NCBI RefSeq assembly: GCF_001761465.1
Contig: NZ_CP017479.1
Span: 3,968,001-4,032,000 of the forward strand
DNA length: 64,000 nt
Reading direction: 5' to 3'
Origin: Flavobacterium gilvum
GTDB taxonomy: Bacteria; Bacteroidota; Bacteroidia; Flavobacteriales; Flavobacteriaceae
Shown: positions 1 through 64,000 of the stretch, piece by piece
How the letters are laid out: each line of letters opens with the position of its first letter
Numbering within the stretch: the stretch's first letter is position 1
Translations under genes and position numbers: made by a program
The notes under the pieces: generated by a model
The model's database searches: none
What the model saw: only the letters and a program-made list of their open reading frames with translations
What the model was told of the DNA's origin: nothing

Positions 1-273
1 AGTGTCGATAATTTTACAACTTCTACTTTGGTTTTTAAAAGCATTGCAAGCAAAGGTCCTAATACCTACCTCATCAACGCCGATTTGACAATTAAGGGAA
101 TTACAAACAACGTTCAGTTTGATTTGGTTGTAAATGGAAACAAAGCCACAGCCAGTTTGCAAATCGACCGTACCAAATATGATATTAAATACGGTTCCGG
201 AAGTTATTTCGATGATTTAGGCGACAAAACAATTTATGATGATTTTGAGTTAAACGTGGTTTTAGCTTACTAA
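1..273 (+). CDS. YceI-like family protein, C-terminal part
   Basis: The reading frame is open from the first base of the window, so the gene begins upstream and only about 90 residues are visible. Segments such as INADLTIKGITNNVQFDLVV and the end YDDFELNVVLAY match the beta-strand pattern of YceI-like lipocalin-fold proteins, which are usually periplasmic and bind isoprenoid-type ligands. The family call rests on this C-terminal pattern only, because the signal peptide lies outside the window. The gene ends before the trp promoter and is not part of that operon. Confidence 0.7.
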   Translation, partial: SVDNFTTSTLVFKSIASKGPNTYLINADLTIKGITNNVQFDLVVNGNKATASLQIDRTKYDIKYGSGSYFDDLGDKTIYDDFELNVVLAY

Positions 274-328
274 AAACAACGATTTAACAAAAAAATAAAA
301 AATTTAGCTTTTTTTTTAATTCATATTT

Positions 329-359
329 TTTGTCGGAATGAATATCATTTATATATTTG
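329..359 (+). promoter_or_regulatory. Promoter of the trp operon
   Basis: TTTG at 329-332, a 19-bp spacer and TATATTTG at 352-359 match the Bacteroidota consensus TTTG / TAnnTTTG with ideal spacing. The transcript would start near 364, about 14 bases before the leader peptide ATG. This places the leader peptide and terminator hairpin at the front of the trp mRNA. Confidence 0.8.
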
Positions 360-377
360 CGAACAAGAAAAACAAAC

Positions 378-434
378 ATGAACACAATAACAAACAATAC
401 TTGGTGGTGGAACAATTTACGTCAAACGTCGTGA
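378..434 (+). CDS. trpL: trp operon leader peptide (TrpL-like)
   Basis: A short ORF encodes MNTITNNTWWWNNLRQTS, 18 residues with three consecutive Trp codons (402-410). It sits between a strong promoter and a terminator hairpin upstream of trpE. In classical attenuation the ribosome stalls at the Trp codons when charged tRNA-Trp is scarce and so prevents the terminator from forming. The run of TGG in such a short ORF directly before trp genes is very unlikely by chance. Whether it is translated has not been shown. Confidence 0.85.
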   Translation: MNTITNNTWWWNNLRQTS

Positions 435-490
435 AATAAGCTCCTATAGTATTATTTGAACTATAAATATAAAAGGCTTGTCATCACGAC
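428..490 (+). promoter_or_regulatory. Candidate antiterminator pairing of the trp attenuator
   Basis: GTCGTGA at 428-434 overlaps the leader stop codon and is complementary to TCACGAC at 484-490, which contains the loop and part of the 3' arm of the terminator. A ribosome stalled at the Trp codons would leave 428-434 free to pair and disrupt the terminator. A ribosome at the stop codon would cover it. A separate small hairpin, TATAGT (445-450) with ACTATA (460-465), lies between them. The pairing is only 7 bp and is an inference. Confidence 0.5.
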
Positions 491-502
491 AGGCCTTTTT
501 TT
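472..502 (+). terminator. trp attenuator terminator
   Basis: AAAGGCTTGTC (472-482) pairs with GACAGGCCTTT (488-498) with one G-U pair and a five-base loop, followed by a T run to 502. It lies between the Trp-rich leader peptide and trpE, so it is a premature terminator controlled by leader translation rather than an end-of-gene terminator. Confidence 0.85.
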
Positions 503-554
503 ATTTCGAAAAACAAACAAAAAATAAAGACAAAAAATAAAAGCAACATAACGC

Positions 555-1955
555 ATGACAACTTATAAACTACAGACCAATTACAAACAAATACTCGCGG
601 ATACCATTACACCAGTGAGCGTTTATTTTAAAATCCGAGACAAATTTGCAAATAGTCTGCTATTAGAAAGTAGCGATTATCACGCCAATGACAACAGCTT
701 TTCGTATATCTGCTGCAATCCGATTGCTTCAATTAAAATAGAAAATGAAATTATTTCTAAAAACTATCCGGACGGAACATTGGAAACAATTGCAATTGAT
801 GCAAACACCAATATTCCAGAAATTATTCAAACCTTTTCCGGACAGTTCAAATCTGATAAAACCGATTTCAAATTCATCAATAACGGATTATTTGGTTACA
901 TTTCGTATGATGCCGTTCGTTATTTCGAAAAAGTAAACATTTCCAAAAAAGAAAATAGCAATACCATTCCAGATGTGTATTATGCGGTTTACCAAAACAT
1001 AATCGCTATCAACCATTTCAAAAACGAAGCTTATATTTTCAGCCACAGTGTAGATGGAAAAAATAATATCTCAGAAATTGAACAACTATTGCAGTCCAGA
1101 AACATTGCTTCTTATAAATTTTCAAAAGAGGGAGAAGGTTTCTCCAATCTTACCGATGAAGAATTTAAACATAATGTGGCTTTAGCCAAAAAACATTGCT
1201 TCCGTGGTGATGTGTTCCAATTGGTTTTATCCAGAAGGTTTACCCAAGGTTTCAAAGGCGATGAATTCAATGTTTACAGAGCCTTAAGAAGCATTAACCC
1301 ATCTCCTTACCTGTTCTTTTTTGATTATGGTGATTTCAAAATATTTGGTTCTTCACCCGAAGCCCAGATTATCGTCAAAAACCGAAAAGCCGAAATCCAC
1401 CCGATTGCCGGAACTTTCAGAAGAACCGGTGATGATGAAAAAGATGCTGTTTTGGCTAAAAAATTATCCGAAGATAAAAAAGAAAACAGTGAACACGTAA
1501 TGTTGGTCGATTTGGCCCGAAACGATTTAAGTCGTCACGGTCATGGCGTTCAGGTTGAGAAATACAGGGAAGTTCAATTCTTTTCTCACGTAATCCATTT
1601 AGTTTCCAAAGTAACAGGACATTTGCACGAAAAAGCCACTACCATGCAAGTTGTTGCTGATACTTTTCCAGCAGGAACATTGAGCGGAGCTCCAAAACAC
1701 CGAGCCATGCAATTAATCGAAGATTACGAAAAAACAAACCGTAATTTTTATGGCGGCGCTATCGGTTTTATGGATTTTGAAGGTAATTTTAATCACGCGA
1801 TTATGATTCGAACATTCCTGAGCAAAAACCACCAATTGCATTGTCAAGCCGGAGCCGGTATCGTAGCCAGTTCTGACGAAGAAAGCGAAATGCAGGAAGT
1901 TTACAATAAATTACTAGCGCTCAATAAAGCATTGGATTTAGCAGAGACAATTTAA
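555..1955 (+). CDS. trpE: Anthranilate synthase component I
   Basis: TrpE converts chorismate to anthranilate using ammonia delivered by TrpG, the first step of tryptophan synthesis. The 466-residue protein has the LLLESS segment (residues 35-40) that forms part of the Trp feedback site in this family. It also has the chorismate-binding core with LVDLARNDLSRHG near residue 317 and TLSGAPKHRAMQLI near 376. It is the first structural gene after the attenuator. The start is the first ATG after the attenuator terminator. The alternative role as PabB is unlikely given the operon. Confidence 0.97.
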   Translation: MTTYKLQTNYKQILADTITPVSVYFKIRDKFANSLLLESSDYHANDNSFSYICCNPIASIKIENEIISKNYPDGTLETIAIDANTNIPEIIQTFSGQFKSDKTDFKFINNGLFGYISYDAVRYFEKVNISKKENSNTIPDVYYAVYQNIIAINHFKNEAYIFSHSVDGKNNISEIEQLLQSRNIASYKFSKEGEGFSNLTDEEFKHNVALAKKHCFRGDVFQLVLSRRFTQGFKGDEFNVYRALRSINPSPYLFFFDYGDFKIFGSSPEAQIIVKNRKAEIHPIAGTFRRTGDDEKDAVLAKKLSEDKKENSEHVMLVDLARNDLSRHGHGVQVEKYREVQFFSHVIHLVSKVTGHLHEKATTMQVVADTFPAGTLSGAPKHRAMQLIEDYEKTNRNFYGGAIGFMDFEGNFNHAIMIRTFLSKNHQLHCQAGAGIVASSDEESEMQEVYNKLLALNKALDLAETI

Positions 1956-2032
1956 AAAAGTAATCAGTCTTCAGTTTTTAGTATTCAGTCAAAAACCTGA
2001 AACATTAAACTTTAAACAAAAAATTAAACAAA

Positions 2033-2599
2033 ATGAAAAAAATACTAGTCATAGACAATTACGATAGTTTCACTTACAACTTGGTGCACTATCTCGAAGA
2101 TTTAAACTGTGAAGTTACTGTTTACAGAAACGATGAATTTGATATTGACGAAATCTCGGGTTTCGACAAAATATTGCTTTCGCCAGGCCCCGGAATTCCT
2201 GATGAAGCCGGATTATTGAAAGCTGTCATTGCAAAGTACGCTCCTACCAAAAGTATTCTTGGTGTTTGCTTGGGGCAACAAGCAATTGGTGAGGTTTTTG
2301 GGGGAACACTTTCCAACTTAGACAAAGTTTATCACGGCGTGGCCACAACGGTAAAAAAATCGGTAAATGATGAACTTTTGTTTGAAGGTTTGGAAAACGA
2401 ATTCGAAGTGGGACGTTACCATTCATGGGTTGTAAATGCCGATTTACCAGATGATCTGGAAGCAACGTCTTTCGACGAAAACGGTCAAGTAATGTCTTTG
2501 CGTCATAAAACATACGATGTACGCGGTGTGCAATTTCATCCAGAAAGCGTGTTGACACCAAACGGAAAAAAAATATTAGAAAATTGGTTGAAATCGTAA
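2033..2599 (+). CDS. trpG: Anthranilate synthase component II (glutamine amidotransferase)
   Basis: TrpG releases ammonia from glutamine for TrpE. The 188-residue class I amidotransferase starts with the typical ILVIDNYDSFTYNLVHYLE segment. It has the oxyanion/nucleophile motif GVCLGQQ with Cys79 and the catalytic pair His169 and Glu171 in HPES. It is a single-domain subunit and is not fused to TrpD. Seventy-seven bases separate it from trpE. In some bacteria the same protein also serves PabB. Confidence 0.96.
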   Translation: MKKILVIDNYDSFTYNLVHYLEDLNCEVTVYRNDEFDIDEISGFDKILLSPGPGIPDEAGLLKAVIAKYAPTKSILGVCLGQQAIGEVFGGTLSNLDKVYHGVATTVKKSVNDELLFEGLENEFEVGRYHSWVVNADLPDDLEATSFDENGQVMSLRHKTYDVRGVQFHPESVLTPNGKKILENWLKS

Positions 2600-2626
2600 A
2601 ACCAATCATGTCGACATTACATTGCG

Positions 2627-2655
2627 GTAGAGGCGTTGCACTGCAACGTCTCTAC
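2627..2655. repeat. Palindromic repeat in the trpG downstream spacer
   Basis: GTAGAGGCGTTGCA is followed directly by CTGCAACGTCTCTAC, an almost perfect dyad of 29 bases. It resembles REP-type elements dispersed in Bacteroidota genomes. It has no T run, so it is not an obvious terminator, but it could affect mRNA stability between trpG and the cytochrome gene. Confidence 0.7.
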
Positions 2656-2689
2656 AACGACAAAAACAAATAATATTCAAAAAAAATAA

Positions 2690-3532
2690 ATGAAAACAGT
2701 TAAAATCCATTTTATCCTTGTTTGTCTTTCTGTTTTTGTTCTCTTTTCATGTAATGAAAAAAAGGAACAAAAAATAGAACAGACAGTAAATGTCGAGCCA
2801 GAAATGGTTTTGGATTTGGTGGATTTACAAACCAAAAACAAACTGGGAAAAGATACGGTTGTTACGGTAATTAACGACCCTGTTTATCATAAAACAAAGA
2901 AATATCGTGCTGTAAGTGCATTACTTTTGGTAAAAAATGAAATTGATTTAAGCAAAATAGACATCAAAAACACCAAAATAATATTTGAATGTATTGATGG
3001 CTACAAACCTGAAATGCCATTGGAATTATTTTTAAAAGCAAAACCATTTTTAGCTTTCAAAGATGTTGATGCACCAAAAGGAACGAATTGGGAAAAGATC
3101 GTCAAAAACGGAAATGAGATGGATGCCAATCCTTTTTACTTGGTTTACACATCAATTTCTACAGATAATCAGGAATACAAATGGCCTTATAATTTGATAA
3201 AAATCCATTTGGAACCTTTGAACAAATCAATAAAAGAGTTGTTTCCATCAAACAATAAAAAGGTAGAAGTAGGTTATAATTTATTTCAAAAACAATGTAT
3301 CACTTGTCACGCCATCAACGGAATTGGAGGCACAATGGGACCCGAATTGAATTATCCCAAAAGTGTAACCGAATATTGGAAAGAAAAAGAATTGGTCGAT
3401 TATATTGTTGATCCGGCTTCTTTCAGAAATAAAGTTAAAATGCCAACACTCGGAATTACAAAACAAGAATCACAAGAAATAGTTGATTACTTGAAATACA
3501 TGTCAGAGCATAGAAAAGTGAATAGTAATTAG
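2690..3532 (+). CDS. Lipoprotein with C-terminal cytochrome c domain, inside the trp operon
   Basis: This 280-residue protein has a lipoprotein signal ending in LFSC (Cys21), so it is probably anchored in an envelope membrane. The C-terminal third holds one haem c site, CITCH (Cys203, Cys206, His207), with a likely Met ligand in VKMP near residue 251. The middle region (about 35-190, with DGYKPEMPLELFLKAKPFLAF) is not clearly assigned. It vaguely resembles the Mo-cofactor-binding fold of sulfite-oxidase-like proteins, but that is a weak impression. It reads in the trp direction with spacers of 90 and 52 bases to its neighbours. No role in tryptophan synthesis is known or implied by its sequence. 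Confidence 0.85.
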   Translation: MKTVKIHFILVCLSVFVLFSCNEKKEQKIEQTVNVEPEMVLDLVDLQTKNKLGKDTVVTVINDPVYHKTKKYRAVSALLLVKNEIDLSKIDIKNTKIIFECIDGYKPEMPLELFLKAKPFLAFKDVDAPKGTNWEKIVKNGNEMDANPFYLVYTSISTDNQEYKWPYNLIKIHLEPLNKSIKELFPSNNKKVEVGYNLFQKQCITCHAINGIGGTMGPELNYPKSVTEYWKEKELVDYIVDPASFRNKVKMPTLGITKQESQEIVDYLKYMSEHRKVNSN

Positions 3533-3584
3533 TTTAAAAAAACTTAGCAACTCTGCAACTTAGAATCTTAGCAACTTAAAAAAA

Positions 3585-4577
3585 ATGAAAAACATATTAA
3601 ACAGATTAATCAATCACGAAATTCTTTCTAAAGAAGAAGCCAAAAACGTATTGGTGAATATCTCCAACGGGAACTACAATCCAAGCCAAATCGCGGCATT
3701 TTTGACCGTTTATATGATGCGCAGCATTAGTATTGATGAATTAGCCGGTTTTCGTGAAGCTTTGCTCGAATTGTGCGTTCGCATCGATTTATCGGCTTAT
3801 AATACTGTCGATTTGGTGGGCACGGGAGGTGACGGAAAAGACACTTTCAACATCTCGACTTTGGCCTCTTTTGTTACCGCAGGAGCCGGAATAAAAGTGA
3901 CCAAACATGGTAATTACGGAGTTTCATCAATTTCCGGTTCAAGTAACGTCATGGAAAATTTGGGAGTAAGATTCAGTAACGACAAAGACTTTTTGGAAAA
4001 ATGTGTGGATCAGGCCGGAATTTGTATTTTGCACGCTCCACTCTTTCACCCCGCTATGAAAAACGTTGGCCCAATCCGAAAAGAATTAGCGGTGAGAACC
4101 TTTTTTAATATTCTTGGACCAATGATAAACCCCTCTTTTCCAAAGAACCAATTATTGGGTGTTTTCAATCTCGAATTGGCCAGAATGTATGGGTATTTAT
4201 ATCAAAACACAAACACCAATTACACCATTTTACATTCGCTTGACGGCTATGACGAAGTTTCTTTGACAGGAGCCACAAAAATAATTACACAAAGCAAGGA
4301 AGAAATGCTAAATCCAAGTGATTTCGGCGTTCGCCAATTATTGCAAAGCGAAATCGAAGGCGGAAAAACCATCGAAGAATCGGCAGAAATGTTCATGAAT
4401 ATCATTTCCGGGAAAGGCACCGAAGCTCAAAACAATGTTGTTTGTGCCAATGCTGGTCTGGCAATCGCCACGGTTAATGGATGTACACCATTAGAAGGAT
4501 TTGAGAAGGCCAAAGAAAGTCTGCTCTCCGGAAAAGCGATTTTGGCATTAAATAAATTGAAAGAATTAAGTAGATAA
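3585..4577 (+). CDS. trpD: Anthranilate phosphoribosyltransferase
   Basis: TrpD joins anthranilate to PRPP. The 330-residue protein has the glycine-rich PRPP loop GTGGDGKDTFNIST (about residues 83-96). It also has the conserved segment KHGNYGVSSISGSSNVMENLG and the anthranilate-binding stretch HPAMKNVGPIRKELAVRT. Length and motifs are normal. It follows the cytochrome lipoprotein gene and precedes trpC. Confidence 0.97.
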   Translation: MKNILNRLINHEILSKEEAKNVLVNISNGNYNPSQIAAFLTVYMMRSISIDELAGFREALLELCVRIDLSAYNTVDLVGTGGDGKDTFNISTLASFVTAGAGIKVTKHGNYGVSSISGSSNVMENLGVRFSNDKDFLEKCVDQAGICILHAPLFHPAMKNVGPIRKELAVRTFFNILGPMINPSFPKNQLLGVFNLELARMYGYLYQNTNTNYTILHSLDGYDEVSLTGATKIITQSKEEMLNPSDFGVRQLLQSEIEGGKTIEESAEMFMNIISGKGTEAQNNVVCANAGLAIATVNGCTPLEGFEKAKESLLSGKAILALNKLKELSR

Positions 4578-4645
4578 AATAGTTTAAAGTTTAAGGTCTA
4601 AAGTTGTTGGAATAATGAGCAACTTTAAACCTTAAACAAAGAAAA
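4578..4645. repeat. Imperfect palindrome between trpD and trpC
   Basis: The spacer contains AGTTTAAGGTCTAAAGTTG and, on the other side of a short loop, CAACTTTAAACCTTAAAC. These pair as an imperfect stem. The sequence is built from simple TTTAAAC-type words and has no T run. It is one of several unrelated dyads in the trp operon spacers. Confidence 0.55.
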
Positions 4646-4662
4646 CTTTAAACAAAATATAA

Positions 4663-5442
4663 ATGAACATATTAGACAAAATCATAGTTGACAAAAAAAG
4701 GGAAGTTGTTCTCAAAAAATCAATCATTCCGGTTTCGCAATTGGAAGCGTCTGTTTTTTTTGGAAAAAAAATTATTTCTTTAAGTCAAAACCTAAAAAGC
4801 AGCAACTCAGGAATCATTGCCGAACACAAGCGACGTTCCCCTTCCAAAGCCGAAATCAATTATGGTTTCACCGTTGAAGAAGTCGTAAAAGGATACGAAA
4901 GTGCTGGTGCCTGTGGAATTTCGGTTTTGACAGATGGAAAATATTTTGGCGGTTCTCTGGACGACTTGCTTTTGGCAAGAGCCTCAGTAAATATTCCGCT
5001 ATTGCGAAAAGAATTCATTGTTGATGAATACCAAATCCTAGAAGCCAAAGCTCACGGAGCCGATTTGATTTTGCTCATCGCTGCCGTTTTGACTCGCGAA
5101 GAAATCAAATCTTTGTCGGAGTTTGCCAAAAATTTAGGATTGGAAGTATTATTAGAAGTGCACAACCAAGAAGAACTAGAAAAATCAATTATGCCAACTT
5201 TGGATATGATTGGCGTAAACAACAGAAACCTCAAAACATTTGAAGTAAGTCTGGATTTCAGCAAAGAATTGGCAAACAAAATTCCGAATGATTTTGTAAA
5301 AGTTTCTGAAAGCGGCATTTCGTCCATCGAAGCCATAAATGAATTAAAACCTTACGGCTACAAAGGATTTTTGATTGGAGAAAACTTTATGAAAACCGAT
5401 AATGCCGGAAAAGCGGCAACGGAATTTATTAGTAAGCTGTAA
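4663..5442 (+). CDS. trpC: Indole-3-glycerol-phosphate synthase
   Basis: TrpC closes the indole ring from carboxyphenylamino-deoxyribulose phosphate. The 259-residue TIM barrel has the hallmark IAEHKRRSPSKAEIN near residue 53, VLTDGKYFGGSLDDL, the catalytic LLRKEFIVDEYQI stretch, and the phosphate-binding VSESGISS near the end. It is a separate enzyme, not fused to TrpF. Confidence 0.97.
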   Translation: MNILDKIIVDKKREVVLKKSIIPVSQLEASVFFGKKIISLSQNLKSSNSGIIAEHKRRSPSKAEINYGFTVEEVVKGYESAGACGISVLTDGKYFGGSLDDLLLARASVNIPLLRKEFIVDEYQILEAKAHGADLILLIAAVLTREEIKSLSEFAKNLGLEVLLEVHNQEELEKSIMPTLDMIGVNNRNLKTFEVSLDFSKELANKIPNDFVKVSESGISSIEAINELKPYGYKGFLIGENFMKTDNAGKAATEFISKL

Positions 5443-5465
5443 TCCCCCTAACCCCAAAAGGGGGA
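5443..5465. repeat. C/G-run palindromic repeat between trpC and trpF
   Basis: A dyad of the form CCCCCTAACCCC / AAAAGGGGG starts right after the trpC stop codon. It contrasts sharply with the AT-rich surroundings. A related G/C-rich element follows inside the start of trpF (5519-5551), so the two may be remnants of one repeat insertion. Confidence 0.6.
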
Positions 5466-5488
5466 ATTATTAACTTTGAGAAAATAAG

Positions 5489-6181
5489 ATGAAAAACACC
5501 GATAAAGACAACGCAACAACTCCCTTCCCTTCGGGGAGGGCTGGGGTGGGGATTAAAATCTGTGGTATGAAATATCCCGACAATATACTCGAAGTAGGTT
5601 CGCTCCTACCCGATTATATGGGATTTATATTTTGGCCAAAATCGGCCCGTTATTTTAACGGTGAGATTCCCAATTTGCCAAAATCAATCAAAAAAACAGG
5701 GGTTTTTGTCAACGAAAATACCACGGTAATTGAAGAAAAAGTAAAAAAACACAATTTGCAGGCCGTTCAGCTACATGGTCAGGAATCGGTTGCATTTTGT
5801 TCGGAATTAAAAACTAAATTTGGTACTTCAATCGAAATTATCAAAGTGTTTTCAGCAGACGAAAATTTTGATTTCAGCATTTTGGAACCATACGAATCCG
5901 TTTGCAATTATTTCCTTTTTGATACCAAAGGAAAATTGCCCGGCGGAAACGGAACGACTTTTGACTGGAAAATATTAGTCAACTACCCTTCTACAAAACC
6001 ATTTTTCCTTAGCGGTGGAATTGGAATTGAAGAATTGGATTCGATAAATGAAATTTTAAAAACAAATTTACCCATTTATGCCATCGATATAAATAGTAAA
6101 TTTGAAATTGAACCGGGATTAAAAAACACAGCATTATGTACAGACGCGATTTATCGCGTCTCACGTAATCAAAATAAATAA
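5489..6181 (+). CDS. trpF: Phosphoribosylanthranilate isomerase with repeat-derived ends
   Basis: TrpF isomerises phosphoribosylanthranilate. The barrel core begins with IKICGM (catalytic Cys) near residue 22 and contains the conserved LFDTKGKLPGGNGTTFDW and SGGIG. The first 20 or so residues from the ATG at 5489 are unusual: TTPFPSGRAGVG is translated from a G/C-rich repeat at 5519-5551. An in-frame GTG at 5546 would give a normal-length protein starting two residues before the core. The last residues (TDAIYRVSR) are translated from the left arm of a 25-bp inverted repeat. The core is intact, so the gene is probably functional, but the true start is uncertain. Confidence 0.92.
   Translation: MKNTDKDNATTPFPSGRAGVGIKICGMKYPDNILEVGSLLPDYMGFIFWPKSARYFNGEIPNLPKSIKKTGVFVNENTTVIEEKVKKHNLQAVQLHGQESVAFCSELKTKFGTSIEIIKVFSADENFDFSILEPYESVCNYFLFDTKGKLPGGNGTTFDWKILVNYPSTKPFFLSGGIGIEELDSINEILKTNLPIYAIDINSKFEIEPGLKNTALCTDAIYRVSRNQNK
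5519..5551. repeat. G/C-rich dispersed-type repeat within the 5' end of trpF
   Basis: A sequence with CTCCCTTCCC, a TTCGGGG turn and GGGAGGGC followed by TGGGGTGGGG forms a hairpin of unusually high GC content. The neighbouring DNA is strongly AT-rich. It resembles repeats commonly seen between Bacteroidota genes. Here it lies in the annotated reading frame of trpF. Confidence 0.6.
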
Positions 6182-6213
6182 TTAAAAAGAGACGCGATAA
6201 ATCGCGTCTGTAC
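6138..6213. repeat. Perfect 25-bp inverted repeat at the trpF-trpB junction
   Basis: The 25 bases at 6138-6162 (starting GTACAGACGCGATT) are the exact reverse complement of 6189-6213, with a 26-base spacer. Each arm is itself palindromic around GACGCGAT and ATCGCGTC. The left arm lies inside the trpF reading frame and the right arm lies between the genes. It resembles a REP pair. There is no T run that would make it a clear terminator. Confidence 0.85.
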
Positions 6214-6233
6214 TGATAAAAAATAAAAATACA

Positions 6234-7415
6234 ATGAATTACAACGTAGACGAAAAAGGATATTACGGAGAATTTGGAGGTGCTTACATTCCCGAAATGC
6301 TATATCCAAATGTGGAAGAATTACGCCAGCAATATTTAAAAATTACGGCCGAACCAGAATTTAAAGAAGAGTTCAATCAACTGCTTAAAGATTACGTAGG
6401 TCGTCCAAGCCCTTTGTATTTTGCCAAAAGATTATCCGAAAAATACAACACAAAAGTCTATCTCAAAAGAGAAGATTTGAATCATACCGGCGCACACAAA
6501 ATAAACAATACCATTGGTCAGATTTTGGTAGCCAAAAAACTAGGAAAAAAACGAATCATTGCTGAGACAGGAGCGGGACAACACGGCGTAGCGACTGCCA
6601 CCGTTTGTGCGCTTATGGGACTCGAATGCATTGTTTATATGGGAGAAATCGACATCAAACGCCAAGCGCCAAATGTTGCCCGAATGAAAATGCTCGGTGC
6701 CGAAGTTCGTGCCGCACTTTCTGGTTCAAAAACTCTGAAAGATGCCACAAACGAAGCCATCCGGGATTGGATTAACAACCCGGTTGACACGCATTATATC
6801 ATTGGTTCGGCCATCGGACCACACCCTTATCCAGATATGGTAACCCGTTTTCAAAGTATTATTTCCGAAGAAATAAAATGGCAGTTGCAAGAAAAAGAAG
6901 GACGCGAAAATCCTGATTATGTTGTGGCCTGCATCGGTGGTGGAAGCAATGCCGCAGGAACTTTTTACCATTTCCTTGACGAAGAAAAAGTAGGAATCAT
7001 AGCCGTTGAAGCTGCCGGAAAAGGCGTAAATAGCGGTCACAGTGCTGCTACAAGCAAACTCGGAAAAGTTGGTGTTATTCACGGTTGCAAAACACTTTTG
7101 ATGCAAACTCCTGACGGACAAATTACAGAACCTTATTCCATTTCGGCGGGATTGGATTACCCGGGAGTTGGCCCAATGCACGCACACTTGGCACAAACAG
7201 GTCGCGCCGAGTTTTTCTCAGTGACTGATGACGATGCCATGGATTCCGGACTGGAATTATGCAAACTCGAAGGAATTATTCCTGCCATCGAATCCTCGCA
7301 TGCATTGGCAGTGCTGAAAGAAAAAGAATTCAAACCAACCGATGTCGTAGTTATCTGCCTTTCGGGTCGTGGCGACAAAGATTTGAATACATATATTGAT
7401 CATTTTAAATTATAA
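6234..7415 (+). CDS. trpB: Tryptophan synthase beta subunit
   Basis: TrpB condenses indole with serine using PLP. The 393-residue protein has the PLP-lysine motif [13 protein letters not shown] (about residues 83-95), the glycine-rich phosphate-binding GGGSNAAG near 232, and the [13 protein letters not shown] segment. Length is typical of the TrpB1 class that pairs with TrpA, encoded two genes downstream. Confidence 0.98.
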
Positions 7416-7418
7416 TTT

Positions 7419-7511
7419 GGGCGTTCCCCAAGGGTCGGGCTGTACGTTCCCGCTTTTTTTAATCCCTTGAAAAAAGGGATTAAAAAAGAGCTCCACTGCC
7501 ATCCCTAACGC
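7419..7511. repeat. Repeat element with internal hairpin between trpB and the cyclotransferase-like gene
   Basis: The spacer begins GGGCGTTCCCC and ends with CCCTAACGC, giving imperfect outer dyad symmetry. At its centre TTTTTTAATCCCTT (7455-7468) pairs with AAGGGATTAAAAAA (7474-7487). It has the look of a dispersed Bacteroidota palindromic repeat. The hairpin has T and A runs on opposite sides and could cause partial termination before the last two genes. Confidence 0.6.
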
Positions 7512-7566
7512 AAATACCAGTTTTGATCAAATTTTTAGGTTAACTATCAATTAAAAAACAAAGTCT

Positions 7567-7887
7567 ATGCAAAAATTATTCGCTTACGGAAGCTTGCAGC
7601 ACGAGGATGTTCAGCAAGACCTTTTTGGACGTATTCTTCAAGGAACACCGGAAACATTAATTGGTTATGAGTTAAATGAAATCCGAATTGAAGAGGAATT
7701 CGGGATAGTGCATTATCCTATCATCATGGAAACCAGTGATGCCAACGACACCATCAACGGAATTTTATATGAAATTAGCATGAAAGAACTCCACCAAGCC
7801 GATTTATACGAAGGATTGCATTACAAACGTGTTGAAGTACACTTGCAATCCAACCAAAAAGCATGGGCGTATAGTGCTGCGATTTAA
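7567..7887 (+). CDS. Gamma-glutamylcyclotransferase-like (AIG2/GGCT fold) protein
   Basis: The 106-residue protein begins with the family motif LFAYGSL (residues 4-10), which binds the gamma-glutamyl carboxylate, and has an acidic candidate catalytic Glu in DLYEG. This fold includes enzymes that cyclise gamma-glutamyl amides to 5-oxoproline, but the substrate cannot be read from sequence. It lies between trpB and trpA in the same direction with no known link to tryptophan synthesis. Confidence 0.8.
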   Translation: MQKLFAYGSLQHEDVQQDLFGRILQGTPETLIGYELNEIRIEEEFGIVHYPIIMETSDANDTINGILYEISMKELHQADLYEGLHYKRVEVHLQSNQKAWAYSAAI

Positions 7888-7951
7888 AAATTATTAAAAG
7901 GGATTCAAACAATTATTAGATTTTATAAAATCCCAAGAAAAAAACACTAAA

Positions 7952-8713
7952 ATGAACCGAATAAATCAAAAATTACAAGAAGAACAAAAAATACTTTCCA
8001 TCTACTTTTCGGCTGGATACCCGACCCTGAACGACACTGTGCAAATCATTCAGGATTTGGAAAAAAGTGGCATAGATATGATAGAAATCGGATTGCCATT
8101 CAGCGATCCTTTGGCTGATGGCCCAACCATTCAGGCTAGTTCAACCACAGCTCTGGAAAACGGAATGACATCAGAAATTTTGTTTGACCAATTGGCAGCC
8201 ATTCGCAAAAGCGTAAGTATTCCCTTGGTGATTATGGGCTATTTCAACCCAATGTTGCAATACGGTGTAGAAGCATTTTGTAAAAAATGTGCCGAAATTG
8301 GAATCGATGGATTAATCATCCCAGATCTTCCGGTTGATGTATTTGCAGAACAATACAAAGCTACTTTTGAAAAATATGGATTAATTAATATTTTCCTGAT
8401 TACACCACAAACTTCAGACGAGCGTATTCGTTTTATCGATAGTGTTTCAGATGGATTTATTTACATGGTGAGTTCTGCGAGTGTTACCGGTTCGCAATCT
8501 GGTTTTGGAAACACACAGGAAGCTTATTTCAAACGCATTGGCGAAATGAATTTGAAAAACCCACAAATCGTTGGTTTCGGAATCAGTAATACCGAAACAT
8601 TCAATCAAGCCACGCAATATGCCAAAGGAGCCATTATCGGCAGTGCTTTCATCACGCATTTGAAAGAAAACGGAAGTAGTAAAATTGAAGAATTTGTGAA
8701 GGGAATTCGATAA
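7952..8713 (+). CDS. trpA: Tryptophan synthase alpha subunit
   Basis: TrpA cleaves indole-3-glycerol phosphate and channels indole to TrpB. The 253-residue barrel has the catalytic Glu in MIEIGLPFSDPLADGPTIQ (about residues 42-60) and the catalytic Asp in LIIPDLPVD. The phosphate site lies near YMVSSASVTGSQ and in FGISN. It is the last gene of the operon and is followed by a long hairpin. Confidence 0.98.
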   Translation: MNRINQKLQEEQKILSIYFSAGYPTLNDTVQIIQDLEKSGIDMIEIGLPFSDPLADGPTIQASSTTALENGMTSEILFDQLAAIRKSVSIPLVIMGYFNPMLQYGVEAFCKKCAEIGIDGLIIPDLPVDVFAEQYKATFEKYGLINIFLITPQTSDERIRFIDSVSDGFIYMVSSASVTGSQSGFGNTQEAYFKRIGEMNLKNPQIVGFGISNTETFNQATQYAKGAIIGSAFITHLKENGSSKIEEFVKGIR

Positions 8714-8737
8714 ACAATTGCCTTTTACAAATTATTA

Positions 8738-8805
8738 AACCGCAAATTCGCAAATTAAAACAGGCATTCGGTGCTTAATAATTTGCGAATTTGCGGTTAT
8801 TTTTT
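8738..8805 (+). terminator. Long palindrome and probable terminator after trpA
   Basis: AACCGCAAATTCGCAAATTA at 8738-8757 is exactly complementary to 8779-8798 and is followed by a T-rich run (8799-8806). It can terminate the trp transcript. The same words (AATTTGCGAATTTGCGG) recur near 15938-15954, so the sequence is also part of a dispersed repeat family. Confidence 0.75.
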
Positions 8806-8818
8806 TCAGCTTTTCCAC

Positions 8819-8826
8819 TACTTTTG
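8819..8826 (+). promoter_or_regulatory. -7 element placed for a leaderless transcript
   Basis: TACTTTTG matches TAnnTTTG exactly and is followed by AAAA and then the ATG at 8831. Transcription would start at or next to the start codon. A TTTG at 8790-8793 lies 25 bp upstream, slightly too far, so the -33 assignment is weak. Confidence 0.55.
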
Positions 8827-8830
8827 AAAA

Positions 8831-9307
8831 ATGGAACCTAGAATCGAAATATTATCGGAAAAGAAATTAATTGGCAAACGACTTCAAATGTCGCTTACTA
8901 ACAACAAAACACACGAGTTATGGCGAAGTTTTATGCCAAAACGTTCAGAAATTCTAAATCCGGTTAGTACAGACCTTTTTTCTGTTCAGATTTATGAACC
9001 AAGTTATTTTGAGGCTTTTAATCCCAATGCTACTTTCGAAAAATGGGCTACACTCGAAGTTTCTGACTTCAATAACATTCCTTCCAAAATGGAATCCTTT
9101 ACTTTACCAGGCGGACTTTACGCTGTTTTTGAACTTAAAGGTCACGACACTGTAATTTTTGACTACATCTTCAGAACTTGGATTCCTAATTCCGAGTATG
9201 TTTTAGACAAAAGACCTCATTTTGAAATATTGGGGGAAAAATATAAACTAAACGACCCTGATTCAGAGGAGGAAATTTGGATTCCCATCAAAGAAAGAAA
9301 ATCCTAA
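8831..9307 (+). CDS. GyrI-like / AraC effector-binding-type domain protein
   Basis: The 158-residue protein is a stand-alone small-molecule-binding domain of the GyrI/SOUL-like type. Family signs are the spacing of FMPKRSEI near residue 35, FEKWATLEVSDF in the middle, PGGLYAVFELKG near 96 and the closing HFEILGEKYKLNDPDSEEEIWIPI. There is no DNA-binding helix-turn-helix. It is a single-gene unit between the trp terminator and a perfect 15-bp terminator hairpin. The ligand is unknown. Confidence 0.8.
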   Translation: MEPRIEILSEKKLIGKRLQMSLTNNKTHELWRSFMPKRSEILNPVSTDLFSVQIYEPSYFEAFNPNATFEKWATLEVSDFNNIPSKMESFTLPGGLYAVFELKGHDTVIFDYIFRTWIPNSEYVLDKRPHFEILGEKYKLNDPDSEEEIWIPIKERKS

Positions 9308-9317
9308 TTAATTTTAA

Positions 9318-9345
9318 CCATATAAGGCATTTAAGAACATTTAAG
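9318..9345. repeat. ATATAAG-type short repeat, copy 1
   Basis: ACCATATAAGGCATTTAAGA plus its continuation matches a copy at 59157-59185 with three differences in 29 bases. A related piece with an inverted partner lies at 12661-12728. All are intergenic, which suggests a small dispersed element. Confidence 0.55.
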
Positions 9346-9381
9346 CCAAAACCTTTTTGAATTATAAAAGGTTTTGGCTTT
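9343..9381 (+). terminator. Terminator of the GyrI-like gene
   Basis: AAGCCAAAACCTTTT (9343-9357) pairs perfectly with AAAAGGTTTTGGCTT (9366-9380), an uninterrupted 15-bp stem with an eight-base loop. Confidence 0.8.
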
Positions 9382-9558
9382 GTTCTTCCTATATTAAACT
9401 CAGATCACGCAACGGAACACAGATGACACAAATGACACAGATTAAACGAATATCAAATAGATAAAGAACACTCATACAACATCTTATAACACAGTTAATC
9501 AAATATTTAACAACATTCAAACCCAAATCGTCGGTGTTAAAAAAAAGTTAAAACAAAA
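9382..9558. other. Intergenic stretch with remnants of an ACACAGATGACACAGATT repeat
   Basis: Between the terminator and the TetR operators there is no gene. GAACACAGATGACACAAATG and GACACAGATTAAACG near 9417-9450 belong to a sequence family also seen at 14620-14665, in reverse at 14740-14772, and near 24809-24850. Nothing else could be recognised. Confidence 0.5.
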
Positions 9559-9596
9559 TTAAACAATCGTTTAATTTAAACAGTTGTTTAATTTTG
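9559..9596 (+). promoter_or_regulatory. Twin palindromic operators over the efflux operon promoter
   Basis: Two copies of TTAAAC-N4-GTTTAA lie at 9559-9574 and 9576-9591, 17 bp apart. The second overlaps a perfect -7 element, TAATTTTG (9589-9596), directly upstream of the TetR gene. Binding of a TetR dimer to each site would block RNA polymerase, which fits autorepression and control of the efflux genes. No good -33 element is seen. Confidence 0.8.
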
Positions 9597-9621
9597 TTCC
9601 AGAATTATAAAAAACTACGTT

Positions 9622-10248
9622 TTGAAAACCGATTTTAACGAAAAACAAATTCAGATTTTACAAGTAGCCGAAACGCTATTTGCCGAAAAAGGATTTGACG
9701 GCACTTCGATCCGGGACATAGCCAAAGAGGCCAATATCAACATCGCGATGGTTTCCTATTATTTTGGATCCAAAGAACAATTATTAGAATCCATCATACT
9801 AAATCGTGTCGCTGCTATAAAAATACAGTTGGATATTTTAACTTTGGAAGACTTAGATCCTCTGCAAAAGATGCATAAGCTCATTGAAATGTATATTGAC
9901 AAAATCAATAGTAACAGATGCATTTACAAGATTATCCACTTTGAATTTTCCTCAAGTCAAAGAGTAATCAACCTACAGGCTTTTACCGATTTAAAGAAAG
10001 AAAACCTAAAATCACTGGAATCAATCATCCAAGATGGACAAGAAAAAGGTGTTTTCAGGAAAGACGTTGTCGTGCCGCTCCTTACAACAACCATTCTTGG
10101 AACTTATTTTCATTTTCATTTGAATAGGTTTTTTTATCAAAATCTATTGAACCTCAACACCGAAGAAGAATACAATACCTATATAAAAACAACTTTAACA
10201 ATGCACATTCAACAAACCATTAAAGCCCTCTTGACATATGAAAGTTAG
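9622..10248 (+). CDS. TetR/AcrR family regulator of the efflux operon
   Basis: The 208-residue protein has an N-terminal TetR helix-turn-helix (about residues 8-54: AETLFAEKGFDGTSIRDIA, then MVSYYFGSKEQLLESI) and a variable C-terminal ligand domain. The start appears to be TTG at 9622; no in-frame ATG lies upstream in the spacer and the helix-turn-helix begins right after it. It overlaps tolC by 11 bases and lies behind two palindromes that are its likely operators. It probably represses the operon until an efflux substrate binds. Confidence 0.9.
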   Translation: MKTDFNEKQIQILQVAETLFAEKGFDGTSIRDIAKEANINIAMVSYYFGSKEQLLESIILNRVAAIKIQLDILTLEDLDPLQKMHKLIEMYIDKINSNRCIYKIIHFEFSSSQRVINLQAFTDLKKENLKSLESIIQDGQEKGVFRKDVVVPLLTTTILGTYFHFHLNRFFYQNLLNLNTEEEYNTYIKTTLTMHIQQTIKALLTYES

Positions 10249-11557
10249 TTATTTAGCACTCTTTGGAGGGTTCTTCATAGGAATTTCATCCATCAATGCC
10301 CAAGACAAAACCAGTTTAAAACTGGAAGATGCGATACAATTGGCTTGGACAAAAAGTAATGAAATCTCATTGGCAAGCACCAAAGTAGAAACGAAAAAAC
10401 AAGAATTACAATCGGCAAAAAATACCCAATATCCCGATTTAAAACTTACCGGACAATTTCTTCAATTAACAGAGCCAACCCTACACTTAGATTTTGATGC
10501 GGGATCAGGATCATTTCCTGTACCCGACAAAATAGCCATTGGTCAGGCTAGTTTGAGTCTTCCTCTATTTGCAGGAATGAAAATTCAAAACAGCATCAAA
10601 CTTCAGGATAATTTATTCCAGGCCGAAAATGCAATGGCATCCAAAACCAAAGAAGATGTGGCTATGAGAGTCATAAACTTCTATGGAAATTTGTATAAAG
10701 CGCAAAGAACCATCGAATTATTGAAGGAAAATCAAAAAAGCGCAGAACAACGCGTTACTGATTTTATCGCTTTGGAAAAAAACGGAATTATTCCGCGTAA
10801 TGACTTATTGAAAGCACAGCTTCAGGTTTCCAAAATTCAGTTGTCACTTGATGAAGCGTTGAATAACGAAAAAATAATCAATTACTATTTGGTTACTTTA
10901 TTAAAATTACCATCAGAAACAAAACTGGCAGTTGCGGAAAGTGATTTGATTAATTTTTCTAAATCTGAAGTTCCAACAGATGAGCAACCTGCACTTCAAA
11001 ATCGTAAAGACCTTGAAGCTATTCAATTTCAGGAAAAGGCAACTCAAAACAACATCAAAATCGCCAAAGGAGATTACTATCCAACCGTTGGTTTGACCGG
11101 AGGGTATGCCGCTTTGAACGTAAACAATGTTATGAGACTGGAAAATGCGATGTTCATTGGATTAGGAGTTTCCTATGATGTCAGCGGAATTCTAAAAAAT
11201 GGCACTCAGGTAAAAATCGCTGAAAGCAAAGCGCTTGAGGTAAAAAACACTGAAGAGCTATTGAAAGATAACATTAGAATTCAGGTACAACAAGCGATTA
11301 CCAATTATGATTTGGCTATTAAGCAAAATATTGTTCACAAACAAGCAGTAGAACAGGCTACCGAAAATTACCGAATCGTAAAAGATAAATACGACAACGG
11401 ACTTTCGGATACCAATGATTTACTGGAAGCAGACGTCGAACAACTGAAATCAAAAATAAGCGAAACCATTGCCAAAGTGGATGTCATTCAAAAATATTAC
11501 GAATTACTTTCGGCAACTGGACAATTATCACAAACCTTCAACCTTTCAAAAATATAA
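10238..11557 (+). CDS. TolC-family outer membrane efflux protein
   Basis: The 439-residue protein has a signal peptide (MKVSYLALFGGFFIGISSINA) followed by the duplicated helical repeats of outer membrane efflux proteins. The first half contains LEDAIQLAWTKSNEISLAS and the second half DLEAIQFQEKATQNNIKIAKG. It forms the outer membrane tunnel for the adaptor and MFS pump encoded next. The gene start overlaps the end of the regulator gene, so the two are probably translationally coupled. Confidence 0.92.
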   Translation: MKVSYLALFGGFFIGISSINAQDKTSLKLEDAIQLAWTKSNEISLASTKVETKKQELQSAKNTQYPDLKLTGQFLQLTEPTLHLDFDAGSGSFPVPDKIAIGQASLSLPLFAGMKIQNSIKLQDNLFQAENAMASKTKEDVAMRVINFYGNLYKAQRTIELLKENQKSAEQRVTDFIALEKNGIIPRNDLLKAQLQVSKIQLSLDEALNNEKIINYYLVTLLKLPSETKLAVAESDLINFSKSEVPTDEQPALQNRKDLEAIQFQEKATQNNIKIAKGDYYPTVGLTGGYAALNVNNVMRLENAMFIGLGVSYDVSGILKNGTQVKIAESKALEVKNTEELLKDNIRIQVQQAITNYDLAIKQNIVHKQAVEQATENYRIVKDKYDNGLSDTNDLLEADVEQLKSKISETIAKVDVIQKYYELLSATGQLSQTFNLSKI

Positions 11558-11569
11558 CCATACCTTACC

Positions 11570-12649
11570 ATGGAAAAGAAAAAAACAAATACCAAATTCA
11601 TCATAATCCTCGCTGTATTAATTCTAGTTGGAGGAACTTACGGAATTATAAAATACATTCATTCTCAAGGACACGAAGAAACGGATGATGCTCAAATTGA
11701 GAAAAACATGAATCCGATAATCCCAAGAGTCTCGGGATATATCAGCAAAGTTTATGTAAAGGACAATGATTATGTAAAAAAAGGAGACACCTTATTTACT
11801 ATTGATAAAAGAGACTATCAATTGAAAATCGAAGAAGCAAACGCTGCTGTTATTGCTACTGAAGGCGGTTACGAAGTTGCCAAAGAAGATATTGGAAGCG
11901 CTTTGGCTAGCATCGCCGTTTCGGATGCCAATGTACAATCGGCTGGCGGTAATATCGAAACTGCCAAAATCAGATTGGGAAGAGCTACAAGTGATTATGT
12001 TCGTTACGAAAACTTATATAAAAACCACTCTATCACAAAACAACAATACGAGCAAGCATTGGCTACCAAACAAGAAGCCGAAAATCAAGTACGTATTTTG
12101 CAACAACAACAAAAAGCGAGTTCTTTTCAAAAATCTGTAATTGAAGCGAAATCAAGAGTTACCAATAAACAAACAGAAGTTGCTGCTGCTAATATCAAAA
12201 AAGCAAGAGCATTATTGGAAGTAGCCCAATTAAACCTGACTTACACTGTGGTGACTGCCGCTATTGACGGACAGGTTTCAAAAATTGACATTCAGCCAGG
12301 ACAATTGGTACAACAAGGGCAATCTCTATTTTTCATTATCAATAATAACGAAGCTTGGGTTGTTGCTAATTTTAAAGAAACACAATTGAACAAAATGGTT
12401 ATTGGCCAAAAAGTTACTGTAAAAGTAGATGCTTATCCTGATTATGATTTTGAAGGAACGCTTACTTCTTTTTCACCTGCAACAGGATCTCGTTTTTCAT
12501 TGCTTCCACCAGATAACGCAACCGGAAACTTTGTAAAAACCATTCAGAGATTACCGGTAAAAATAAGCTTGAATGCTTCAAACGATCCACAAAAAATAAA
12601 ATTGTTGCGACCAGGTATGAACGCTGATGTAGATGTTCATTTGAAATAA
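11570..12649 (+). CDS. HlyD/EmrA-type membrane fusion protein
   Basis: The 359-residue adaptor has one N-terminal membrane helix (about residues 9-27). A split biotinyl-lipoyl-like domain follows (TDDAQIEKNMNPIIPRVSGY near 38 and VTAAIDGQVSKIDIQPGQLV near 225), with a long alpha-helical hairpin rich in Gln, Ala and Lys between the halves. The final beta domain contains LRPGMNADVDVHLK. The TDDAQ signature is typical of EmrA-type partners of DHA2 pumps. It links the inner membrane pump to TolC. Confidence 0.93.
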   Translation: MEKKKTNTKFIIILAVLILVGGTYGIIKYIHSQGHEETDDAQIEKNMNPIIPRVSGYISKVYVKDNDYVKKGDTLFTIDKRDYQLKIEEANAAVIATEGGYEVAKEDIGSALASIAVSDANVQSAGGNIETAKIRLGRATSDYVRYENLYKNHSITKQQYEQALATKQEAENQVRILQQQQKASSFQKSVIEAKSRVTNKQTEVAAANIKKARALLEVAQLNLTYTVVTAAIDGQVSKIDIQPGQLVQQGQSLFFIINNNEAWVVANFKETQLNKMVIGQKVTVKVDAYPDYDFEGTLTSFSPATGSRFSLLPPDNATGNFVKTIQRLPVKISLNASNDPQKIKLLRPGMNADVDVHLK

Positions 12650-12660
12650 TAAATTATTTA

Positions 12661-12728
12661 AACATATAAGTCATTTAAGTTTTTACTTAAAATAAAATTC
12701 AAAAAGAACCCTATATGACTTATATGTT
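12661..12728. repeat. Inverted repeat between the adaptor and pump genes
   Basis: AACATATAAGTCAT (12661-12674) is the exact reverse complement of 12715-12728. Inside it TTTAAGT and ACTTAAA form a second small dyad. The left part resembles the ATATAAG repeat at 9318 and 59157. It lies within the operon and has no T run on the plus strand suited to strong termination. Confidence 0.7.
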
Positions 12729-12743
12729 AAAAAAATAAACAAA

Positions 12744-14327
12744 ATGGTACAAAACCAAGAAGACGATTTAGTAGAATACGGCATTAACAGGGTCATCATT
12801 ACGATAACCTGTATAATGTGTGCATTGCTCGAAATTGTAGATACTACGATTGTAAACGTAGCCCTAAATAACATGAAAGGTAGTCTTGGTGCTACCCTAA
12901 CCGATGTTGCTTGGGTAATTACCGCTTATGCTATTGCCAATGTGATTGTAATCCCAATGACAAGTTGGCTATCGCAACAATTTGGACGTCGTAATTACTT
13001 TGCAACCTCCATTGTTGTTTTTACCGTGGCTTCCTTTCTATGTGGTAACGCTACCAATATTTGGGAACTTGTTGCATTCCGATTCATACAAGGTTTGGGC
13101 GGAGGAGCTTTATTGGTGACGGCGCAAACCATCATTACAGAAAGTTATCCAGTTGCCAAAAGAGGAATGGCGCAAGCTATTTACGGAATGGGAGTTATTG
13201 TTGGGCCAACACTCGGACCACCATTAGGAGGTTATATAGTTGACAACTTTTCATGGCCTTTCATTTTTTACATCAATATTCCTATCGGAATTATTGCCAC
13301 TTTACTAACCATTGGTTACGTAAAAAGTCCAAAATACGGACACAAACTAAAAGCAAACCAAGTCGATTGGTGGGGAATTATTTTATTGGCAACCTTCATA
13401 GGTTCCCTTCAATTTGTCTTGGAACACGGACAACAGGACGATTGGTTCAATGATAATATGATTGTAAGCCTAAGTGTGATTTCATTCTTCGGGTTAATCC
13501 TCTTTATATGGCGAGAACTTGTATATAAACACCCAATCGTAAATTTAAAAGTATTAAAGGACTCCAACCTTAGAATTGGAACCGTTATGTCATTCATTAT
13601 GGGATTCGGGTTATTTGGATCGACCTTTATCATTCCTATATACACCCAATCTGTATTGGGATGGACAGCAACCGATGCCGGATTGTTACTTATTCCGAGT
13701 TCCATAACAACAGGAATCATGATGCCATTTATCGGAAAAATGATTCAGCGAGGCGTTCCCCAAACCTATATGGCCGCAGGAGGATTCCTAGTGTTTTTCC
13801 TGTTTACCTGGTTTATGCATGGACTCATGACGCCAGACACCGGAGTTGAACACTTTTTCTGGCCATTAATCCTTAGAGGTGTTGGTCTCGGACTGTTATT
13901 TGTACCTATTACCACGTTGTCACTTTCCACTCTGAAAGGAAAACACATTGGAGAAGGAGCGGCTTTTACCGGAATGATGAGACAATTGGGAGGTTCATTT
14001 GGTATTGCGATTATCACCACATATATCTCAAGACTCAATCAAGAACACCGTGTAAATTTGATTCAATATCTTGACCAAAGTTCATTCAAAGTACAACAAA
14101 TGGTGCACCAATTACAAATGGGTTTTATGTCAAAAGGATATGCCGCCAACGAAGCCTTGTCCAAAGCTTATAAAGTAATGGAAATGAAAGTAATGCTACA
14201 AAGCACCGTTCTGTCTTATATGGATATTTTCATGTATCTCGGAATCCTATTCCTATTCTGTATTCCTTTTATCCTAATGATCAAAAAAGGAAAAAACAAA
14301 ATAGATCCAGCAGACGCAATGCACTAA
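12744..14327 (+). CDS. DHA2-family MFS multidrug efflux pump (EmrB/QacA type)
   Basis: The 527-residue protein has about 14 hydrophobic segments. It carries DHA2 signatures such as LEIVDTTIVNVALNNMKGSL (helix 1), WVITAYAIANVIVIPMTSWL, FRFIQGLGGGALL, and the motif C-like GMGVIVGPTLGPPLGGYIV. It would export drugs or lipophilic compounds using the proton gradient, with the adjacent adaptor and TolC protein spanning the envelope. Substrates are unknown. Confidence 0.94.
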   Translation: MVQNQEDDLVEYGINRVIITITCIMCALLEIVDTTIVNVALNNMKGSLGATLTDVAWVITAYAIANVIVIPMTSWLSQQFGRRNYFATSIVVFTVASFLCGNATNIWELVAFRFIQGLGGGALLVTAQTIITESYPVAKRGMAQAIYGMGVIVGPTLGPPLGGYIVDNFSWPFIFYINIPIGIIATLLTIGYVKSPKYGHKLKANQVDWWGIILLATFIGSLQFVLEHGQQDDWFNDNMIVSLSVISFFGLILFIWRELVYKHPIVNLKVLKDSNLRIGTVMSFIMGFGLFGSTFIIPIYTQSVLGWTATDAGLLLIPSSITTGIMMPFIGKMIQRGVPQTYMAAGGFLVFFLFTWFMHGLMTPDTGVEHFFWPLILRGVGLGLLFVPITTLSLSTLKGKHIGEGAAFTGMMRQLGGSFGIAIITTYISRLNQEHRVNLIQYLDQSSFKVQQMVHQLQMGFMSKGYAANEALSKAYKVMEMKVMLQSTVLSYMDIFMYLGILFLFCIPFILMIKKGKNKIDPADAMH

Positions 14328-14361
14328 ATTGCCAATTTTTAGAAGTTAATTTTTAATTTAA

Positions 14362-14408
14362 AAACTCCGGAGTTCACTTATTTATTGGTGAAATTCGGAG
14401 TTTTTTTT
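14362..14408 (+). terminator. Terminator of the efflux operon
   Basis: AAACTCCGGAGTTCAC (14362-14377) pairs with GTGAAATTCGGAGTTT (14388-14403) with two mismatches, followed by a T run (14401-14408). Confidence 0.8.
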
Positions 14409-14448
14409 ATTAGGAGCAGAAAGATTAGGCATTTTCAGGATAGATGGG

Positions 14449-14517
14449 TCCCGCTATCCGTTGCAATCTTGTATGCCGAACCCCGGCACACAAGGATTTC
14501 CACTTCTATCGGGGCTA
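14449..14517 (-). repeat. Structured dispersed repeat, copy 1
   Basis: This 69-base unit matches 20601-20669 at 67 of 69 positions. It has an inner hairpin (14468-14494, here with one G-U pair) and outer CCCG / CGGGG complementarity. The reverse-strand reading starts TAGCCCCGATAG and ends GATAGCGGGA, which I recall as a very common Flavobacterium repeat. It could be related to the Flavo-1 RNA motif, but that needs a covariance search. Strand is given by that reading. Confidence 0.7.
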
Positions 14518-14589
14518 AAGAGAAAGATTTGGCTTTTTTAAATTATCCAAAAATAAGCATACTCCCTTCTACCTAAGCTAGAGCCCCCC

Positions 14590-14815
14590 GCTAGCCTACC
14601 TTCTGGACACAACTAAAAATAGAACACAGATGACACAGATTTAACGGATTTAAACAGATGAAATTTGATAATCTATTTGCAACAATAAGAATTATTTATT
14701 TTTTACTTCTCTATTTTTGGTATCATGCAAAAAAATCAGTGACAATCTGTCTAATCTGTGTCATCTGTGTTCCATTTTTAAGTGAAATATATTTGTGTCC
14801 AGACGGTAGACCGAT
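14590..14815. repeat. Nested inverted-repeat element (MITE-like)
   Basis: The outer arms contain TCTGGACACAA on the left (about 14600-14611) and TTGTGTCCAGA on the right (about 14791-14802), with weaker complementarity outside. Inside them AACACAGATGACACAGATT is repeated in inverted order as AATCTGTGTCATCTGTGTT (about 14753-14771). There is no plausible coding sequence between the arms. Confidence 0.6.
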
Positions 14816-14882
14816 AGCGCGGATTTGCAATCCGTGCCCACAAAGTTCATCGACAAATTTCTGTTTTCTGCTACCTAAAAGC

Positions 14883-15641
14883 TTACCGCGTAAAAACCAA
14901 ATTATTCCCTTTCGACAAATTAGCGTCAAACTGATAACCTTCGTAGTCAAAGCCTTTTAAATCATCAATCGTTTCGGCATTAGTGTCAATAATATAACGT
15001 ACCATCAATCCCCTCGCCTTTTTGGCAAAAAAACTAATCATTTTCAGTTTACCGTCTTTGTAATCTTTAAATTCCGGAGTAATCACTGGAACCTTCAAAG
15101 CCTTGGTATCCACAGCCGAGAAATATTCATTGCTTGCGAGATTGATAAACAACTCCCCTTTTTTTAATTCTTTGTTCAAAGAATTAGTAATGGTCTTTTT
15201 CCAAAAATCATATAAATTTTTGCTTTCGCCAATGGGCAATTTTGTTCCCATTTCTAGTCGGTAGGGCTGAATCAAATCCAACGGTTTCAAATATCCATAA
15301 AGTCCAGACAAAATTCTTAATCTGCTTTGCAGCAACTCCAATTTTTCCATAGAAATCGAGTAAGCATCCAGTCCGGTATAGACATCACCATCAAAAGCAT
15401 AAACAGCTGGACGTGCATTTTCGGGAGTGAAAGGCGTTTTCCAATCCTGGTTGCGTTTCCAGTTCAAATCGGCAAGTTTATCCGAAATCGACATCAATTC
15501 CGATAAGTTTTTTGGAGATTGCTGTTTCAAAACTTTATGAACCACTCTAGATTCTTTAAGAAAAGAAGAAGCTGTATATTGAGTCGTCGGTAATTCCTGT
15601 TCGAAGTTTAGCGATTTGGCTGGAGAGAGTACAATTTTCAT
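14883..15641 (-). CDS. yaaA: YaaA / UPF0246 peroxide stress protein
   Basis: The 252-residue protein starts with MKIVLSPAKSLNFEQELP, the hallmark of the YaaA (DUF328) family, and keeps internal signatures such as RPAVYAFDGDVYTGLDA, LRILSGLYGYLKPLD and INLASNEYF. In E. coli YaaA lowers free iron and DNA damage during hydrogen peroxide stress. The gene stands alone between repeat-rich spacers. Confidence 0.93.
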   Translation of the reverse strand: MKIVLSPAKSLNFEQELPTTQYTASSFLKESRVVHKVLKQQSPKNLSELMSISDKLADLNWKRNQDWKTPFTPENARPAVYAFDGDVYTGLDAYSISMEKLELLQSRLRILSGLYGYLKPLDLIQPYRLEMGTKLPIGESKNLYDFWKKTITNSLNKELKKGELFINLASNEYFSAVDTKALKVPVITPEFKDYKDGKLKMISFFAKKARGLMVRYIIDTNAETIDDLKGFDYEGYQFDANLSKGNNLVFTR

Positions 15642-15667
15642 TTTTATGTGTTCATTTTAAACGATTC

Positions 15668-15675
15668 CAAAAATA
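15668..15675 (-). promoter_or_regulatory. -7 element of yaaA
   Basis: CAAAAATA on the plus strand reads TATTTTTG on the minus strand, an exact TAnnTTTG match 27 bases before the yaaA ATG. No convincing -33 element was seen. Confidence 0.5.
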
Positions 15676-15779
15676 CAAATTGAAATTTAGAATTCAGAAA
15701 CATTGAATTGAATTGTTTAATATAAGCATAGATTTTTTCTAATGATTCGTTATTAGAAATCCCTAATGACCCCAGGCAA

Positions 15780-15971
15780 ACATATGAGTTTTAAATTGAC
15801 CACAAATTCACAAATTTATTTTTTATAAACTTGAATTTTAAAATTTTTAATAAACTAATTTACTTCATCGGTTCGCTTCGCTCGTATGAGTTAATTCCGC
15901 TAAAAGTGGCTAATTTATAATAGAAATTTTTATTGAAATTTGCGAATTTGCGGTAAAAATAACTCATACGT
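15780..15971. repeat. Long imperfect inverted repeat between yaaA and the deaminase gene
   Basis: The left arm (about 15780-15818: ATATGAGTTTTAAATTG, then ACCACAAATTCACAAATTT) pairs imperfectly with the right arm (about 15936-15970: AAATTTGCGAATTTGCGGT, then AACTCATACG). A third CGTATGAGTTA copy lies in the middle near 15881-15891. The spacer holds no gene. It looks like a non-coding mobile or REP-derived element. Confidence 0.55.
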
Positions 15972-15996
15972 TCGCCCTACTAAAACCCTCAGTCCA

Positions 15997-16028
15997 TTTG
16001 TCTATTTCCCTACTTTTCACTACATTTG
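15997..16028 (+). promoter_or_regulatory. Promoter of the adenosine deaminase-like gene
   Basis: TTTG at 15997-16000, a 20-bp spacer and TACATTTG at 16021-16028 form a good Bacteroidota promoter. It overlaps an upstream in-frame ATG at 15998, which therefore cannot be the start. The ATG at 16046 lies 18 bases after the -7 element. Confidence 0.75.
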
Positions 16029-16045
16029 AACGAAATTTATACTCT

Positions 16046-17461
16046 ATGAAGATATTTTTCACCTTTCTTCTTTCTATCTTGTTTCAAGTGGGATTTTCAC
16101 AATCAGCAGAAACCTATTTTGAAAAAATCAGAAACAATGAAGCCGAACTTACGGCTTTCTTTTCCCAAATGCCCAAAGGCGGAGATTTACACCATCATTA
16201 TTCCGGTTCAATTTATGCAGAACCATTATTAGCCTACGCCATTGCCAAAGATTTTTACCTGAATACCAAAACCATGACCGTTAGCCAGAAAAAACAACCA
16301 GGAGCAGAATGGGTATTATTTTCAACCTTCCAAAAAAATGGAGAATTAGACATTTACAAACAAAAAATAATGCACCAATGGTCTGTCAAAGACTACAACA
16401 ATGTGGATTACCCTTCGGATAAATTATTTTTTGATTCCTTCATGAAATTTGAACCTGCGACAAAAGGCAATTTTGAAGCCGGTTTATTGGAACTAAAAAT
16501 CAGAGCCATCAAAGAAAACGTAAGCTACATTGAAACCCAATTATCAACCATTCCTTGTGACATACAAACAGATGATTTAACGGCATCCAACTCCTATTTA
16601 AGAAAATTGGCGGCAAGCAAAAACGAAAAAGCCGTAATGCATTCTTTGGATTCCTTGTATGCCATTTTCATCCAAAAAGACGCCAAAAAATATGCTACCG
16701 ATTTCAACACCAACTTTGTTGCCAAAATGCACGCAGCACTCAAAATAGACGACAGCCAATTTACGATGCGCTATCAAAATTTTGTTTTGCGCTTCATGGA
16801 ACCTGTGGATATATTCAAAAATTTGATGGTTGCCTTTATCTCCGCAGACAGCAGTCCGCTGATAGCGGGAGTAAACATCGTTTCTCCCGAAGATGGCGAA
16901 ACTTCAATGAAAGATTATTGGCTACACATGGTCATGTTCAAATACTGCCACAGTCGTTTTCCAAAAGTAAAATACACCATTCATGCCGGCGAGCTCACAC
17001 TTGGATTGGTTCCGCCAGAAGAGTTGAGTTGGCATATTAATGCGGCTGTTTATATCGCTGGTGCAAACAGAATTGGTCACGGAGTCGATATGGCTTATGA
17101 AGAAAAAAGCTATGATTTAATGCGCTATATGGCAAAGAACAACATTCCAATCGAGATAAATTTGGTCAGTAACGAATTCATTTTGAAAGTAAAAGAAAAC
17201 CGTCACCCTATTTTATTATACACTAAATTCGGTGTTCCAATTGTCATAAGCACTGATGATGCGGGAATTTTACGAACTAATATGACCGAACAATATGTTT
17301 TATTGGCCAAAAGATATTCTACCATTTCCTATGCCGATATTAAACAATTTGTGTACAACAGCATCAACTATAGTTTTATTCAGGACACTAAAGTAAAAAA
17401 ACAATTAGTTCAGGATTTAGACAAACGATTTAAAATTTTTGAAGCTAATTTTGCGAATTAG
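16046..17461 (+). CDS. Exported adenosine deaminase-like hydrolase
   Basis: From the ATG at 16046 the 471-residue protein begins with a clear signal peptide (MKIFFTFLLSILFQVGFSQ), so it acts outside the cytoplasm. The catalytic barrel carries the family's zinc and catalytic motifs in order: GGDLHHHYSGS, IHAGEL, GHGVDM and STDDAGI. It is longer than cytoplasmic adenosine deaminases and resembles secreted ADGF/ADA2-type enzymes. It probably deaminates extracellular or periplasmic nucleosides for purine salvage. The start is fixed by the signal peptide and promoter. Confidence 0.88.
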   Translation: MKIFFTFLLSILFQVGFSQSAETYFEKIRNNEAELTAFFSQMPKGGDLHHHYSGSIYAEPLLAYAIAKDFYLNTKTMTVSQKKQPGAEWVLFSTFQKNGELDIYKQKIMHQWSVKDYNNVDYPSDKLFFDSFMKFEPATKGNFEAGLLELKIRAIKENVSYIETQLSTIPCDIQTDDLTASNSYLRKLAASKNEKAVMHSLDSLYAIFIQKDAKKYATDFNTNFVAKMHAALKIDDSQFTMRYQNFVLRFMEPVDIFKNLMVAFISADSSPLIAGVNIVSPEDGETSMKDYWLHMVMFKYCHSRFPKVKYTIHAGELTLGLVPPEELSWHINAAVYIAGANRIGHGVDMAYEEKSYDLMRYMAKNNIPIEINLVSNEFILKVKENRHPILLYTKFGVPIVISTDDAGILRTNMTEQYVLLAKRYSTISYADIKQFVYNSINYSFIQDTKVKKQLVQDLDKRFKIFEANFAN

Positions 17462-17490
17462 TTTATAATGCAAAAAAACATACAACCAAA

Positions 17491-18741
17491 ATGAAACATT
17501 GGGACATTCTTTTATCCAATCAAGTTGACAAAAAAACGTTTATAGATACTTTATTATCAGGAAAAATTGAGGGAGAATTAGCGATTTTCAATACTCTGAA
17601 AGGAATCTTGTATTCAGATATTTCGATTCAAAAACTAATCGAAGAAGAATTCATCCACGAAACCATGGAAGCTACTTCTGAATTCAACCGAAACCTTCGC
17701 ACTTTTTCATCCGGAGAGCGGAAAAAAGAATTCTTGAAGTATTGCCTCAAAAAAAATCCCGATTACATCATTCTGGACAACCCTATGGATCATCTCGACC
17801 ATAATTCCCGAATTGAATTAATTAAGGAAATCGAAGGCATTTCCCACTCGGTTCTTATCATTCAATTGGTTAATAGAAAAATTGATTTACTTTCTTTTAT
17901 TTCAAACAAAGCTTTTATCGAAGACAATTCATTTGAAATGAAATCCATAAATATTTTGGATAATATTTCTCTTGAAAACAAGGACAGCAAACTCCCCATT
18001 CACAGCGAAATTTTCGAAGAAAGTGTTCTTGTTCAAATGAATTCTGTATTCGTAAACTATGACGAAAGACCCATTATCGCTCCACTTTCCTGGACGATAA
18101 AACAAGGCGAGTTTTGGCACTTAGTCGGGCCAAATGGTTCTGGAAAAACGACTTTATTATCCCTTATTTCGGGCGAAAACCCAAAAGGTTACGGACAGGA
18201 TTTAATACTTTTTGGCAGAAAAAAAGGAAGCGGAGAAAGTGTTTGGGATATCAAAAAAAAGATTGGCTTTTTCAATACTGCCATGACCGATTTATTCAAT
18301 AAAGGCAATAAAAATTTCAGTGTGGAAGATATGATTCTTTCAGGTTTCTTTGATTCTATCGGATTGTACATTCAGCCCACGACTTTACACCGAAAAATTG
18401 CCGAACAATGGCTCGAAGCAATTGGAATGACACATCTGAAAAAGAAAATTTTCAATCGTCTTTCGATAGGACAACAGCGAGTTGTCTTAATAGCCCGAGC
18501 GGCTATAAAACATCCTCCTCTATTGATTCTGGATGAACCTCTTGAAGGTCTTGATGACCAAAATGTGGCTTTGGTAACCCAACTCATCAATTTGATAAAA
18601 AAAGAAACAAACATATCTATCTTGTTCGTTTCCCACCGAATGGAACCTAATATTTCACCGGATTCTATTTTGGAATTACACCCAAGTCCAACGGGTTCTA
18701 AGGGAGTTGTACATCTACTAAAGAAATTAGCCACAGATTAA
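17491..18741 (+). CDS. ABC ATPase with degenerate first domain (ModF-like)
   Basis: The 416-residue protein has two ABC-type halves and no membrane segments. The second half is complete: Walker A GPNGSGKTTLL near residue 212, signature LSIGQQRVVLIARA and Walker B LLILDEPLEGLD. The first half has a signature-like FSSGERKK (about 72-79) and YIILDNPMDHLD (about 91-102) but no Walker A, and is much shorter than a normal domain. This resembles ModF/PhrA-type soluble ABC proteins of unknown function. Its last codons lie in a repeat arm. Confidence 0.8.
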   Translation: MKHWDILLSNQVDKKTFIDTLLSGKIEGELAIFNTLKGILYSDISIQKLIEEEFIHETMEATSEFNRNLRTFSSGERKKEFLKYCLKKNPDYIILDNPMDHLDHNSRIELIKEIEGISHSVLIIQLVNRKIDLLSFISNKAFIEDNSFEMKSINILDNISLENKDSKLPIHSEIFEESVLVQMNSVFVNYDERPIIAPLSWTIKQGEFWHLVGPNGSGKTTLLSLISGENPKGYGQDLILFGRKKGSGESVWDIKKKIGFFNTAMTDLFNKGNKNFSVEDMILSGFFDSIGLYIQPTTLHRKIAEQWLEAIGMTHLKKKIFNRLSIGQQRVVLIARAAIKHPPLLILDEPLEGLDDQNVALVTQLINLIKKETNISILFVSHRMEPNISPDSILELHPSPTGSKGVVHLLKKLATD

Positions 18742-18803
18742 AAGGATTATCACAGATTTCATAAACAATTTAAAAAATCTTATTAATCTTTTTAATCTGT
18801 GGC
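18730..18803. repeat. Inverted repeat overlapping the end of the ABC gene
   Basis: GCCACAGATTAAAAGGATTA at 18730-18749 pairs almost perfectly with 18784-18803. The left arm supplies the last codons and stop (TAA at 18739-18741) of the ABC gene. It may act as a terminator for the plus-strand gene and shares its CACAGATT words with other repeats in the window. Confidence 0.75.
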
Positions 18804-18845
18804 AAAAAAAATAATTAATGAACAGATTCGATTATTAAACAAAAA

Positions 18846-19886
18846 TCAATCCTCCTCAGCGTGATGCGATTTCGCATAGCCTCTCCATTTCTCGATACAA
18901 TCCTTAAAATCCTGTGGTAATTCAGTATCAAAACGCATCATTTCACCGGTATTTGGATGCTCAAAACCAAGTGTTTTGGCGTGCAAAGCCTGACGTGGTA
19001 AAACTTTGAAACAATTTTCGATAAACTGTTTGTATTTTGTAAACGTAGTTCCTTTCAAAATTAAGTGACCTCCGTAACGCTCATCATTAAAAAGCGGATG
19101 CCCAATATGTTTCATGTGCGCCCGAATCTGGTGTGTTCTTCCCGTTTCCAGTTTGCAGGAAACCAAAGTCACATACCCAAAACGCTCCAAAACTTTATAA
19201 TGGGTGATGGCAGGTTTTCCTATTTCGGGATCGGCAAAAACGGCCATTTGCATACGGTCTTTCAGGTGTCGGGCCAAATTCCCCTCAATAGTACCGGAAT
19301 CATTGGCAACATTACCCCAAACCAGCGCAACATATTCTCTTTCGGTGGTTTTGGCTTCAAATTGTTTGGCCAAATGCGTCATTGCAGCTTCCGTTTTGGC
19401 AATAACCAATAATCCAGAAGTATCCTTGTCGATTCGGTGAACCAACCCGGGACGCTCGCTGCTGTTCATTGGCAAATTCTCAAAATGAAAGGCCAAAGCA
19501 TTCACCAAAGTCCCTGTGTAATTCCCATGACCGGGATGCACCACCAATCCTGGCGGTTTGTTGATAAGCAAAAGTGCATCATCCTCATATACGATTTCCA
19601 ACGGAATATCCTCTGGATCTACCCTGTTTTCAAAAGGCGGATGCGATAACATTATCTGTACCACATCAAAGGGTTTTACTTTATAATTGGACTTTACCGT
19701 CGCGTCGTTCACATAAATATTCCCGTCGCTGGCGGCGTTTTGTATTTTATTCCTTGTAGCATTTGGAATAAGGCTCATCAGGTATTTGTCAATTCGCAAA
19801 ATGGCTTGTCCTTTCGGAACCTCAAACCGATAATGCTCAAATAACTCTTCGTCTAATTCCTCAATTGGATCATTATTATTGTTCAT
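18846..19886 (-). CDS. rluD: RluA/RluD-family pseudouridine synthase
   Basis: The 346-residue enzyme has an N-terminal S4 RNA-binding domain (about 24-75, with RIDKYLMSLIPNATRNKIQ) and the pseudouridine synthase core. The catalytic Asp is in HRIDKDTSGLLVIAKT near residue 150, and LETGRTHQIRAHMKHIGHPL follows. It probably modifies 23S rRNA; the exact site is a family inference. The start at 19886 (MNNNNDPIEELDEE) overlaps the end of the upstream PASTA gene by 11 bases, which implies coupling. A longer frame runs upstream but only inside that gene. Confidence 0.9.
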   Translation of the reverse strand: MNNNNDPIEELDEELFEHYRFEVPKGQAILRIDKYLMSLIPNATRNKIQNAASDGNIYVNDATVKSNYKVKPFDVVQIMLSHPPFENRVDPEDIPLEIVYEDDALLLINKPPGLVVHPGHGNYTGTLVNALAFHFENLPMNSSERPGLVHRIDKDTSGLLVIAKTEAAMTHLAKQFEAKTTEREYVALVWGNVANDSGTIEGNLARHLKDRMQMAVFADPEIGKPAITHYKVLERFGYVTLVSCKLETGRTHQIRAHMKHIGHPLFNDERYGGHLILKGTTFTKYKQFIENCFKVLPRQALHAKTLGFEHPNTGEMMRFDTELPQDFKDCIEKWRGYAKSHHAEED

Positions 19887-20493
19887 TTGCTGGCGCTTCT
19901 TCTGTTGGAACAGCTGTAGTGTCCGTCGTTTCTTCCTGATAACTCTCTTTCCCGTCTCCCAAAACCAAATCAATTTTAGAGGCTTTCAAAACCCTGTCAC
20001 CTACTTTTAAATTACGGCCTTTAAAACGCATCTCCAAAACCATGTCTTTCCCTAAATTCGGAATATACGTAACAGTTCCCGGTTCAAGACCCAATGCTTT
20101 TAACGTTGGCACTGCCTCACGATACGTTTTGTCAATCAAATCCGGAATTCGAACAGACGAAAACCCAGACGAATTTATTTTTATATATACTTTTCTGCCT
20201 ACTTTTACCATAGTTCCCGGCATAGGATCCTGCTCCACCACACTGAATTTTGGATAATCTCCCCTAAAATCCACACTGTCCAACAACTCATAATCCAAAT
20301 CCAATTCATCCAGCTTATCCTCCACTTGTTCCTCAGTCAGTTTTCTCAAATCGGGAACTGCTATCTCATGCCCATGGTCGGTCGTAAAAGTCAGCCAATG
20401 CATAAATAAATAACCTAAAACTGCAATAATTGCAAGCGCAATAAACACTTGTCCAAAAAACACACGACTAGTAAGATACTTTTTTAAGCTCAT
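19876..20493 (-). CDS. Membrane-anchored PASTA-domain protein
   Basis: From MSLKKYLTSRVFFG at 20493 the 205-residue protein has a short cytoplasmic tail, one membrane helix (about 11-35) and two PASTA repeats (about 42-115 and 117-185, with PDLRKLTEEQ and IPDLIDKTYREAV). A Thr/Glu-rich tail follows. PASTA domains usually bind muropeptides or serve as spacers in cell-wall proteins. There is no kinase or penicillin-binding domain. The gene is divergent from ddl, which fits an envelope role. The earlier ATG at 20514 overlaps the -7 element and is rejected. Confidence 0.88.
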   Translation of the reverse strand: MSLKKYLTSRVFFGQVFIALAIIAVLGYLFMHWLTFTTDHGHEIAVPDLRKLTEEQVEDKLDELDLDYELLDSVDFRGDYPKFSVVEQDPMPGTMVKVGRKVYIKINSSGFSSVRIPDLIDKTYREAVPTLKALGLEPGTVTYIPNLGKDMVLEMRFKGRNLKVGDRVLKASKIDLVLGDGKESYQEETTDTTAVPTEEAPANEQ

Positions 20494-20511
20494 AAATATT
20501 TTTGTTTCCCG

Positions 20512-20519
20512 CAAAGATA
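20512..20519 (-). promoter_or_regulatory. -7 element of the PASTA-rluD operon
   Basis: CAAAGATA on the plus strand is TATCTTTG on the minus strand, an exact TAnnTTTG match 19 bases before the ATG at 20493. A CAAA (TTTG on the minus strand) lies only 14 bp further upstream, too close for a normal -33 element. Confidence 0.55.
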
Positions 20520-20600
20520 AACCTATTTCGTTTCAAAAAAAATGATAATTTTGTTTAATAGTATTAGTCTTTCCATTCATAATTTTCGGAAGGAGCTATT

Positions 20601-20669
20601 TCCCGCTATCCGTTGCAATCTTGTGTGCCGAACCCCGGCACACAAGGATTTCCACTACTATCGGGGCTA
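20601..20669 (-). repeat. Structured dispersed repeat, copy 2
   Basis: This unit matches 14449-14517 with two differences in 69 bases. CTTGTGTGCCG (20620-20630) pairs perfectly with CGGCACACAAG (20635-20645). One difference from copy 1 falls in the inner stem and turns a G-U pair into a fully paired position, which is consistent with selection on structure. It lies between the divergent PASTA and ddl genes. Confidence 0.75.
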
Positions 20670-20775
20670 GGACATCAGCTTTCAAAACAACATTAGCATC
20701 TTAAAAATTAAAAACACAACAGTACAATTACACTCTAAATTGATTCGTATAATTTGTGCAAAATTCAAAAACAGT

Positions 20776-21747
20776 ATGAAAAACATTGCCATCATTATGG
20801 GCGGCTATTCCAGCGAATACAAGATCTCTCTCATCAGCGGAAACGTAGTTTACCAATTTCTTGACAAAACAAAATACAAAGGCTACAGAATCCATATTTT
20901 CAAAGAAAAATGGGTATATGTAGACGACAACAACGCCGAATTCCCGATAGACAAAAATGATTTTTCAACAACTGTAAACGGAACCAAAATCACTTTTGAC
21001 TGCGTGTTCAACGCCATTCACGGAACTCCGGGCGAAGACGGATTAATGCAGGCCTATTTCGAGTTATTGAATATTCCGCAATCTTCTTGCGACTATTATC
21101 AAGCGGCACTTACTTTCAACAAACGTGATTTATTGTCAGTTTTAAAACCATACGGAATCAAAACGGCAACTTCCTATTATTTGAACAAAGGAGATAAAAT
21201 CGATACCTCCGAAATCGTAAAAAAAGTTGGCTTGCCTTGCTTTGTAAAACCCAACAAATCGGGTTCCAGTTTTGGAATTTCAAAAGTAAAAACCGAAGCC
21301 GAATTGCCAATCGCCATTGAAGTCGCTTACAAAGAAGACAACGAAATCATCATCGAAAGTTTTCTTGATGGAACCGAAGTTTCTGTTGGCGTAATTAATT
21401 ACCAAGGAGAAATAAAAGTGTTGCCGATTACTGAAATAGTTTCTGAAAATGATTTCTTTGATTATGAAGCGAAATATGAGGGGAAATCACAAGAAATAAC
21501 CCCAGCAAGAATCTCCGATGAAATGACCCAAAAAGTGAGTCAGGCCGCAAAACGCGCTTATGAAGTATTGAAAATGAAAGGTTTCTCCCGTAGCGAATTC
21601 ATCTTTGTAAACGGAGAACCTCATATGCTCGAAATGAACACCATTCCAGGATTGACAACAGAAAGTTTGATTCCGCAACAAGCCAAAGCAGCCGGAATTT
21701 CTTTGACTGATTTGTTTACCAATGCAATTGAGTTGGCGGTTAAGTAA
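20776..21747 (+). CDS. ddl: D-alanine--D-alanine ligase
   Basis: Ddl makes the D-Ala-D-Ala dipeptide for peptidoglycan. The 323-residue ATP-grasp enzyme starts MKNIAIIMGGYSSEYKISL at 20776, where family members begin. It has FNAIHGTPGEDGLMQAYFE, the ATP-binding PCFVKPNKSGSSFGISKV and the metal-binding end LEMNTIPGLTTESLIPQQA. An earlier in-frame ATG at 20740 adds 12 residues without family support. It is a soluble single gene. Confidence 0.96.
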   Translation: MKNIAIIMGGYSSEYKISLISGNVVYQFLDKTKYKGYRIHIFKEKWVYVDDNNAEFPIDKNDFSTTVNGTKITFDCVFNAIHGTPGEDGLMQAYFELLNIPQSSCDYYQAALTFNKRDLLSVLKPYGIKTATSYYLNKGDKIDTSEIVKKVGLPCFVKPNKSGSSFGISKVKTEAELPIAIEVAYKEDNEIIIESFLDGTEVSVGVINYQGEIKVLPITEIVSENDFFDYEAKYEGKSQEITPARISDEMTQKVSQAAKRAYEVLKMKGFSRSEFIFVNGEPHMLEMNTIPGLTTESLIPQQAKAAGISLTDLFTNAIELAVK

Positions 21748-21840
21748 AATATTGAGATGCCAAGACAGTATAAAAAGTTTTTCTAAATACTGCCTTCGGA
21801 AGGTAGAATAAGATTAATACGATAAGTTTACAACACAATA

Positions 21841-21954
21841 TTGTCATTCCGACGGAGGAGGAATCTCCGTATGTAACTTCGCATACAAAGACCACTATCT
21901 TCGTCGATTTTGCAGCGGGGATTCCTCGTTCCTCGGAATGACAAACAAGATGAT
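21841..21954. repeat. Dispersed palindromic repeat (GTCATTCCGACG type)
   Basis: TTGTCATTCCGACGGAGGAG at the left end pairs imperfectly with CTCGTTCCTCGGAATGACAA at the right end (21935-21954), enclosing about 75 bases with further local dyads (ATGTAACTTCGCATAC). The sequence is GC-richer than its surroundings and resembles a repeat abundant between Flavobacterium genes. No coding function is seen. Confidence 0.75.
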
Positions 21955-22017
21955 AAAAATTCGTGCAATTAGCACCAAAATTCTTAGAATCTCAGCAACT
22001 TAGAAACTCAAAAAAAA

Positions 22018-22590
22018 ATGAACAAAACCAGACTCGAAGCCTTTAGCGATGGTGTATTAGCCATTATCATCACCATCATGGTGCTGGAAATAAAAGCGCC
22101 AGAAGACGATAGTTTTGAATCCTTACAGCATTTAATTCCGGTTTTCTTGAGTTATGTTTTGAGTTTTATTTACGTAGGCATTTATTGGAACAACCACCAT
22201 CATATGCTTCAAGTAGTCAAAAAGGTGAATGGTTCTATTTTATGGGGAAATCTCTTTTTGCTTTTTTGGTTGTCTTTGATTCCCTTTGCCACAAGTTGGA
22301 TTGGAGAACATCATTTTTCGGCAGTTCCCATGAGCATCTATGGTTTTGTGCTGCTGATGTGTGCTATTGCTTATAATATTCTTCAATACCGAATTATATG
22401 TCTGGAAGGAAAAGATTCGATTTTGCACCGCGCTGTAGAAAAAGATCTGAAGGGCAAAATATCTGTAGTATGTTATATTCTAGCCATTCCACTTGCTTTT
22501 GTCTCCCCTTGGATTTCGGGTTTACTCTATATTGCCGTAGCGTTACTTTGGATAATTCCCGATTCAAGAATTGAAAAACAATTAAATTAA
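22018..22590 (+). CDS. TMEM175-family (DUF1211) membrane protein
   Basis: The 190-residue protein has about six hydrophobic segments. It begins with RLEAFSDGVLAIIITIMVLEI, which contains the FSDG motif of bacterial TMEM175 potassium channels. Bacterial members form tetramers with one repeat per subunit, matching this length. It lies seven bases upstream of coaD in the same direction, so the two may be cotranscribed. Ion selectivity is inferred from the family. Confidence 0.87.
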   Translation: MNKTRLEAFSDGVLAIIITIMVLEIKAPEDDSFESLQHLIPVFLSYVLSFIYVGIYWNNHHHMLQVVKKVNGSILWGNLFLLFWLSLIPFATSWIGEHHFSAVPMSIYGFVLLMCAIAYNILQYRIICLEGKDSILHRAVEKDLKGKISVVCYILAIPLAFVSPWISGLLYIAVALLWIIPDSRIEKQLN

Positions 22591-22597
22591 TTTACAA

Positions 22598-23062
22598 ATG
22601 AACAAAGCCATTTTCCCTGGATCATTCGATCCCATCACATTAGGTCACGAAGATATTATACAAAGAGGAATTCCTTTGTTTGACGAAATTGTAATTGCCA
22701 TTGGCGTCAATGCCGAGAAAAAATATATGTTTTCCCTTGAAGAAAGAAAACACTTCATTGAGGAAACTTTCAAGAATGAACCAAAGGTTTCTGTGATTAC
22801 ATACGAAGGACTGACTATTGATTTATGCAAAAAAATTAATGCTAATTTCATCCTTCGTGGTCTACGAAATCCTGCCGATTTTGAATTCGAAAAAGCCATC
22901 GCCCACACCAACCGAAGATTATCCAAAATAGAAACTGTCTTTTTGTTGACCGCTGCGAGAACTTCATACATCAGTTCGAGCATCGTGAGAGACGTTATCC
23001 GTAATCATGGTGAATACGAAATGCTAGTTCCCGATGCGGTAAGGGTTAAATTGGATAAGTAG
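22598..23062 (+). CDS. coaD: Pantetheine-phosphate adenylyltransferase
   Basis: CoaD adenylates 4'-phosphopantetheine, the penultimate step of coenzyme A synthesis. The 154-residue nucleotidyltransferase has the family start KAIFPGSFDPITLGHEDII with its TxGH nucleotide motif. It also has LRGLRNPADFEFE (about 87-99) and the closing TSYISSSIVRDV motif (ISSS-R). Length is standard. Confidence 0.97.
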   Translation: MNKAIFPGSFDPITLGHEDIIQRGIPLFDEIVIAIGVNAEKKYMFSLEERKHFIEETFKNEPKVSVITYEGLTIDLCKKINANFILRGLRNPADFEFEKAIAHTNRRLSKIETVFLLTAARTSYISSSIVRDVIRNHGEYEMLVPDAVRVKLDK

Positions 23063-23119
23063 CATTAGTTAGATTTTATCAAACTGAAGTTATTCACCAC
23101 CAATCTCCTATTTTTAATT

Positions 23120-23431
23120 ATGATAGCAATTTTAATATTCGGTCCATTCATTTTGATTCCATACATAATGTCACATATTTTTAATCGATTTGATTATTCT
23201 GAAAGATTTATGACATATATTCTCAGCGGAATAGCGTGTTTAGGATACTCTGTATTATATGATTGGATAAGTGTCTACTTAAGTCCTCCACCTACTCACC
23301 CTGTATGCCGTTATCCCTTATTTTTATTTCCAATATTTTTTTCGCCGTTTCTAACACTTCTACAATTTATATTCAACAAAGCAATCATTAAATCTGTCAA
23401 ATATGAAGACATGGATAGTCAAAATGAATGA
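23120..23431 (+). CDS. Small hypothetical membrane protein
   Basis: I do not recognise this 103-residue protein. It has three hydrophobic stretches: about residues 1-18, 32-52 and 65-90. A PPPTHPVCRYP linker lies between the second and third, and a polar tail closes it. TATTTTTA at 23109-23116 is a near match to a -7 element but sits only four bases before the ATG. Its reality rests on ORF length, composition and its position between coaD and the YjdM-like gene. Confidence 0.5.
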   Translation: MIAILIFGPFILIPYIMSHIFNRFDYSERFMTYILSGIACLGYSVLYDWISVYLSPPPTHPVCRYPLFLFPIFFSPFLTLLQFIFNKAIIKSVKYEDMDSQNE

Positions 23432-23455
23432 TAAAAACCCCAATAAACATAAAAC

Positions 23456-23486
23456 TTGCAAAGCCTATCCAATAACCGTACTTTTG
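23456..23486 (+). promoter_or_regulatory. Promoter of the YjdM/PhnA-like gene
   Basis: TTG at 23456-23458 is followed by a 20-bp spacer and TACTTTTG at 23479-23486, an exact -7 match 23 bases before the ATG. Confidence 0.65.
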
Positions 23487-23508
23487 CAACAAAAAAACAC
23501 ACTTTACA

Positions 23509-24087
23509 ATGAGCTTCGAAAGAGAATTAAATAAACGCAGCGGTTCGCAATGTGAATTATGCGCTGCCACCGAAAACCTGAAAGAATACCAAGTATTGCC
23601 TACCCAAAAAGGCGGATTGGACGAAAGCATTTACGCCTGCGTAACCTGCATTGATCAAATTGAAAACCCGGGTCATGAAGACTTAAACCACTGGAGATCT
23701 TTGAACGACAGTATGTGGAGCGAACACATTCCGGTGCAGGTTGTGGCTTGGAGAATGTTGAGCCGTTTGCGCAAAAATGGCTGGCCACAGGAATTGTTGG
23801 AACAAATGTATCTTGACGACGAAACTTTGGCATGGGCGCAAGCCACAGGCGAAGGTGAAGACGATGAAAACAAAATCATACACCGTGATGTTAATGGCGT
23901 TATTTTAAATCATGGAGATTCAGTTGTACTAATCAAAGATTTGAAAGTAAAAGGTTCCAGTATGGTCGCCAAACAAGGAACTGCGGTAAGAAACATTCGA
24001 CTAGACCACGAAAACGACCAATATATTGAAGGGAAAGTAGATGGTCAACAAATTGTGATAATAACACAATACGTTAAAAAAATATAA
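23509..24087 (+). CDS. YjdM/PhnA-like zinc-ribbon protein
   Basis: The 192-residue protein has an N-terminal zinc ribbon with Cys pairs in CELC (about 17-20) and CVTC (about 46-49). The C-terminal YjdM domain is VIHRDVNG-like (IIHRDVNGVILNHGDSVVLI near 125) followed by KDLKVKGSSMVAKQGTAVRN. Proteins of this type were once called alkylphosphonate utilisation protein PhnA, but they are not phosphonoacetate hydrolases and their role is unclear. A bidirectional terminator follows. Confidence 0.88.
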   Translation: MSFERELNKRSGSQCELCAATENLKEYQVLPTQKGGLDESIYACVTCIDQIENPGHEDLNHWRSLNDSMWSEHIPVQVVAWRMLSRLRKNGWPQELLEQMYLDDETLAWAQATGEGEDDENKIIHRDVNGVILNHGDSVVLIKDLKVKGSSMVAKQGTAVRNIRLDHENDQYIEGKVDGQQIVIITQYVKKI

Positions 24088-24102
24088 TTTTCAGTTTGCA
24101 TA

Positions 24103-24133
24103 AAAAAAGTCCTCGAAAATCGAGGACTTTTTT
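24103..24133. terminator. Bidirectional terminator
   Basis: AAAAAAGTCCTCG (24103-24115) pairs perfectly with CGAGGACTTTTTT (24121-24133) across a five-base loop. A and T runs on the two sides suit termination of both the YjdM-like gene and the convergent minus-strand gene. Confidence 0.88.
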
Positions 24134-24184
24134 ATGACTTGCAATTTTAGTCTTAATTCTTAATACTAAAATCTTAATACTCTT

Positions 24185-24625
24185 TTAGCTTTTTTGAAAC
24201 AATTTTTCAACTTGTTCTTTTGATAATGGCTCAGACATATGGGTAGAACCAGCATCTTTACTGGAAACCATAAACTGTACCATTGTTTTATCTGAACTTG
24301 CAATATAATGTAACCAAACAAAGTTATTTGGTAATTCTAATTTTACATCATTCAGCGGACTTGCTGTAAATCCTTTTGAAATAATTGAGTACAGACTTTG
24401 ATAAGCATTATCAATGTTTTTGAATGTAAAAGCTTTCAAAGACGGCTCCTCATCTTCGCTTTGTACAGTTGTGTAAAAAAAGGTAAACTCATCGCCTATC
24501 TTTTGAACATAAAAACTATTATTTACTCTACCTAGTTTTTCAACTTGTACAGTTTCAAGAACCTTAATTTGGCTAAAGCCAATGGAACTAATAAATAAAG
24601 CAGCAATCGCAATAATTTTTCTCAT
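24185..24625 (-). CDS. Small secreted protein of unknown function
   Basis: The 146-residue protein has a signal peptide (MRKIIAIAALFISSIGFSQ) and a mature domain with alternating polar and hydrophobic strands. It has no Cys and no motif I recognise. It is a single gene with an exact -7 element TATGTTTG on the minus strand at 24672-24679, 47 bases before the ATG. It faces the YjdM-like gene across a shared terminator. Export to the periplasm or beyond is the only safe inference. Confidence 0.75.
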   Translation of the reverse strand: MRKIIAIAALFISSIGFSQIKVLETVQVEKLGRVNNSFYVQKIGDEFTFFYTTVQSEDEEPSLKAFTFKNIDNAYQSLYSIISKGFTASPLNDVKLELPNNFVWLHYIASSDKTMVQFMVSSKDAGSTHMSEPLSKEQVEKLFQKS

Positions 24626-25056
24626 AATATATTTGGGGTTAATAATACACTAGTAGGTTAGTATTTGCCCGCAAACATAATAATAACAATGAGACGACTT
24701 TGTTGATGCTTTACTTTTTTATTAACACTATTTTTTTGTTTTTGTTTGTAAATTAACACGACAACTTGCACGTCTTAAAATTCGAAATATTTGCCAAAAT
24801 TGAGAAATGGCACACAGATTAAACGGATTAAACTGATTCGCACAGATTTTTAATTTTTCTCGAAGCATAAAAGTCTACGATAATCTGTACAAAAAAATTC
24901 AATGAAATCTTAATGCGGATTCAAGGCTAAATTCAATGCAAAAAAAACGCTAACAAATAATATACTGTTAGCGTTTTCTAAAATTATTCCTTTATAAATT
25001 CTGCTTTCTGACTTCTGAAATCTAAATTCTAAATTCTGCCTTCTGAAATCTGCAAC
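24626..25056. other. Intergenic region with repeat remnants and a terminator
   Basis: No gene is seen in these 430 bases. CACACAGATTAAACGGATTA near 24810-24830 and CGCACAGATTTTTAA near 24839-24853 belong to the CACAGATT repeat family. A strong hairpin lies at 24944-24977. Close to the helicase gene there is a run of degenerate TCTGAAATCTAAATTCT words. Confidence 0.6.
24944..24977 (-). terminator. Terminator downstream of the DEAD-box gene
   Basis: AAAACGCTAACA (24944-24955) pairs with TGTTAGCGTTTT (24966-24977). The run of A bases on the left becomes the U tract for minus-strand transcripts. Confidence 0.75.
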
Positions 25057-26406
25057 CTACTCCTCCTCTTTCTTGATAACTTTTCTGGCTACTTCAATTT
25101 TGAATTTCTTGCCCTTCATTTTTTCATGTTTGACATGATGCAGCAAATCTTTTACTTTACTGAATTTTACAGCGGCAAATGAGATGAAATCTTTCACTTC
25201 AATAAGCCCTAAATCTCCTTTTTCCAATTTTCCTTTTTGGGAAAAGAAACCTACTATATCAATTTTATTCAACTTGTTTTTCTTTCCACCACTAATGTAA
25301 ATAGTCTGAAATTCGGGCGGTTTTGGCAATGTGGTTGCATTTTCCACATTAAAAACTTCCATGGCATAATCCAGATAATCCATTTTTTTCTCGCTTTCAT
25401 GTGTGATCACATAAGCAGTTCCAGATGCCTGCATACGTGCCGTACGACCATTCCTGTGGGTAAACTCATCTTCTTTTAAAGGCAAATGATAATGGATTAC
25501 GTGTTTCATTTCGGGAATATCGAGTCCGCGGGCAGCGAGATCTGTGGTGATTAAATAACTCATACTTCCGTTACGAAATTGAATCAGCGCGCGTTCCCTT
25601 TCCTCCTGATCCATTCCTCCGTGGTAATAAACACTATAGATACCTTTTTCATTGAGGGTATCGCTTATTCTTTCTGCAGCATCTCGATGATTGCAAAAAA
25701 CAATTGCCTGCTGTGATTTCAACGAACATATCAAATTAAACAAACTTCCCAATTTGTCTTTTTCTTTGGAAACAACCATTTTGGTGGTCAAATTACTTTC
25801 CTGTTCTTCTTCGCTTGGGATAAAATCAAGAATAGTAGGATTGACCACTCGGGTATATTTTGGAATTTCTATATCGGATGTTGCCGAAACTAAAACACGT
25901 TTGTTCAACTTAGAAAGTTTTCCAATAATAAAAGACATTTGCTCATGAAAACCCAATTGCAGGGATTTGTCAAACTCATCCAAAATCAAAGTCTGGATTT
26001 TGTCCAATCGAAAAGTACCTCTGTCGATATGATCTGCAATACGACCGGGAGTTCCTATCAAAACAGCTGGAGGATTACTTAGATTTTTTATTTCGGTTTC
26101 GATGGAATGTCCGCCGTAACACACATTTACTTTGTAATCGGTTCCCATTTTTTTCCAAACTTGTTCAATCTGCAATCCTAATTCCCGTGACGGAACCAAA
26201 ATCAAACATTGAACGGATAAAATTTCGGGCTGTAGCATTTCGAAAATTGGCAACAAAAAGGCCAAAGTTTTTCCGGAACCTGTTGGGGAAAGAAGCAATA
26301 CGTTATTGTCATTTAGGATGACATCTTGTGCAACTTCTTGCATTTCGTTTAGGCTTTCGATACCTAAATTCAATACTATATTATTGGAGTGGTGTTTTTT
26401 ATTCAT
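25057..26406 (-). CDS. DEAD-box RNA helicase with DbpA-type RNA-binding domain
   Basis: The 449-residue protein has the helicase core in order: Q-motif region NEMQ, motif I SPTGSGKT (about 41-48), PSRELGLQ, GTPGRIADH, motif II as DEFD (about 143-146) instead of DEAD, SATS, ARGLDIPEM and HRNGRTAR. The last 75 residues (ISGGKKNKLNKIDIVGFFSQ onward) form a DbpA-like RNA-binding domain, so a role in ribosome assembly is likely. The A-to-F change in motif II keeps the catalytic D-E-x-D. The ATG is four bases after a perfect -7 element. Confidence 0.92.
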   Translation of the reverse strand: MNKKHHSNNIVLNLGIESLNEMQEVAQDVILNDNNVLLLSPTGSGKTLAFLLPIFEMLQPEILSVQCLILVPSRELGLQIEQVWKKMGTDYKVNVCYGGHSIETEIKNLSNPPAVLIGTPGRIADHIDRGTFRLDKIQTLILDEFDKSLQLGFHEQMSFIIGKLSKLNKRVLVSATSDIEIPKYTRVVNPTILDFIPSEEEQESNLTTKMVVSKEKDKLGSLFNLICSLKSQQAIVFCNHRDAAERISDTLNEKGIYSVYYHGGMDQEERERALIQFRNGSMSYLITTDLAARGLDIPEMKHVIHYHLPLKEDEFTHRNGRTARMQASGTAYVITHESEKKMDYLDYAMEVFNVENATTLPKPPEFQTIYISGGKKNKLNKIDIVGFFSQKGKLEKGDLGLIEVKDFISFAAVKFSKVKDLLHHVKHEKMKGKKFKIEVARKVIKKEEE

Positions 26407-26410
26407 TTTG

Positions 26411-26418
26411 CAAAGGTA
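26411..26418 (-). promoter_or_regulatory. -7 element placed for a leaderless helicase transcript
   Basis: CAAAGGTA is TACCTTTG on the minus strand, an exact match to TAnnTTTG. Four bases (CAAA) separate it from the ATG at 26406, so transcription would begin at the start codon. No -33 element is evident. Confidence 0.5.
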
Positions 26419-26471
26419 ATCAAAAATAACACTTTGCTTTCGTATACTAATTTTTAACCTAAATTATGAGA

Positions 26472-26532
26472 TAGCCACAAATTACACAAATTAACACAAA
26501 TTAAATTGCGGTAATTTGGGTAATTTGTGGCT
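26472..26532. repeat. Inverted repeat between helicase and Omp85-type genes
   Basis: TAGCCACAAATTAC on the left pairs with GTAATTTGTGGCTA on the right across a short AT-rich loop with extra AATT words. It may terminate the minus-strand outer membrane protein gene and belongs to the CCACAAATT repeat type seen elsewhere in the window. Confidence 0.6.
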
Positions 26533-26579
26533 AAAACATTTTTAAAAACTATAAGTAATTTGTGGGTAAAACATAATCC

Positions 26580-27773
26580 CTAAAAAGCTTCGGTAAGCCT
26601 AAAATAAAATCCCCAATCCCCGCGACCTGCAGCGACATCTATTCCCGCATTTACTTTTTGACCGGCTTTTTCAATAACCCGATAACGAGCACCTACTCCT
26701 ATACTTGGTAATGGTTTGCTCCATGAAGCACCAGAATTATACCAATCGCCCGAAGCGGCTCCTGTTTCAGACTTACGATAAGCAATCCCGAGTCCGGCAA
26801 AACCAACGTATCCCCATTTTTTATAGAAATTATTTCTAAATTCTGATTGAACAGTGTATGTTTGATTTCCTCTATATTCCCCTTGCGTATAACCTCTTAA
26901 ATCTGTTTGACCAATATAATCCTGAGACGCAAAAGGAACATCTCCAAAATTGGCTTTCATAGCAAAACGGCTGGCCAAAATTTTGTGAGCGCCCAATTCC
27001 TTATAATGATTCACATATAACATCGTTTTAATAAAATCGTGGTCATTGTCCAACCAAGATGGCACAGTCGAGAATCTACCATCTATAAAAATTCCTGAAC
27101 TCGGATTGTAAATACTGTTTCGGGTATCATAACTTATTGGTACAGAAAGTGAATTCGTATTATTTGGCTCCACAATTTTGCTATCATCTGGAAGCGTGAC
27201 AGTAACATCTGAACGCATTATGAACCCACCCAAACCCAAATAAAAATTTTCAAAAACCCTTCTCTGTAACGAGAACGCAAACAGAGCTCCCTTCGTTGTA
27301 TAAGGTGTTTCATAAACGCCTGTTACGCCTCCCTCGCCTTCATCAAAGGATTGAAAAGCCTGAAAATTATAATTTATATATCCAACAGCAGTAAGCACTC
27401 TCCAATAATCTTCCTTAAGATAAAGACGTGTACCAACCATTATATAATAAGAATCATTCGTCGCATAATTACCTATAGCCATAACTCTGGAAAGAGGTGC
27501 TTTTTTGGAATCATCAGCCTTGAAAAGTCCCATGGTTATTGCTCCAACCCCTAATCCTTGTGAACGGTCATAAGTTAATGTAGGCATTGGTACAAAAGCA
27601 AATTTCTTTTCTTTCTTTTTGATGGTGTCACCACTTTTTACCGTATCCAAAATACCAATAAGTTTTAATGGTTTCATTTCTTCGGTACGGTTTCTATGCT
27701 TATCATTTTTTGAAAATGAAAAAGCACAAAGAGCAGAAAACAAAAATGCAAGTAGGGGGAGAGTTCTTTTCAT
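26580..27773 (-). CDS. Omp85/BamA-type outer membrane beta-barrel (surface antigen domain)
   Basis: The 397-residue protein has a signal peptide and then a short linker. The rest is barrel, with repeated amphipathic strands, an LRGY motif in DLRGYTQGEYRGNQ that corresponds to the loop-6 RGF/RGY signature of Omp85 proteins, and a terminal Phe (RLTEAF). No POTRA domains are present, so it is a barrel-only member like bacterial surface antigen PF01103 proteins. Its substrate is unknown, and it stands as a single gene. Confidence 0.85.
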   Translation of the reverse strand: MKRTLPLLAFLFSALCAFSFSKNDKHRNRTEEMKPLKLIGILDTVKSGDTIKKKEKKFAFVPMPTLTYDRSQGLGVGAITMGLFKADDSKKAPLSRVMAIGNYATNDSYYIMVGTRLYLKEDYWRVLTAVGYINYNFQAFQSFDEGEGGVTGVYETPYTTKGALFAFSLQRRVFENFYLGLGGFIMRSDVTVTLPDDSKIVEPNNTNSLSVPISYDTRNSIYNPSSGIFIDGRFSTVPSWLDNDHDFIKTMLYVNHYKELGAHKILASRFAMKANFGDVPFASQDYIGQTDLRGYTQGEYRGNQTYTVQSEFRNNFYKKWGYVGFAGLGIAYRKSETGAASGDWYNSGASWSKPLPSIGVGARYRVIEKAGQKVNAGIDVAAGRGDWGFYFRLTEAF

Positions 27774-27936
27774 CAGAAACTAAATTTTAAAGATCAAATA
27801 AGATAATTGTAAAAGTTCAACTATCGAATTTAAAGATAAAAAAATTAAAATCCCCATTTATCCAAAACAAAAAACTAATAATCAACAAATTAAAATAACA
27901 CAAACAATTATTTCTCCCAAATATTAAGTTTTATAC

Positions 27937-27974
27937 AAAAAAAAAAGGTGATACAAAAAAACTTCTGTACCACC
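27937..27974 (-). terminator. Terminator of the NUDIX gene
   Basis: On the minus strand GGTGGTACA pairs with TGTATCACC (one G-U pair) and is followed by a run of about ten T bases (A bases at 27937-27946 on the plus strand). Confidence 0.75.
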
Positions 27975-27995
27975 CTATTTTCATTTTACCAAAAA

Positions 27996-28604
27996 CTATT
28001 TATTATTGATTAATTTTTCTTCTTCAAACAGAAGCTTAATATTTTCATACGAATTTTGTAAAGCAGCTGGAATTTCGCTTGGTTTCAGCCAGGCTACTTT
28101 TTCAATTCCTTCTTCCAATTGACCTTTTGGAGTACCTTCAAATGAAGATTGCATCTCAAACCAATGCGTAATTTTTAGTCTGTATTTTCCGTTTCGTTTA
28201 AATACATGATACGTTTTCTGTAGTTTTTTAATGACTTCCAATCCATTTACACCTGTTTCTTCCTCAACTTCACGCATGGCGGTTTCTTCGATAGACTCCC
28301 CTTTATCAGTACCCCCTTTTGGCAAATCCCATTTTCCGTTTCTAAAAATAAATAAGACTTCCCCTTTTTTATTATATACCAATCCTCCGCCCGCTTTATT
28401 GACCGCAATTTTTGCCTTCAACGTTTTCATAATCACACTTTCATCAGGGTGATACAGATACGCTTTCTTAATTTTATTTTGAAACATTTTCACAATAACC
28501 TGCTCAATATCAATACTATCAAGCAAAAAAAGTTGAAAATCTGTCTCCTTAGAGATTTGATTTGTCAAAAAAAGTGGTTTGTCGTTAACAAAAACTTTAT
28601 ACAT
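27996..28604 (-). CDS. NUDIX hydrolase
   Basis: The 202-residue protein has a full Nudix box, GGTDKGESIEETAMREVEEE then TGV (about residues 110-132), giving the GX5EX7REUXEEXGU catalytic pattern. An N-terminal extension of about 90 residues is not recognised. The substrate cannot be predicted. Its ATG is only seven bases from the divergent pyrE ATG, so both promoters must lie within or at the edge of the opposite coding sequence. Confidence 0.88.
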   Translation of the reverse strand: MYKVFVNDKPLFLTNQISKETDFQLFLLDSIDIEQVIVKMFQNKIKKAYLYHPDESVIMKTLKAKIAVNKAGGGLVYNKKGEVLFIFRNGKWDLPKGGTDKGESIEETAMREVEEETGVNGLEVIKKLQKTYHVFKRNGKYRLKITHWFEMQSSFEGTPKGQLEEGIEKVAWLKPSEIPAALQNSYENIKLLFEEEKLINNK

Positions 28605-28607
28605 TTG
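28578..28607 (+). promoter_or_regulatory. pyrE promoter placed for a leaderless mRNA
   Basis: TTTG at 28578-28581, an 18-bp spacer and TACATTTG at 28600-28607 form a strong Bacteroidota promoter. Only four bases (TATT) separate it from the pyrE ATG at 28612. The promoter lies inside the start of the divergent NUDIX gene. Confidence 0.75.
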
Positions 28608-28611
28608 TATT

Positions 28612-29253
28612 ATGATTTTTAATAAAAATACAGCCGAAAAAACAGCCGAATTGCTTTTGCAAATAAATGCAATTAAATTGAATCCAGGAAATCCTTTTAC
28701 ATGGGCTTCTGGATGGAAATCGCCTATATATTGCGATAATCGTTTAATCCTCTCGTTTCCAGCTATAAGAAATTATGTTCGGGACGAATTTTCCAAAAAC
28801 ATCGAAAAACAATTTGGTAAGCCAGATGTAATCGCTGGTGTAGCCACTGGAGCAATTGGTATTGGTATGCTGGTTGCAGAAAGTATGGGACTACCTTTTG
28901 TGTATGTGCGTCCAGAACCCAAAAAACATGGTCGCCAAAACCAAGTCGAAGGTTTTTTGCAAAAAGGACAAAGCGTAGTAATCATAGAAGACTTGATAAG
29001 CACTGGAAACAGTAGCCTACTCGCCGTTGATGGTTTACGGGATGCAGGAGCAGTTATAAAAGGAATGGCAGCCATATTTACTTATGGATTTGATGTTGCA
29101 GAAGAAAACTTTAAAAATTCCAAAGTCGAGTTATATACTTTGAGTAATTATCAAAATTTATTGAATTTGGCTGTTGCCAAAAAATATATTACCGAAGAAG
29201 AAGAACAAACTTTGAGGGAATGGAATGGCAGTCCTGCTACTTGGAGTGTTTAA
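28612..29253 (+). CDS. pyrE: Orotate phosphoribosyltransferase
   Basis: PyrE makes orotidine monophosphate in pyrimidine synthesis. The 213-residue protein starts MIFNKNTAEKTAELLLQ and has WASGWKSPIYCDNR. The flexible catalytic loop is RPEPKKHGRQNQVEG (about 104-118) and the PRPP loop is VVIIEDLISTGNSSL (about 123-137). The frame extends upstream to 28579 but that ATG lies within the promoter. A SRPBCC gene follows after 57 bases and may be cotranscribed. Confidence 0.95.
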   Translation: MIFNKNTAEKTAELLLQINAIKLNPGNPFTWASGWKSPIYCDNRLILSFPAIRNYVRDEFSKNIEKQFGKPDVIAGVATGAIGIGMLVAESMGLPFVYVRPEPKKHGRQNQVEGFLQKGQSVVIIEDLISTGNSSLLAVDGLRDAGAVIKGMAAIFTYGFDVAEENFKNSKVELYTLSNYQNLLNLAVAKKYITEEEEQTLREWNGSPATWSV

Positions 29254-29310
29254 GCAACATATTCTGATTTTTTCCAAACGCTTAAAAACAAAAAATACAC
29301 CAATAAAAGA

Positions 29311-29703
29311 ATGAACTTAGAAAGTCCAAAAGTTACAGTTGAAAAATCAAGTCAAGAATTATTTGATTTGTTAAGCGATGTAAAAAACTTCGAAAAATTA
29401 ATGCCCGATAATATTGCAAAATTTGAAGTTACCTCAGAAGATGCTTTTATTTTTGGATTAAAAGGAATGCCAGAAATCAAATTGAAGATGAAAGAAAAAG
29501 TGGCTCCAAACAAAATCGTTTTGGGAGCTGCAAGCGACAAAATTCCTTTTACCTTGGTAGCCAACATCGATACCGTATCAGATCAGTCAAGTGCTGTAAA
29601 ACTGGATTTTGAAGGTGAATTTAATGCAATGATGGCTATGATGGTAAAAGGCCCTATCAGCAAATTTATCGAAACTCTAGCAAACAACATGACAAAATTG
29701 TAA
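29311..29703 (+). CDS. SRPBCC-superfamily (START-like fold) protein
   Basis: The 130-residue protein looks like a small ligand-binding helix-grip domain. It has SSQELFDLLSDVKNFEKLMP near the start, a run of beta strands, and a long C-terminal helix (GPISKFIETLANNMTKL). It lies directly after pyrE and before a strong terminator, so it may share the pyrE promoter. The ligand and any link to pyrimidine synthesis are unknown. Confidence 0.75.
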   Translation: MNLESPKVTVEKSSQELFDLLSDVKNFEKLMPDNIAKFEVTSEDAFIFGLKGMPEIKLKMKEKVAPNKIVLGAASDKIPFTLVANIDTVSDQSSAVKLDFEGEFNAMMAMMVKGPISKFIETLANNMTKL

Positions 29704-29723
29704 GACAAGTATAACCCAAAAAG

Positions 29724-29755
29724 AAAGCCTTTTAGTTTTATTGCTAAAAGGCTTT
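29724..29755 (+). terminator. Terminator of the pyrE unit
   Basis: AAAGCCTTTTAG (29724-29735) pairs perfectly with CTAAAAGGCTTT (29744-29755), followed by more T bases. Confidence 0.85.
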
Positions 29756-29937
29756 TTTACTTCCACAGATTTCAGTTTAACCCAGAATTATATTTTTTTT
29801 AAAGCAGATTTCACAGATTATCACAGATTTTTTTTACACGGAAGTAAAATTCGTGCAATTCGTATCTAACAACCTAATCTTAGATAAATTATCTTTCTTC
29901 AAATTTGCCTAATTTGTGGCTATAGCGTAATTCCGGC

Positions 29938-30666
29938 TTAATAAAGCATCTGCACTTCCTTCAGATTGTATTCGCAAATACTGTCATCTTCCAAAAGAAT
30001 CTGAAGTTTCCCAACAGAAGAAACTCCTTTAATAATTCCCATAAAATTATCCTGATTTTCATCCGAAAAAGCTGCAGGAACCCCTATTTTAAACAATTCT
30101 CCGGTATATTCTTCCCACAAATCAAAAGCTACGGCATTGTATTTCGCTATCATTTGCTCTATTTCTTCAACAATCCCAAACAAAATTTCTTCTTTATCAA
30201 ATAAAGTATCACAGATTACTGCCAACGATGACGCTCTTGGCAAATTCTCAAATTGCAACTGATTTACATTCAGCCCCAACCCAACAACAGAACGTATGGC
30301 TCCAGAACCTTTTATACTATTTTCAATCAATATGCCACCTATTTTCTTATTGGCTGACATAATGTCGTTTGGCCATTTCACACTTAATTCGGGAATACTG
30401 TATTTTTTCAAGGTTCGAATTACAGCCAATGACACAACTACATTCAAATTAAAAACAGCTTCATTATCAAATAAAAAATCCTTAACCAAAACACTCATTA
30501 TAAGATTCTTACCAGACTCAGAGTCCCACTTAGCCCCCATCTGCCCCTTCCCTTTTAATTGGTTTTCGGCGGTTACAACAGTAAAATTTTGAACTTCCTC
30601 CTTGTTCGATAACCCTTTTAAAAACTCATTTGTCGAATCTATGGCATCGAGTTTGATTAGCTTCAT
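29938..30666 (-). CDS. birA: Biotin--protein ligase (monofunctional)
   Basis: BirA activates biotin with ATP and attaches it to acetyl-CoA carboxylase and related carboxylases. From MKLIKLDAIDSTNEFL the 242-residue protein has the biotinyl-AMP loop KGKGQMGAKWDSESGKNL (about 38-55) and SVKWPNDIMSANKKIGGILI (about 93-112). A short SH3-like end follows. It lacks the N-terminal DNA-binding domain of E. coli BirA, so it should not act as a repressor. The ATG at 30666 is preferred to an earlier one that adds eight unmatched residues. Confidence 0.92.
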   Translation of the reverse strand: MKLIKLDAIDSTNEFLKGLSNKEEVQNFTVVTAENQLKGKGQMGAKWDSESGKNLIMSVLVKDFLFDNEAVFNLNVVVSLAVIRTLKKYSIPELSVKWPNDIMSANKKIGGILIENSIKGSGAIRSVVGLGLNVNQLQFENLPRASSLAVICDTLFDKEEILFGIVEEIEQMIAKYNAVAFDLWEEYTGELFKIGVPAAFSDENQDNFMGIIKGVSSVGKLQILLEDDSICEYNLKEVQMLY

Positions 30667-30710
30667 GTGTTCTTTTTTTTGATAAAACATAATTTAATAT
30701 TATGTCAGGG

Positions 30711-30744
30711 TCAAAATTAATCACAAAAAATGGTAACTTTACAA
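30711..30744 (-). promoter_or_regulatory. Promoter of birA
   Basis: On the minus strand TTTG (30741-30744), a 22-bp spacer and TAATTTTG (30711-30718) match the consensus. The -7 element lies 45 bases before the ATG at 30666. Confidence 0.6.
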
Positions 30745-30762
30745 ACTTATATAAAAAAATAA

Positions 30763-31134
30763 ATGGCGAAAAAGACTATAAACAACGATGTTCTCTTAGC
30801 AAACATCATCAAAGGAATAGAAGAAGTAAAAGGAAATGACATCGACATTTTAGATTTAAGAGAAATAGACACAGCCGTTTGTGACTATTTTGTCATCTGT
30901 AACGGTAATTCAAACACTCAAGTGAATGCCATCGTGAATTCTATTCAAAAAACAGTTTCTAAAGATTTAAAAGACAAACCTTGGCACGTTGAAGGTTCGG
31001 ATGTGGCCGAATGGGTATTGATGGACTATATTCACATCGTGGTGCATGTATTTCAAAAACACATTCGCGAATATTACAACATTGAAGGCCTTTGGGGTGA
31101 TGCCAAAATCACTAAAATAGAAAACAAATATTAA
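30763..31134 (+). CDS. rsfS: Ribosome silencing factor RsfS
   Basis: RsfS binds ribosomal protein L14 and blocks subunit joining when nutrients are limiting. The 123-residue protein has the family core IKGIEEVKGNDIDILDLREI (about 16-35), DYFVICNGNSNTQVNAI, and the end region WVLMDYIHIVVHVFQKHIRE with its conserved Tyr. It is 16 bases upstream of ftsH and probably in one operon. Confidence 0.93.
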   Translation: MAKKTINNDVLLANIIKGIEEVKGNDIDILDLREIDTAVCDYFVICNGNSNTQVNAIVNSIQKTVSKDLKDKPWHVEGSDVAEWVLMDYIHIVVHVFQKHIREYYNIEGLWGDAKITKIENKY

Positions 31135-31150
31135 GAAATAATCTTCTGCA

Positions 31151-33076
31151 ATGGCTAAAGAAAACAATCAAAATCCAAATAAATTTAAAGTAAGCCCCTG
31201 GTTAGTTTACACTGCTATATTATTCATTTTTCTAGCAATCAGTTTTTTAACTGGAGGATCAAGCTTTCACGAACCGGCACAATTGACTTCTTCGAAATTC
31301 AATTCTTATTTGGAAAAAGGACAAATCGAAAAAGTAATCGTTTACAATAAAAATGAAGCCGAAGTTTATTTAAACCAAAAAGCCTTAAGTGATCCTCAAC
31401 ATAAAAGTGTTGCAAAAGACGTGTTGGGCAATGTAAACAAAGGCCCTCATTATTCATTTGACATTGGTAATGACCAAATCTTTCAAACCAAACTTGAAAA
31501 AGCGGTTGCTGAAGGAAAATTAAAAGATTTTAATTTTTTACAAAAAAGCAACTGGACTGATCTTTTTGTAAGTCTGTTGCCAATCATTATCATTATTGGT
31601 GTTTGGATATTTATCATGCGAAAAATGTCAGGCGGGCCAGGAGGCGGAGGCGGACAGATTTTCAATATTGGAAAATCCAAAGCCAAACTTTTTGATGAAA
31701 AAACAGATATCAAAACCACATTCAAAGATGTGGCGGGTCTGGAAGGCGCCAAAGAAGAAATTCAGGAAATTGTCGAATTCTTGAAAAATCCTGAAAAATA
31801 CACCAATCTAGGAGGTAAAATTCCTAAAGGAGCTTTACTTGTAGGACCTCCGGGAACAGGTAAAACATTATTAGCTAAAGCTGTAGCCGGTGAAGCACAA
31901 GTCCCTTTCTTCTCATTATCTGGTTCGGATTTTGTTGAAATGTTTGTAGGTGTGGGTGCTTCAAGAGTGCGCGATCTTTTCAAACAAGCCAAAGAAAAAT
32001 CTCCAGCCATTATTTTTATTGACGAAATTGATGCTGTAGGTAGAGCCAGAGGAAAAAGCAATATGTCTGGTGGTAACGACGAAAGAGAAAACACGCTAAA
32101 TCAATTATTGACTGAAATGGACGGTTTTGGAACCAATTCAAATGTAATCGTTCTCGCTGCCACAAACAGAGCCGATGTTTTAGACAAAGCCTTAATGCGT
32201 GCCGGACGTTTTGACCGTCAGATTTTCGTTGACTTACCAGATATCCGCGAAAGAGCCGAAATTTTCCAAGTACACCTAGCTCCTTTGAAAAAAGTGGAAG
32301 GATTGGATATCGACTTTTTAGCCAAACAAACTCCTGGCTTTTCTGGAGCTGATATCGCAAATGTATGTAACGAAGCCGCACTTATTGCCGCCAGAAATAA
32401 CAAAGAAGCTGTTGACAAACAAGATTTCCTTGATGCGGTAGACCGTATCATTGGCGGACTTGAAAAGAAAAACAAAATCATCACTCCTGAAGAAAAAAGA
32501 GCTATTGCTATTCACGAAGCAGGACACGCCACTGTAAGCTGGATGCTGGAACACGCAGCACCGCTAATCAAAGTGACTATCGTTCCTCGTGGACAAAGCC
32601 TTGGAGCTGCATGGTATCTACCAGAAGAGCGCTTAATTGTTCGTACAGACCAAATGCTAGACGAAATGTGTGCTACAATGGGAGGTAGAGCTGCCGAAAA
32701 AGTAACTTTTGACAGAATATCCACAGGAGCTCTAAGCGATTTGGAAAAAGTGACTAAACAAGCCCGTGCTATGGTTACCGTTTACGGATTGAATGAAAAA
32801 ATTGGAAACGTAACTTATTACGATTCAAGCGGTCAAAGCGAATACAGTTTTTCAAAACCTTATTCTGACGAAACTGCCAAAATAATTGACAAAGAAATTT
32901 CAGATCTTATCGAAAATCAATATCAGAGAGCGATAACTATTCTTGAAGAAAACAAAGATAAATTAGAGCAGCTCGCCTCAATATTAATCGAAAAAGAAGT
33001 GATTTTCAAAGATGACCTAGAAGCTATCTTCGGAAAAAGAACTTTCGACAAAAACTTGGGAGAAGTAGTCTCTTAA
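31151..33076 (+). CDS. ftsH: ATP-dependent zinc metalloprotease FtsH
   Basis: FtsH is a membrane-bound AAA+ protease that removes damaged or short-lived membrane and soluble proteins. The 641-residue protein has two membrane helices (about 17-36 and 136-155) with a periplasmic region between, and a Gly-rich linker. The AAA module has Walker [14 protein letters not shown] near 233 and [12 protein letters not shown]. The second region of homology includes [15 protein letters not shown]. The zinc site HEAGH begins near residue 455. It is transcribed after rsfS and ends at a perfect terminator. Confidence 0.97.
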
Positions 33077-33100
33077 CTACTAAATAAAAACAATTAATTA

Positions 33101-33140
33101 AAATCTTAATTCAAAAACCCTTTTTGAATTAAGATTTTTT
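33101..33140 (+). terminator. Terminator after ftsH
   Basis: A perfect 17-bp stem, AAATCTTAATTCAAAAA (33101-33117) with 33121-33137, has a three-base loop and continues into a T run. The T run runs straight into the -7 element of the next gene. Confidence 0.85.
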
Positions 33141-33148
33141 TATCTTTG
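33141..33148 (+). promoter_or_regulatory. -7 element of the LUD-cdsA-psd unit
   Basis: TATCTTTG is an exact TAnnTTTG match directly after the ftsH terminator and 40 bases before the ATG at 33188. A TTTG lies at 33123-33126 but only 14 bp away. The element covers an upstream ATG at 33146, which cannot be the start. Confidence 0.6.
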
Positions 33149-33187
33149 AACGTTTTCAAGCAACACAAAACGATTATTAAGAAATTT

Positions 33188-33790
33188 ATGAATCTTTTTA
33201 AAAAATTATTTGGTACCAATGACCCTTCTTCAGATGAAGCAAGGGACGGTCGTTCTAACAAACCAAATTCAGATATTAATTCCCCTTTGGACGAACAATT
33301 TGTCTACAATTTTAAAAAAAACGGGGGTAAATTTTTATACTGTGAAAACGCCAATGAAGTAAAGGAACAATTTGAAAACATACTTGAAGAAAACGATTGG
33401 TTTGAATGTGAAGCTTTATGTTATGAACCTAAACTAATCTATTTACTGGAAGAAAACAAACTAACTTACGGTCAAAATATAAATCCTAAATTTTTATTGT
33501 CAAGTTGCGAAAATCTAGTTGCCGAAGAAGGTTCCATTTTATTTTCTTCAAATCAGATTAAACAAAAAAAACCAAATGATTTGCCTGCGAATATCATTAT
33601 CCTTGCCAAAACAAGTCAAATTGTTGAAGGAAAAAGCGATGGCCTTAGCGCAATAAGAAAAAAATACCTGACCGAATACCCCACCAATATCACAACAATA
33701 AAATATTTTGAAAAAGCAAAAGAGGAAGATTTCACCCAGTACGGAAGTTCTGCCAAGAATTTATATTTATTGCTTTTAGAAGATCTTTAA
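33188..33790 (+). CDS. LUD/LutC-like domain protein
   Basis: From MNLFKKLFG at 33188 the 200-residue protein resembles the LUD (LutC/YkgG) domain. It has FLLSSCENLVAEEGSILFSS (about 97-116), DLPANIIILAKTSQIVEGKS and a late SAKNLYLLLLEDL. LutC is part of an iron-sulfur lactate oxidase in other bacteria, but LutA and LutB are not next to it and no iron-sulfur motif is present. It is the first gene of a run into cdsA, psd and an acyl-CoA-binding protein. Its role is unknown. Confidence 0.75.
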   Translation: MNLFKKLFGTNDPSSDEARDGRSNKPNSDINSPLDEQFVYNFKKNGGKFLYCENANEVKEQFENILEENDWFECEALCYEPKLIYLLEENKLTYGQNINPKFLLSSCENLVAEEGSILFSSNQIKQKKPNDLPANIIILAKTSQIVEGKSDGLSAIRKKYLTEYPTNITTIKYFEKAKEEDFTQYGSSAKNLYLLLLEDL

Positions 33791-33792
33791 TA

Positions 33793-34644
33793 ATGAATGA
33801 AACACTAAAAAGATCAATATCGGGGGCACTTTACATTTTACTATTAATAGCTTCAATACAATACTCTATAGAAACTTTTTTTATTCTATTCGGAGTTTTT
33901 TTGTTGATAGCAGTAATGGAATTTTGTAATCTGGTCCATTTAAACAAAATTGCCCCAATAGCAATAGCCATTATATTTTATTTGCTTTTTTTTAAGATTG
34001 CAGTAGCCATAGAAGATGATGGCCTTTTTTATATTTTGCGTTACAGCAAAAACTTCGACTTGGCGGTACTTTTTTTATCTCTCATTGTATCATTAAAATG
34101 CATCATTTTTTTATTTGACAATAAAAACCTAACAGTAGATGCCTTTTCAAAATTTGCTTATCTGATAGGATACATTGTTTTACCTTTTATCATTATTACC
34201 AAAATTCCTTTCGGGATAAAAGGCTATAACCCAAACATTCTTATTAGTATTTTCATTTTAATATGGACCAATGACACCTTTGCCTATTTGGTAGGTAAAA
34301 CTTTTGGAAAACATAAATTATTCGAACGTATTTCTCCAAAAAAAACAATCGAAGGATTTTTGGGAGGTCTTGGATTTTCATTGATTGCCAGTTATTTTAT
34401 CTCAAAATATTTTTTAGAACTTCCTGAAAAAAACACTTACATCTGGATTATTATCGCCCTAATAGTAGGCATTTTTGGAACAATAGGAGACCTAGTTGAA
34501 TCCAAATTCAAAAGAATTTCAGAAAAAAAAGATAGCGGAAATATAATGCCCGGACACGGAGGCATTCTAGATCGACTGGATAGTGTTATCTTTGTAGCAC
34601 CAATAATTTTTTTATTTTATCAAATTTTAAGTTATGTTTCATAA
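33793..34644 (+). CDS. cdsA: Phosphatidate cytidylyltransferase
   Basis: CdsA makes CDP-diacylglycerol, the common precursor of membrane phospholipids. The 283-residue protein has about eight membrane segments. It carries the active-site region DTFAYLVGKTFGKHKLFERI then SPKKTIEG (about 160-187), and the CdsA signature GTIGDLVESKFKR with KDSGNIMPGHGGILDRLDS near 250-268. It starts two bases after the LUD gene and overlaps psd by 11 bases. Confidence 0.95.
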   Translation: MNETLKRSISGALYILLLIASIQYSIETFFILFGVFLLIAVMEFCNLVHLNKIAPIAIAIIFYLLFFKIAVAIEDDGLFYILRYSKNFDLAVLFLSLIVSLKCIIFLFDNKNLTVDAFSKFAYLIGYIVLPFIIITKIPFGIKGYNPNILISIFILIWTNDTFAYLVGKTFGKHKLFERISPKKTIEGFLGGLGFSLIASYFISKYFLELPEKNTYIWIIIALIVGIFGTIGDLVESKFKRISEKKDSGNIMPGHGGILDRLDSVIFVAPIIFLFYQILSYVS

Positions 34645-35287
34645 AGAAGGAACTCAAAGTATTTTATTAGGTACTTTTTTTACTGCCGTTGTTTGTTTAG
34701 TAGCAGACCATTTCATCCAGACAGAATGGATCAAAATGGCTATTGAAATAACAGCTTTATTGCTATTGATTATCATTTTGCAATTTTTTAGAAATCCAAA
34801 ACGAAAAGTGGAAATCAATGAAAACCACATACTTGCCCCAGTCGATGGAAAAGTTGTTGTTACAGAAGAGGTTTATGAATCTGAGTATTTTAAAGATAAA
34901 AGAATTCAGGTTTCCATATTCATGTCTCCTATCAACGTGCACGTTACTCGTTATGCAATAAGCGGAATCGTAAAATTTAGCAAATACCATCCAGGCAAAT
35001 TTTTGGTGGCTTGGCATCCAAAAGCCAGCGAAGAAAATGAAAGAACAACCATTGTAGTCGAGAATAATACTTTTGGCGCTATTTTATACCGCCAAATTGC
35101 TGGTGCACTGGCCAAACGTATAGTGAATTATGCGCAAGAAGGCATGCAGGTTGTACAAGGAACCGATGCTGGTTTTATTAAATTTGGTTCAAGAGTGGAT
35201 ATTTTTTTACCAATAGGTACTCCAATTAATGTGTCATTAAACCAAAAAGCAATTGGAGGAAAAACTATAATTGCAATTAAACCTTAA
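34634..35287 (+). CDS. psd: Phosphatidylserine decarboxylase family protein
   Basis: Psd converts phosphatidylserine to phosphatidylethanolamine. The 217-residue protein is of the short PSD-A type. It has two N-terminal membrane segments, LAPVDGKVVV, SIFMSPINVHVTRYAISG and HPKASEENERTTIVVEN. The self-cleavage site is Gly-Ser in KFGSRVDIFLP (about 183-193), where the new N-terminal serine becomes the pyruvoyl group. The cdsA overlap and the TAATG junction with the next gene imply coupled translation. Confidence 0.93.
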   Translation: MFHKEGTQSILLGTFFTAVVCLVADHFIQTEWIKMAIEITALLLLIIILQFFRNPKRKVEINENHILAPVDGKVVVTEEVYESEYFKDKRIQVSIFMSPINVHVTRYAISGIVKFSKYHPGKFLVAWHPKASEENERTTIVVENNTFGAILYRQIAGALAKRIVNYAQEGMQVVQGTDAGFIKFGSRVDIFLPIGTPINVSLNQKAIGGKTIIAIKP

Positions 35288-35553
35288 TGGCAGGAAAAGA
35301 TTTAGACAAACAATTTCAGGAAGCCGTAGAAATCGCTTCCACAATGACTCAGGCATCACTTCCTCAAGATGTTCAGCTACGTCTTTATGCTTTTTATAAG
35401 CACGCAACATTTGACAAAACCAAATTTACCATTTCAGACGATTCTGATATAAGAAATGCTTTTAAAACAAACGCCTGGATCCAAATAAGGCATCTTTCAA
35501 AAAAAGAGGCCAAACAACAATATATCGAACTTATTAATTCCTTAACAAAGTAA
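35287..35553 (+). CDS. Acyl-CoA-binding protein
   Basis: The 88-residue protein has the ACBP four-helix pattern. DLDKQFQEAVEIAS and LPQDVQLRLYAFYKHAT with the Tyr/Lys ligand positions are followed by AWIQIRHLSKKEAKQQYIEL. It would bind long-chain acyl-CoA in the cytoplasm. It starts on the last base of the psd stop codon, within a phospholipid synthesis run. ACBP is more familiar from eukaryotes but occurs in some bacteria. Confidence 0.88.
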   Translation: MAGKDLDKQFQEAVEIASTMTQASLPQDVQLRLYAFYKHATFDKTKFTISDDSDIRNAFKTNAWIQIRHLSKKEAKQQYIELINSLTK

Positions 35554-35566
35554 CTCTATTATTCTG

Positions 35567-36334
35567 ATGAAAAAAATAGTAGCACCTTTACTCTTTATTT
35601 CGGTTTTAATTTCATGTAATGACAAAAAATTGACCGAAGTTGTCGAAGTTCCGTTGCCAACAGTCCAAGAAAAAGTAAAAATTGGTAATCCTGATGATTT
35701 GAAAGCCAGTGGAGGAGCATTTCAATTGGAAAAACTACCTTTTGGATATGAAGCGTTGACTCCAAATTTATCGGCTTTAACATTAGAATCTCATTATAAA
35801 AACTATTTGTATTATACCAATAATCTAAACAAAGCATTAGTAGGAACTGGAAAAGAAAATCTCAGTATTGAAGATATCATTACCAATGTTGATATTACAA
35901 ATCCTGAAATTCGTAACAATGCTGGTGGATATTACAACCATACTTTATACTTTAAATGCATCGCACCAAATGCTGGAGGTGAGCCAATCGATACATTAGC
36001 TTCCAAAATCACCAAGGATTTTGGCTCTTTTTCCAATTTCAAGGCCGTATTTAAAGAGACCGCAAACAAACAATTTGGTTCAGGTTGGGTTTGGCTTGTA
36101 GTTGACAAAACCGGAGTACTTCAATTATCAACAACACAAGACCAAGACAATCCATTAATGACCAATGCCCCTGTTGTTGGATTTCACGGAATCCCAATTT
36201 TAGGAATAGATCTTTGGGAACACGCCTATTTTTTGGATTACCAATACAAAAAGAAAAAGTACATCGATGATTTTTTTAATATCGTAAATTGGGAAAAGGT
36301 AAACGAAAATTACAAAGCCACTTTCAAGAACTAA
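35567..36334 (+). CDS. Lipoprotein Fe/Mn superoxide dismutase
   Basis: The 255-residue protein begins with a lipoprotein signal (MKKIVAPLLFISVLISC), so it is membrane-anchored outside the cytoplasm. The dismutase domain keeps the metal ligands: His in LESHYKNYLYYTN, His in GGYYNHTLYF, and Asp and His in DLWEHAYFLDYQ. It also has QFGSGWVWLV. Fe versus Mn cannot be told. It would remove superoxide in the periplasm. It follows the acyl-CoA-binding gene by 13 bases and ends at a bidirectional terminator. Confidence 0.92.
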   Translation: MKKIVAPLLFISVLISCNDKKLTEVVEVPLPTVQEKVKIGNPDDLKASGGAFQLEKLPFGYEALTPNLSALTLESHYKNYLYYTNNLNKALVGTGKENLSIEDIITNVDITNPEIRNNAGGYYNHTLYFKCIAPNAGGEPIDTLASKITKDFGSFSNFKAVFKETANKQFGSGWVWLVVDKTGVLQLSTTQDQDNPLMTNAPVVGFHGIPILGIDLWEHAYFLDYQYKKKKYIDDFFNIVNWEKVNENYKATFKN

Positions 36335-36342
36335 AAGAATAA

Positions 36343-36373
36343 AAAAGCTGACATCACAAATGTCAGCTTTCTT
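36343..36373. terminator. Bidirectional terminator between sod and GH13 genes
   Basis: AAAGCTGACAT (36343-36353) pairs perfectly with ATGTCAGCTTT (36359-36369), with A-rich and T-rich flanks, between two convergent genes. Confidence 0.85.
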
Positions 36374-36391
36374 TTTATATTATTTTACCCT

Positions 36392-38266
36392 TTAATTCAA
36401 CTGGTAAATAAACGATTCCAGTGGATGTATTGTTACCGTAGCTTTACCTTCTCCATTATTTACAACTAACTGGGTACTGCTCTTTTGATAAATCTGATCC
36501 TTCAGAGTGTAACTACCATCTTTCAAATTCCATTTATTTATAATATCTGCCGGTATTTTTAATTCAAAAGTATTGGAAGCATCTGACGAAAAATTAGTAA
36601 TTACGATTAATTTTTGATTATCCGACCAACGTACAAAAGAATACAAATGATTGGGATCATAACCAAGTCCCGCATGACGGTTTACTTCTTGTAAATCTTG
36701 AAATTGCCCCATCACCCCTGAACTTTTCCCAGAAAAACTGAGTAATCTTTTATAAAAATCACGCAAATCTTTTTCGCTTTTCGATAATTTTCCTCCATCA
36801 AAAGCGCCATCATTCATCCATCGTTGATGATTTGGCACACCTACATAATCAAAAATTGATGTTCTGGAGTGAGAACCAAAACCTCCGTTTTCGTTACCTG
36901 CCTCCCCTACTTCCTGACCAAAATAAATCATAATGGGTGCCGAAGTGATCATAGCAGAAACGACCATCATTGGCTTCCCTTTTTCGGGAGAGCCTGCAAA
37001 CTCAGGACTTGCCAAACGTTGTTCATCGTGATTATCCAAAAACTTCAACATATGAATATCAATATCCTGCAAACCGCTTTGAATATAGGAAAGTCCATCT
37101 GGTGGCGTTTTTCCCTGAATGATATCTTTCAACTTATCATAAGTCTCAACTTTGTCATACAAATAATCCATTTTACCCAAATGAATATAATTGCGATATT
37201 CTTTTGGATTATAGACTTCGGCCATTAGGAAAGCATCAGGGTTTACATTTTTTATGGCAGAGTTCATATAACTCCAAAACTCATAGGGAACCATTTCAGC
37301 CATATCATATCGAAAACCATCAACTCCTTTGGCTGTCCAATACAACGCTATGTCCCTAAATTTAATCCATGAATTGGGTACATTTTTGTCTTTCCAGAAT
37401 TCAAAATGGTCTTTAGCGGAAAGCTTATCAAAACCAGCAGGCAATTCAGGAAAATCTTTGGTTCCATCGGGACGAATTCCATAATTTACCTTAACTGTTT
37501 CGTACCAATCGTTTTTATCCGGTTTTGCCATTCGCGATCCGTTTCCTGTCCATTTTGCGGGATTTTCATCAAACTTTCCATCAATAAGCGGATTACTTTC
37601 CCCGTTTAAAGGTTTGTCGCCATCAGGCAACTGAAAAGGCGTATTTGGAATATAATAAAAATTATTATCTCTTTTATATTCAACTGTAACATCGTCATCG
37701 GCACCAAAATCCTTAACTCCTTTCGGATTATTTTTTCCTTCATATTTACGGGCAATATGATTAGGAACAATATCAATAATCACTTTTAAATTTGCCTTGT
37801 GGGTTCTTTTTATCAAAGCTTCAAATTCCTCCAAACGTTTTGCCGGATTTACAGCCAAATCAGGGTTTACATTATAATAATCCTTCACAGCATAGGGAGA
37901 ACCGGCTCTTCCTTTTACTACTTCCGGATCATCATTCGAAACCCCTATCGCAGTATAATCCCTGATAACCGCATGATGAGGAACACCTGTGTACCAAATA
38001 TGTGTAACTCCTAAGTCTTTAATTTCGTGAAGTGCTTTATCTGTAAAATCATTAAATTTACCAACACCATTTTCCTCGATAGTTCCCCATGGTTTATTGG
38101 TTGTGTTTTTATTTCCAAACAATCGGGTAAAAACCTGATAAACTACTGCTTTATTTTCTGGAACAGATTCTTTATTTTGTACACTCATTTTTACATCTTT
38201 CGTTTTACATCCAGTGGCAATAAGCAAAATACTTATCCCTGCAATTATTATTTTTTTTGTAATCAT
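36392..38266 (-). CDS. GH13 alpha-amylase-family lipoprotein
   Basis: The 624-residue protein has a lipoprotein signal (lipobox ATGC at about residues 17-20) and a complete GH13 barrel. DIVPNHIAR is conserved region I. GFRYDMAEMVP carries the nucleophile Asp, FLMAEVYN the acid/base Glu, and FLDNHDEQRLAS the transition-state Asp. A beta-sandwich C domain follows. It probably cleaves starch-like or maltodextrin substrates at the cell surface or in the periplasm. There are no SusC/SusD genes beside it. Confidence 0.92.
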   Translation of the reverse strand: MITKKIIIAGISILLIATGCKTKDVKMSVQNKESVPENKAVVYQVFTRLFGNKNTTNKPWGTIEENGVGKFNDFTDKALHEIKDLGVTHIWYTGVPHHAVIRDYTAIGVSNDDPEVVKGRAGSPYAVKDYYNVNPDLAVNPAKRLEEFEALIKRTHKANLKVIIDIVPNHIARKYEGKNNPKGVKDFGADDDVTVEYKRDNNFYYIPNTPFQLPDGDKPLNGESNPLIDGKFDENPAKWTGNGSRMAKPDKNDWYETVKVNYGIRPDGTKDFPELPAGFDKLSAKDHFEFWKDKNVPNSWIKFRDIALYWTAKGVDGFRYDMAEMVPYEFWSYMNSAIKNVNPDAFLMAEVYNPKEYRNYIHLGKMDYLYDKVETYDKLKDIIQGKTPPDGLSYIQSGLQDIDIHMLKFLDNHDEQRLASPEFAGSPEKGKPMMVVSAMITSAPIMIYFGQEVGEAGNENGGFGSHSRTSIFDYVGVPNHQRWMNDGAFDGGKLSKSEKDLRDFYKRLLSFSGKSSGVMGQFQDLQEVNRHAGLGYDPNHLYSFVRWSDNQKLIVITNFSSDASNTFELKIPADIINKWNLKDGSYTLKDQIYQKSSTQLVVNNGEGKATVTIHPLESFIYQLN

Positions 38267-38552
38267 TTTTTTATATTTATAAAAAATTAAAAATATACAA
38301 CTGATTCTACAGCTACATTTAGTATCAATCCATAAATTTAATTCTTTTTCAAAAAAAACAATTGACCCGACAAGCCTATACTGGCTGATTTTCAGATTAA
38401 AACCTTACTACAACGTGATAGCCAATCTTTTTGTTCATAAAAATTTTTATCAAAAATAACCCTGATAATCCAATTGTAAACTATTATAAATAAATCCTAA
38501 TATTTAAAGGGTTTACTTCAATTTTCATAAATTTACAAAAAAATTAAGAACA

Positions 38553-40184
38553 TTGAAGAAATCTTTATATTTCATTACCTACTACTTAGTATTTCTTTGT
38601 GCGAATCTTGTTCTGGCACAGACTCCCAAAAAAATACATATTGAACAATCCGACTTTGCCGATGTTGATCAAGTTAAATTTCCAGACGCACTTTTACTTA
38701 CCGGAAATGTAAAAGTTAGCCATGATGGCGTTATATTAACCTGCAATAAAGCTTATTTTTTTCAGAAAGAAAATTACTTGAAAGCCTTTGGAAATGTACA
38801 ATTGGTACAGGGAGACACTTTGTATCTAAATAGTAATTATGCAGAATATAGTGGTCAATTGAAAAAAGCGTTTGCAACAGGAAATGCAGTCATGACTTCG
38901 CCAGATGCAACTTTGGCGACTGACACCATCAATTTTGACCGAAACGTTCAGGAAGTATTTTACAACACCAATGGAACCATTGTCAATAAAGACAATACAC
39001 TAAAAAGCAAATCGGGAAGATACTACGTAAACCAGAAAAAATTTCAATTCCTGACGGCCGTAACACTTACCAATAAATCATATGAAATCAAATCCAATCA
39101 TTTGGATTATTTCAGTAACTCTGGGCATTCCTATCTTTTTGGACCATCAACAATAACCAGTAAAACCAATTATATTTATACCGAAAAAGGATTCTATGAC
39201 ACCAAAAAAAATCTGGCTCACTTTCTGGACAAATCCTACATCAAGTATGATGACCGATTGATAAGAGGCGACAGTTTGTATTATGACCGAAATAAAGAGT
39301 TTGCTTCGGCTACACGGAATGTAAAAATAACCGACTCGATTAATCGCGGAGTTATTAGAGGCCATTATGCCGAAATGTACAAACTAAAAGACTCTATGTT
39401 TGTGACCAAAAGAGCCTTGGCAGTCAATTTTGTCGATAATGACTCGGTTTATATTCATGGAAAAAAGCTTATGGTTACCGGAAAAGAAGGCAACCGAATT
39501 ATTCGTGGATTTAACAATGTCCGATTTTACAAAACGGATATGAGCGGAAAATGTGATTCTATTCATTCAAGCACCAAATTAGGCTTGACAAAATTAATTG
39601 GAAACCCAATATTATGGAATGGCGAGAGCCAAATTACAGGTGATCTAATGCATCTCATCGCAGATAAAAAAACACAAAAACTGGATTCCCTCAAAGTGCT
39701 CAACAACACTTTTCTGGTCTCGAAAGACACGCTTGGAACTGGATATAACCAGACAAAAGGGCAAAACCTTTATGGGAAATTTAAAGATGGAAAACTGCAT
39801 GATGTCGACATTATAAAAAATACCGAGGTGATATATTACATGAGAAATGATGCCAAAGAACTCATTGGTATTAACAAAAATGTAAGCAGTAAAATCAATA
39901 TTCTGTTTGATAAAAACACAATAGAAACCATTACTTTTTTCAATAATGTGGATGGCGATATTTATCCCGAAGACGAATTACCTCCAAATGCGAGAACACT
40001 CAAAGGACTCAATTGGAGAGGAGACGAAAGAATAAAATCCAAAGACGATGTTTTTAGTAAAGAAGAAGACGAGGAGGAACTCAAAATCCAGGAAGCTACC
40101 ACAAAAGACAAAGCCAAGAAAGCTACTCCTATGAAAATTCGAAAAGAAACATTGAACTACGATAAGAAGAAGAAAAAGATTTAA
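38553..40184 (+). CDS. OstA/LptA-like organic solvent tolerance protein
   Basis: The 543-residue protein has a signal peptide (to about LVLAQ) and then the beta-jellyroll repeats of LptA/OstA. Repeated phrases such as DALLLTGNVKVSHDGVILTC and KAFGNVQLVQGDTLYLNSNY line up at about 30-residue intervals. Such proteins form the periplasmic bridge for lipopolysaccharide transport. The frame opens with TTG at 38553; no ATG lies near the signal peptide start. The C-terminus is a charged Lys/Glu-rich tail. Confidence 0.85.
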   Translation: MKKSLYFITYYLVFLCANLVLAQTPKKIHIEQSDFADVDQVKFPDALLLTGNVKVSHDGVILTCNKAYFFQKENYLKAFGNVQLVQGDTLYLNSNYAEYSGQLKKAFATGNAVMTSPDATLATDTINFDRNVQEVFYNTNGTIVNKDNTLKSKSGRYYVNQKKFQFLTAVTLTNKSYEIKSNHLDYFSNSGHSYLFGPSTITSKTNYIYTEKGFYDTKKNLAHFLDKSYIKYDDRLIRGDSLYYDRNKEFASATRNVKITDSINRGVIRGHYAEMYKLKDSMFVTKRALAVNFVDNDSVYIHGKKLMVTGKEGNRIIRGFNNVRFYKTDMSGKCDSIHSSTKLGLTKLIGNPILWNGESQITGDLMHLIADKKTQKLDSLKVLNNTFLVSKDTLGTGYNQTKGQNLYGKFKDGKLHDVDIIKNTEVIYYMRNDAKELIGINKNVSSKINILFDKNTIETITFFNNVDGDIYPEDELPPNARTLKGLNWRGDERIKSKDDVFSKEEDEEELKIQEATTKDKAKKATPMKIRKETLNYDKKKKKI

Positions 40185-40309
40185 GATTGCAGATTTTAGA
40201 TTTCAGAATGCAGATTTCAGAATGCAGATAGACAGCAGATTGCGATTAAACTATTAAACCTTTAAACGGTTATACAATTAAACCCATTAAACGATTAAAC
40301 CTTAAAAAA
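40185..40309. repeat. Degenerate short-word repeats between OstA-like and aminotransferase genes
   Basis: The spacer is made of imperfect copies of GCAGATTTCAGAAT followed by ATTAAACC-type words. Units vary in length and sequence, so it is not a CRISPR array. It has no coding content. Confidence 0.55.
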
Positions 40310-41491
40310 GTGAATCCCGATTTCCTAAAATACCAGGCACAAACTTCACCATATCCGTTGGGCATGGAAGTTTCACATGCAATTGGCTCTTATATTTTTG
40401 ATACTAATTACAAAAAATATTTAGATTTTGTTGCCGGCGTTTCAGCCTGTACACTTGGACACCAGAACAAAAGAGTAAATGATGCCATAAAGGAGCAATT
40501 GGACAAATATTCGCATGTTATGGTTTATGGCGAATATTCACAAAGCCCTGCTGTGCAATATTGCAAATTGATGGCTTCTCTCCTACCCGAACCATTGAAC
40601 AAAACCTATTTAGTCAATTCGGGTACTGAAGCAATTGAAGGCTCATTAAAATTAGCAAAAAGGGTTACCGGAAGAAGTCAGCTTATTTCGTGCCACAATG
40701 CCTATCACGGCAACACAATGGGATCGATGAGTGTAATGGGATTTGAGGAACGCAAACAGGCTTTTCGCCCATTGCTTCCCGACGTGGATTTTATAACTTT
40801 CAACAACGAAGCCGATTTACAAAAAATAACCACTAGAACTGCCGGAATCCTATTGGAAACCATTCAGGGAGGAGCCGGTTTTATTGAGCCTCATAATGAT
40901 TTCCTAAAAAAAGTACGCGCCAGATGCACCGAAGTAGGCGCCATGATGATACTCGACGAAATCCAACCGGGTTTTGGAAGAACTGGCAAACTTTTTGGGT
41001 TTCAAAATTATGATGTTGTACCAGACATCGTTGTTATGGGAAAAGGAATGGGGGGCGGAATGCCCGTGGGAGCTTTCACAGCTTCATCTGAAATGATGGA
41101 TTTATTGACAGAAAACCCAAAATTAGGACACATCACTACTTTTGGAGGACACCCTGTCATTGCGTCAGCCTGCCTGGCTACTTTGAAAGAATTAACTGAA
41201 ACCAGCCTCATGACAGATACTTTGGAGAAAGAAAAACTCTTCAGAACACTTTTGGTACATCCTTTGATTAAAGAAATTAGAGGAAGAGGTCTGATGCTCG
41301 CTGCCATGACGGCCAGCGCAGAAATCACAAATGAAGTGATTTTAAAATGTCAAGAGAGAGGTTTGATTCTATTTTGGTTACTTTTTGAAGGATGCGCCAT
41401 TAGAATAACACCACCACTTACAATTTCGGAAGAAGAAATTAAAGAAGGAAGTGCCATAATTCTTGAAGTAATGAATGAAATAATGATTTGA
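40310..41491 (+). CDS. Class III PLP-dependent aminotransferase
   Basis: The 393-residue enzyme has the fold-type I class III layout. YLDFVAGVSACTLGHQN is near the start, VNSGTEAIEGSLKLAKRVTG near 103, and HNAYHGNTMGSMSVMG near 129. ILDEIQPGFGRTG is near 212 and the PLP lysine is in VVMGKGMGGGMPVGAF. Relatives act on ornithine, acetylornithine, 4-aminobutyrate or other omega-amino groups; the exact substrate is not determined. The start is GTG at 40310. Confidence 0.88.
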   Translation: MNPDFLKYQAQTSPYPLGMEVSHAIGSYIFDTNYKKYLDFVAGVSACTLGHQNKRVNDAIKEQLDKYSHVMVYGEYSQSPAVQYCKLMASLLPEPLNKTYLVNSGTEAIEGSLKLAKRVTGRSQLISCHNAYHGNTMGSMSVMGFEERKQAFRPLLPDVDFITFNNEADLQKITTRTAGILLETIQGGAGFIEPHNDFLKKVRARCTEVGAMMILDEIQPGFGRTGKLFGFQNYDVVPDIVVMGKGMGGGMPVGAFTASSEMMDLLTENPKLGHITTFGGHPVIASACLATLKELTETSLMTDTLEKEKLFRTLLVHPLIKEIRGRGLMLAAMTASAEITNEVILKCQERGLILFWLLFEGCAIRITPPLTISEEEIKEGSAIILEVMNEIMI

Positions 41492-41664
41492 TATTGCTGA
41501 TTTAAGATTTTTGATTTTTGACCTTTAAAAATTGATATTGTAATTGACTATTTCCATTGACACTGAAATCTGTTAATTAAATTGTTCACAACAAATAGAA
41601 TTCTTCCTCATATCAACAATACGTTTTCCTAATTTTATTTTAGGATAATTTAAAAACACACAGT

Positions 41665-43062
41665 ATGCAATTAAGCAACGAAGAAGAAGAGTATAACTTA
41701 TCCCTATCCAAATTTGAGTCCATGTTGAAAACCAACAAAGTACTCTTTTTTGACTCCGAAGAATTTGAAGAAATAATTCTTCATTACCTCGATATGGGCA
41801 AGTCTACATTGGCCAAAAAAGCATTAAAACTAGCTCTGGAACAACATCCAAAATCCAGCGGACTTAAATTGGTTCAGGTTGAAATGCTTATTTACGACGA
41901 CAAACTCGAAATAGCCGAAAAACTATTGAATGAGTTATATGCTATAGAACCCACAAACGAAGAAATTTATATTCAAAAAGCGAATATTTGTTCCAAAAGA
42001 GATCAGCATGAAAAAGCAGTTGAAATGCTTAAGATTGCTCTGGAATACACAGACGATTATGCCGATGTTTACAACCTTATAGGCATGGAATACCTTTTTA
42101 TGGATAATCTTGAATTGGCCAAAGAAAGCTTCATTAAATGCCTTGAGGAAGACTTTGAAGATCAATCGGCTTTGTACAATGTAGTTTATTGTTTTGAATT
42201 TCTTGATCAAAACCAGGAAGCCATCGCTTATATAAACAAATACATTGACAAAAATCCTTATAGCGAAATTGCTTGGCATCAATTGGGGCGCTTGTACTAT
42301 GGGGTAAAAGAATACGAAAATGCCATACGCGCTTTTGACTACGCAACGCTTATCGACGAAGAATTTCTAGGTGCTTTTATGGAAAAAGCCAAAGCATTGG
42401 AACGTCTAAAAAAATATGATCTTGCCATTGAAAGCTATAACAGAACTATCGAATTGGACGATGCGACTTCCTATGCCTTGCTACGAATAGGAAAATGTTA
42501 TGAAAAATTGGGCAACAAAGTTTTGGCACTAAAATATTTCAACAAAACGGTGCATGAAGACCCGCTTCTAGACAAAGGCTGGATTGCGATTACCGATTTT
42601 TATGTTCGTCAAAAAAACTTCCAAAAAGCATTGTTTTTTGTCAACAAAGCTTTAGCTATCGACAATCAAAACAAATTGTACTGGAAACGATTTGCTGCCA
42701 TCAACAAACAAATGAACCTGTTTGAGGAAGCTGAATTTGGTTATAGAAAAGCGGTAGAATTTGGTGATTATCAACTCGACACTTGGTTGTTTTGGGTAGA
42801 TATTTTACAGTTTTTGGGAGAATTCGAAAGCGCTATTCAAACCCTATTGCAAGCCTCAGAATATTTCCCCGAAGAAAACGAAGTAGAATACCGTTTGGCA
42901 GGACTTTATTTCATGATTTCAGACAATATTAAAGCAAAATTTCATCTAAGTAATGCTTTGCGTTTGAATTATGACAATTACATTCTATTGGAAGATTTAT
43001 TTCCTGTCGTTTGGGAGAAAAAAATGGTTCGAAATTATATTGACAAACATAAAAAACAATAA
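41665..43062 (+). CDS. Tetratricopeptide-repeat protein
   Basis: The 465-residue protein is almost entirely TPR-like helices. Repeats are visible as AEKLLNELYAIEPTNEEIYI, ADVYNLIGMEYLFMDNLELA, AWHQLGRLYYGVKEYENAI and KALERLKKYDLAIESYNRTI. There is no signal peptide or membrane segment, so it is a cytoplasmic scaffold of unknown partner. Its stop codon overlaps the aroE start (TAATG), suggesting translational coupling. Confidence 0.9.
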   Translation: MQLSNEEEEYNLSLSKFESMLKTNKVLFFDSEEFEEIILHYLDMGKSTLAKKALKLALEQHPKSSGLKLVQVEMLIYDDKLEIAEKLLNELYAIEPTNEEIYIQKANICSKRDQHEKAVEMLKIALEYTDDYADVYNLIGMEYLFMDNLELAKESFIKCLEEDFEDQSALYNVVYCFEFLDQNQEAIAYINKYIDKNPYSEIAWHQLGRLYYGVKEYENAIRAFDYATLIDEEFLGAFMEKAKALERLKKYDLAIESYNRTIELDDATSYALLRIGKCYEKLGNKVLALKYFNKTVHEDPLLDKGWIAITDFYVRQKNFQKALFFVNKALAIDNQNKLYWKRFAAINKQMNLFEEAEFGYRKAVEFGDYQLDTWLFWVDILQFLGEFESAIQTLLQASEYFPEENEVEYRLAGLYFMISDNIKAKFHLSNALRLNYDNYILLEDLFPVVWEKKMVRNYIDKHKKQ

Positions 43063-43811
43063 TGATTGAAGTTTTAAAAAAACGTTTTGGCCTATTGGGT
43101 CGCAATATTAGTTACTCTTTTTCAAAAGGATATTTTACAGAAAAATTTAGCAAAGAACATTTTGAAGGTTGCTCCTACGAAAATTTTGATATTCCAGAAA
43201 TCAGTCATTTCACTGAAATAATAAAAAGCAATACCGATATTAACGGATTGAATGTAACCATTCCGTACAAAGAGGTCGTAATTCCTTTTCTTGACAAATT
43301 ATCAAAAAATGCCGCCCAAATAGGAGCTGTAAACACCATAAAATTTACCAAAAAAGGAAAATTAAAGGGCTACAATACCGATTATTACGGTTTCAAAAAA
43401 TCCCTGGAACCGTTGTTGCAGCCGCATCATAAAAAAGCATTAATTCTAGGTACTGGAGGCGCTTCCAAAGGTGTTGCTTTTGCCCTCGATCAATTGGATA
43501 TCGCCTACACTTTTGTTTCGCGCCAAGCCAAAGAAAACTGCATCGATTACAGCCTTATCAACGCGACAACCTTTGATAATTACCAAATAATAATTAATTG
43601 CTCCCCTGTGGGAACAAGCCCGAACATTGATTTATTCCCGCTTATTCCTTACGAATTCTTCACAGAAAAACATATTGCCTACGACTTGATTTACAATCCG
43701 GCCGAAACACAGTTTCTTAGTAAAGCCAAAGCACAAGGCGCACAAATAAAAAACGGTTTGGATATGCTTATTTTTCAGGCAGAAAAGGCTTGGAAAATCT
43801 GGAATAAATAA
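43062..43811 (+). CDS. aroE: Shikimate dehydrogenase
   Basis: AroE reduces 3-dehydroshikimate to shikimate with NADPH, on the route to chorismate, the trp operon substrate. The 249-residue protein has FGLLGRNISYSFSKGYF, GLNVTIPYKE with the catalytic Lys (about residue 68), NTDYYGFKKSL and the nucleotide loop LILGTGGASKGVAFAL. The end KNGLDMLIFQAEKAWKIW is typical. It starts within the stop codon of the TPR gene. Confidence 0.95.
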   Translation: MIEVLKKRFGLLGRNISYSFSKGYFTEKFSKEHFEGCSYENFDIPEISHFTEIIKSNTDINGLNVTIPYKEVVIPFLDKLSKNAAQIGAVNTIKFTKKGKLKGYNTDYYGFKKSLEPLLQPHHKKALILGTGGASKGVAFALDQLDIAYTFVSRQAKENCIDYSLINATTFDNYQIIINCSPVGTSPNIDLFPLIPYEFFTEKHIAYDLIYNPAETQFLSKAKAQGAQIKNGLDMLIFQAEKAWKIWNK

Positions 43812-43946
43812 TGCTTTTATAAAATATTGATATGTTACAAACAAACTTCACAACGCTAACCACAACCTAATTGAAGTAAATTGTTTAACAATCTTAATCT
43901 ATGAAAAAACACAAAAAAACATTTGTGGTTTTTCACAATACAAAAA

Positions 43947-45407
43947 ATGAATTTAAAAAAGATTACATTACTATCACTAAGTGTTTTATTATTATTCACT
44001 TCCAATACTTTTGCCGAAATCACACTTCCAAAAATACTTGGACACAATATGGTTTTGCAACGCCAAAAAAAAGTAACCATTTGGGGAACAGCAGCTCCAG
44101 ACGAAAAAATATCGGTTGCTTTTGCAGGACAAACTAAAAACACCATTGCCGACAAAGCTGGAAACTGGTCGATAAAACTCAGTCCGATGCAGGCCTCTTT
44201 TATACCACGAGAAATGGTAATAAAAGGAACAAATACCATTGTACTGAAAAATATACTTGTGGGAGAAGTATGGCTTTGCTCCGGGCAGTCCAATATGGAA
44301 TATGCGATGCGAAAATACAGCAAATTCCAAACGTCAGTAAAAGGAAACAAACCTCCTGAAGACGATTTAAATACAGCAAATAACACCAATATCCGTATTT
44401 TTCTTGACCGAAGAAAATATATGGAACCGAGTCCTGAACATCTTGGTTGGGATGCAGCCATAGGGAAACCATTAGTTGATTTTTCGGTAGTTGGTTATTA
44501 TTTTGCAAAAGATTTATACGCCAAATTAAACGTTCCGATAGGAATGATTTCGGCTGCTGTACCTGGCAGTAGAATTGAACCATGGATTCAAGCATCTAAA
44601 CTGGAGATAGAACCAAAACTCAAAAACGGAAAAATTCTTGACAAATTAAAACAAGACGACGGAGACACTGGTAAGTTTTACAACACCATGATACAACCTC
44701 TCATTCCATATACACTGAAAGGAATGTTATGGTATCAGGGAGAATCCAATTGTTTTTTAACCGAAAATATTCGTTATGCATACAAACTTAAAGCATTGAT
44801 AGAAAGTTGGCGCAGCGATTGGAAAGACACAAAAATTCCTTTTTATTTTGTCCAAATAGCACCTTATAACTATTCAGGTTCAAAAGACAGACCGATCACC
44901 GCCGAAAATCTTCCTGAATTCTGGGAATCACAAAAACTGGCTTTGCATTTAAAAAACACCGGTACAATTGCAATTACTGATTTGGTAGACAGCATCGCCG
45001 ATTTACATCCTGGATACAAATGGGAAGTAGGACGCCGTTTGAGTCTTCTTGCCGCAAACAAAACTTATGGACAAACAAATGTGGTTTACTCAGGTCCAGT
45101 GTTCCAAAAAATGAAAATTGTAAACAACAGCATTCTGGTTACTTTTTCAAATACAGGAAGCGGTTTAAGTAGCCGCGATGGAAAACCATTAAATTGGTTT
45201 AGCATTGCTGGTGCAGATGGTAAATTTGTCAAAGCAAAAGCGGAAATAAATGGCAATACAGTAATCGTTTCTGCTCCCGAAGTACAACACCCCTATTCGG
45301 TGCGCTTTGGGTGGAATGAAGCCGCTCAGTCCAATTTCATCAACAAAGAAGGCCTTCCTGCAGTTCCTTTCAGAAGTGATAATCCTTGGGAAAAACTTTT
45401 TAAGTAA
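43947..45407 (+). CDS. Sialate O-acetylesterase-like SGNH hydrolase
   Basis: From MNLKKITLLSLSVLLLFTSN the 486-residue protein has a signal peptide and then the sialate O-acetylesterase layout. GHNMVLQRQKKVTIWGTAAP comes first, the nucleophile Ser in WLCSGQSNMEYAM near residue 111, then GMLWYQGESN and the late SGNH Asp/His region DLVDSIADLHPG. It would remove acetyl groups from sialic acids or other glycans outside the cytoplasm. The earlier ATG at 43923 would disrupt the signal peptide. Confidence 0.9.
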   Translation: MNLKKITLLSLSVLLLFTSNTFAEITLPKILGHNMVLQRQKKVTIWGTAAPDEKISVAFAGQTKNTIADKAGNWSIKLSPMQASFIPREMVIKGTNTIVLKNILVGEVWLCSGQSNMEYAMRKYSKFQTSVKGNKPPEDDLNTANNTNIRIFLDRRKYMEPSPEHLGWDAAIGKPLVDFSVVGYYFAKDLYAKLNVPIGMISAAVPGSRIEPWIQASKLEIEPKLKNGKILDKLKQDDGDTGKFYNTMIQPLIPYTLKGMLWYQGESNCFLTENIRYAYKLKALIESWRSDWKDTKIPFYFVQIAPYNYSGSKDRPITAENLPEFWESQKLALHLKNTGTIAITDLVDSIADLHPGYKWEVGRRLSLLAANKTYGQTNVVYSGPVFQKMKIVNNSILVTFSNTGSGLSSRDGKPLNWFSIAGADGKFVKAKAEINGNTVIVSAPEVQHPYSVRFGWNEAAQSNFINKEGLPAVPFRSDNPWEKLFK

Positions 45408-45626
45408 ATATAGTAAATCCAATTTTAGCAAAAAAAATCACAACTCGCTAATATACTGATAATTACACCTAAAAAGTAGTTTTAGAAACAACTCAATAAT
45501 TCATTCAAAACAAAGCTTTTTTGGCAAAACTCAACAAAATGAGTAATCAACTAAATAGAAAGATTTCAAATTAGATACTAAAAGAAATATTTTTCCTAAT
45601 AATTCGCTTATAATCCAAACTTTTAT

Positions 45627-45657
45627 TTTGTATTTTGGCTCACCTTTAGTATCTTTC
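45627..45657 (+). promoter_or_regulatory. Promoter of the DUF349 gene
   Basis: TTTG at 45627-45630, a 19-bp spacer and TATCTTTC at 45650-45657 (one mismatch to TAnnTTTG) lie 36 bases before the ATG. Confidence 0.55.
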
Positions 45658-45692
45658 GCATTCAAAAAATAAGAACCTTAAACATTTACAAA

Positions 45693-47687
45693 ATGTTAGA
45701 AGAAAAGAACGATAGCCTATCTCTTCAAGAAAATGAGATAGATGGAAAAACTGCCAATCAATTGCAGGAAACAATTCAACCGGATGCACCTGTTGCTACA
45801 GAAAATGAAATTAGTGAAGCTGTAGCAAAAGAAAATACAGTACACTCAATTTCTGAAAATGGGGTGGATGAAAAGCAGAACGTAATTGATGCCATTGCCG
45901 AAACAAATGCTGAAGAAAGTGAAGACGAAACATTAAAAGAACGTCACGATATTCCGATGCTCGACTATGAAGCATTACCTATGGACGAACTTGTAGCTGA
46001 ATTGAATAAATTGGTTATAAATGAAAAGGTAATGTCAATCAAAGAGCATGTTGAAGAAATCCGAAAAGCTTTTTTGGCCAAATACAACCATCTCTTAGAA
46101 GAAAAGAGAGAAGAATTCAATCAAGAAAATCAAGATCCTAATGAAGAATTCCAATATCATTCTCCTCTAAAAACAAAGTTCGATCAATATTACACTATCT
46201 ATAAAGACAATAAAAACACTCACTTCAAGAGTTTACAATCCAATTTAAAATCCAACTTGGAAGTTCGTTTGGCCATTGTAGAAGAACTAAAAGAACTAAT
46301 CAATCCACAAACTAACATCAAAGACACCTTAAATCATTTTAATGAATTAAGGGAAAGATGGAAAAATGCAGGTGCAATTCCGAAAGATAAATACAATCAT
46401 GTTTGGAACAACTATCATTTTCATGTAGAAAATTTTTATGATTATTTGCACTTGGACAGAGAAGCAAGAGATATTGATTTTAAGTACAATCTAGAACAAA
46501 AACAAAAAATTATAGCTCGAGTTGAAGAATTGCTGCAAGAAGCAGATATCAACAAATCGTTTAGAGAACTTCAGGATTTACACCGCATTTGGAAAGAAGA
46601 CATCGGGCCAGTTTCCAGAGAACATCGAGATGAAATTTGGAACCAATTTAGTGAACTAACAAAAAAAATGCACGATAAACGTGAATTGATGTTTGAAAAA
46701 CTAAGAGGTACCGAACTTGAAAATCTAGAAAAGAAAAAAGAAATTATTGCCAAAATTGAAGCTTTGGCAACCGAAAAAGTCAACGCACATTCACAATGGC
46801 TTACCCAAATCGAAAAAGTAGAGGCTTTGCGCTCTGAATTTTTCTCTGCAGGAAAAGTTCCTTCCGATGTAAACGAAGCCACTTGGCTTTCCTTCAAAAC
46901 GGCCGTTAGAAATTTCAACAGCTTCAAAAACTCTTTTTATAAAGACATTAAAAAGGACCAAAACGATAATCTGAATAAAAAAATTGCTTTGGTCAAAAAA
47001 GCCAAAGAATTACAGGAAAGCGTTGATTTTGCCAACACCACTCCGGTAATGAAACAAATTCAGGAAGACTGGAAAAAAATTGGTCATGTACCGAGAAAAT
47101 ATTCAGACAAGATTTGGAATGAATTCAGAGAAGCCTGCAACCACTATTTTGACAAATTAAAAGAACACAAAAGTGTTGAAAACGTTGAAGAAGTGGAAGC
47201 TTTTGACAAAAAGAAAGCGTATTTGGAAACTTTGAGAGAATTCCAATTGACAGGTGACCATAAAACTGATTTGGACGCCATCAAATTACATATTGAAACA
47301 TGGAAAAGCTTTGGAAAAGTTCCTTTCCCAAGAAGACATATAGAGGGAAAATTCAATAAAATTCTTGATGCCTTATTCGAAAAATTAAGTCTGAGCAAAA
47401 AAGATACTGAAATGATGCGTTTTGCCAACAGAATGGAGAATCTTTCTGAAAGCAATGACACCAGAAAACTGGATAATGAGAAAATTTTCTTAATGCGCAA
47501 AATTGAAGAAGTACAAAATGAAATCTTCCAATTGGAAAATAACATTCAGTTTTTTGCCAATACCAAAAACGCTAAAAAAGAAAATTCAATCGTATTAGAA
47601 GTTCGAAAAAATATCGCAATCCACAAAGAAAGTCTAGATGTTTGGAAAGAAAAACTAAGACAATTACGAAATTTGAATATTGAATAA
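45693..47687 (+). CDS. DUF349-repeat protein
   Basis: The 664-residue protein has an acidic low-complexity N-terminus (about 1-90) and then several consecutive DUF349 helical repeats. They are recognised by spaced phrases like RWKNAGAIPKDKYNHVWNNY, LHRIWKEDIGPVSREHRDEI, DWKKIGHVPRKYSDKIWNEF and TWKSFGKVPFPRRHIEGKFN. A coiled coil follows (about 600-660). There is no signal peptide. The family is common in Bacteroidota and its role is unknown. Confidence 0.9.
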   Translation: MLEEKNDSLSLQENEIDGKTANQLQETIQPDAPVATENEISEAVAKENTVHSISENGVDEKQNVIDAIAETNAEESEDETLKERHDIPMLDYEALPMDELVAELNKLVINEKVMSIKEHVEEIRKAFLAKYNHLLEEKREEFNQENQDPNEEFQYHSPLKTKFDQYYTIYKDNKNTHFKSLQSNLKSNLEVRLAIVEELKELINPQTNIKDTLNHFNELRERWKNAGAIPKDKYNHVWNNYHFHVENFYDYLHLDREARDIDFKYNLEQKQKIIARVEELLQEADINKSFRELQDLHRIWKEDIGPVSREHRDEIWNQFSELTKKMHDKRELMFEKLRGTELENLEKKKEIIAKIEALATEKVNAHSQWLTQIEKVEALRSEFFSAGKVPSDVNEATWLSFKTAVRNFNSFKNSFYKDIKKDQNDNLNKKIALVKKAKELQESVDFANTTPVMKQIQEDWKKIGHVPRKYSDKIWNEFREACNHYFDKLKEHKSVENVEEVEAFDKKKAYLETLREFQLTGDHKTDLDAIKLHIETWKSFGKVPFPRRHIEGKFNKILDALFEKLSLSKKDTEMMRFANRMENLSESNDTRKLDNEKIFLMRKIEEVQNEIFQLENNIQFFANTKNAKKENSIVLEVRKNIAIHKESLDVWKEKLRQLRNLNIE

Positions 47688-47709
47688 ACTAATTCAAATT
47701 ACTCTATCA

Positions 47710-47745
47710 AGCCTCAAACCCTAATACGTTTGAGGCTTTTTTTTT
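47710..47745 (+). terminator. Terminator of the DUF349 gene
   Basis: AGCCTCAAAC (47710-47719) pairs with GTTTGAGGCT (47728-47737), followed by a long T run. Confidence 0.85.
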
Positions 47746-47897
47746 ACAAAAACATTATTAACTTTTAAGCGAGTTTAGTTAATTATTCCAAAAGAAAACG
47801 GACGATTAACCATTCTAAATCATTATCGAAAATTTAAAAAAATCCGACAAAAGAGTAAGAAATAGTTGTTTTTGGAACGCATAGCTAAGAAAAAATA

Positions 47898-47940
47898 TGA
47901 TAATAATCATTTTAATCATCAAAAAGTCATGTTAATTTTG
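47898..47940 (+). promoter_or_regulatory. hemN promoter with Fnr-type box
   Basis: The dyad ATGAT-AATA-ATCAT (core 47898-47909, centre 47903.5) lies upstream of a perfect -7 element TAATTTTG (47933-47940). There is no TTTG at the -33 position. The centre is 29.5 bp upstream of the first -7 base, which puts the box near -42 relative to the predicted start, as in class II Fnr activation. The same distance occurs at ccoS and ccoI. Confidence 0.75.
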
Positions 47941-47963
47941 CCACTTACCACAACTGCTAAACT

Positions 47964-49328
47964 ATGAAAACCTCCCTTATTCAAAAATACAATGTCCCTG
48001 GACCCCGTTATACAAGTTATCCTACGGTTCCATATTGGGATGAGTTAGGATTCACCAATGAAATTTGGGTAGAATCCCTAAAAAAATCGTTTCAAGAAAG
48101 TAATGACAAAGAGGGTATCAGTTTATATATTCATTTGCCCTTTTGCGAAAGTCTGTGCACGTTTTGTGGCTGTAACAAACGAATTACCAAAAATCATAAT
48201 GTAGAAAATCCATATATTGAAGCAGTTCTAAAAGAATGGAATCTTTATTGCAAAATTTTGGGTGAAAAACCTAAAATCAAAGAAATTCATTTAGGTGGAG
48301 GAACTCCAACCTTTTTTTCAATAGAAAACCTTGAAACCTTACTAAACGGAATATTTTCGAAAGCCGACAAAGCGGATGGATACGAATTTAGTTTTGAAGG
48401 ACATCCCAATAACACAACTCTTGCTCATTTACAAAAGCTATATGATCTGGGTTTTAGAAGAGTAAGTTTTGGTGTTCAGGATTATTCCGAAAAAGTTCAA
48501 AAAGCGATTCACAGGATTCAACCTTTCCATAATGTTGCTAAAGTTACATTTTGGGCAAAAAAAATAGGTTATACCTCAATTGGCCATGATATTATTTTTG
48601 GGTTGCCTTTTCAGGAAGTGAAAGATGTTGTGGATACTATTGAAAAAACAAATTCATTGCAACCCGACCGATTGGCTTTCTACAGCTATGCGCATGTGCC
48701 ATGGATAAAAGGAAACGGGCAACGCGGTTTCCATGATGAAGATATCCCAAAAGATGATGCCAAAAGAAAATTATACGAAGTTGGGAAAGAATTACTTTTT
48801 GAAAATGAGTATTACGAAATCGGTATGGATCATTTTGCCTTAAAATCGGACAGTTTATACAAATCGTTTGGCAATAAAAAACTGCACCGAAACTTCATGG
48901 GATACAGCTCCTCAAAAACCCAATTAATGATTGGTTTGGGCGTTTCGTCCATTAGTGACAGTTGGTACAGTTTTGCACAAAATGTCAAAACCATCGAAGA
49001 ATATTACAAAATACTGGAATCAGATAAATTGCCGGTTTACAGAGGTCATCATTTGTCTGCCGAAGATTTGATTATCCGAAAACACATTCTGAATTTGATG
49101 TGTCATTTTGAAACCAGCTGGGAGGATTCGGCAAATTATGTCTCTGAAATTCCCGAAATTCTAATTCAGTTGAAAGAAATGGAGAACGATGGTTTATTGA
49201 CCATTGGTGATAAAAAAATAATTGTTACCGAAGAAGGAAAACCATACGTTCGTAACATTTGTATGGCTTTTGATTTACGATTAAAAAGAAAAGCCCCTGA
49301 AACTGCTTTGTTTTCAATGACAATTTAA
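47964..49328 (+). CDS. hemN: Oxygen-independent coproporphyrinogen III oxidase
   Basis: HemN is the radical SAM enzyme that makes protoporphyrinogen precursors without oxygen. The 454-residue protein has the cluster motif CESLCTFCGC (Cys61, Cys65, Cys68 and Cys70), which is the C-X3-C-X2-C-X-C form typical of true HemN. It also has LGGGTPTFFS near residue 111 and the SFEGHPNNTT region. The Fnr-type promoter and the adjacent cbb3 cluster fit haem supply at low oxygen. Confidence 0.95.
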   Translation: MKTSLIQKYNVPGPRYTSYPTVPYWDELGFTNEIWVESLKKSFQESNDKEGISLYIHLPFCESLCTFCGCNKRITKNHNVENPYIEAVLKEWNLYCKILGEKPKIKEIHLGGGTPTFFSIENLETLLNGIFSKADKADGYEFSFEGHPNNTTLAHLQKLYDLGFRRVSFGVQDYSEKVQKAIHRIQPFHNVAKVTFWAKKIGYTSIGHDIIFGLPFQEVKDVVDTIEKTNSLQPDRLAFYSYAHVPWIKGNGQRGFHDEDIPKDDAKRKLYEVGKELLFENEYYEIGMDHFALKSDSLYKSFGNKKLHRNFMGYSSSKTQLMIGLGVSSISDSWYSFAQNVKTIEEYYKILESDKLPVYRGHHLSAEDLIIRKHILNLMCHFETSWEDSANYVSEIPEILIQLKEMENDGLLTIGDKKIIVTEEGKPYVRNICMAFDLRLKRKAPETALFSMTI

Positions 49329-49390
49329 AAGAAACAATTTATCCTTATAAATATCATCTTAATTAATTTATAATTCATCTTTTTTCAATA

Positions 49391-49435
49391 CAAGAAAAAG
49401 CCAATTTCAATTTAATGACAATTGGCTTTTTCTTG
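49391..49435. terminator. Shared terminator between hemN and the SafE-like gene
   Basis: CAAGAAAAAGCCAATT (49391-49406) pairs perfectly with AATTGGCTTTTTCTTG (49420-49435), with A/T runs inside the arms. The right arm lies within the last codons of the minus-strand gene, so that gene's 3' end and the terminator overlap. Confidence 0.85.
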
Positions 49436-50113
49436 TATAAACAAACTCATATTGGAAGGAGAAACATAAGGTATTCCAAGTCCCAACCCTCTTAGAATAA
49501 ACAAAACACCAATTACAATCCCAACATAAGGAATTATTTTTTGAATGTTATTACGGAATGAAATACTCAAAAAAGAATTGATATAAACCACCAAACTCAT
49601 CAAAGGCACCGTTCCCAGTCCAAAAAGCAACATATACAGCACTCCAAAACTGGCACTTTGCATCGCAATTGCTCCAAACAAAGCCACATATACCATTCCG
49701 CAAGGCAAAAACCCATTAAGCAGGCCAATAATGAAAAGCGATTTAAAACTCTTATTTTTGAAATGACTTCCTAAATTTTGTTTGATTTTTGAAATCCATC
49801 CATAAACTGGTTTCGAAAAATTATATTTAGAAAAAACCTTTTCGGGAATCAAAATCACAAGAATCATTGCAACCCCAATAAAAATGGACAATTGCTGTTG
49901 AATTCCAGCCAAAAACAAGCCTTTACCCAATAATCCAAAAAGCAAACCAATACTTCCATAAGCTGTCAACCTTCCTAAATGATACGTACAAATCTGGATT
50001 ACTTTTTTGGCGGGATTATTTCGCTCTACAGGCAACATCATAGCAATGGGGCCGCACATTCCTATGCAGTGAAAACTACTGATTAAACCAAATAAAAAAG
50101 CGGTGTAAAGCAT
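49412..50113 (-). CDS. SafE/DsbD-like membrane protein of the cbb3 cluster (COG2836 type)
   Basis: The 233-residue protein has about six membrane helices. It starts with the motif LISSFHCIGMCGPIAMMLP and has a second related motif, LLNGFLPCGMVYVALFGAI, in the mid-protein. Members of this sulfite exporter/urease accessory-like family often accompany cbb3 oxidase genes and are thought to help copper or maturation steps. It is the last gene of the minus-strand cluster, 163 bases from ccoH. Confidence 0.85.
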   Translation of the reverse strand: MLYTAFLFGLISSFHCIGMCGPIAMMLPVERNNPAKKVIQICTYHLGRLTAYGSIGLLFGLLGKGLFLAGIQQQLSIFIGVAMILVILIPEKVFSKYNFSKPVYGWISKIKQNLGSHFKNKSFKSLFIIGLLNGFLPCGMVYVALFGAIAMQSASFGVLYMLLFGLGTVPLMSLVVYINSFLSISFRNNIQKIIPYVGIVIGVLFILRGLGLGIPYVSPSNMSLFIQEKANCH

Positions 50114-50276
50114 TTGTAGTTTATGGTTTGTGGTTTATGGTTTGCGGTTTATGGTTTATTGTTTTTTTGAGTAAAGTTTTTTCTGTTGATTTTAAAATAA
50201 AAGTTCGTTTTTTTTAAAACTAATTTATTGAATCTTTAACAATCAACTACCAACCATAAACAACAAACTATAAACC
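50114..50276. repeat. Inverted short-word repeats between SafE-like gene and ccoH
   Basis: Tandem GGTTTATGGTTTG words near 50118-50160 face AACCATAAACAACAAAC words near 50252-50276 on the other side of the spacer, giving loose dyad symmetry. No coding content. Confidence 0.5.
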
Positions 50277-50735
50277 TTACTTAATATAAATTTTTTCCTT
50301 GGTCAAATACGATTTCCCTCCATACTTCCATTCCATGTTGATGTACCATTCGCCTCCAACAAACTTTTCTTTAGGAATAAGCAAAGAAGCCGAATCCGCG
50401 AATGAAAGTGGTGCTTGAAAGTCAAATTTCTTATTGGAGGCTCTATAAAAAGCAACTGTTCCTTTGATTTCTTTTGGCGAAAAATTAGCTGGAAAAGCAA
50501 TTGTAATTCCATCCGTTTGAACAGAAATTACCGGTTTTTCTTTTAAATCATGAGCATTTTGAGCTCGAGCCATTTCATCCTGAAAATGAACATCATGCTT
50601 ATAATATTCCTCAACTACCAACTCATTGTCATACTTACTGTCTGACTGCACTTTTAAAACAAAATACATAATAAAGCTGATAAACAGTGCGAATGCAATA
50701 ACGATCGAAGTTCCCCAATTAATCTTTATTTTCAT
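50277..50735 (-). CDS. ccoH: CcoH/FixH family cytochrome oxidase accessory protein
   Basis: From MKIKINWGTSIVIAFALF the 152-residue protein has one N-terminal membrane helix and a FixH-type periplasmic domain. YYKHDVHFQDEMARAQN is near residue 44 and GTVAFYRASNKKFDF near 92. CcoH/FixH is needed for assembly of cbb3 oxidase in other bacteria. It follows ccoG by 35 bases. The earlier ATG at 50768 is less likely because it adds residues before the membrane helix. Confidence 0.87.
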   Translation of the reverse strand: MKIKINWGTSIVIAFALFISFIMYFVLKVQSDSKYDNELVVEEYYKHDVHFQDEMARAQNAHDLKEKPVISVQTDGITIAFPANFSPKEIKGTVAFYRASNKKFDFQAPLSFADSASLLIPKEKFVGGEWYINMEWKYGGKSYLTKEKIYIK

Positions 50736-50770
50736 TTTTATAAAATTAAACCTTGTGAATACTATCAAAA

Positions 50771-52189
50771 TTAATCAAAACTGCGCGGACTCAGAAAACT
50801 AGTATGTGTAGTTTCTATTTTTTTGTTCCCTTCATAGAGATCTATTTCTAGGTTAGTCCTATCACTTTCCAATAAAAACTTGTTAATTTCAATAAACATA
50901 GTTCCGCTAGACATTCCGTGCTTAGGAACTTTTAGCTCCTGAACACCAACCACTTTCAAAGTTCCTTTGATTCCAACCAATCTAAAATTCATGTCTTTGA
51001 TATCATGATTGGTTTTATTAATTATTTTAAAGGTATATATATTACTGATGTTTTCTCCTTTATGTTGAAACAATTGCCCCGGCAATCTCAAAATAGTGGC
51101 TTCGACTTCGGATCTTAAAAACAATAAACCCGTCAGAACACCTACTAAAATCACCAAAATTGCGGTATAACCTTTCATTCTGGCAGTAAATTTAAACTTG
51201 GCTTTAGTCTCTATTTCATCTTCAGATGCATAACGGATAAGCCCCAAAGGTAATCCTACGCTTTTCATAATCGTATCACATTCGTCAATGCAAGCTGTAC
51301 AATTTATACATTCCAGCTGAACGCCGTTACGAATATCAATTCCTGTTGGACATACGTGGACACATTGCTTACAATCGATACAATCCCCTTTTCCCGAAGC
51401 GGCTCTGTCTTCCTGTTTATTGAATTTGGCTCTACCTACTTCTTTTTCGCCACGAACAAAATCATAGGCTACATTTATTGATTTTTTGTCTAGTAAAACT
51501 CCTTGCAACCTTCCGTAAGGACAGGCGATAATACATACCTGTTCTCTAAACCAGGCAAAAACAAAATAGAAAACACTTGTAAAAATCAACAATGAGATAA
51601 AACTGCTAGAATGAACCAAAGGTCCGTCTTCAACCATTCGAAACAATTCGTCACTACCAACAAGATAAGCTAAAAATACATTGGCAATCAAAAATGAAAT
51701 AAAAAGAAAAGCAAACCATTTTAAAGTTTTCTTTCTTATTTTTCCACCATTCCATTCTTGTTTTTCCAAACGAATTTGCGCTCCCCTATCACCTTCTATC
51801 CAATATTCTATTCGGCGAAAAACCATTTCCATAAAAATAGTCTGAGGACAAATCCAACCGCAAAAAATCCTTCCGAAAATAACCGTAAATAAAATAACAA
51901 ACACTACCCCAATTACCATAAACAGAACAAAAATATAAAAGTCCTGAGGCCAAAAAGGGAAACTAAAGATATTAAAACGACGTTCCAAAACATTGAACAT
52001 CATGAACTGATTCCCGTTTATTTTTATAAATGGATTGACAATTAGAATTATCAATAAAAAATAGCTCACCCATTTTCTATAGTCATAAAACTTACCTGAA
52101 GGCTTTTTGGGATAAACATACTTTCTGTGACCTTCTTTATCAACAGTCCCAATGGTATCTCTGAAAGATTCGTCCAGTTTACTTGACAT
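50771..52189 (-). CDS. ccoG: Cytochrome c oxidase accessory protein CcoG (FixG/RdxA)
   Basis: CcoG reduces or handles copper during cbb3 assembly. The 472-residue protein has several membrane helices and the conserved FCGWICPQTIFMEMVFRRIE near residue 110. Two 4Fe-4S motifs, CIDCKQCVHVCPTGIDIRNG and CINCTACIDECDTIMKSVG, span about 260-310. A periplasmic Ig-like domain closes it. It lies between ccoP and ccoH. Confidence 0.94.
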   Translation of the reverse strand: MSSKLDESFRDTIGTVDKEGHRKYVYPKKPSGKFYDYRKWVSYFLLIILIVNPFIKINGNQFMMFNVLERRFNIFSFPFWPQDFYIFVLFMVIGVVFVILFTVIFGRIFCGWICPQTIFMEMVFRRIEYWIEGDRGAQIRLEKQEWNGGKIRKKTLKWFAFLFISFLIANVFLAYLVGSDELFRMVEDGPLVHSSSFISLLIFTSVFYFVFAWFREQVCIIACPYGRLQGVLLDKKSINVAYDFVRGEKEVGRAKFNKQEDRAASGKGDCIDCKQCVHVCPTGIDIRNGVQLECINCTACIDECDTIMKSVGLPLGLIRYASEDEIETKAKFKFTARMKGYTAILVILVGVLTGLLFLRSEVEATILRLPGQLFQHKGENISNIYTFKIINKTNHDIKDMNFRLVGIKGTLKVVGVQELKVPKHGMSSGTMFIEINKFLLESDRTNLEIDLYEGNKKIETTHTSFLSPRSFD

Positions 52190-52266
52190 TTTATTTCATT
52201 TAAATTAAAAAGAGCTTTCTCAAAGTATTGAATTTTGACAAAGCTCTTCATAGCAATAATTAAGGT

Positions 52267-53184
52267 TTATTTTGCTTCTGTTGCTCCAGCTGCAGGAGCC
52301 GAAGCATTATCTTCAACCCATATTTCACCATCTGGTGCTTTTGGATCTTTAGGATTACTTCCTTTTAAGGAGATAACATAGCTTGCAACCGCCTGAATTT
52401 CTTTTGGTTTTAAAGTTCCTTTCCAGGCAATCATCCCTTTACCATCTCTACCTCCATTGGTAATGGTGTGAAATAAATTCTTGATTCCACCTCCCAATAT
52501 CCAATGATCGTCTGTTAAGTTTGGACCAATTTGCCCTCCGGCATCGGCACGGTGACAAGCTACACAATTGGTCTGAAAGATAGCTTTACCTTTATCCAAA
52601 TCTGCTGGATCTGTTAACAATGTCACTGTTTTTTCATCCATTAAATCTGGGGCCGTTTTCATATACTCGGCTACTTCAATTTTGGCCTGCGCCATTTCAC
52701 TTTTCAATTCAGCCTCCTGATCTGGTGCTCCCAATACCTCGAAACGAACCAAATAAACTACTGCAAAAATAATACAGGCATAAAATAAATAAACCCACCA
52801 AGGCGGTAAATTATTGTCCAATTCTTTGATTCCATCATAATCATGATCCATCAATAATTCTTTCTCGTCTTCGATTGGAACTGTTCTTGTTAATCGTTGC
52901 ATCAGGTTTTTGTACCAAGTTTTCTCTTTCAGACTTAAAGTATCTTCATGAGCCAATCTTGCTTTTTCTTCATCAGACAACAATCTATAAGTGATTGCAT
53001 TAACAGCATTCAATGTTACTTCGATTGCAATCAAAAGGAAAAGCAATACAAACAAAAAGACCGCAACCATTGGGTATTTTATAAATGCCGGTTGATTTCC
53101 CGAATCAATAAAATATTCCATTGCTCCCAAGACGGAGAAAAATATGAAAAGAACTCTTATATAAGGCGGAATTAATTTTTTCAT
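52267..53184 (-). CDS. ccoP: cbb3 oxidase subunit CcoP, single-haem type
   Basis: CcoP passes electrons to the oxidase core. The 305-residue protein has two N-terminal membrane helices and the CcoP signature DGIKELDNNLPPWWVYLFYA (about 118-137). One cytochrome c domain has CVACH near residue 208 and a Met ligand in GMIAWKG. Classical CcoP carries two CxxCH motifs; only one is present here. A short Ala/Glu-rich tail ends it. Confidence 0.9.
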   Translation of the reverse strand: MKKLIPPYIRVLFIFFSVLGAMEYFIDSGNQPAFIKYPMVAVFLFVLLFLLIAIEVTLNAVNAITYRLLSDEEKARLAHEDTLSLKEKTWYKNLMQRLTRTVPIEDEKELLMDHDYDGIKELDNNLPPWWVYLFYACIIFAVVYLVRFEVLGAPDQEAELKSEMAQAKIEVAEYMKTAPDLMDEKTVTLLTDPADLDKGKAIFQTNCVACHRADAGGQIGPNLTDDHWILGGGIKNLFHTITNGGRDGKGMIAWKGTLKPKEIQAVASYVISLKGSNPKDPKAPDGEIWVEDNASAPAAGATEAK

Positions 53185-53211
53185 TATTTATATATTTTGA
53201 AATTGTACAAT

Positions 53212-53379
53212 TTAATCTTCCAAAGGGATTTGGCTAATTTCGTCTATAGTTTCTTTTTTATAAGAATAAACCCAAAGTCCGAGACCAAGAAAAAAGAAAA
53301 AGAAAATCAATAACGATAGTATTGGAAATATTGCAACACCGGCAATGGTTTCCATATTGTGTTTTATTTGCTCAAACAT
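53212..53379 (-). CDS. ccoQ: CcoQ-like small membrane subunit
   Basis: This 55-residue ORF lies between ccoNO and ccoP and starts with MFEQIKHNMETIAGVAIFPI. It has a single membrane helix (about 14-37) followed by a basic then acidic tail ending SQIPLED. Position, size and topology match CcoQ, which stabilises cbb3 oxidase. It starts 11 bases after the ccoNO stop codon. Confidence 0.8.
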   Translation of the reverse strand: MFEQIKHNMETIAGVAIFPILSLLIFFFFFLGLGLWVYSYKKETIDEISQIPLED

Positions 53380-53390
53380 AACGTTTACTT

Positions 53391-55568
53391 TTATTCTTTC
53401 ACTTTAATATCAGTACCTAATCTTTGAATGTAAGCAATCAATGCTACAATTTCCCTTTCGTTCATCGGGATGAATTTCTCACCTCTTGCTTCAGCTTTTT
53501 TCTTGCTTTCGTCATAACTTTTCACAAAGTCAGGGTCGTTTTTAAGGCTTTCTTCAATCGCAATGGCCTGAGTTCTTAAATCTTTTACACCATCTGCGAT
53601 TTGAGCATCAGTATAAGGAACACCAAGTGTTTTCATGGCTTTCATTTTCTTTTCGGTCATTGAAATATCCATTGCTTTGTTGTCAAACAACCATTTGTAG
53701 CTAGGCATAATAGACCCTGCCGATATACTTTGCGGACTCCAAAAGTGATTAAAATGCCAATTGTCATTGTATTTTCCTCCAACTCTCAACAAATCTGGAC
53801 CTGTACGTTTTGAACCCCATAAAAATGGATGATCGTACACAAACTCTCCAGCTTTGGATTGTGGCCCATAACGCTCCACTTCACTTCTGAAAGGACGAAC
53901 GGATTGTGAGTGACATCCCACACAACCTTCTCGGATATATAAATCGCGGCCTTCCAATTCTAAAGGTGTATATGGTTTAACACTTGAAATTGTTGGGATA
54001 TTTGATTTCACCATAATCGTTGGAACAATTTGGATAATTCCACCAATTAAAATAGCAATCGTTGCGAAAACAGCCATTTTTATTGGTTTTCTCTCCAACC
54101 ACGTATGGTATTTCTCCCCTTTTAATCTTCCTGCACTAATTGTTTTTAGAGCCGGAGCTTCAGCCAATTCATCTTCAACATCTTCTCCTGCTTTAACAGT
54201 CTTGATTATATTATAAACCAATGTCAGCATTCCTATTAAATACAGTGATCCTCCTATTGCTCTCATCCAGTACATCGGAATAATTTGCGTAACGGTTTCA
54301 AGGAAGTTACCATACGTTAAGGTTCCATCCGGATTGAATTGTTTCCACATAGAAGCCTGTAAAAATCCGGCCAAATACAATGGCAACGCATACAATATAA
54401 TTCCGAGTGTCCCTGCCCAAAAATGGAAATTGGCCAATTTCGTTGAATATAAAGTCGTTTTTGTCATTCTTGGAATCAACCAATAAATGATACCAAAAGC
54501 CATAAAACCGTTCCAAGCCAATGCTCCAACGTGAACGTGAGCAATAATCCAGTCAGTGTAGTGAGCTATGGCGTTTACATTTTTAAGGGAAAGCATTGGA
54601 CCTTCAAAAGTTGCCATACCGTAACCTGTCATGGCTACCACAAAGAACTTCAAAACCGGTTCTTCACGCACTTTATCCCAAACTCCTCTTAAAGTCAAGA
54701 GTCCATTAATCATACCTCCCCAAGATGGAGCAATCAACATTACAGAGAATACTACTCCTAAATTTTGAGCCCAAGTTGGCAAAGCCGAATACAATAAGTG
54801 GTGAGGTCCTGCCCAGATATATAAAAATATTAATGACCAAAAATGTATAATAGACAATCTATAAGAATACACTGGACGATTGGCAACTTTTGGCACAAAA
54901 TAGTACATCAATCCCAAAAATGGTGTGGTTAGGAAAAATGCAACCGCATTATGACCATACCACCACTGCACCAATGCATCTTGTACTCCTGCATAAACAG
55001 AGTAACTTTTCATTGCAGAAACTGGCAACTCCAAACTATTAAAAATATGTAATACTGCAACGGTTATAAATGTGGCTAAATAGAACCAAATGGCAACATA
55101 CAAATGACGTTCCCTTCTTTTTAACATTGTACCAATCATATTGATACCGAAAGCCACCCATATTAAAGCAATGGCAATATCAATGGGCCATTCGAGTTCG
55201 GCATACTCTTTTGATGAAGTATATCCTAATGGAAGTGAAATTGCAGCAGCAACAATAATTAATTGCCAACCCCAAAAATTAAGGTTACTCAAGAAATCAC
55301 TGTACATTCTGGCTTTTAATAAACGCTGTAACGAGTAATAAACACCCGCAAACATTGCGTTCCCCACAAAAGCAAAAATCACTGCATTGGTATGTAAAGG
55401 TCTTAATCTACCAAAACTTAACCACGAAATACCTTCGGTCATGTTTGGAAAAAGGAACATAGTAGCCAGTATAAGACCCACTAACATCCCCACCACTCCA
55501 AACAGTATGGTAGCATAAATGAACTTCTTTACAATTTTGTTGTCATAATAAAATTGTTCCATTTCCAT
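53391..55568 (-). CDS. ccoNO: cbb3 oxidase fused CcoN-CcoO subunit
   Basis: The 725-residue protein joins the catalytic subunit and the first cytochrome subunit. Residues about 1-480 are CcoN with 12 or more membrane helices and the haem/copper histidines (for example WYGHNAVAFFLTTPFLG, AGPHHLLYS and DWIIAHVHVGALAWNG). Residues about 540-725 are CcoO with one haem c, CVGCHSQ, and the Met ligand in SIMPSYKWL. Separate ccoN and ccoO are usual in Proteobacteria, and the fusion is typical of Bacteroidota. Confidence 0.95.
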   Translation of the reverse strand: MEMEQFYYDNKIVKKFIYATILFGVVGMLVGLILATMFLFPNMTEGISWLSFGRLRPLHTNAVIFAFVGNAMFAGVYYSLQRLLKARMYSDFLSNLNFWGWQLIIVAAAISLPLGYTSSKEYAELEWPIDIAIALIWVAFGINMIGTMLKRRERHLYVAIWFYLATFITVAVLHIFNSLELPVSAMKSYSVYAGVQDALVQWWYGHNAVAFFLTTPFLGLMYYFVPKVANRPVYSYRLSIIHFWSLIFLYIWAGPHHLLYSALPTWAQNLGVVFSVMLIAPSWGGMINGLLTLRGVWDKVREEPVLKFFVVAMTGYGMATFEGPMLSLKNVNAIAHYTDWIIAHVHVGALAWNGFMAFGIIYWLIPRMTKTTLYSTKLANFHFWAGTLGIILYALPLYLAGFLQASMWKQFNPDGTLTYGNFLETVTQIIPMYWMRAIGGSLYLIGMLTLVYNIIKTVKAGEDVEDELAEAPALKTISAGRLKGEKYHTWLERKPIKMAVFATIAILIGGIIQIVPTIMVKSNIPTISSVKPYTPLELEGRDLYIREGCVGCHSQSVRPFRSEVERYGPQSKAGEFVYDHPFLWGSKRTGPDLLRVGGKYNDNWHFNHFWSPQSISAGSIMPSYKWLFDNKAMDISMTEKKMKAMKTLGVPYTDAQIADGVKDLRTQAIAIEESLKNDPDFVKSYDESKKKAEARGEKFIPMNEREIVALIAYIQRLGTDIKVKE

Positions 55569-55634
55569 ATTTATAATTGATTTTAAAGTTGTTTTATAAG
55601 AAGAATTATTAATCGCTGAAGATTAAAGAGTCAT

Positions 55635-55814
55635 TTACCTTTTATTTTTAGATTCCTTCGAGGAAGCCTTTATTAATTCATCATCAAAAAGCATTCTGAC
55701 AGATGGCGTATAATCATCATCATATTGACCGGATTTTACTGCAAAAACAAATGCAATAAAAAAGCAAATGGCAACAAAAATACTGATAGCGATTAACAAA
55801 TAAATAACACTCAT
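55635..55814 (-). CDS. ccoS: cbb3 assembly protein CcoS
   Basis: From MSVIYLLIAISIFVAICFFI at 55814 the 59-residue protein has one membrane helix followed by the CcoS tail FAVKSGQYDDDYTPSVRMLFD. CcoS is required for cofactor loading of cbb3 oxidase. It lies upstream of ccoNO and has its own promoter with an Fnr-type box. Longer frames reaching 55874 overlap that promoter and are rejected. Confidence 0.9.
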   Translation of the reverse strand: MSVIYLLIAISIFVAICFFIAFVFAVKSGQYDDDYTPSVRMLFDDELIKASSKESKNKR

Positions 55815-55837
55815 AACATATAAAAATATTAGGTTAA

Positions 55838-55885
55838 CAAATGTAATTTCATCACTTTTAAGAAAACATGACAAATATCATGTTT
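55838..55885 (-). promoter_or_regulatory. ccoS-ccoNO promoter with Fnr-type box
   Basis: On the minus strand the box ATGAT-ATTT-GTCAT (core at 55869-55880, centre 55874.5) sits in a wider dyad, AAACATGA and TCATGTTT (55864-55885). The -7 element TACATTTG (55838-55845) is perfect, 24 bases before the ccoS ATG. Centre to -7 is 29.5 bp, as at hemN and ccoI. Confidence 0.75.
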
Positions 55886-55935
55886 AATCCAATATGTTAA
55901 ATTTATGAAAAAAATTAAAGCAATTCCCTATTATA

Positions 55936-58314
55936 CTACTTTATTTTCGATGAGTAATAGTTACTCATCACCGTTACAAAACTTACTATCGTAATGGTAC
56001 TCAACGGCATAATGATTGCAGCTACCAACGGTAGAAGATTTCCGGTAACAGCAAAAGACAATCCAACAACATTGTACAAAAGAGATAAAACAAAACTCAT
56101 TTTGATTGTAGTAATAGATTTTTTGGATAATTTTAAAAAATAATGAAGTCTTTTAAATTCTTTTGCATCCAAAATAGCATCGCAGGCAGGAGAAAAAACA
56201 TTTACGTTTTCGGATATTGAAACACCTACATTACTCTGAGCCAAAGCCCCGGCATCATTAAGACCATCACCTACCATCATTACATTTTTGCCCTGCTCCT
56301 GCAAGGATTTTATGAATTGTAATTTTTGTTCCGGTTTTTGATTAAAAACCATTTCGGTTCCTTTGGGCAAAATTGATTCTAGCACGCTTCGTTCTCCTTC
56401 GTTGTCACCAGACAAAACTTTGAGCTCATATTGCAAACTCATTTTACCAAACAATTCAGACAAACCTTCTCGGTATTGATTATTGAATATATATTTCCCA
56501 AAGTATTCGTTGGCTATTTTAACAAGGACAGCGGTTTGCTGGATTTCGTTTTCTCCTCTTTGATTAATAAAATAGGCAGAACCCATTTGTATCTCAATCC
56601 CATCAACCACAGCCTGAATTCCTTTTCCGGTTACCTCTTCGAATGAGTCCAATTTTAATCTTTTGGTTTCTGGAAGAAAATCATATAACATCCTACTCAA
56701 AGGATGATTTGATGCTCGAAGTACACTTTTCAGTATTGTCAAATTGGATTCGTCAATACTTTTTCCTTCATAAAAAATATTCGATTTGGAATTGGTAGTT
56801 ATCGTTCCGGTTTTATCAAAAACAACCGTATCTACTTTTGCCAATTGTTCAATCACCAAGGCATTTTTTAGATAAAAATGTTTATTGCCAAAAATCCGAA
56901 GCATATTTCCCATCGTAAAAGGTGCAGTCAACGCCAATGCACAAGGACAAGCAACAATCAACACTGCAGTAAAAACATTGAAAGCGGTATTGGCATCAAA
57001 AAATATCCAATAGCCAAATCCTACAAAGGCAATCATCAAAAGAATTGGCGTAAAATAACGGCTAATCCTGTCGGTGATTGTTTTGTGTTTTTGCTCAAAC
57101 CTTTTCTGAAAAACATCATTACTCCATAATTGAGTCAGATAACTTTGGGAAACCGAATGCAAAACTTCCATTTCAACAACTTTCCCTATCTGTTTTCCTC
57201 CGGCAAAAACCTTATCTCCAGATTTTTTTGTAATTGGAACAGCTTCTCCGGTTACAAAACTATAATCAATTTCGGCTTTATCAGATATCAAAATACCATC
57301 AACCGGAATCAGTTCTTGGTTACGAATCAATAATCGGTCGCCTTTTTCAATTTCATAAACAGGAATACTTTCCTCGGTGAAATCAGTATTTATTTTTGTT
57401 ATAGCTATTGGAAAATAAGATTTAAAATCCCTTTCGAAACTTAAGAAACTATAAGTCTTAATCTGAAACATTTTTCCCAATAACATAAAAAATATTAAAC
57501 CTGTCAGGCTGTCAAAAAAGCCTGAACCATAATCCATTATAATATCAAATGTGCTTCGAACAAACATCACGACAATTCCCAATGCTATAGGAATGTCTAT
57601 ATTAAGCATTTTGGATTTTATGCTTTTGATGGCCGAAACATAATACCCACTCGCCGAATACAAAAAAGAAGGCAAAGACAATGCAAAAATCAATCCCCGG
57701 AAAAAAGGACGATAATTATCCAGCCAATATTCTTTTACTTCGAAATATTCAGGGAAAGAAAGCAGCATTATATTTCCAAAACAAAAGAAGGCAACTCCCA
57801 ATTTATAAGTCAAACTTCTGTCAATATTGCTTTTTCCTGTTTCGTAATTTTCTAGGCTGATATAGGGTTCATAGCCGATGGAACTCAACAAATGAACAAT
57901 ACTTTTTAGAGAAACAATTTCAGAATTGAAATTAATTCGCACTTTCTTTTCGGGAAAATTAACCTGAGAAATAGTAATACCTTTTTGAAGTTTCTGTAAA
58001 TTTTCAAGAATCCAAATACAGGAACTGCAATGAATATGAGGTATGCTCAAGGAAACAATCGCAGTGCTGTCTTCCTGGAATTCCAATAATTTTGAAACAA
58101 TACTTTCGTTGTCTAGAAAATCATATTTCCCATTAATATCTTGTGGAGTTGCGCCTGGCGATTTTTCGAAATCATAATAACAGGTCAAATCATTCAAACT
58201 AAAAATTTCGTAAACGGTTTTACATCCATTGCAGCAAAACTCCTTTTTATCAAAGACAATTTTGTCTTCTATTTCTATATTTAAACCACAATGAAAACAA
58301 TTCTTATTTTCCAT
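55936..58314 (-). CDS. ccoI: Copper-transporting P-type ATPase of cbb3 assembly (CcoI/FixI)
   Basis: CcoI supplies copper for the oxidase. From MENKNCFHCGLNIEI the 792-residue protein has an N-terminal Cys-rich metal site (CFHCG and FCCNGC), a heavy-metal-associated domain (IHCSSCIWI near 95) and membrane helices. The transport motif is ACPCALAL, the phosphorylation site DKTGTIT and the hinge GDGLNDAGAL. The frame reaches 58350, but that ATG is upstream of the predicted transcript start. It is divergent from the fnr-like gene. Confidence 0.94.
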   Translation of the reverse strand: MENKNCFHCGLNIEIEDKIVFDKKEFCCNGCKTVYEIFSLNDLTCYYDFEKSPGATPQDINGKYDFLDNESIVSKLLEFQEDSTAIVSLSIPHIHCSSCIWILENLQKLQKGITISQVNFPEKKVRINFNSEIVSLKSIVHLLSSIGYEPYISLENYETGKSNIDRSLTYKLGVAFFCFGNIMLLSFPEYFEVKEYWLDNYRPFFRGLIFALSLPSFLYSASGYYVSAIKSIKSKMLNIDIPIALGIVVMFVRSTFDIIMDYGSGFFDSLTGLIFFMLLGKMFQIKTYSFLSFERDFKSYFPIAITKINTDFTEESIPVYEIEKGDRLLIRNQELIPVDGILISDKAEIDYSFVTGEAVPITKKSGDKVFAGGKQIGKVVEMEVLHSVSQSYLTQLWSNDVFQKRFEQKHKTITDRISRYFTPILLMIAFVGFGYWIFFDANTAFNVFTAVLIVACPCALALTAPFTMGNMLRIFGNKHFYLKNALVIEQLAKVDTVVFDKTGTITTNSKSNIFYEGKSIDESNLTILKSVLRASNHPLSRMLYDFLPETKRLKLDSFEEVTGKGIQAVVDGIEIQMGSAYFINQRGENEIQQTAVLVKIANEYFGKYIFNNQYREGLSELFGKMSLQYELKVLSGDNEGERSVLESILPKGTEMVFNQKPEQKLQFIKSLQEQGKNVMMVGDGLNDAGALAQSNVGVSISENVNVFSPACDAILDAKEFKRLHYFLKLSKKSITTIKMSFVLSLLYNVVGLSFAVTGNLLPLVAAIIMPLSTITIVSFVTVMSNYYSSKIK

Positions 58315-58347
58315 AAACGAAAGGGGGTAAATTTTTATTAAAACGAA

Positions 58348-58390
58348 CAAAATTCACAAATTGATTGTGTCCCAACAATGATATTTATCA
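58348..58390 (-). promoter_or_regulatory. ccoI promoter with Fnr-type box in the ccoI-fnr intergenic region
   Basis: The core TGAT-ATTT-ATCA lies at 58379-58390 (centre 58384.5). On the minus strand GAATTTTG (58348-58355) is a one-mismatch -7 element 34 bases before the ccoI ATG at 58314, with 29.5 bp from centre to first -7 base. The same box overlaps the -33 region of the divergent regulator gene, so it could activate ccoI and repress the regulator at once. Confidence 0.7.
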
Positions 58391-58400
58391 TATAAATGTA

Positions 58401-58408
58401 TAACTTTG
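58401..58408 (+). promoter_or_regulatory. -7 element of the Crp/Fnr regulator gene
   Basis: TAACTTTG matches TAnnTTTG exactly, 23 bases before the ATG at 58431. The Fnr-type box at 58379-58390 occupies the place of a -33 element, which suggests autorepression. Confidence 0.65.
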
Positions 58409-58430
58409 TACCCGAAAATACAATTTCGTT

Positions 58431-59111
58431 ATGAGTAAATGTGAACAATGTATAGTGAGAGAATTTAGCTCTTTGAAAGCACTAAGTAAAGACGAACTTA
58501 TAAGAATTTCAGAATGCAAAACCTCCCGAACCATCAAAAAGGGAGAAACTATATTTGAAGAAGGTGAAAATGTCAACGGTATTTTTTGTGTAAAAGACGG
58601 TATTTGCAAATTGACCAAATTAAGTCCAAACGGAAAAGACCAAATCGTAAAATTGATTGCTAAAGGTGAGCTATTGGGTCAGCGCTCGATGATAAGTGAC
58701 GAGCCTGCGAATTTGAGTGCCATAGCATTAGAGGATATGCAAGTTTGTTTTATTCCTAAAAATGAAATTTTAGGATTCTTTGACAAAAACAATCAGTTTT
58801 CGATGAATGTTATGAAATCGATTTGTGGAGATTTGAGAACTGCGGATGACCACATGGTCAATATGGCTCAAAAATCTGTAAAAGAAAGATTGGCTGAAAC
58901 GTTGGTTTACTTGCATGAAACTTTTGGAACAAATACCGACAAAACCTTAAAAGTACAGCTATCAAGAGACGAATTGGCTAGTATGATTGGAACAGCTACC
59001 GAAAGCTGTATCCGATTATTGTCCGATTTTAACAAAATGGAACTAATCGAATTAGTTGGTAAAAAAATTGTTCTGAAAGACCTTCCAAAACTTAAAAAAC
59101 TAGCTGAGTAA
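58431..59111 (+). CDS. fnr: Crp/Fnr family transcriptional regulator
   Basis: The 226-residue protein has a cyclic-nucleotide-binding-like domain (about 20-140) and a C-terminal winged helix. The recognition helix region LSRDELASMIGTATESCIRL has Glu and Arg four apart as in Fnr and Crp, which read TGA/TCA half-sites. The N-terminus has Cys4 and Cys7 and a further Cys29, so it may bind an iron-sulfur cluster, although the spacing differs from E. coli Fnr. The position beside ccoI and the three boxes point to an oxygen-responsive regulator of cbb3 and hemN. Confidence 0.88.
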   Translation: MSKCEQCIVREFSSLKALSKDELIRISECKTSRTIKKGETIFEEGENVNGIFCVKDGICKLTKLSPNGKDQIVKLIAKGELLGQRSMISDEPANLSAIALEDMQVCFIPKNEILGFFDKNNQFSMNVMKSICGDLRTADDHMVNMAQKSVKERLAETLVYLHETFGTNTDKTLKVQLSRDELASMIGTATESCIRLLSDFNKMELIELVGKKIVLKDLPKLKKLAE

Positions 59112-59156
59112 GATTAATTACCATATATTTTTTATTTCTTACCATGTGATTTTTTT

Positions 59157-59185
59157 ACCATATAAGGTATTTAAGATCATATAAG
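59157..59185. repeat. ATATAAG-type short repeat, copy 2
   Basis: ACCATATAAGGTATTTAAGA and its continuation differ from 9318-9346 at three of 29 positions. It lies in the spacer between the regulator gene and mazG. Confidence 0.55.
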
Positions 59186-59257
59186 TTTTACTCTTGCGAC
59201 CTTTAAAATGCCTAATAAATTTGAAAAAAAATATAATTCTTGTCTGCAATCTGAAAT

Positions 59258-60031
59258 CTAAAGTTTCTTAGCTTCATTCCAAAAAACGTCCATTTCGGCA
59301 AGTGTCATATCCATTAATGGTTTTCCAAGTTCATCGGCTTTGCTTTCAAGGTATTGAAAACGCTTGATGAATTTTTTATTAGTTCGTTCCAAAGCATCTT
59401 CGGGATTAACATTCAGGAAACGGGCGTAATTAATCATAGAAAACAAAACATCTCCAAACTCAGATTCTATTTTATCCTGATTACCAGATTCAACCTCAAC
59501 TTGTAATTCCTGCAATTCTTCCTGCACTTTGTCCCAAACCTGATGCGGTTCTTCCCAATCAAACCCTACTCCTTTTACTTTATCCTGTATTCTGCTAGCT
59601 TTTACAAGTGCCGGCAAACTCCTTGGAACACCCTCAAGGACTGATTTATTACCTTCTTTTAGTTTCAGTTTTTCCCAATTCTGTTTTACCTCTTCTTCAT
59701 CTTTAACAACAACATCGCTGTAAATATGCGGATGTCTATGAATCAGTTTTTCGCAAATGTCATTACACACATCAGCCATGTCAAAATCATTGGTTTCACT
59801 ACCTATTTTGGCATAAAAAACAATATGCAACAACAAATCCCCGAGTTCTTTTTTTACTTCATTTAAATCATTATCCAAAATCGCATCACCCAATTCATAG
59901 GTTTCCTCAATAGTCAAATGACGAAGTGTTTGTATGGTTTGCTTTGTGTCCCAAGGACATTTTTCACGCAAATCGTCCATGATGTTCAACAATCGTTCAA
60001 AGGCCTGGAGTTGTTTTTGCTTAGCGCTCAT
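59258..60031 (-). CDS. mazG: Nucleoside triphosphate pyrophosphohydrolase MazG
   Basis: MazG hydrolyses NTPs to monophosphates and helps remove abnormal nucleotides. The 257-residue protein has two MazG domains. The first has LREKCPWDTKQTIQTLRHLT then EETYELGDAI, with the metal-binding EExxE-type Glu residues and KKELGDLLLHIVFYA. The second has ELQELQVEVES and EFGDVLFSMINYARF. Length and the full-domain duplication match the bacterial housekeeping enzyme. Confidence 0.95.
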   Translation of the reverse strand: MSAKQKQLQAFERLLNIMDDLREKCPWDTKQTIQTLRHLTIEETYELGDAILDNDLNEVKKELGDLLLHIVFYAKIGSETNDFDMADVCNDICEKLIHRHPHIYSDVVVKDEEEVKQNWEKLKLKEGNKSVLEGVPRSLPALVKASRIQDKVKGVGFDWEEPHQVWDKVQEELQELQVEVESGNQDKIESEFGDVLFSMINYARFLNVNPEDALERTNKKFIKRFQYLESKADELGKPLMDMTLAEMDVFWNEAKKL

Positions 60032-60057
60032 TGTGTATTGTTTTTTGGTAAAAATAA

Positions 60058-60180
60058 GAAATCCTGTCAGGAAAACATCTTGACAGGATTAGTTTTTAGT
60101 AATTAGTCCTTAGTAACAAGTAATTAGCTATCAATCGAACAACAAAGCTAATTACTAAAGACTAATTACTAATCACTCTA
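60058..60180. repeat. Hairpin and inverted TAATTAGT repeats between mazG and the DUF5606 gene
   Basis: ATCCTGTCAGG pairs imperfectly with TTGACAGGAT near 60060-60088. Next, TAGTAATTAGTCCTTAGTAA near 60094-60113 faces AGCTAATTACTAAAGACTAA near 60146-60165 in inverted order. The dyads may terminate the DUF5606 transcript, which reads leftward into them. Confidence 0.55.
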
Positions 60181-60181
60181 T

Positions 60182-60667
60182 TTACTCTTTCTTCGCTTTT
60201 GCTTTTTTAGCTGGAGCTTTTGCTTTTTCAGCAACAACTTCTTCTGTGGTAGGAGTAGTATCTTCTTCTGCAACTGCTGGAGCATCAGCCACTAGCAAGC
60301 CTTTTTCCTGAAGCGTGTTATACCAACTAACGATTTTCTTCACATCAGAAGCATAAACTCTTTCTTCATCGTATTCTGGCAACACTTCTCTGAAATAAGA
60401 CAATAAAGTTGCATTGTCTTCTTTATGAGAAATAGTTTGCCCGTTATTTTCTCTTTTGGCAATGTTTTGCATGATTTCTGCCAAAGGTTTTTCACTTTCG
60501 TAAGTATAAATAGAAATTTCAGACAACAAACTTACATTGCTTTTCAAACTTACTGTAATTTTTTTCCCATCCAATAATGATTCAGCTACAAAACCTGTAC
60601 GCGTTTGCACTTTTAAAACATATAATCCTGGTTTTCCTGAAATCGATAATATTTTCTCTAAACTCAT
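60182..60667 (-). CDS. DUF5606 family protein
   Basis: The 161-residue protein begins MSLEKILSISGKPGLYVLKV and has the conserved DUF5606 domain over about residues 1-120, with YFREVLPEYDEERVYASDVK near 90. The last 40 residues are a low-complexity Ala, Lys and Glu tail. The family is widespread in Bacteroidota and its function is not known. It has no signal peptide or membrane segment. It lies between def and mazG on the same strand. Confidence 0.85.
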   Translation of the reverse strand: MSLEKILSISGKPGLYVLKVQTRTGFVAESLLDGKKITVSLKSNVSLLSEISIYTYESEKPLAEIMQNIAKRENNGQTISHKEDNATLLSYFREVLPEYDEERVYASDVKKIVSWYNTLQEKGLLVADAPAVAEEDTTPTTEEVVAEKAKAPAKKAKAKKE

Positions 60668-60749
60668 TTTTATTTTTTTTATTTATTCTTTACTAAAATC
60701 TGAATACTAATCCCCGATAGCTTTCGGGGGCCAACTGCTTATTTAAAAT

Positions 60750-61337
60750 CTACCTTCCTTTTTTGGCAAAAAACTTCATTCTATAATCCTGAAACGTTTT
60801 CCCTTCACTGATGTTTTTTAATTTTTTTTGAATCAAACGTTTTTTTAAAGAAGATATTTTGTCAGTAAATAATATCCCTTCAATATGGTCGTATTCGTGC
60901 TGAATCACTCTAGCAATCAAACCATCAAAAACCTCAGTTTTCATAACAAAATCTTCTTCGCAATATTCAATTGTAACTGTTGGTTTTCGGTACACATCTT
61001 CACGTACATCAGGAATACTTAAACAGCCTTCGTTAAAAGCCCATTCTTCACCTTCTTCTTTTATTATTTTGGCATTGATAAAAGTTTTTTTGAAACCTTT
61101 CAATTTATTTTGTTCATTGTCCTCCAAATCCTCATCATCACTAAACGGAGTGGTATCAATAACAAATAATCGCACTGATAAACCTACTTGCTCAGCAGCA
61201 AGACCAACACCACTTGCATTGTACATGGTTTCATACATGTTTGCAATAATTTCTTTCAAATTTGGATAATCCGGAGTAAGTTCCTCCCCTATTTTTCTTA
61301 AAACAGGATCACCATATCCTATAATTGGTAATATCAT
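60750..61337 (-). CDS. def: Peptide deformylase
   Basis: Def removes the formyl group from new proteins. From MILPIIGYGDPVLRKIG at 61337 the 195-residue protein has the three active-site motifs: GVGLAAEQVG, EGCLSIP with the metal-binding Cys, and QHEYDHIEG with both metal-binding His and the catalytic Glu. The frame continues upstream to 61463 but the extra 42 residues have no family support and cross the -7 element. Confidence 0.96.
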   Translation of the reverse strand: MILPIIGYGDPVLRKIGEELTPDYPNLKEIIANMYETMYNASGVGLAAEQVGLSVRLFVIDTTPFSDDEDLEDNEQNKLKGFKKTFINAKIIKEEGEEWAFNEGCLSIPDVREDVYRKPTVTIEYCEEDFVMKTEVFDGLIARVIQHEYDHIEGILFTDKISSLKKRLIQKKLKNISEGKTFQDYRMKFFAKKGR

Positions 61338-61399
61338 TTGACTTTTATTTATTATTAATGGGCTTAAATAAAGGAAAAATTTCCACTTATTTAGGATCG

Positions 61400-61407
61400 C
61401 AAAAGTA
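61400..61407 (-). promoter_or_regulatory. -7 element of def
   Basis: CAAAAGTA is TACTTTTG on the minus strand, an exact TAnnTTTG match 63 bases before the def ATG at 61337. No clear -33 element was found. Confidence 0.5.
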
Positions 61408-61594
61408 GTAAAAAAATAGATAACGATTAATTTCTGCCGAAAAAGTATTCTATTTTTGACCATACAAAACCTCGATTTCTTTATAAATTGAGATAAAACA
61501 TGAACTAGATAGTATTTTCTGAAAAAAAATTAACATAATTTAGTAAATTAGTTCTCAAAAAGGCTTTACAAATCGCCACAATCCTTATATCTCT

Positions 61595-61602
61595 TATCTT
61601 TG
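61595..61602 (+). promoter_or_regulatory. -7 element of the FUSC-family gene
   Basis: TATCTTTG matches TAnnTTTG exactly, 17 bases before the ATG at 61619. No TTTG was seen at the -33 position. Confidence 0.55.
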
Positions 61603-61618
61603 CATCAAATCAAAATTC

Positions 61619-63832
61619 ATGATTAGTAAAATAGAAAAATTCACGGTTAGCACCTATTTCACCAATGGTCTTAAAGCAACATTATCGGCAGTTTTGCCTG
61701 TTTTAATACTCAGTTATTTAGGATATTTTGATATGGGTTTTGCCATGGCACTTGGTGTTTTACTTACTTATCCAAGTGATATTCCAAGCAGCTTGCAGCA
61801 CAAAATCAACGGATTAATCGTAACGGCTTTTCTCGTTGCGGGAGTAAATCTGGCAATCAATTTAACGTATCCTTATCCTGTAATTTTTTATCCGTTTTTC
61901 TGTTTACTGGTATTTATTTTGGCCATGATTTCGGTATATGGACAAAGAGCTACTTTTACCTCATTTTCTGCTCTGTTAACCATATCATTGTCACTTTCCC
62001 ATATGTATACCGGATGGCAAATGCTGCAACATTCTGCATTAATACTTGCCGGAGGATTATTTTACACCATTATTTCATTACTATTTCACTACCTACGCCC
62101 GTATCGATATGCCGAATTGCAAGTCACCGAATGCATCAAATTGACGGCCAAATACCTGAAATTAAGAGGCAATTTATGGAACAGTATTGCCGACAGAAAA
62201 GTGATACTCGAAAAACAATTGCATTTGCAGGTCGAACTCAATGATATTCACCATAACATTCGGAGAGTTCTTATTGGAAAACAAATCAACTCTGTTTCTT
62301 CCAACCAAAATCGAAAAATGCTTTTAGTATTTATTTCTTTGGTTGAAATACTGGAACTAGCATTATCAACTTCTTTTGACCATAATAAATTACATCAAAA
62401 ATTTGAAAAACACCCCAAAGTTTTAAGCACGTATCAAAACCTTGCTTACAACCTTGCATCGACTTTAAAACGACTATCCAAAAATATCGAGAACAGAACC
62501 AAATATATTCCAAAACACTTCTTGTTCAAAGACCTTCAGGCACTGGAACTTGCCATTGAAGAATATGAAAAGGAACTAGGAAAAACCGAAGCTTCTGAAG
62601 GGGTTTTTATGCTAAAGACCATGCTTGAATATGCCGAAAAACAAGTTGAGAAAATCAAAATTGTAGAACGTGCCTTCACAGTTGTAACCAACAATTATGA
62701 CTTTAAAGGAAAAGATAAAGATTTAGAAAAATTCCTGACTCCGCAATATTATCCGATTAGTACATTTATAGAAAACCTTAGTTTTTCGTCAACTCTTTTC
62801 AGACATTCGTTACGATTAACAACGACTTTGGCAATAGGATACGCCATAGGACTCTTTCTTCCTTTTCAAAATGTTTACTGGATTCTCATGACCATTATCA
62901 TCATCATGAGACCAGGCTACGGATTAACAAAACAACGCTCAATAGAAAGAGCCATCGGAACCATAATTGGAGGAATCATTGCCTTCAGCATATTATTGGG
63001 TATTCGTGATCATTACACTTTGAGTGTTTTAGCGATAATATGTATGCTCTTGGGTTTTGTTTTCAATCAAATAAAATACACTGTAAGCGCTGCATTTGTT
63101 ACAATGTATATCGTGTTTTTATATGGTATATTAACGCCTAACGTTGTTAATGTTATCCAATTTAGAGTAATAGACACCTTAACCGCAGCGCTACTTGCCT
63201 ACCTCGCCAATCATTTCCTTTGGCCTTCGTGGGAATATACTAAAGCTCCCGAATATCTGGAAAAATCGATTTTTGCCAATAGGGAATATCTCAAAGAAAT
63301 ATTTGATTTCTACACCAAAAAAGGAGATGTCACCACTTCATACCGTTTGGCCAGAAAAAATGCATTTATTGAAATTGGAAATCTTATGGCTTCGTTCCAA
63401 AGAATTTCACAAGAGCCAAAATCTAAACAGAAAAACAGGCTCATTGTGTACAAACTGACAGAACTCAACCATTCTTTGCTTTCGTCCATAGCTTCGTTGG
63501 GAACCTATACGCAATCACACAAAACAACACCTTCTTCCAAAGCACTTACAATTGTTGTCGAAAAAGTACTCAAAAATCTGGAGCAAGCTATCGCTATTTT
63601 AAAAGAAGAAAAGATTGAGAACAAAAACGAAATTACCAACGAAGAATTGGCCAACCGATTTACCGAATTGAAAAACATTCGTCAAAAAGAAATAAAAGAA
63701 GGAATTCCAATCGACGAAGAAGCCTTTGCTATAAAAATGCAGGAAGCACAGCTGGTTATCGAACAATTAGTATGGTTAACTAATTTATCCGAGAATATTT
63801 TGAAAACAACCAAAACATTAATGGAAGAATAA
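61619..63832 (+). CDS. FUSC/YccS-family membrane protein
   Basis: The 737-residue protein has two clusters of about six hydrophobic helices (about 20-165 and 395-540). Each is followed by a long cytoplasmic helical region, the layout of YccS/YhfK and FUSC-type proteins. Recognisable phrases include MALGVLLTYPSDIPSSLQHK in the first half and TIIIIMRPGYGLTKQRSIER in the second. Relatives are proposed efflux or aromatic-acid exporters, but no substrate is established. A separate terminator downstream serves the opposite strand. Confidence 0.88.
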   Translation: MISKIEKFTVSTYFTNGLKATLSAVLPVLILSYLGYFDMGFAMALGVLLTYPSDIPSSLQHKINGLIVTAFLVAGVNLAINLTYPYPVIFYPFFCLLVFILAMISVYGQRATFTSFSALLTISLSLSHMYTGWQMLQHSALILAGGLFYTIISLLFHYLRPYRYAELQVTECIKLTAKYLKLRGNLWNSIADRKVILEKQLHLQVELNDIHHNIRRVLIGKQINSVSSNQNRKMLLVFISLVEILELALSTSFDHNKLHQKFEKHPKVLSTYQNLAYNLASTLKRLSKNIENRTKYIPKHFLFKDLQALELAIEEYEKELGKTEASEGVFMLKTMLEYAEKQVEKIKIVERAFTVVTNNYDFKGKDKDLEKFLTPQYYPISTFIENLSFSSTLFRHSLRLTTTLAIGYAIGLFLPFQNVYWILMTIIIIMRPGYGLTKQRSIERAIGTIIGGIIAFSILLGIRDHYTLSVLAIICMLLGFVFNQIKYTVSAAFVTMYIVFLYGILTPNVVNVIQFRVIDTLTAALLAYLANHFLWPSWEYTKAPEYLEKSIFANREYLKEIFDFYTKKGDVTTSYRLARKNAFIEIGNLMASFQRISQEPKSKQKNRLIVYKLTELNHSLLSSIASLGTYTQSHKTTPSSKALTIVVEKVLKNLEQAIAILKEEKIENKNEITNEELANRFTELKNIRQKEIKEGIPIDEEAFAIKMQEAQLVIEQLVWLTNLSENILKTTKTLMEE

Positions 63833-63833
63833 G

Positions 63834-63879
63834 ACAAAAAAAAAAGCAGCCACATTTTTCAAATGAAAACTGTGGCTGC
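63834..63879 (-). terminator. Terminator of the minus-strand gene at the window end
   Basis: GCAGCCACA (63846-63854) pairs with TGTGGCTGC (63871-63879), and the long A run on the left becomes a U tract for minus-strand transcripts. Confidence 0.75.
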
Positions 63880-63894
63880 AAAAAAAAAAAAAAT

Positions 63895-64000
63895 CTATTC
63901 ATTAAGTTTTAAAACATCAGAAGTATTTTTTCTGATTTCTGCCAATAACTCAGGCTTGTCATTTAAGGTTTGTCCAAAAGATGGAATCATTGTCTTGAAT
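63895..64000 (-). CDS. mqo: C-terminus of a probable malate:quinone oxidoreductase
   Basis: The minus strand is open from the window end to a stop at 63895-63897, giving 34 residues: KTMIPSFGQTLNDKPELLAE and then IRKNTSDVLKLNE. This matches my memory of the C-terminal end of Mqo proteins (MIPSFGQ-L-DNPEL- -TSEVL pattern). Mqo oxidises malate and feeds electrons to quinone. The call rests on a short tail only; the rest lies beyond the window. Confidence 0.55.
   Translation of the reverse strand, partial: FKTMIPSFGQTLNDKPELLAEIRKNTSDVLKLNE

Follow-up and report, generated by a model that had tools for sequence, protein, structure and literature searches.

The cbb3 oxidase and hemN module of Flavobacterium gilvum raises the question of whether its promoters are read by one oxygen-responsive regulator, and of what fixes the position of that regulator on the DNA. 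The window, meaning the whole 64,000-nucleotide stretch that was analysed, holds hemN, a run of cco genes, ccoI, which would presumably supply copper to the cbb3 oxidase, and a Crp/Fnr regulator gene at 58431 (Table 1). The original prediction was that hemN, ccoS and ccoI carry Fnr-type boxes at an identical distance from their -7 elements. Direct reading located the boxes, 14-base palindromes with centres at 47903.5, 55874.5 and 58384.5, each 29.5 bp away from where its -7 element starts, which leaves a gap of 22 bp between the two; the start first given as 47898 was one base late, and the hemN box begins at 47897.

Table 1. Genes, boxes and -7 elements of the cbb3/hemN module, in window coordinates.
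Feature	Position	Strand	Remarks
hemN Fnr-type box ATGATAATAATCAT	47897..47910	+	predicted centre -41.5; predicted start 47945
hemN -7 element TAATTTTG	47933..47940	+	gap 22 to box
hemN, oxygen-independent coproporphyrinogen III oxidase	47964..49328	+	TIGR00538, 408.6 bits (cut-off 324.95)
DsbD_2 / cytochrome c biogenesis membrane protein, last of cco run	49412..50113	-	PF13386
ccoH (FixH)	50277..50738	-	PF05751
ccoG (FixG)	50771..52189	-	TIGR02745, over cut-off
ccoP-like subunit	52267..53184	-	PF14715, PF13442; TIGR00782, 118.4 bits, below cut-off 179.95
ccoNO fusion, cbb3 oxidase subunits I/II	53391..55568	-	NF011053, 1332.6 bits
ccoS, first gene of predicted ccoSNOPGH operon	55635..55814	-	TIGR00847, over cut-off
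ccoS -7 element TACATTTG	55838..55845 (reads 55845-55838)	-	read directly
ccoS Fnr-type box, minus-strand ATGATATTTGTCAT	55868..55881	-	predicted centre -41.5
ccoI, P-type ATPase with PF12156 metal-binding head	55936..58314	-	PF12156, PF00122
ccoI -7 element GAATTTTG	58348..58355 (reads 58355-58348)	-	no T at -12
fnr/ccoI shared divergent box, minus-strand ATGATAAATATCAT	58378..58391	.	-41.5 for ccoI (minus), -28.5 for fnr (plus)
Regulator-gene -7 element TAACTTTG	58401..58408	+	gap 9 from shared box
Crp/Fnr regulator, conserved C4, C7, C53, C106, recognition helix GTATESCIR	58431..59111	+	PF00027, PF13545; alignment

The hemN and ccoS elements match TAnnTTTG, the -7 element of Bacteroidota sigma-A. 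The ccoI element conforms to NAnnTTTG and is not a full match; the T at -12 is likewise missing from 18 of 18 ccoI sites in the family, which counts against the prediction. A normal -33 TTTG is indeed absent, as had been stated: neither TTTG nor TTG starts at -33 in any of 78 family sites, and in six of the 78 a TTTG lies somewhere within nine bases downstream of the box. This absence is a weak argument, since TTTG starts at -33 in no more than 2 of 178 crudely picked promoters without a box. The box by itself is a weaker signal than its spacing: it was found 29 times in the window with at most one mismatch, against 14.1 expected, a number reached in 1 of 100 shuffles. Two exact matches (36647 and 62888) belong to no TAnnTTTG pair.

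A genome-wide search for the box upstream of TAnnTTTG, proposed together with the original prediction, gave a sharp peak at the gap seen in the window. With the pattern ATGAN6TCAT-N{7,37}-NANNTTTG, 34 pairs were detected in the F. gilvum genome, 11 of them at gap 22 (P 7e-10). The pair TGAYN4RTCA and TANNTTTG occurred 44 times and at gap 22 in 18 cases, where 0.87 was expected as estimated from the remaining gaps (Poisson P 5e-18). The peak arises at non-homologous promoters, several of which belong to respiratory or Fe-S related genes. Since the 18 pairs are spread over the whole genome, the regulon is genome-wide and the earlier description of it as local was not borne out. Some matches look accidental or distant from a gene: one of the 11, at 1767361, falls within coding sequence and is probably due to chance, the match at 2833534 lies 301 bp before a gene resembling a transposase by eye and may be accidental, and the one at 4269987 is 281 bp from an ATG. 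The base following TCA was an A in none of the 18 gap-22 sites as opposed to 12 of the 26 sites at other gaps, which shows that the E. coli-type TTGAT-N4-ATCAA is not the box used.

The same gap prevailed among relatives. Gap 22 accounted for 67 of 114 pairs in the 15 other genomes of the genus (1.57 expected at one gap), for 33 of 129 pairs in 10 further genomes from the class (3.20 expected per gap) and for 78 of 138 pairs at gaps 0-60 around 80 CcoNO (cbb3) loci (1.00 expected per gap). The class count covers 10 of 40 class genomes, and F. gilvum pairs were counted from the scan of its own genome. Orthologous promoters are common to relatives, so that near-independent sites are given by single-genome counts only. 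The genus scan returned a score of 127 for the pattern and 22 for the reversed control; gap-22 sites were present in all 16 genus genomes, and of the 10 class genomes scanned, one (G043) was without a gap-22 pair. At 3 of 93 sites, no frame of 60 aa opened by an ATG lay within 350 bp. Gene labels for the 78 family sites were assigned by short motif matches, with 30 and 29 of the 78 labelled 'other'. Neither E. coli-type TTGA-N6-TCAA nor CRP-type TGTGA boxes produced a gap-22 peak in the 80 loci. Relatives had two additional arrangements: one class of boxes stands at gap 23 (-42.5), and other boxes are in tandem (-63.5/-41.5). A composite scan of the 37 deep-clade loci lacking a strict site yielded a candidate in 15, with a score of at least 4 in 12; eight of these 12 stood at gap 44, compared with 0.47 per permuted matrix.

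The gap may be converted to a position relative to the transcription start. In F. psychrophilum, TAnnTTTG occupies -12 to -5 (PMC9723704), and a gap of 22 therefore predicts a box centred at -41.5, the position of a class II site, with coordinates borrowed from this related species. PMC3688515 places the site at -41.5 +/-4 in 19 of 23 FNR-activated E. coli promoters of known start. The predicted +1 was an A in 67% of the 78 family sites; in the 67 genus sites this preference was weaker (53%) and A was more frequent at +4 (65%), which counts against the conversion. Also in F. psychrophilum, oxygen limitation is described as raising expression of cbb3 oxidase and heme genes (PMC9723704).

That a Crp/Fnr protein would activate these promoters in class II fashion, as predicted, is supported by the constant spacing, by its repetition at unrelated promoters of this genome and among relatives, and by the conversion to -41.5. 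We consider it probable, at roughly 0.8, that the three boxes are class II activator sites read by the FNR-like product of the gene at 58431 and form a low-oxygen switch. When oxygen is scarce, the regulator would turn on the cbb3 oxidase, the copper pump and oxygen-independent heme synthesis. Its dimer at -41.5 would touch sigma region 4 and alpha and so replace the -33 element.

The 58431 protein, with a cNMP-binding roll and a Crp-type HTH, is the best candidate for binding the boxes. An ortholog above 300 bits was present in 16 of 16 genus genomes. An alignment of matches with at least 40% identity, from 38 loci and the window, showed no variation at E191, I194 and R195 in the recognition helix among the 39 sequences; of the 43 family loci that have a site, 15 had no ortholog reaching 40% identity within the flanks examined. 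C4, C7, C53 and C106 were kept in 54 of 54 orthologs (at least 290 bits). C4, C7 and C106 align with cysteines of FNR, the third N-terminal cysteine is missing and C53 is extra. Among relatives without a near cysteine, 4-6 residues after C7, C53 was present in 91 of 94, as opposed to 4 of 28 having one, a contrast for which kinship inflates any P value. This distribution makes it plausible that C53 is a relocated [4Fe-4S] ligand, taking the place of the third cysteine that classical FNR has near its N-terminus. Strict mutual exclusion between C53 and any third N-terminal cysteine proved false, as 31 of 149 rows hold both, the extra cysteine mostly lying 7-14 residues after C7. The four conserved cysteines are suggestive only of an oxygen-labile [4Fe-4S] cluster, which would be the sensor. 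The AF2 model of the regulator (pLDDT 89) has a TM of 0.82 to A. fischeri holo-FNR 5e44, and the NCBIfam Fnr model NF008365 gave 87.7 bits, below its cut-off of 228.

Another Crp/Fnr protein might instead use the class II sites, for instance the paralog at genome position 922704, leaving 58431 as a minor player. This paralog is FNR-like, with CxxCx4C and a later cysteine, and our comparison of Crp/Fnr proteins covered three of the seven cNMP-domain genes in the F. gilvum genome, of which three have HTH_Crp_2. Some paralogs and sister regulators also read E-x-x-I-R, among them the CxxCx4C paralogs of three genomes (G004, G008 and G012), so that the recognition helix is weak as proof of the binder and cannot alone single out the window protein. 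We nevertheless hold such a replacement to be improbable: the CxxCx4C paralog occurs in only 5 of the 16 genus genomes in which gap-22 sites are universal, its F. gilvum copy reads E-x-x-T-R, and two genomes (G005 and G009) have the window-type regulator alone at E<=1e-8, yet in both of them ccoS and hemN are preceded by gap-22 sites.

The box shared by ccoI and the regulator gene is predicted to activate ccoI and, from its place at -28.5, to repress fnr, closing a negative feedback loop. On the regulator side the gap ranged from 8 to 13 in 21 of 38 orthologs, with TAnnTTTR allowed, while on the opposite side it was fixed at 22. In other clades the box stands at gap 22, 33 or 44 of the regulator's own promoter, which counts against a general autorepression and predicts a different autoregulation there. 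Crp/Fnr proteins are capable of repression and the fnr-side position is repressor-like, from which all the boxes could be taken as repressor sites relieved at low oxygen. Steric repression has no need of base-exact spacing, however, it is the presumed repressor side that varies, and class II activators sit at -41.5 (PMC3688515), which makes this reading very improbable. That the spacing reflects chance or common ancestry of three neighbouring promoters we regard as negligible, since, although the sequence is AT-rich and the box alone is only some two times as frequent in the window as expected, the gap histograms of the F. gilvum genome, genus, class and CcoNO loci rule out chance, the peak being repeated at non-homologous promoters of one genome and in three sets of relatives.

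A wider extension of the activator reading is possible but doubtful. It would describe a Bacteroidota oxygen switch in which an FNR relative, its [4Fe-4S] cluster bound by the rewired ligands C4, C7, C53 and C106, acts at exactly -41.5 on TAnnTTTG and a sister regulator lacking these four cysteines, which might respond to nitric oxide, recognises a sister box at -42.5, the one-base shift helping to sort two regulons. Sister regulators adjoin gap-22 boxes too in two genomes (G001 and G007), which makes such sorting less likely.

Oxygen sensing in Bacteroidota is little described in the literature searched, and core promoters of the phylum are unlike the E. coli model. A palindrome, 22 bp and TAnnTTTG constitute a base-exact rule by which microaerobic regulons may be readable from sequence across the class. 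Neither box nor rule is reported in the literature searched, outside subscription papers and supplements and including the available parts of PMC9723704, PMC5395568, PMC8510549, PMC3688515 and PMC1274295; 'Fnr' and 'Crp' appear nowhere in the main text of PMC9723704. HcpR2 of Bacteroides and Porphyromonas, which targets hcp with the consensus GTAACnnnnGTTAC according to PMC1274295, has family and phylum in common with the regulator, and the box found here, ATGAY-N4-RTCAT, does not match that operator. MalR-like Crp/Fnr homologs of Flavobacteriales and Saprospiraceae share family and order; carbon sensing was predicted and non-oxygen stimuli were suggested for them in a bioreactor study with one Flavobacteriales genome (PMC8510549).

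The regulator resembles E. coli and A. fischeri FNR in its Crp fold, CxxC and late VCxIP cysteine, and the system in its palindromic box, predicted centre at -41.5 and respiratory targets, which suggests that the -41.5 geometry has persisted although the core promoter is very different. Unlike classical FNR, the regulator has C53 and no third N-terminal cysteine, and its recognition helix reads ExxIR where E. coli and A. fischeri FNR have ExxSR; the shifted cysteine pattern offers a direct test of how far the FNR cluster site can be rewired. The FNR box consensus is TTGAT-N4-ATCAA, as opposed to ATGAY-N4-RTCAT combined with TAnnTTTG here. In Proteobacteria, FixK, FnrL and Anr control cbb3 and hemN by microaerobic activation. 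The window protein falls far under the FnrL and FixK model cut-offs, and compared with these regulators the target genes and logic are the same, whereas phylum, box and core promoter differ.

All three Fnr-type boxes (palindromes of the form ATGAY-N4-RTCAT) and their -7 elements (TAnnTTTG at hemN and ccoS, NAnnTTTG at ccoI) were read directly in the window sequence where the original prediction had placed them. At each promoter the box centre and the first base of the -7 element are 29.5 bp apart, corresponding to a gap of 22 bp between box and element. The closest match to the host CcoNO was that of Flavobacterium restrictum (93%).

Predicted transcription starts (window positions) and genes with a box at gap 22
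Gene	Box at gap 22	Predicted start	Remark
hemN	yes	47945	
ccoS	yes	55833	heads the ccoS-ccoNO-ccoP-ccoG-ccoH-DsbD_2 run
ccoI	yes	58343	
fnr		58413	

As an internal control for the spacing, the gap was left free and the counts at each gap were compared. Across the 4.40 Mb of the host genome, the pattern ATGAN6TCAT combined with NANNTTTG at gaps 7-37 gave 11 of 34 pairs at gap 22, against 0.77 expected at one gap (P = 7e-10). TGAYN4RTCA with TANNTTTG likewise produced a gap-22 peak, with 18 of 44 pairs against 0.87 expected (P = 5e-18). Fifteen other genomes of the genus contained 114 pairs of ATGAYN4RTCAT with TANNTTTG, 67 at gap 22, 16 at gap 23 and 5 at gap 21 (1.57 expected at one gap). Public genomes supplied 80 CcoNO loci (1.58 Mb), in which 78 of 138 pairs at gaps 0-60 fell at gap 22 (1.00 expected); 43 loci had at least one such site. 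The ten other class genomes listed in full gave 129 pairs, with 33 at gap 22 (3.20 expected), 11 at gap 21 and 9 at gap 23; one of the ten, G043, had no gap-22 pair. Multi-genome P values are too strong because orthologous promoters repeat across relatives; the single-genome values are independent of this.

The account of F. psychrophilum promoters in PMC9723704 places TAnnTTTG at -12 to -5, and the box centre would therefore lie at -41.5. FNR typically sits at this position in the activated E. coli promoters described in PMC3688515 (19 of 23 within 4 nt). A second sign for the placement is the preference for A at the predicted +1, found in 67% of the 78 gap-22 sites of the CcoNO loci (family sites) versus 37-41% at neighbouring positions, a sign that was weaker (53%) in the 67 genus sites. 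An ATG follows 18-29 nt downstream of the four predicted starts. The family sites also agree outside the box: 90% have C or T at -49, the spacer is A/T, and a run of T (75-85%) occupies -33 to -30, where -30 is never G. The first base (-12) of the -7 element was T in 17/17 ccoS/N and 14/14 hemN family sites, and in 0/18 ccoI sites, nor is it T in the window's ccoI element (58348-58355); such a conserved weak ccoI core would fit a need for an activator.

The regulator encoded at 58431 is divergent from ccoI, with one box common to both, and carries a cNMP domain and a Crp-type HTH. Its AF2 model (pLDDT 89) is near P. gingivalis 2gau and A. fischeri holo-FNR. All 16 genus genomes had an ortholog scoring above 300 bits, and 5 of the 16 an FNR-like CxxCx4C paralog. 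In the 80 loci, gap-22 site and ortholog (at least 40% identity, within flanks) occurred together in 28, site only in 15, ortholog only in 10 and neither in 27; relatedness among the loci overstates the significance (Fisher P 0.0008). Across 39 sequences the recognition helix keeps E191, I194 and R195 without exception. Classical FNR differs in having S at the position of this I, and it is through this serine that FNR recognises the first base of TTGAT; a change from S to I would fit the change of the box from TTGAT to ATGAT. The E. coli-type flank TCAA was found in 0/18 host pairs at gap 22 and in 12/26 at other gaps. The paralog helix reads ExxTR in the host and ExxIR in 3/4 relatives. Since I also occurs in paralogs of three genomes (G004, G008, G012) and in the sister regulators, Crp/Fnr genes of about 200 aa in relatives, the helix is insufficient alone to name the binder.

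Each of the 54 sequences scoring 290 bits or more, the window regulator included, has C4, C7, C53 and C106. C4, C7 and C106 align to FNR cysteines; C53 aligns to the Ala of LYAIRSG and sits in a strand of the roll. In an alignment of 149 rows, including the window regulator and A. fischeri FNR, 122 rows had C4, C7 and C106, and C53 was found in 4 of the 28 of these with a near third cysteine versus 91 of the remaining 94. The simplest reading would be a putative [4Fe-4S] cluster in which one ligand has been relocated. The host paralog (genome positions 922704-923360; L248 and L278) has the later cysteine and lacks C53. Low oxygen raises cbb3 and heme genes in F. psychrophilum, as reported in PMC9723704, which fits the predicted direction.

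On the regulator side the window box lies at gap 9 (centre -28.5) and covers the -33 region. Gaps of 8-13 were found there in 21/38 orthologs (TAnnTTTR allowed), and this varying spacing fits steric repression. The box of the regulator's own promoter was at gap 33 in L079, L096 and L102 and at gap 22 in L068, L070, L072 and L076, clades in which autoactivation is predicted. The sign of autoregulation may thus have switched between the activating distance in these clades and the repressing distance in Flavobacterium.

The 18 gap-22 pairs of the host precede hemN, ccoS and genes for a small cytochrome c, class I fumarase, NadA, FdhD, a Pta-type protein, carbonic anhydrase, PEPCK, a PLP decarboxylase, YceI, a CBS protein, a thioredoxin-like protein, an AraC-type regulator, a TPR protein and a protein without Pfam hit (genome position 1051915). 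The remaining two targets are doubtful (genome positions 2833534 and 4269987). At 2833534-2833576 box and -7 element are perfect, and the gene 301 bp downstream resembles an IS transposase by eye; an insertion may have severed a former target. Relatives added NirK-, NarK- and flavohemoglobin-type proteins, RIC, Rrf2, a U32 protein and a cytochrome c weakly similar to NorB. Several of the target sequences (fumarase, Pta, NirK, NarK, Hmp) are truncated at the edge of their locus and score below NCBIfam cut-offs.

The 16 gap-23 sites of the genus scan (centre -42.5) have a distinct extended box, about TTTATGATTTNARTCATAAA. By sequence, seven precede an unnamed membrane-like protein of 93-95 aa and two a flavohemoglobin-like gene (one of two scanned); nine adjoin a second Crp/Fnr gene, about 200 aa long. 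In G002, G003, G004, G006, G012 and G014 (L208, L187, L154, L223, L183 and L191) the box is at most 25 bp from the match end of this Crp/Fnr gene and precedes the 93-95-aa protein. The four sister regulators aligned are without CxxC, C53 and C106. These sites possibly constitute an NO regulon. A strict gap-23 rule is weakened because gap 22 occurs at the same kinds of target gene (L204, L198, L155) and beside sister-type regulators (G001, G007). In L097, L099, L101, L108, L113, L118 and L124, promoters of cco and other genes have two boxes in tandem, one at -63.5 and one at -41.5, with a spacing of exactly 22 bp; the titles of these records do not name Flavobacteriaceae. Several class genomes (e.g. 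L313-L315) contain open frames of about 350-390 aa, and in their later part these match the Crp/Fnr model, starting at its position ~20.

Sequence comparisons at several scales support both the shared spacing and its class II reading; the mechanism and the oxygen sensing are inferred. For Flavobacteriales Crp/Fnr homologs, PMC8510549 predicts carbon sensing and stimuli other than oxygen, from which the present result differs. The arrangement is a variant of FNR class II control as already known, set on the promoter type of a different phylum and using a changed set of cysteines.
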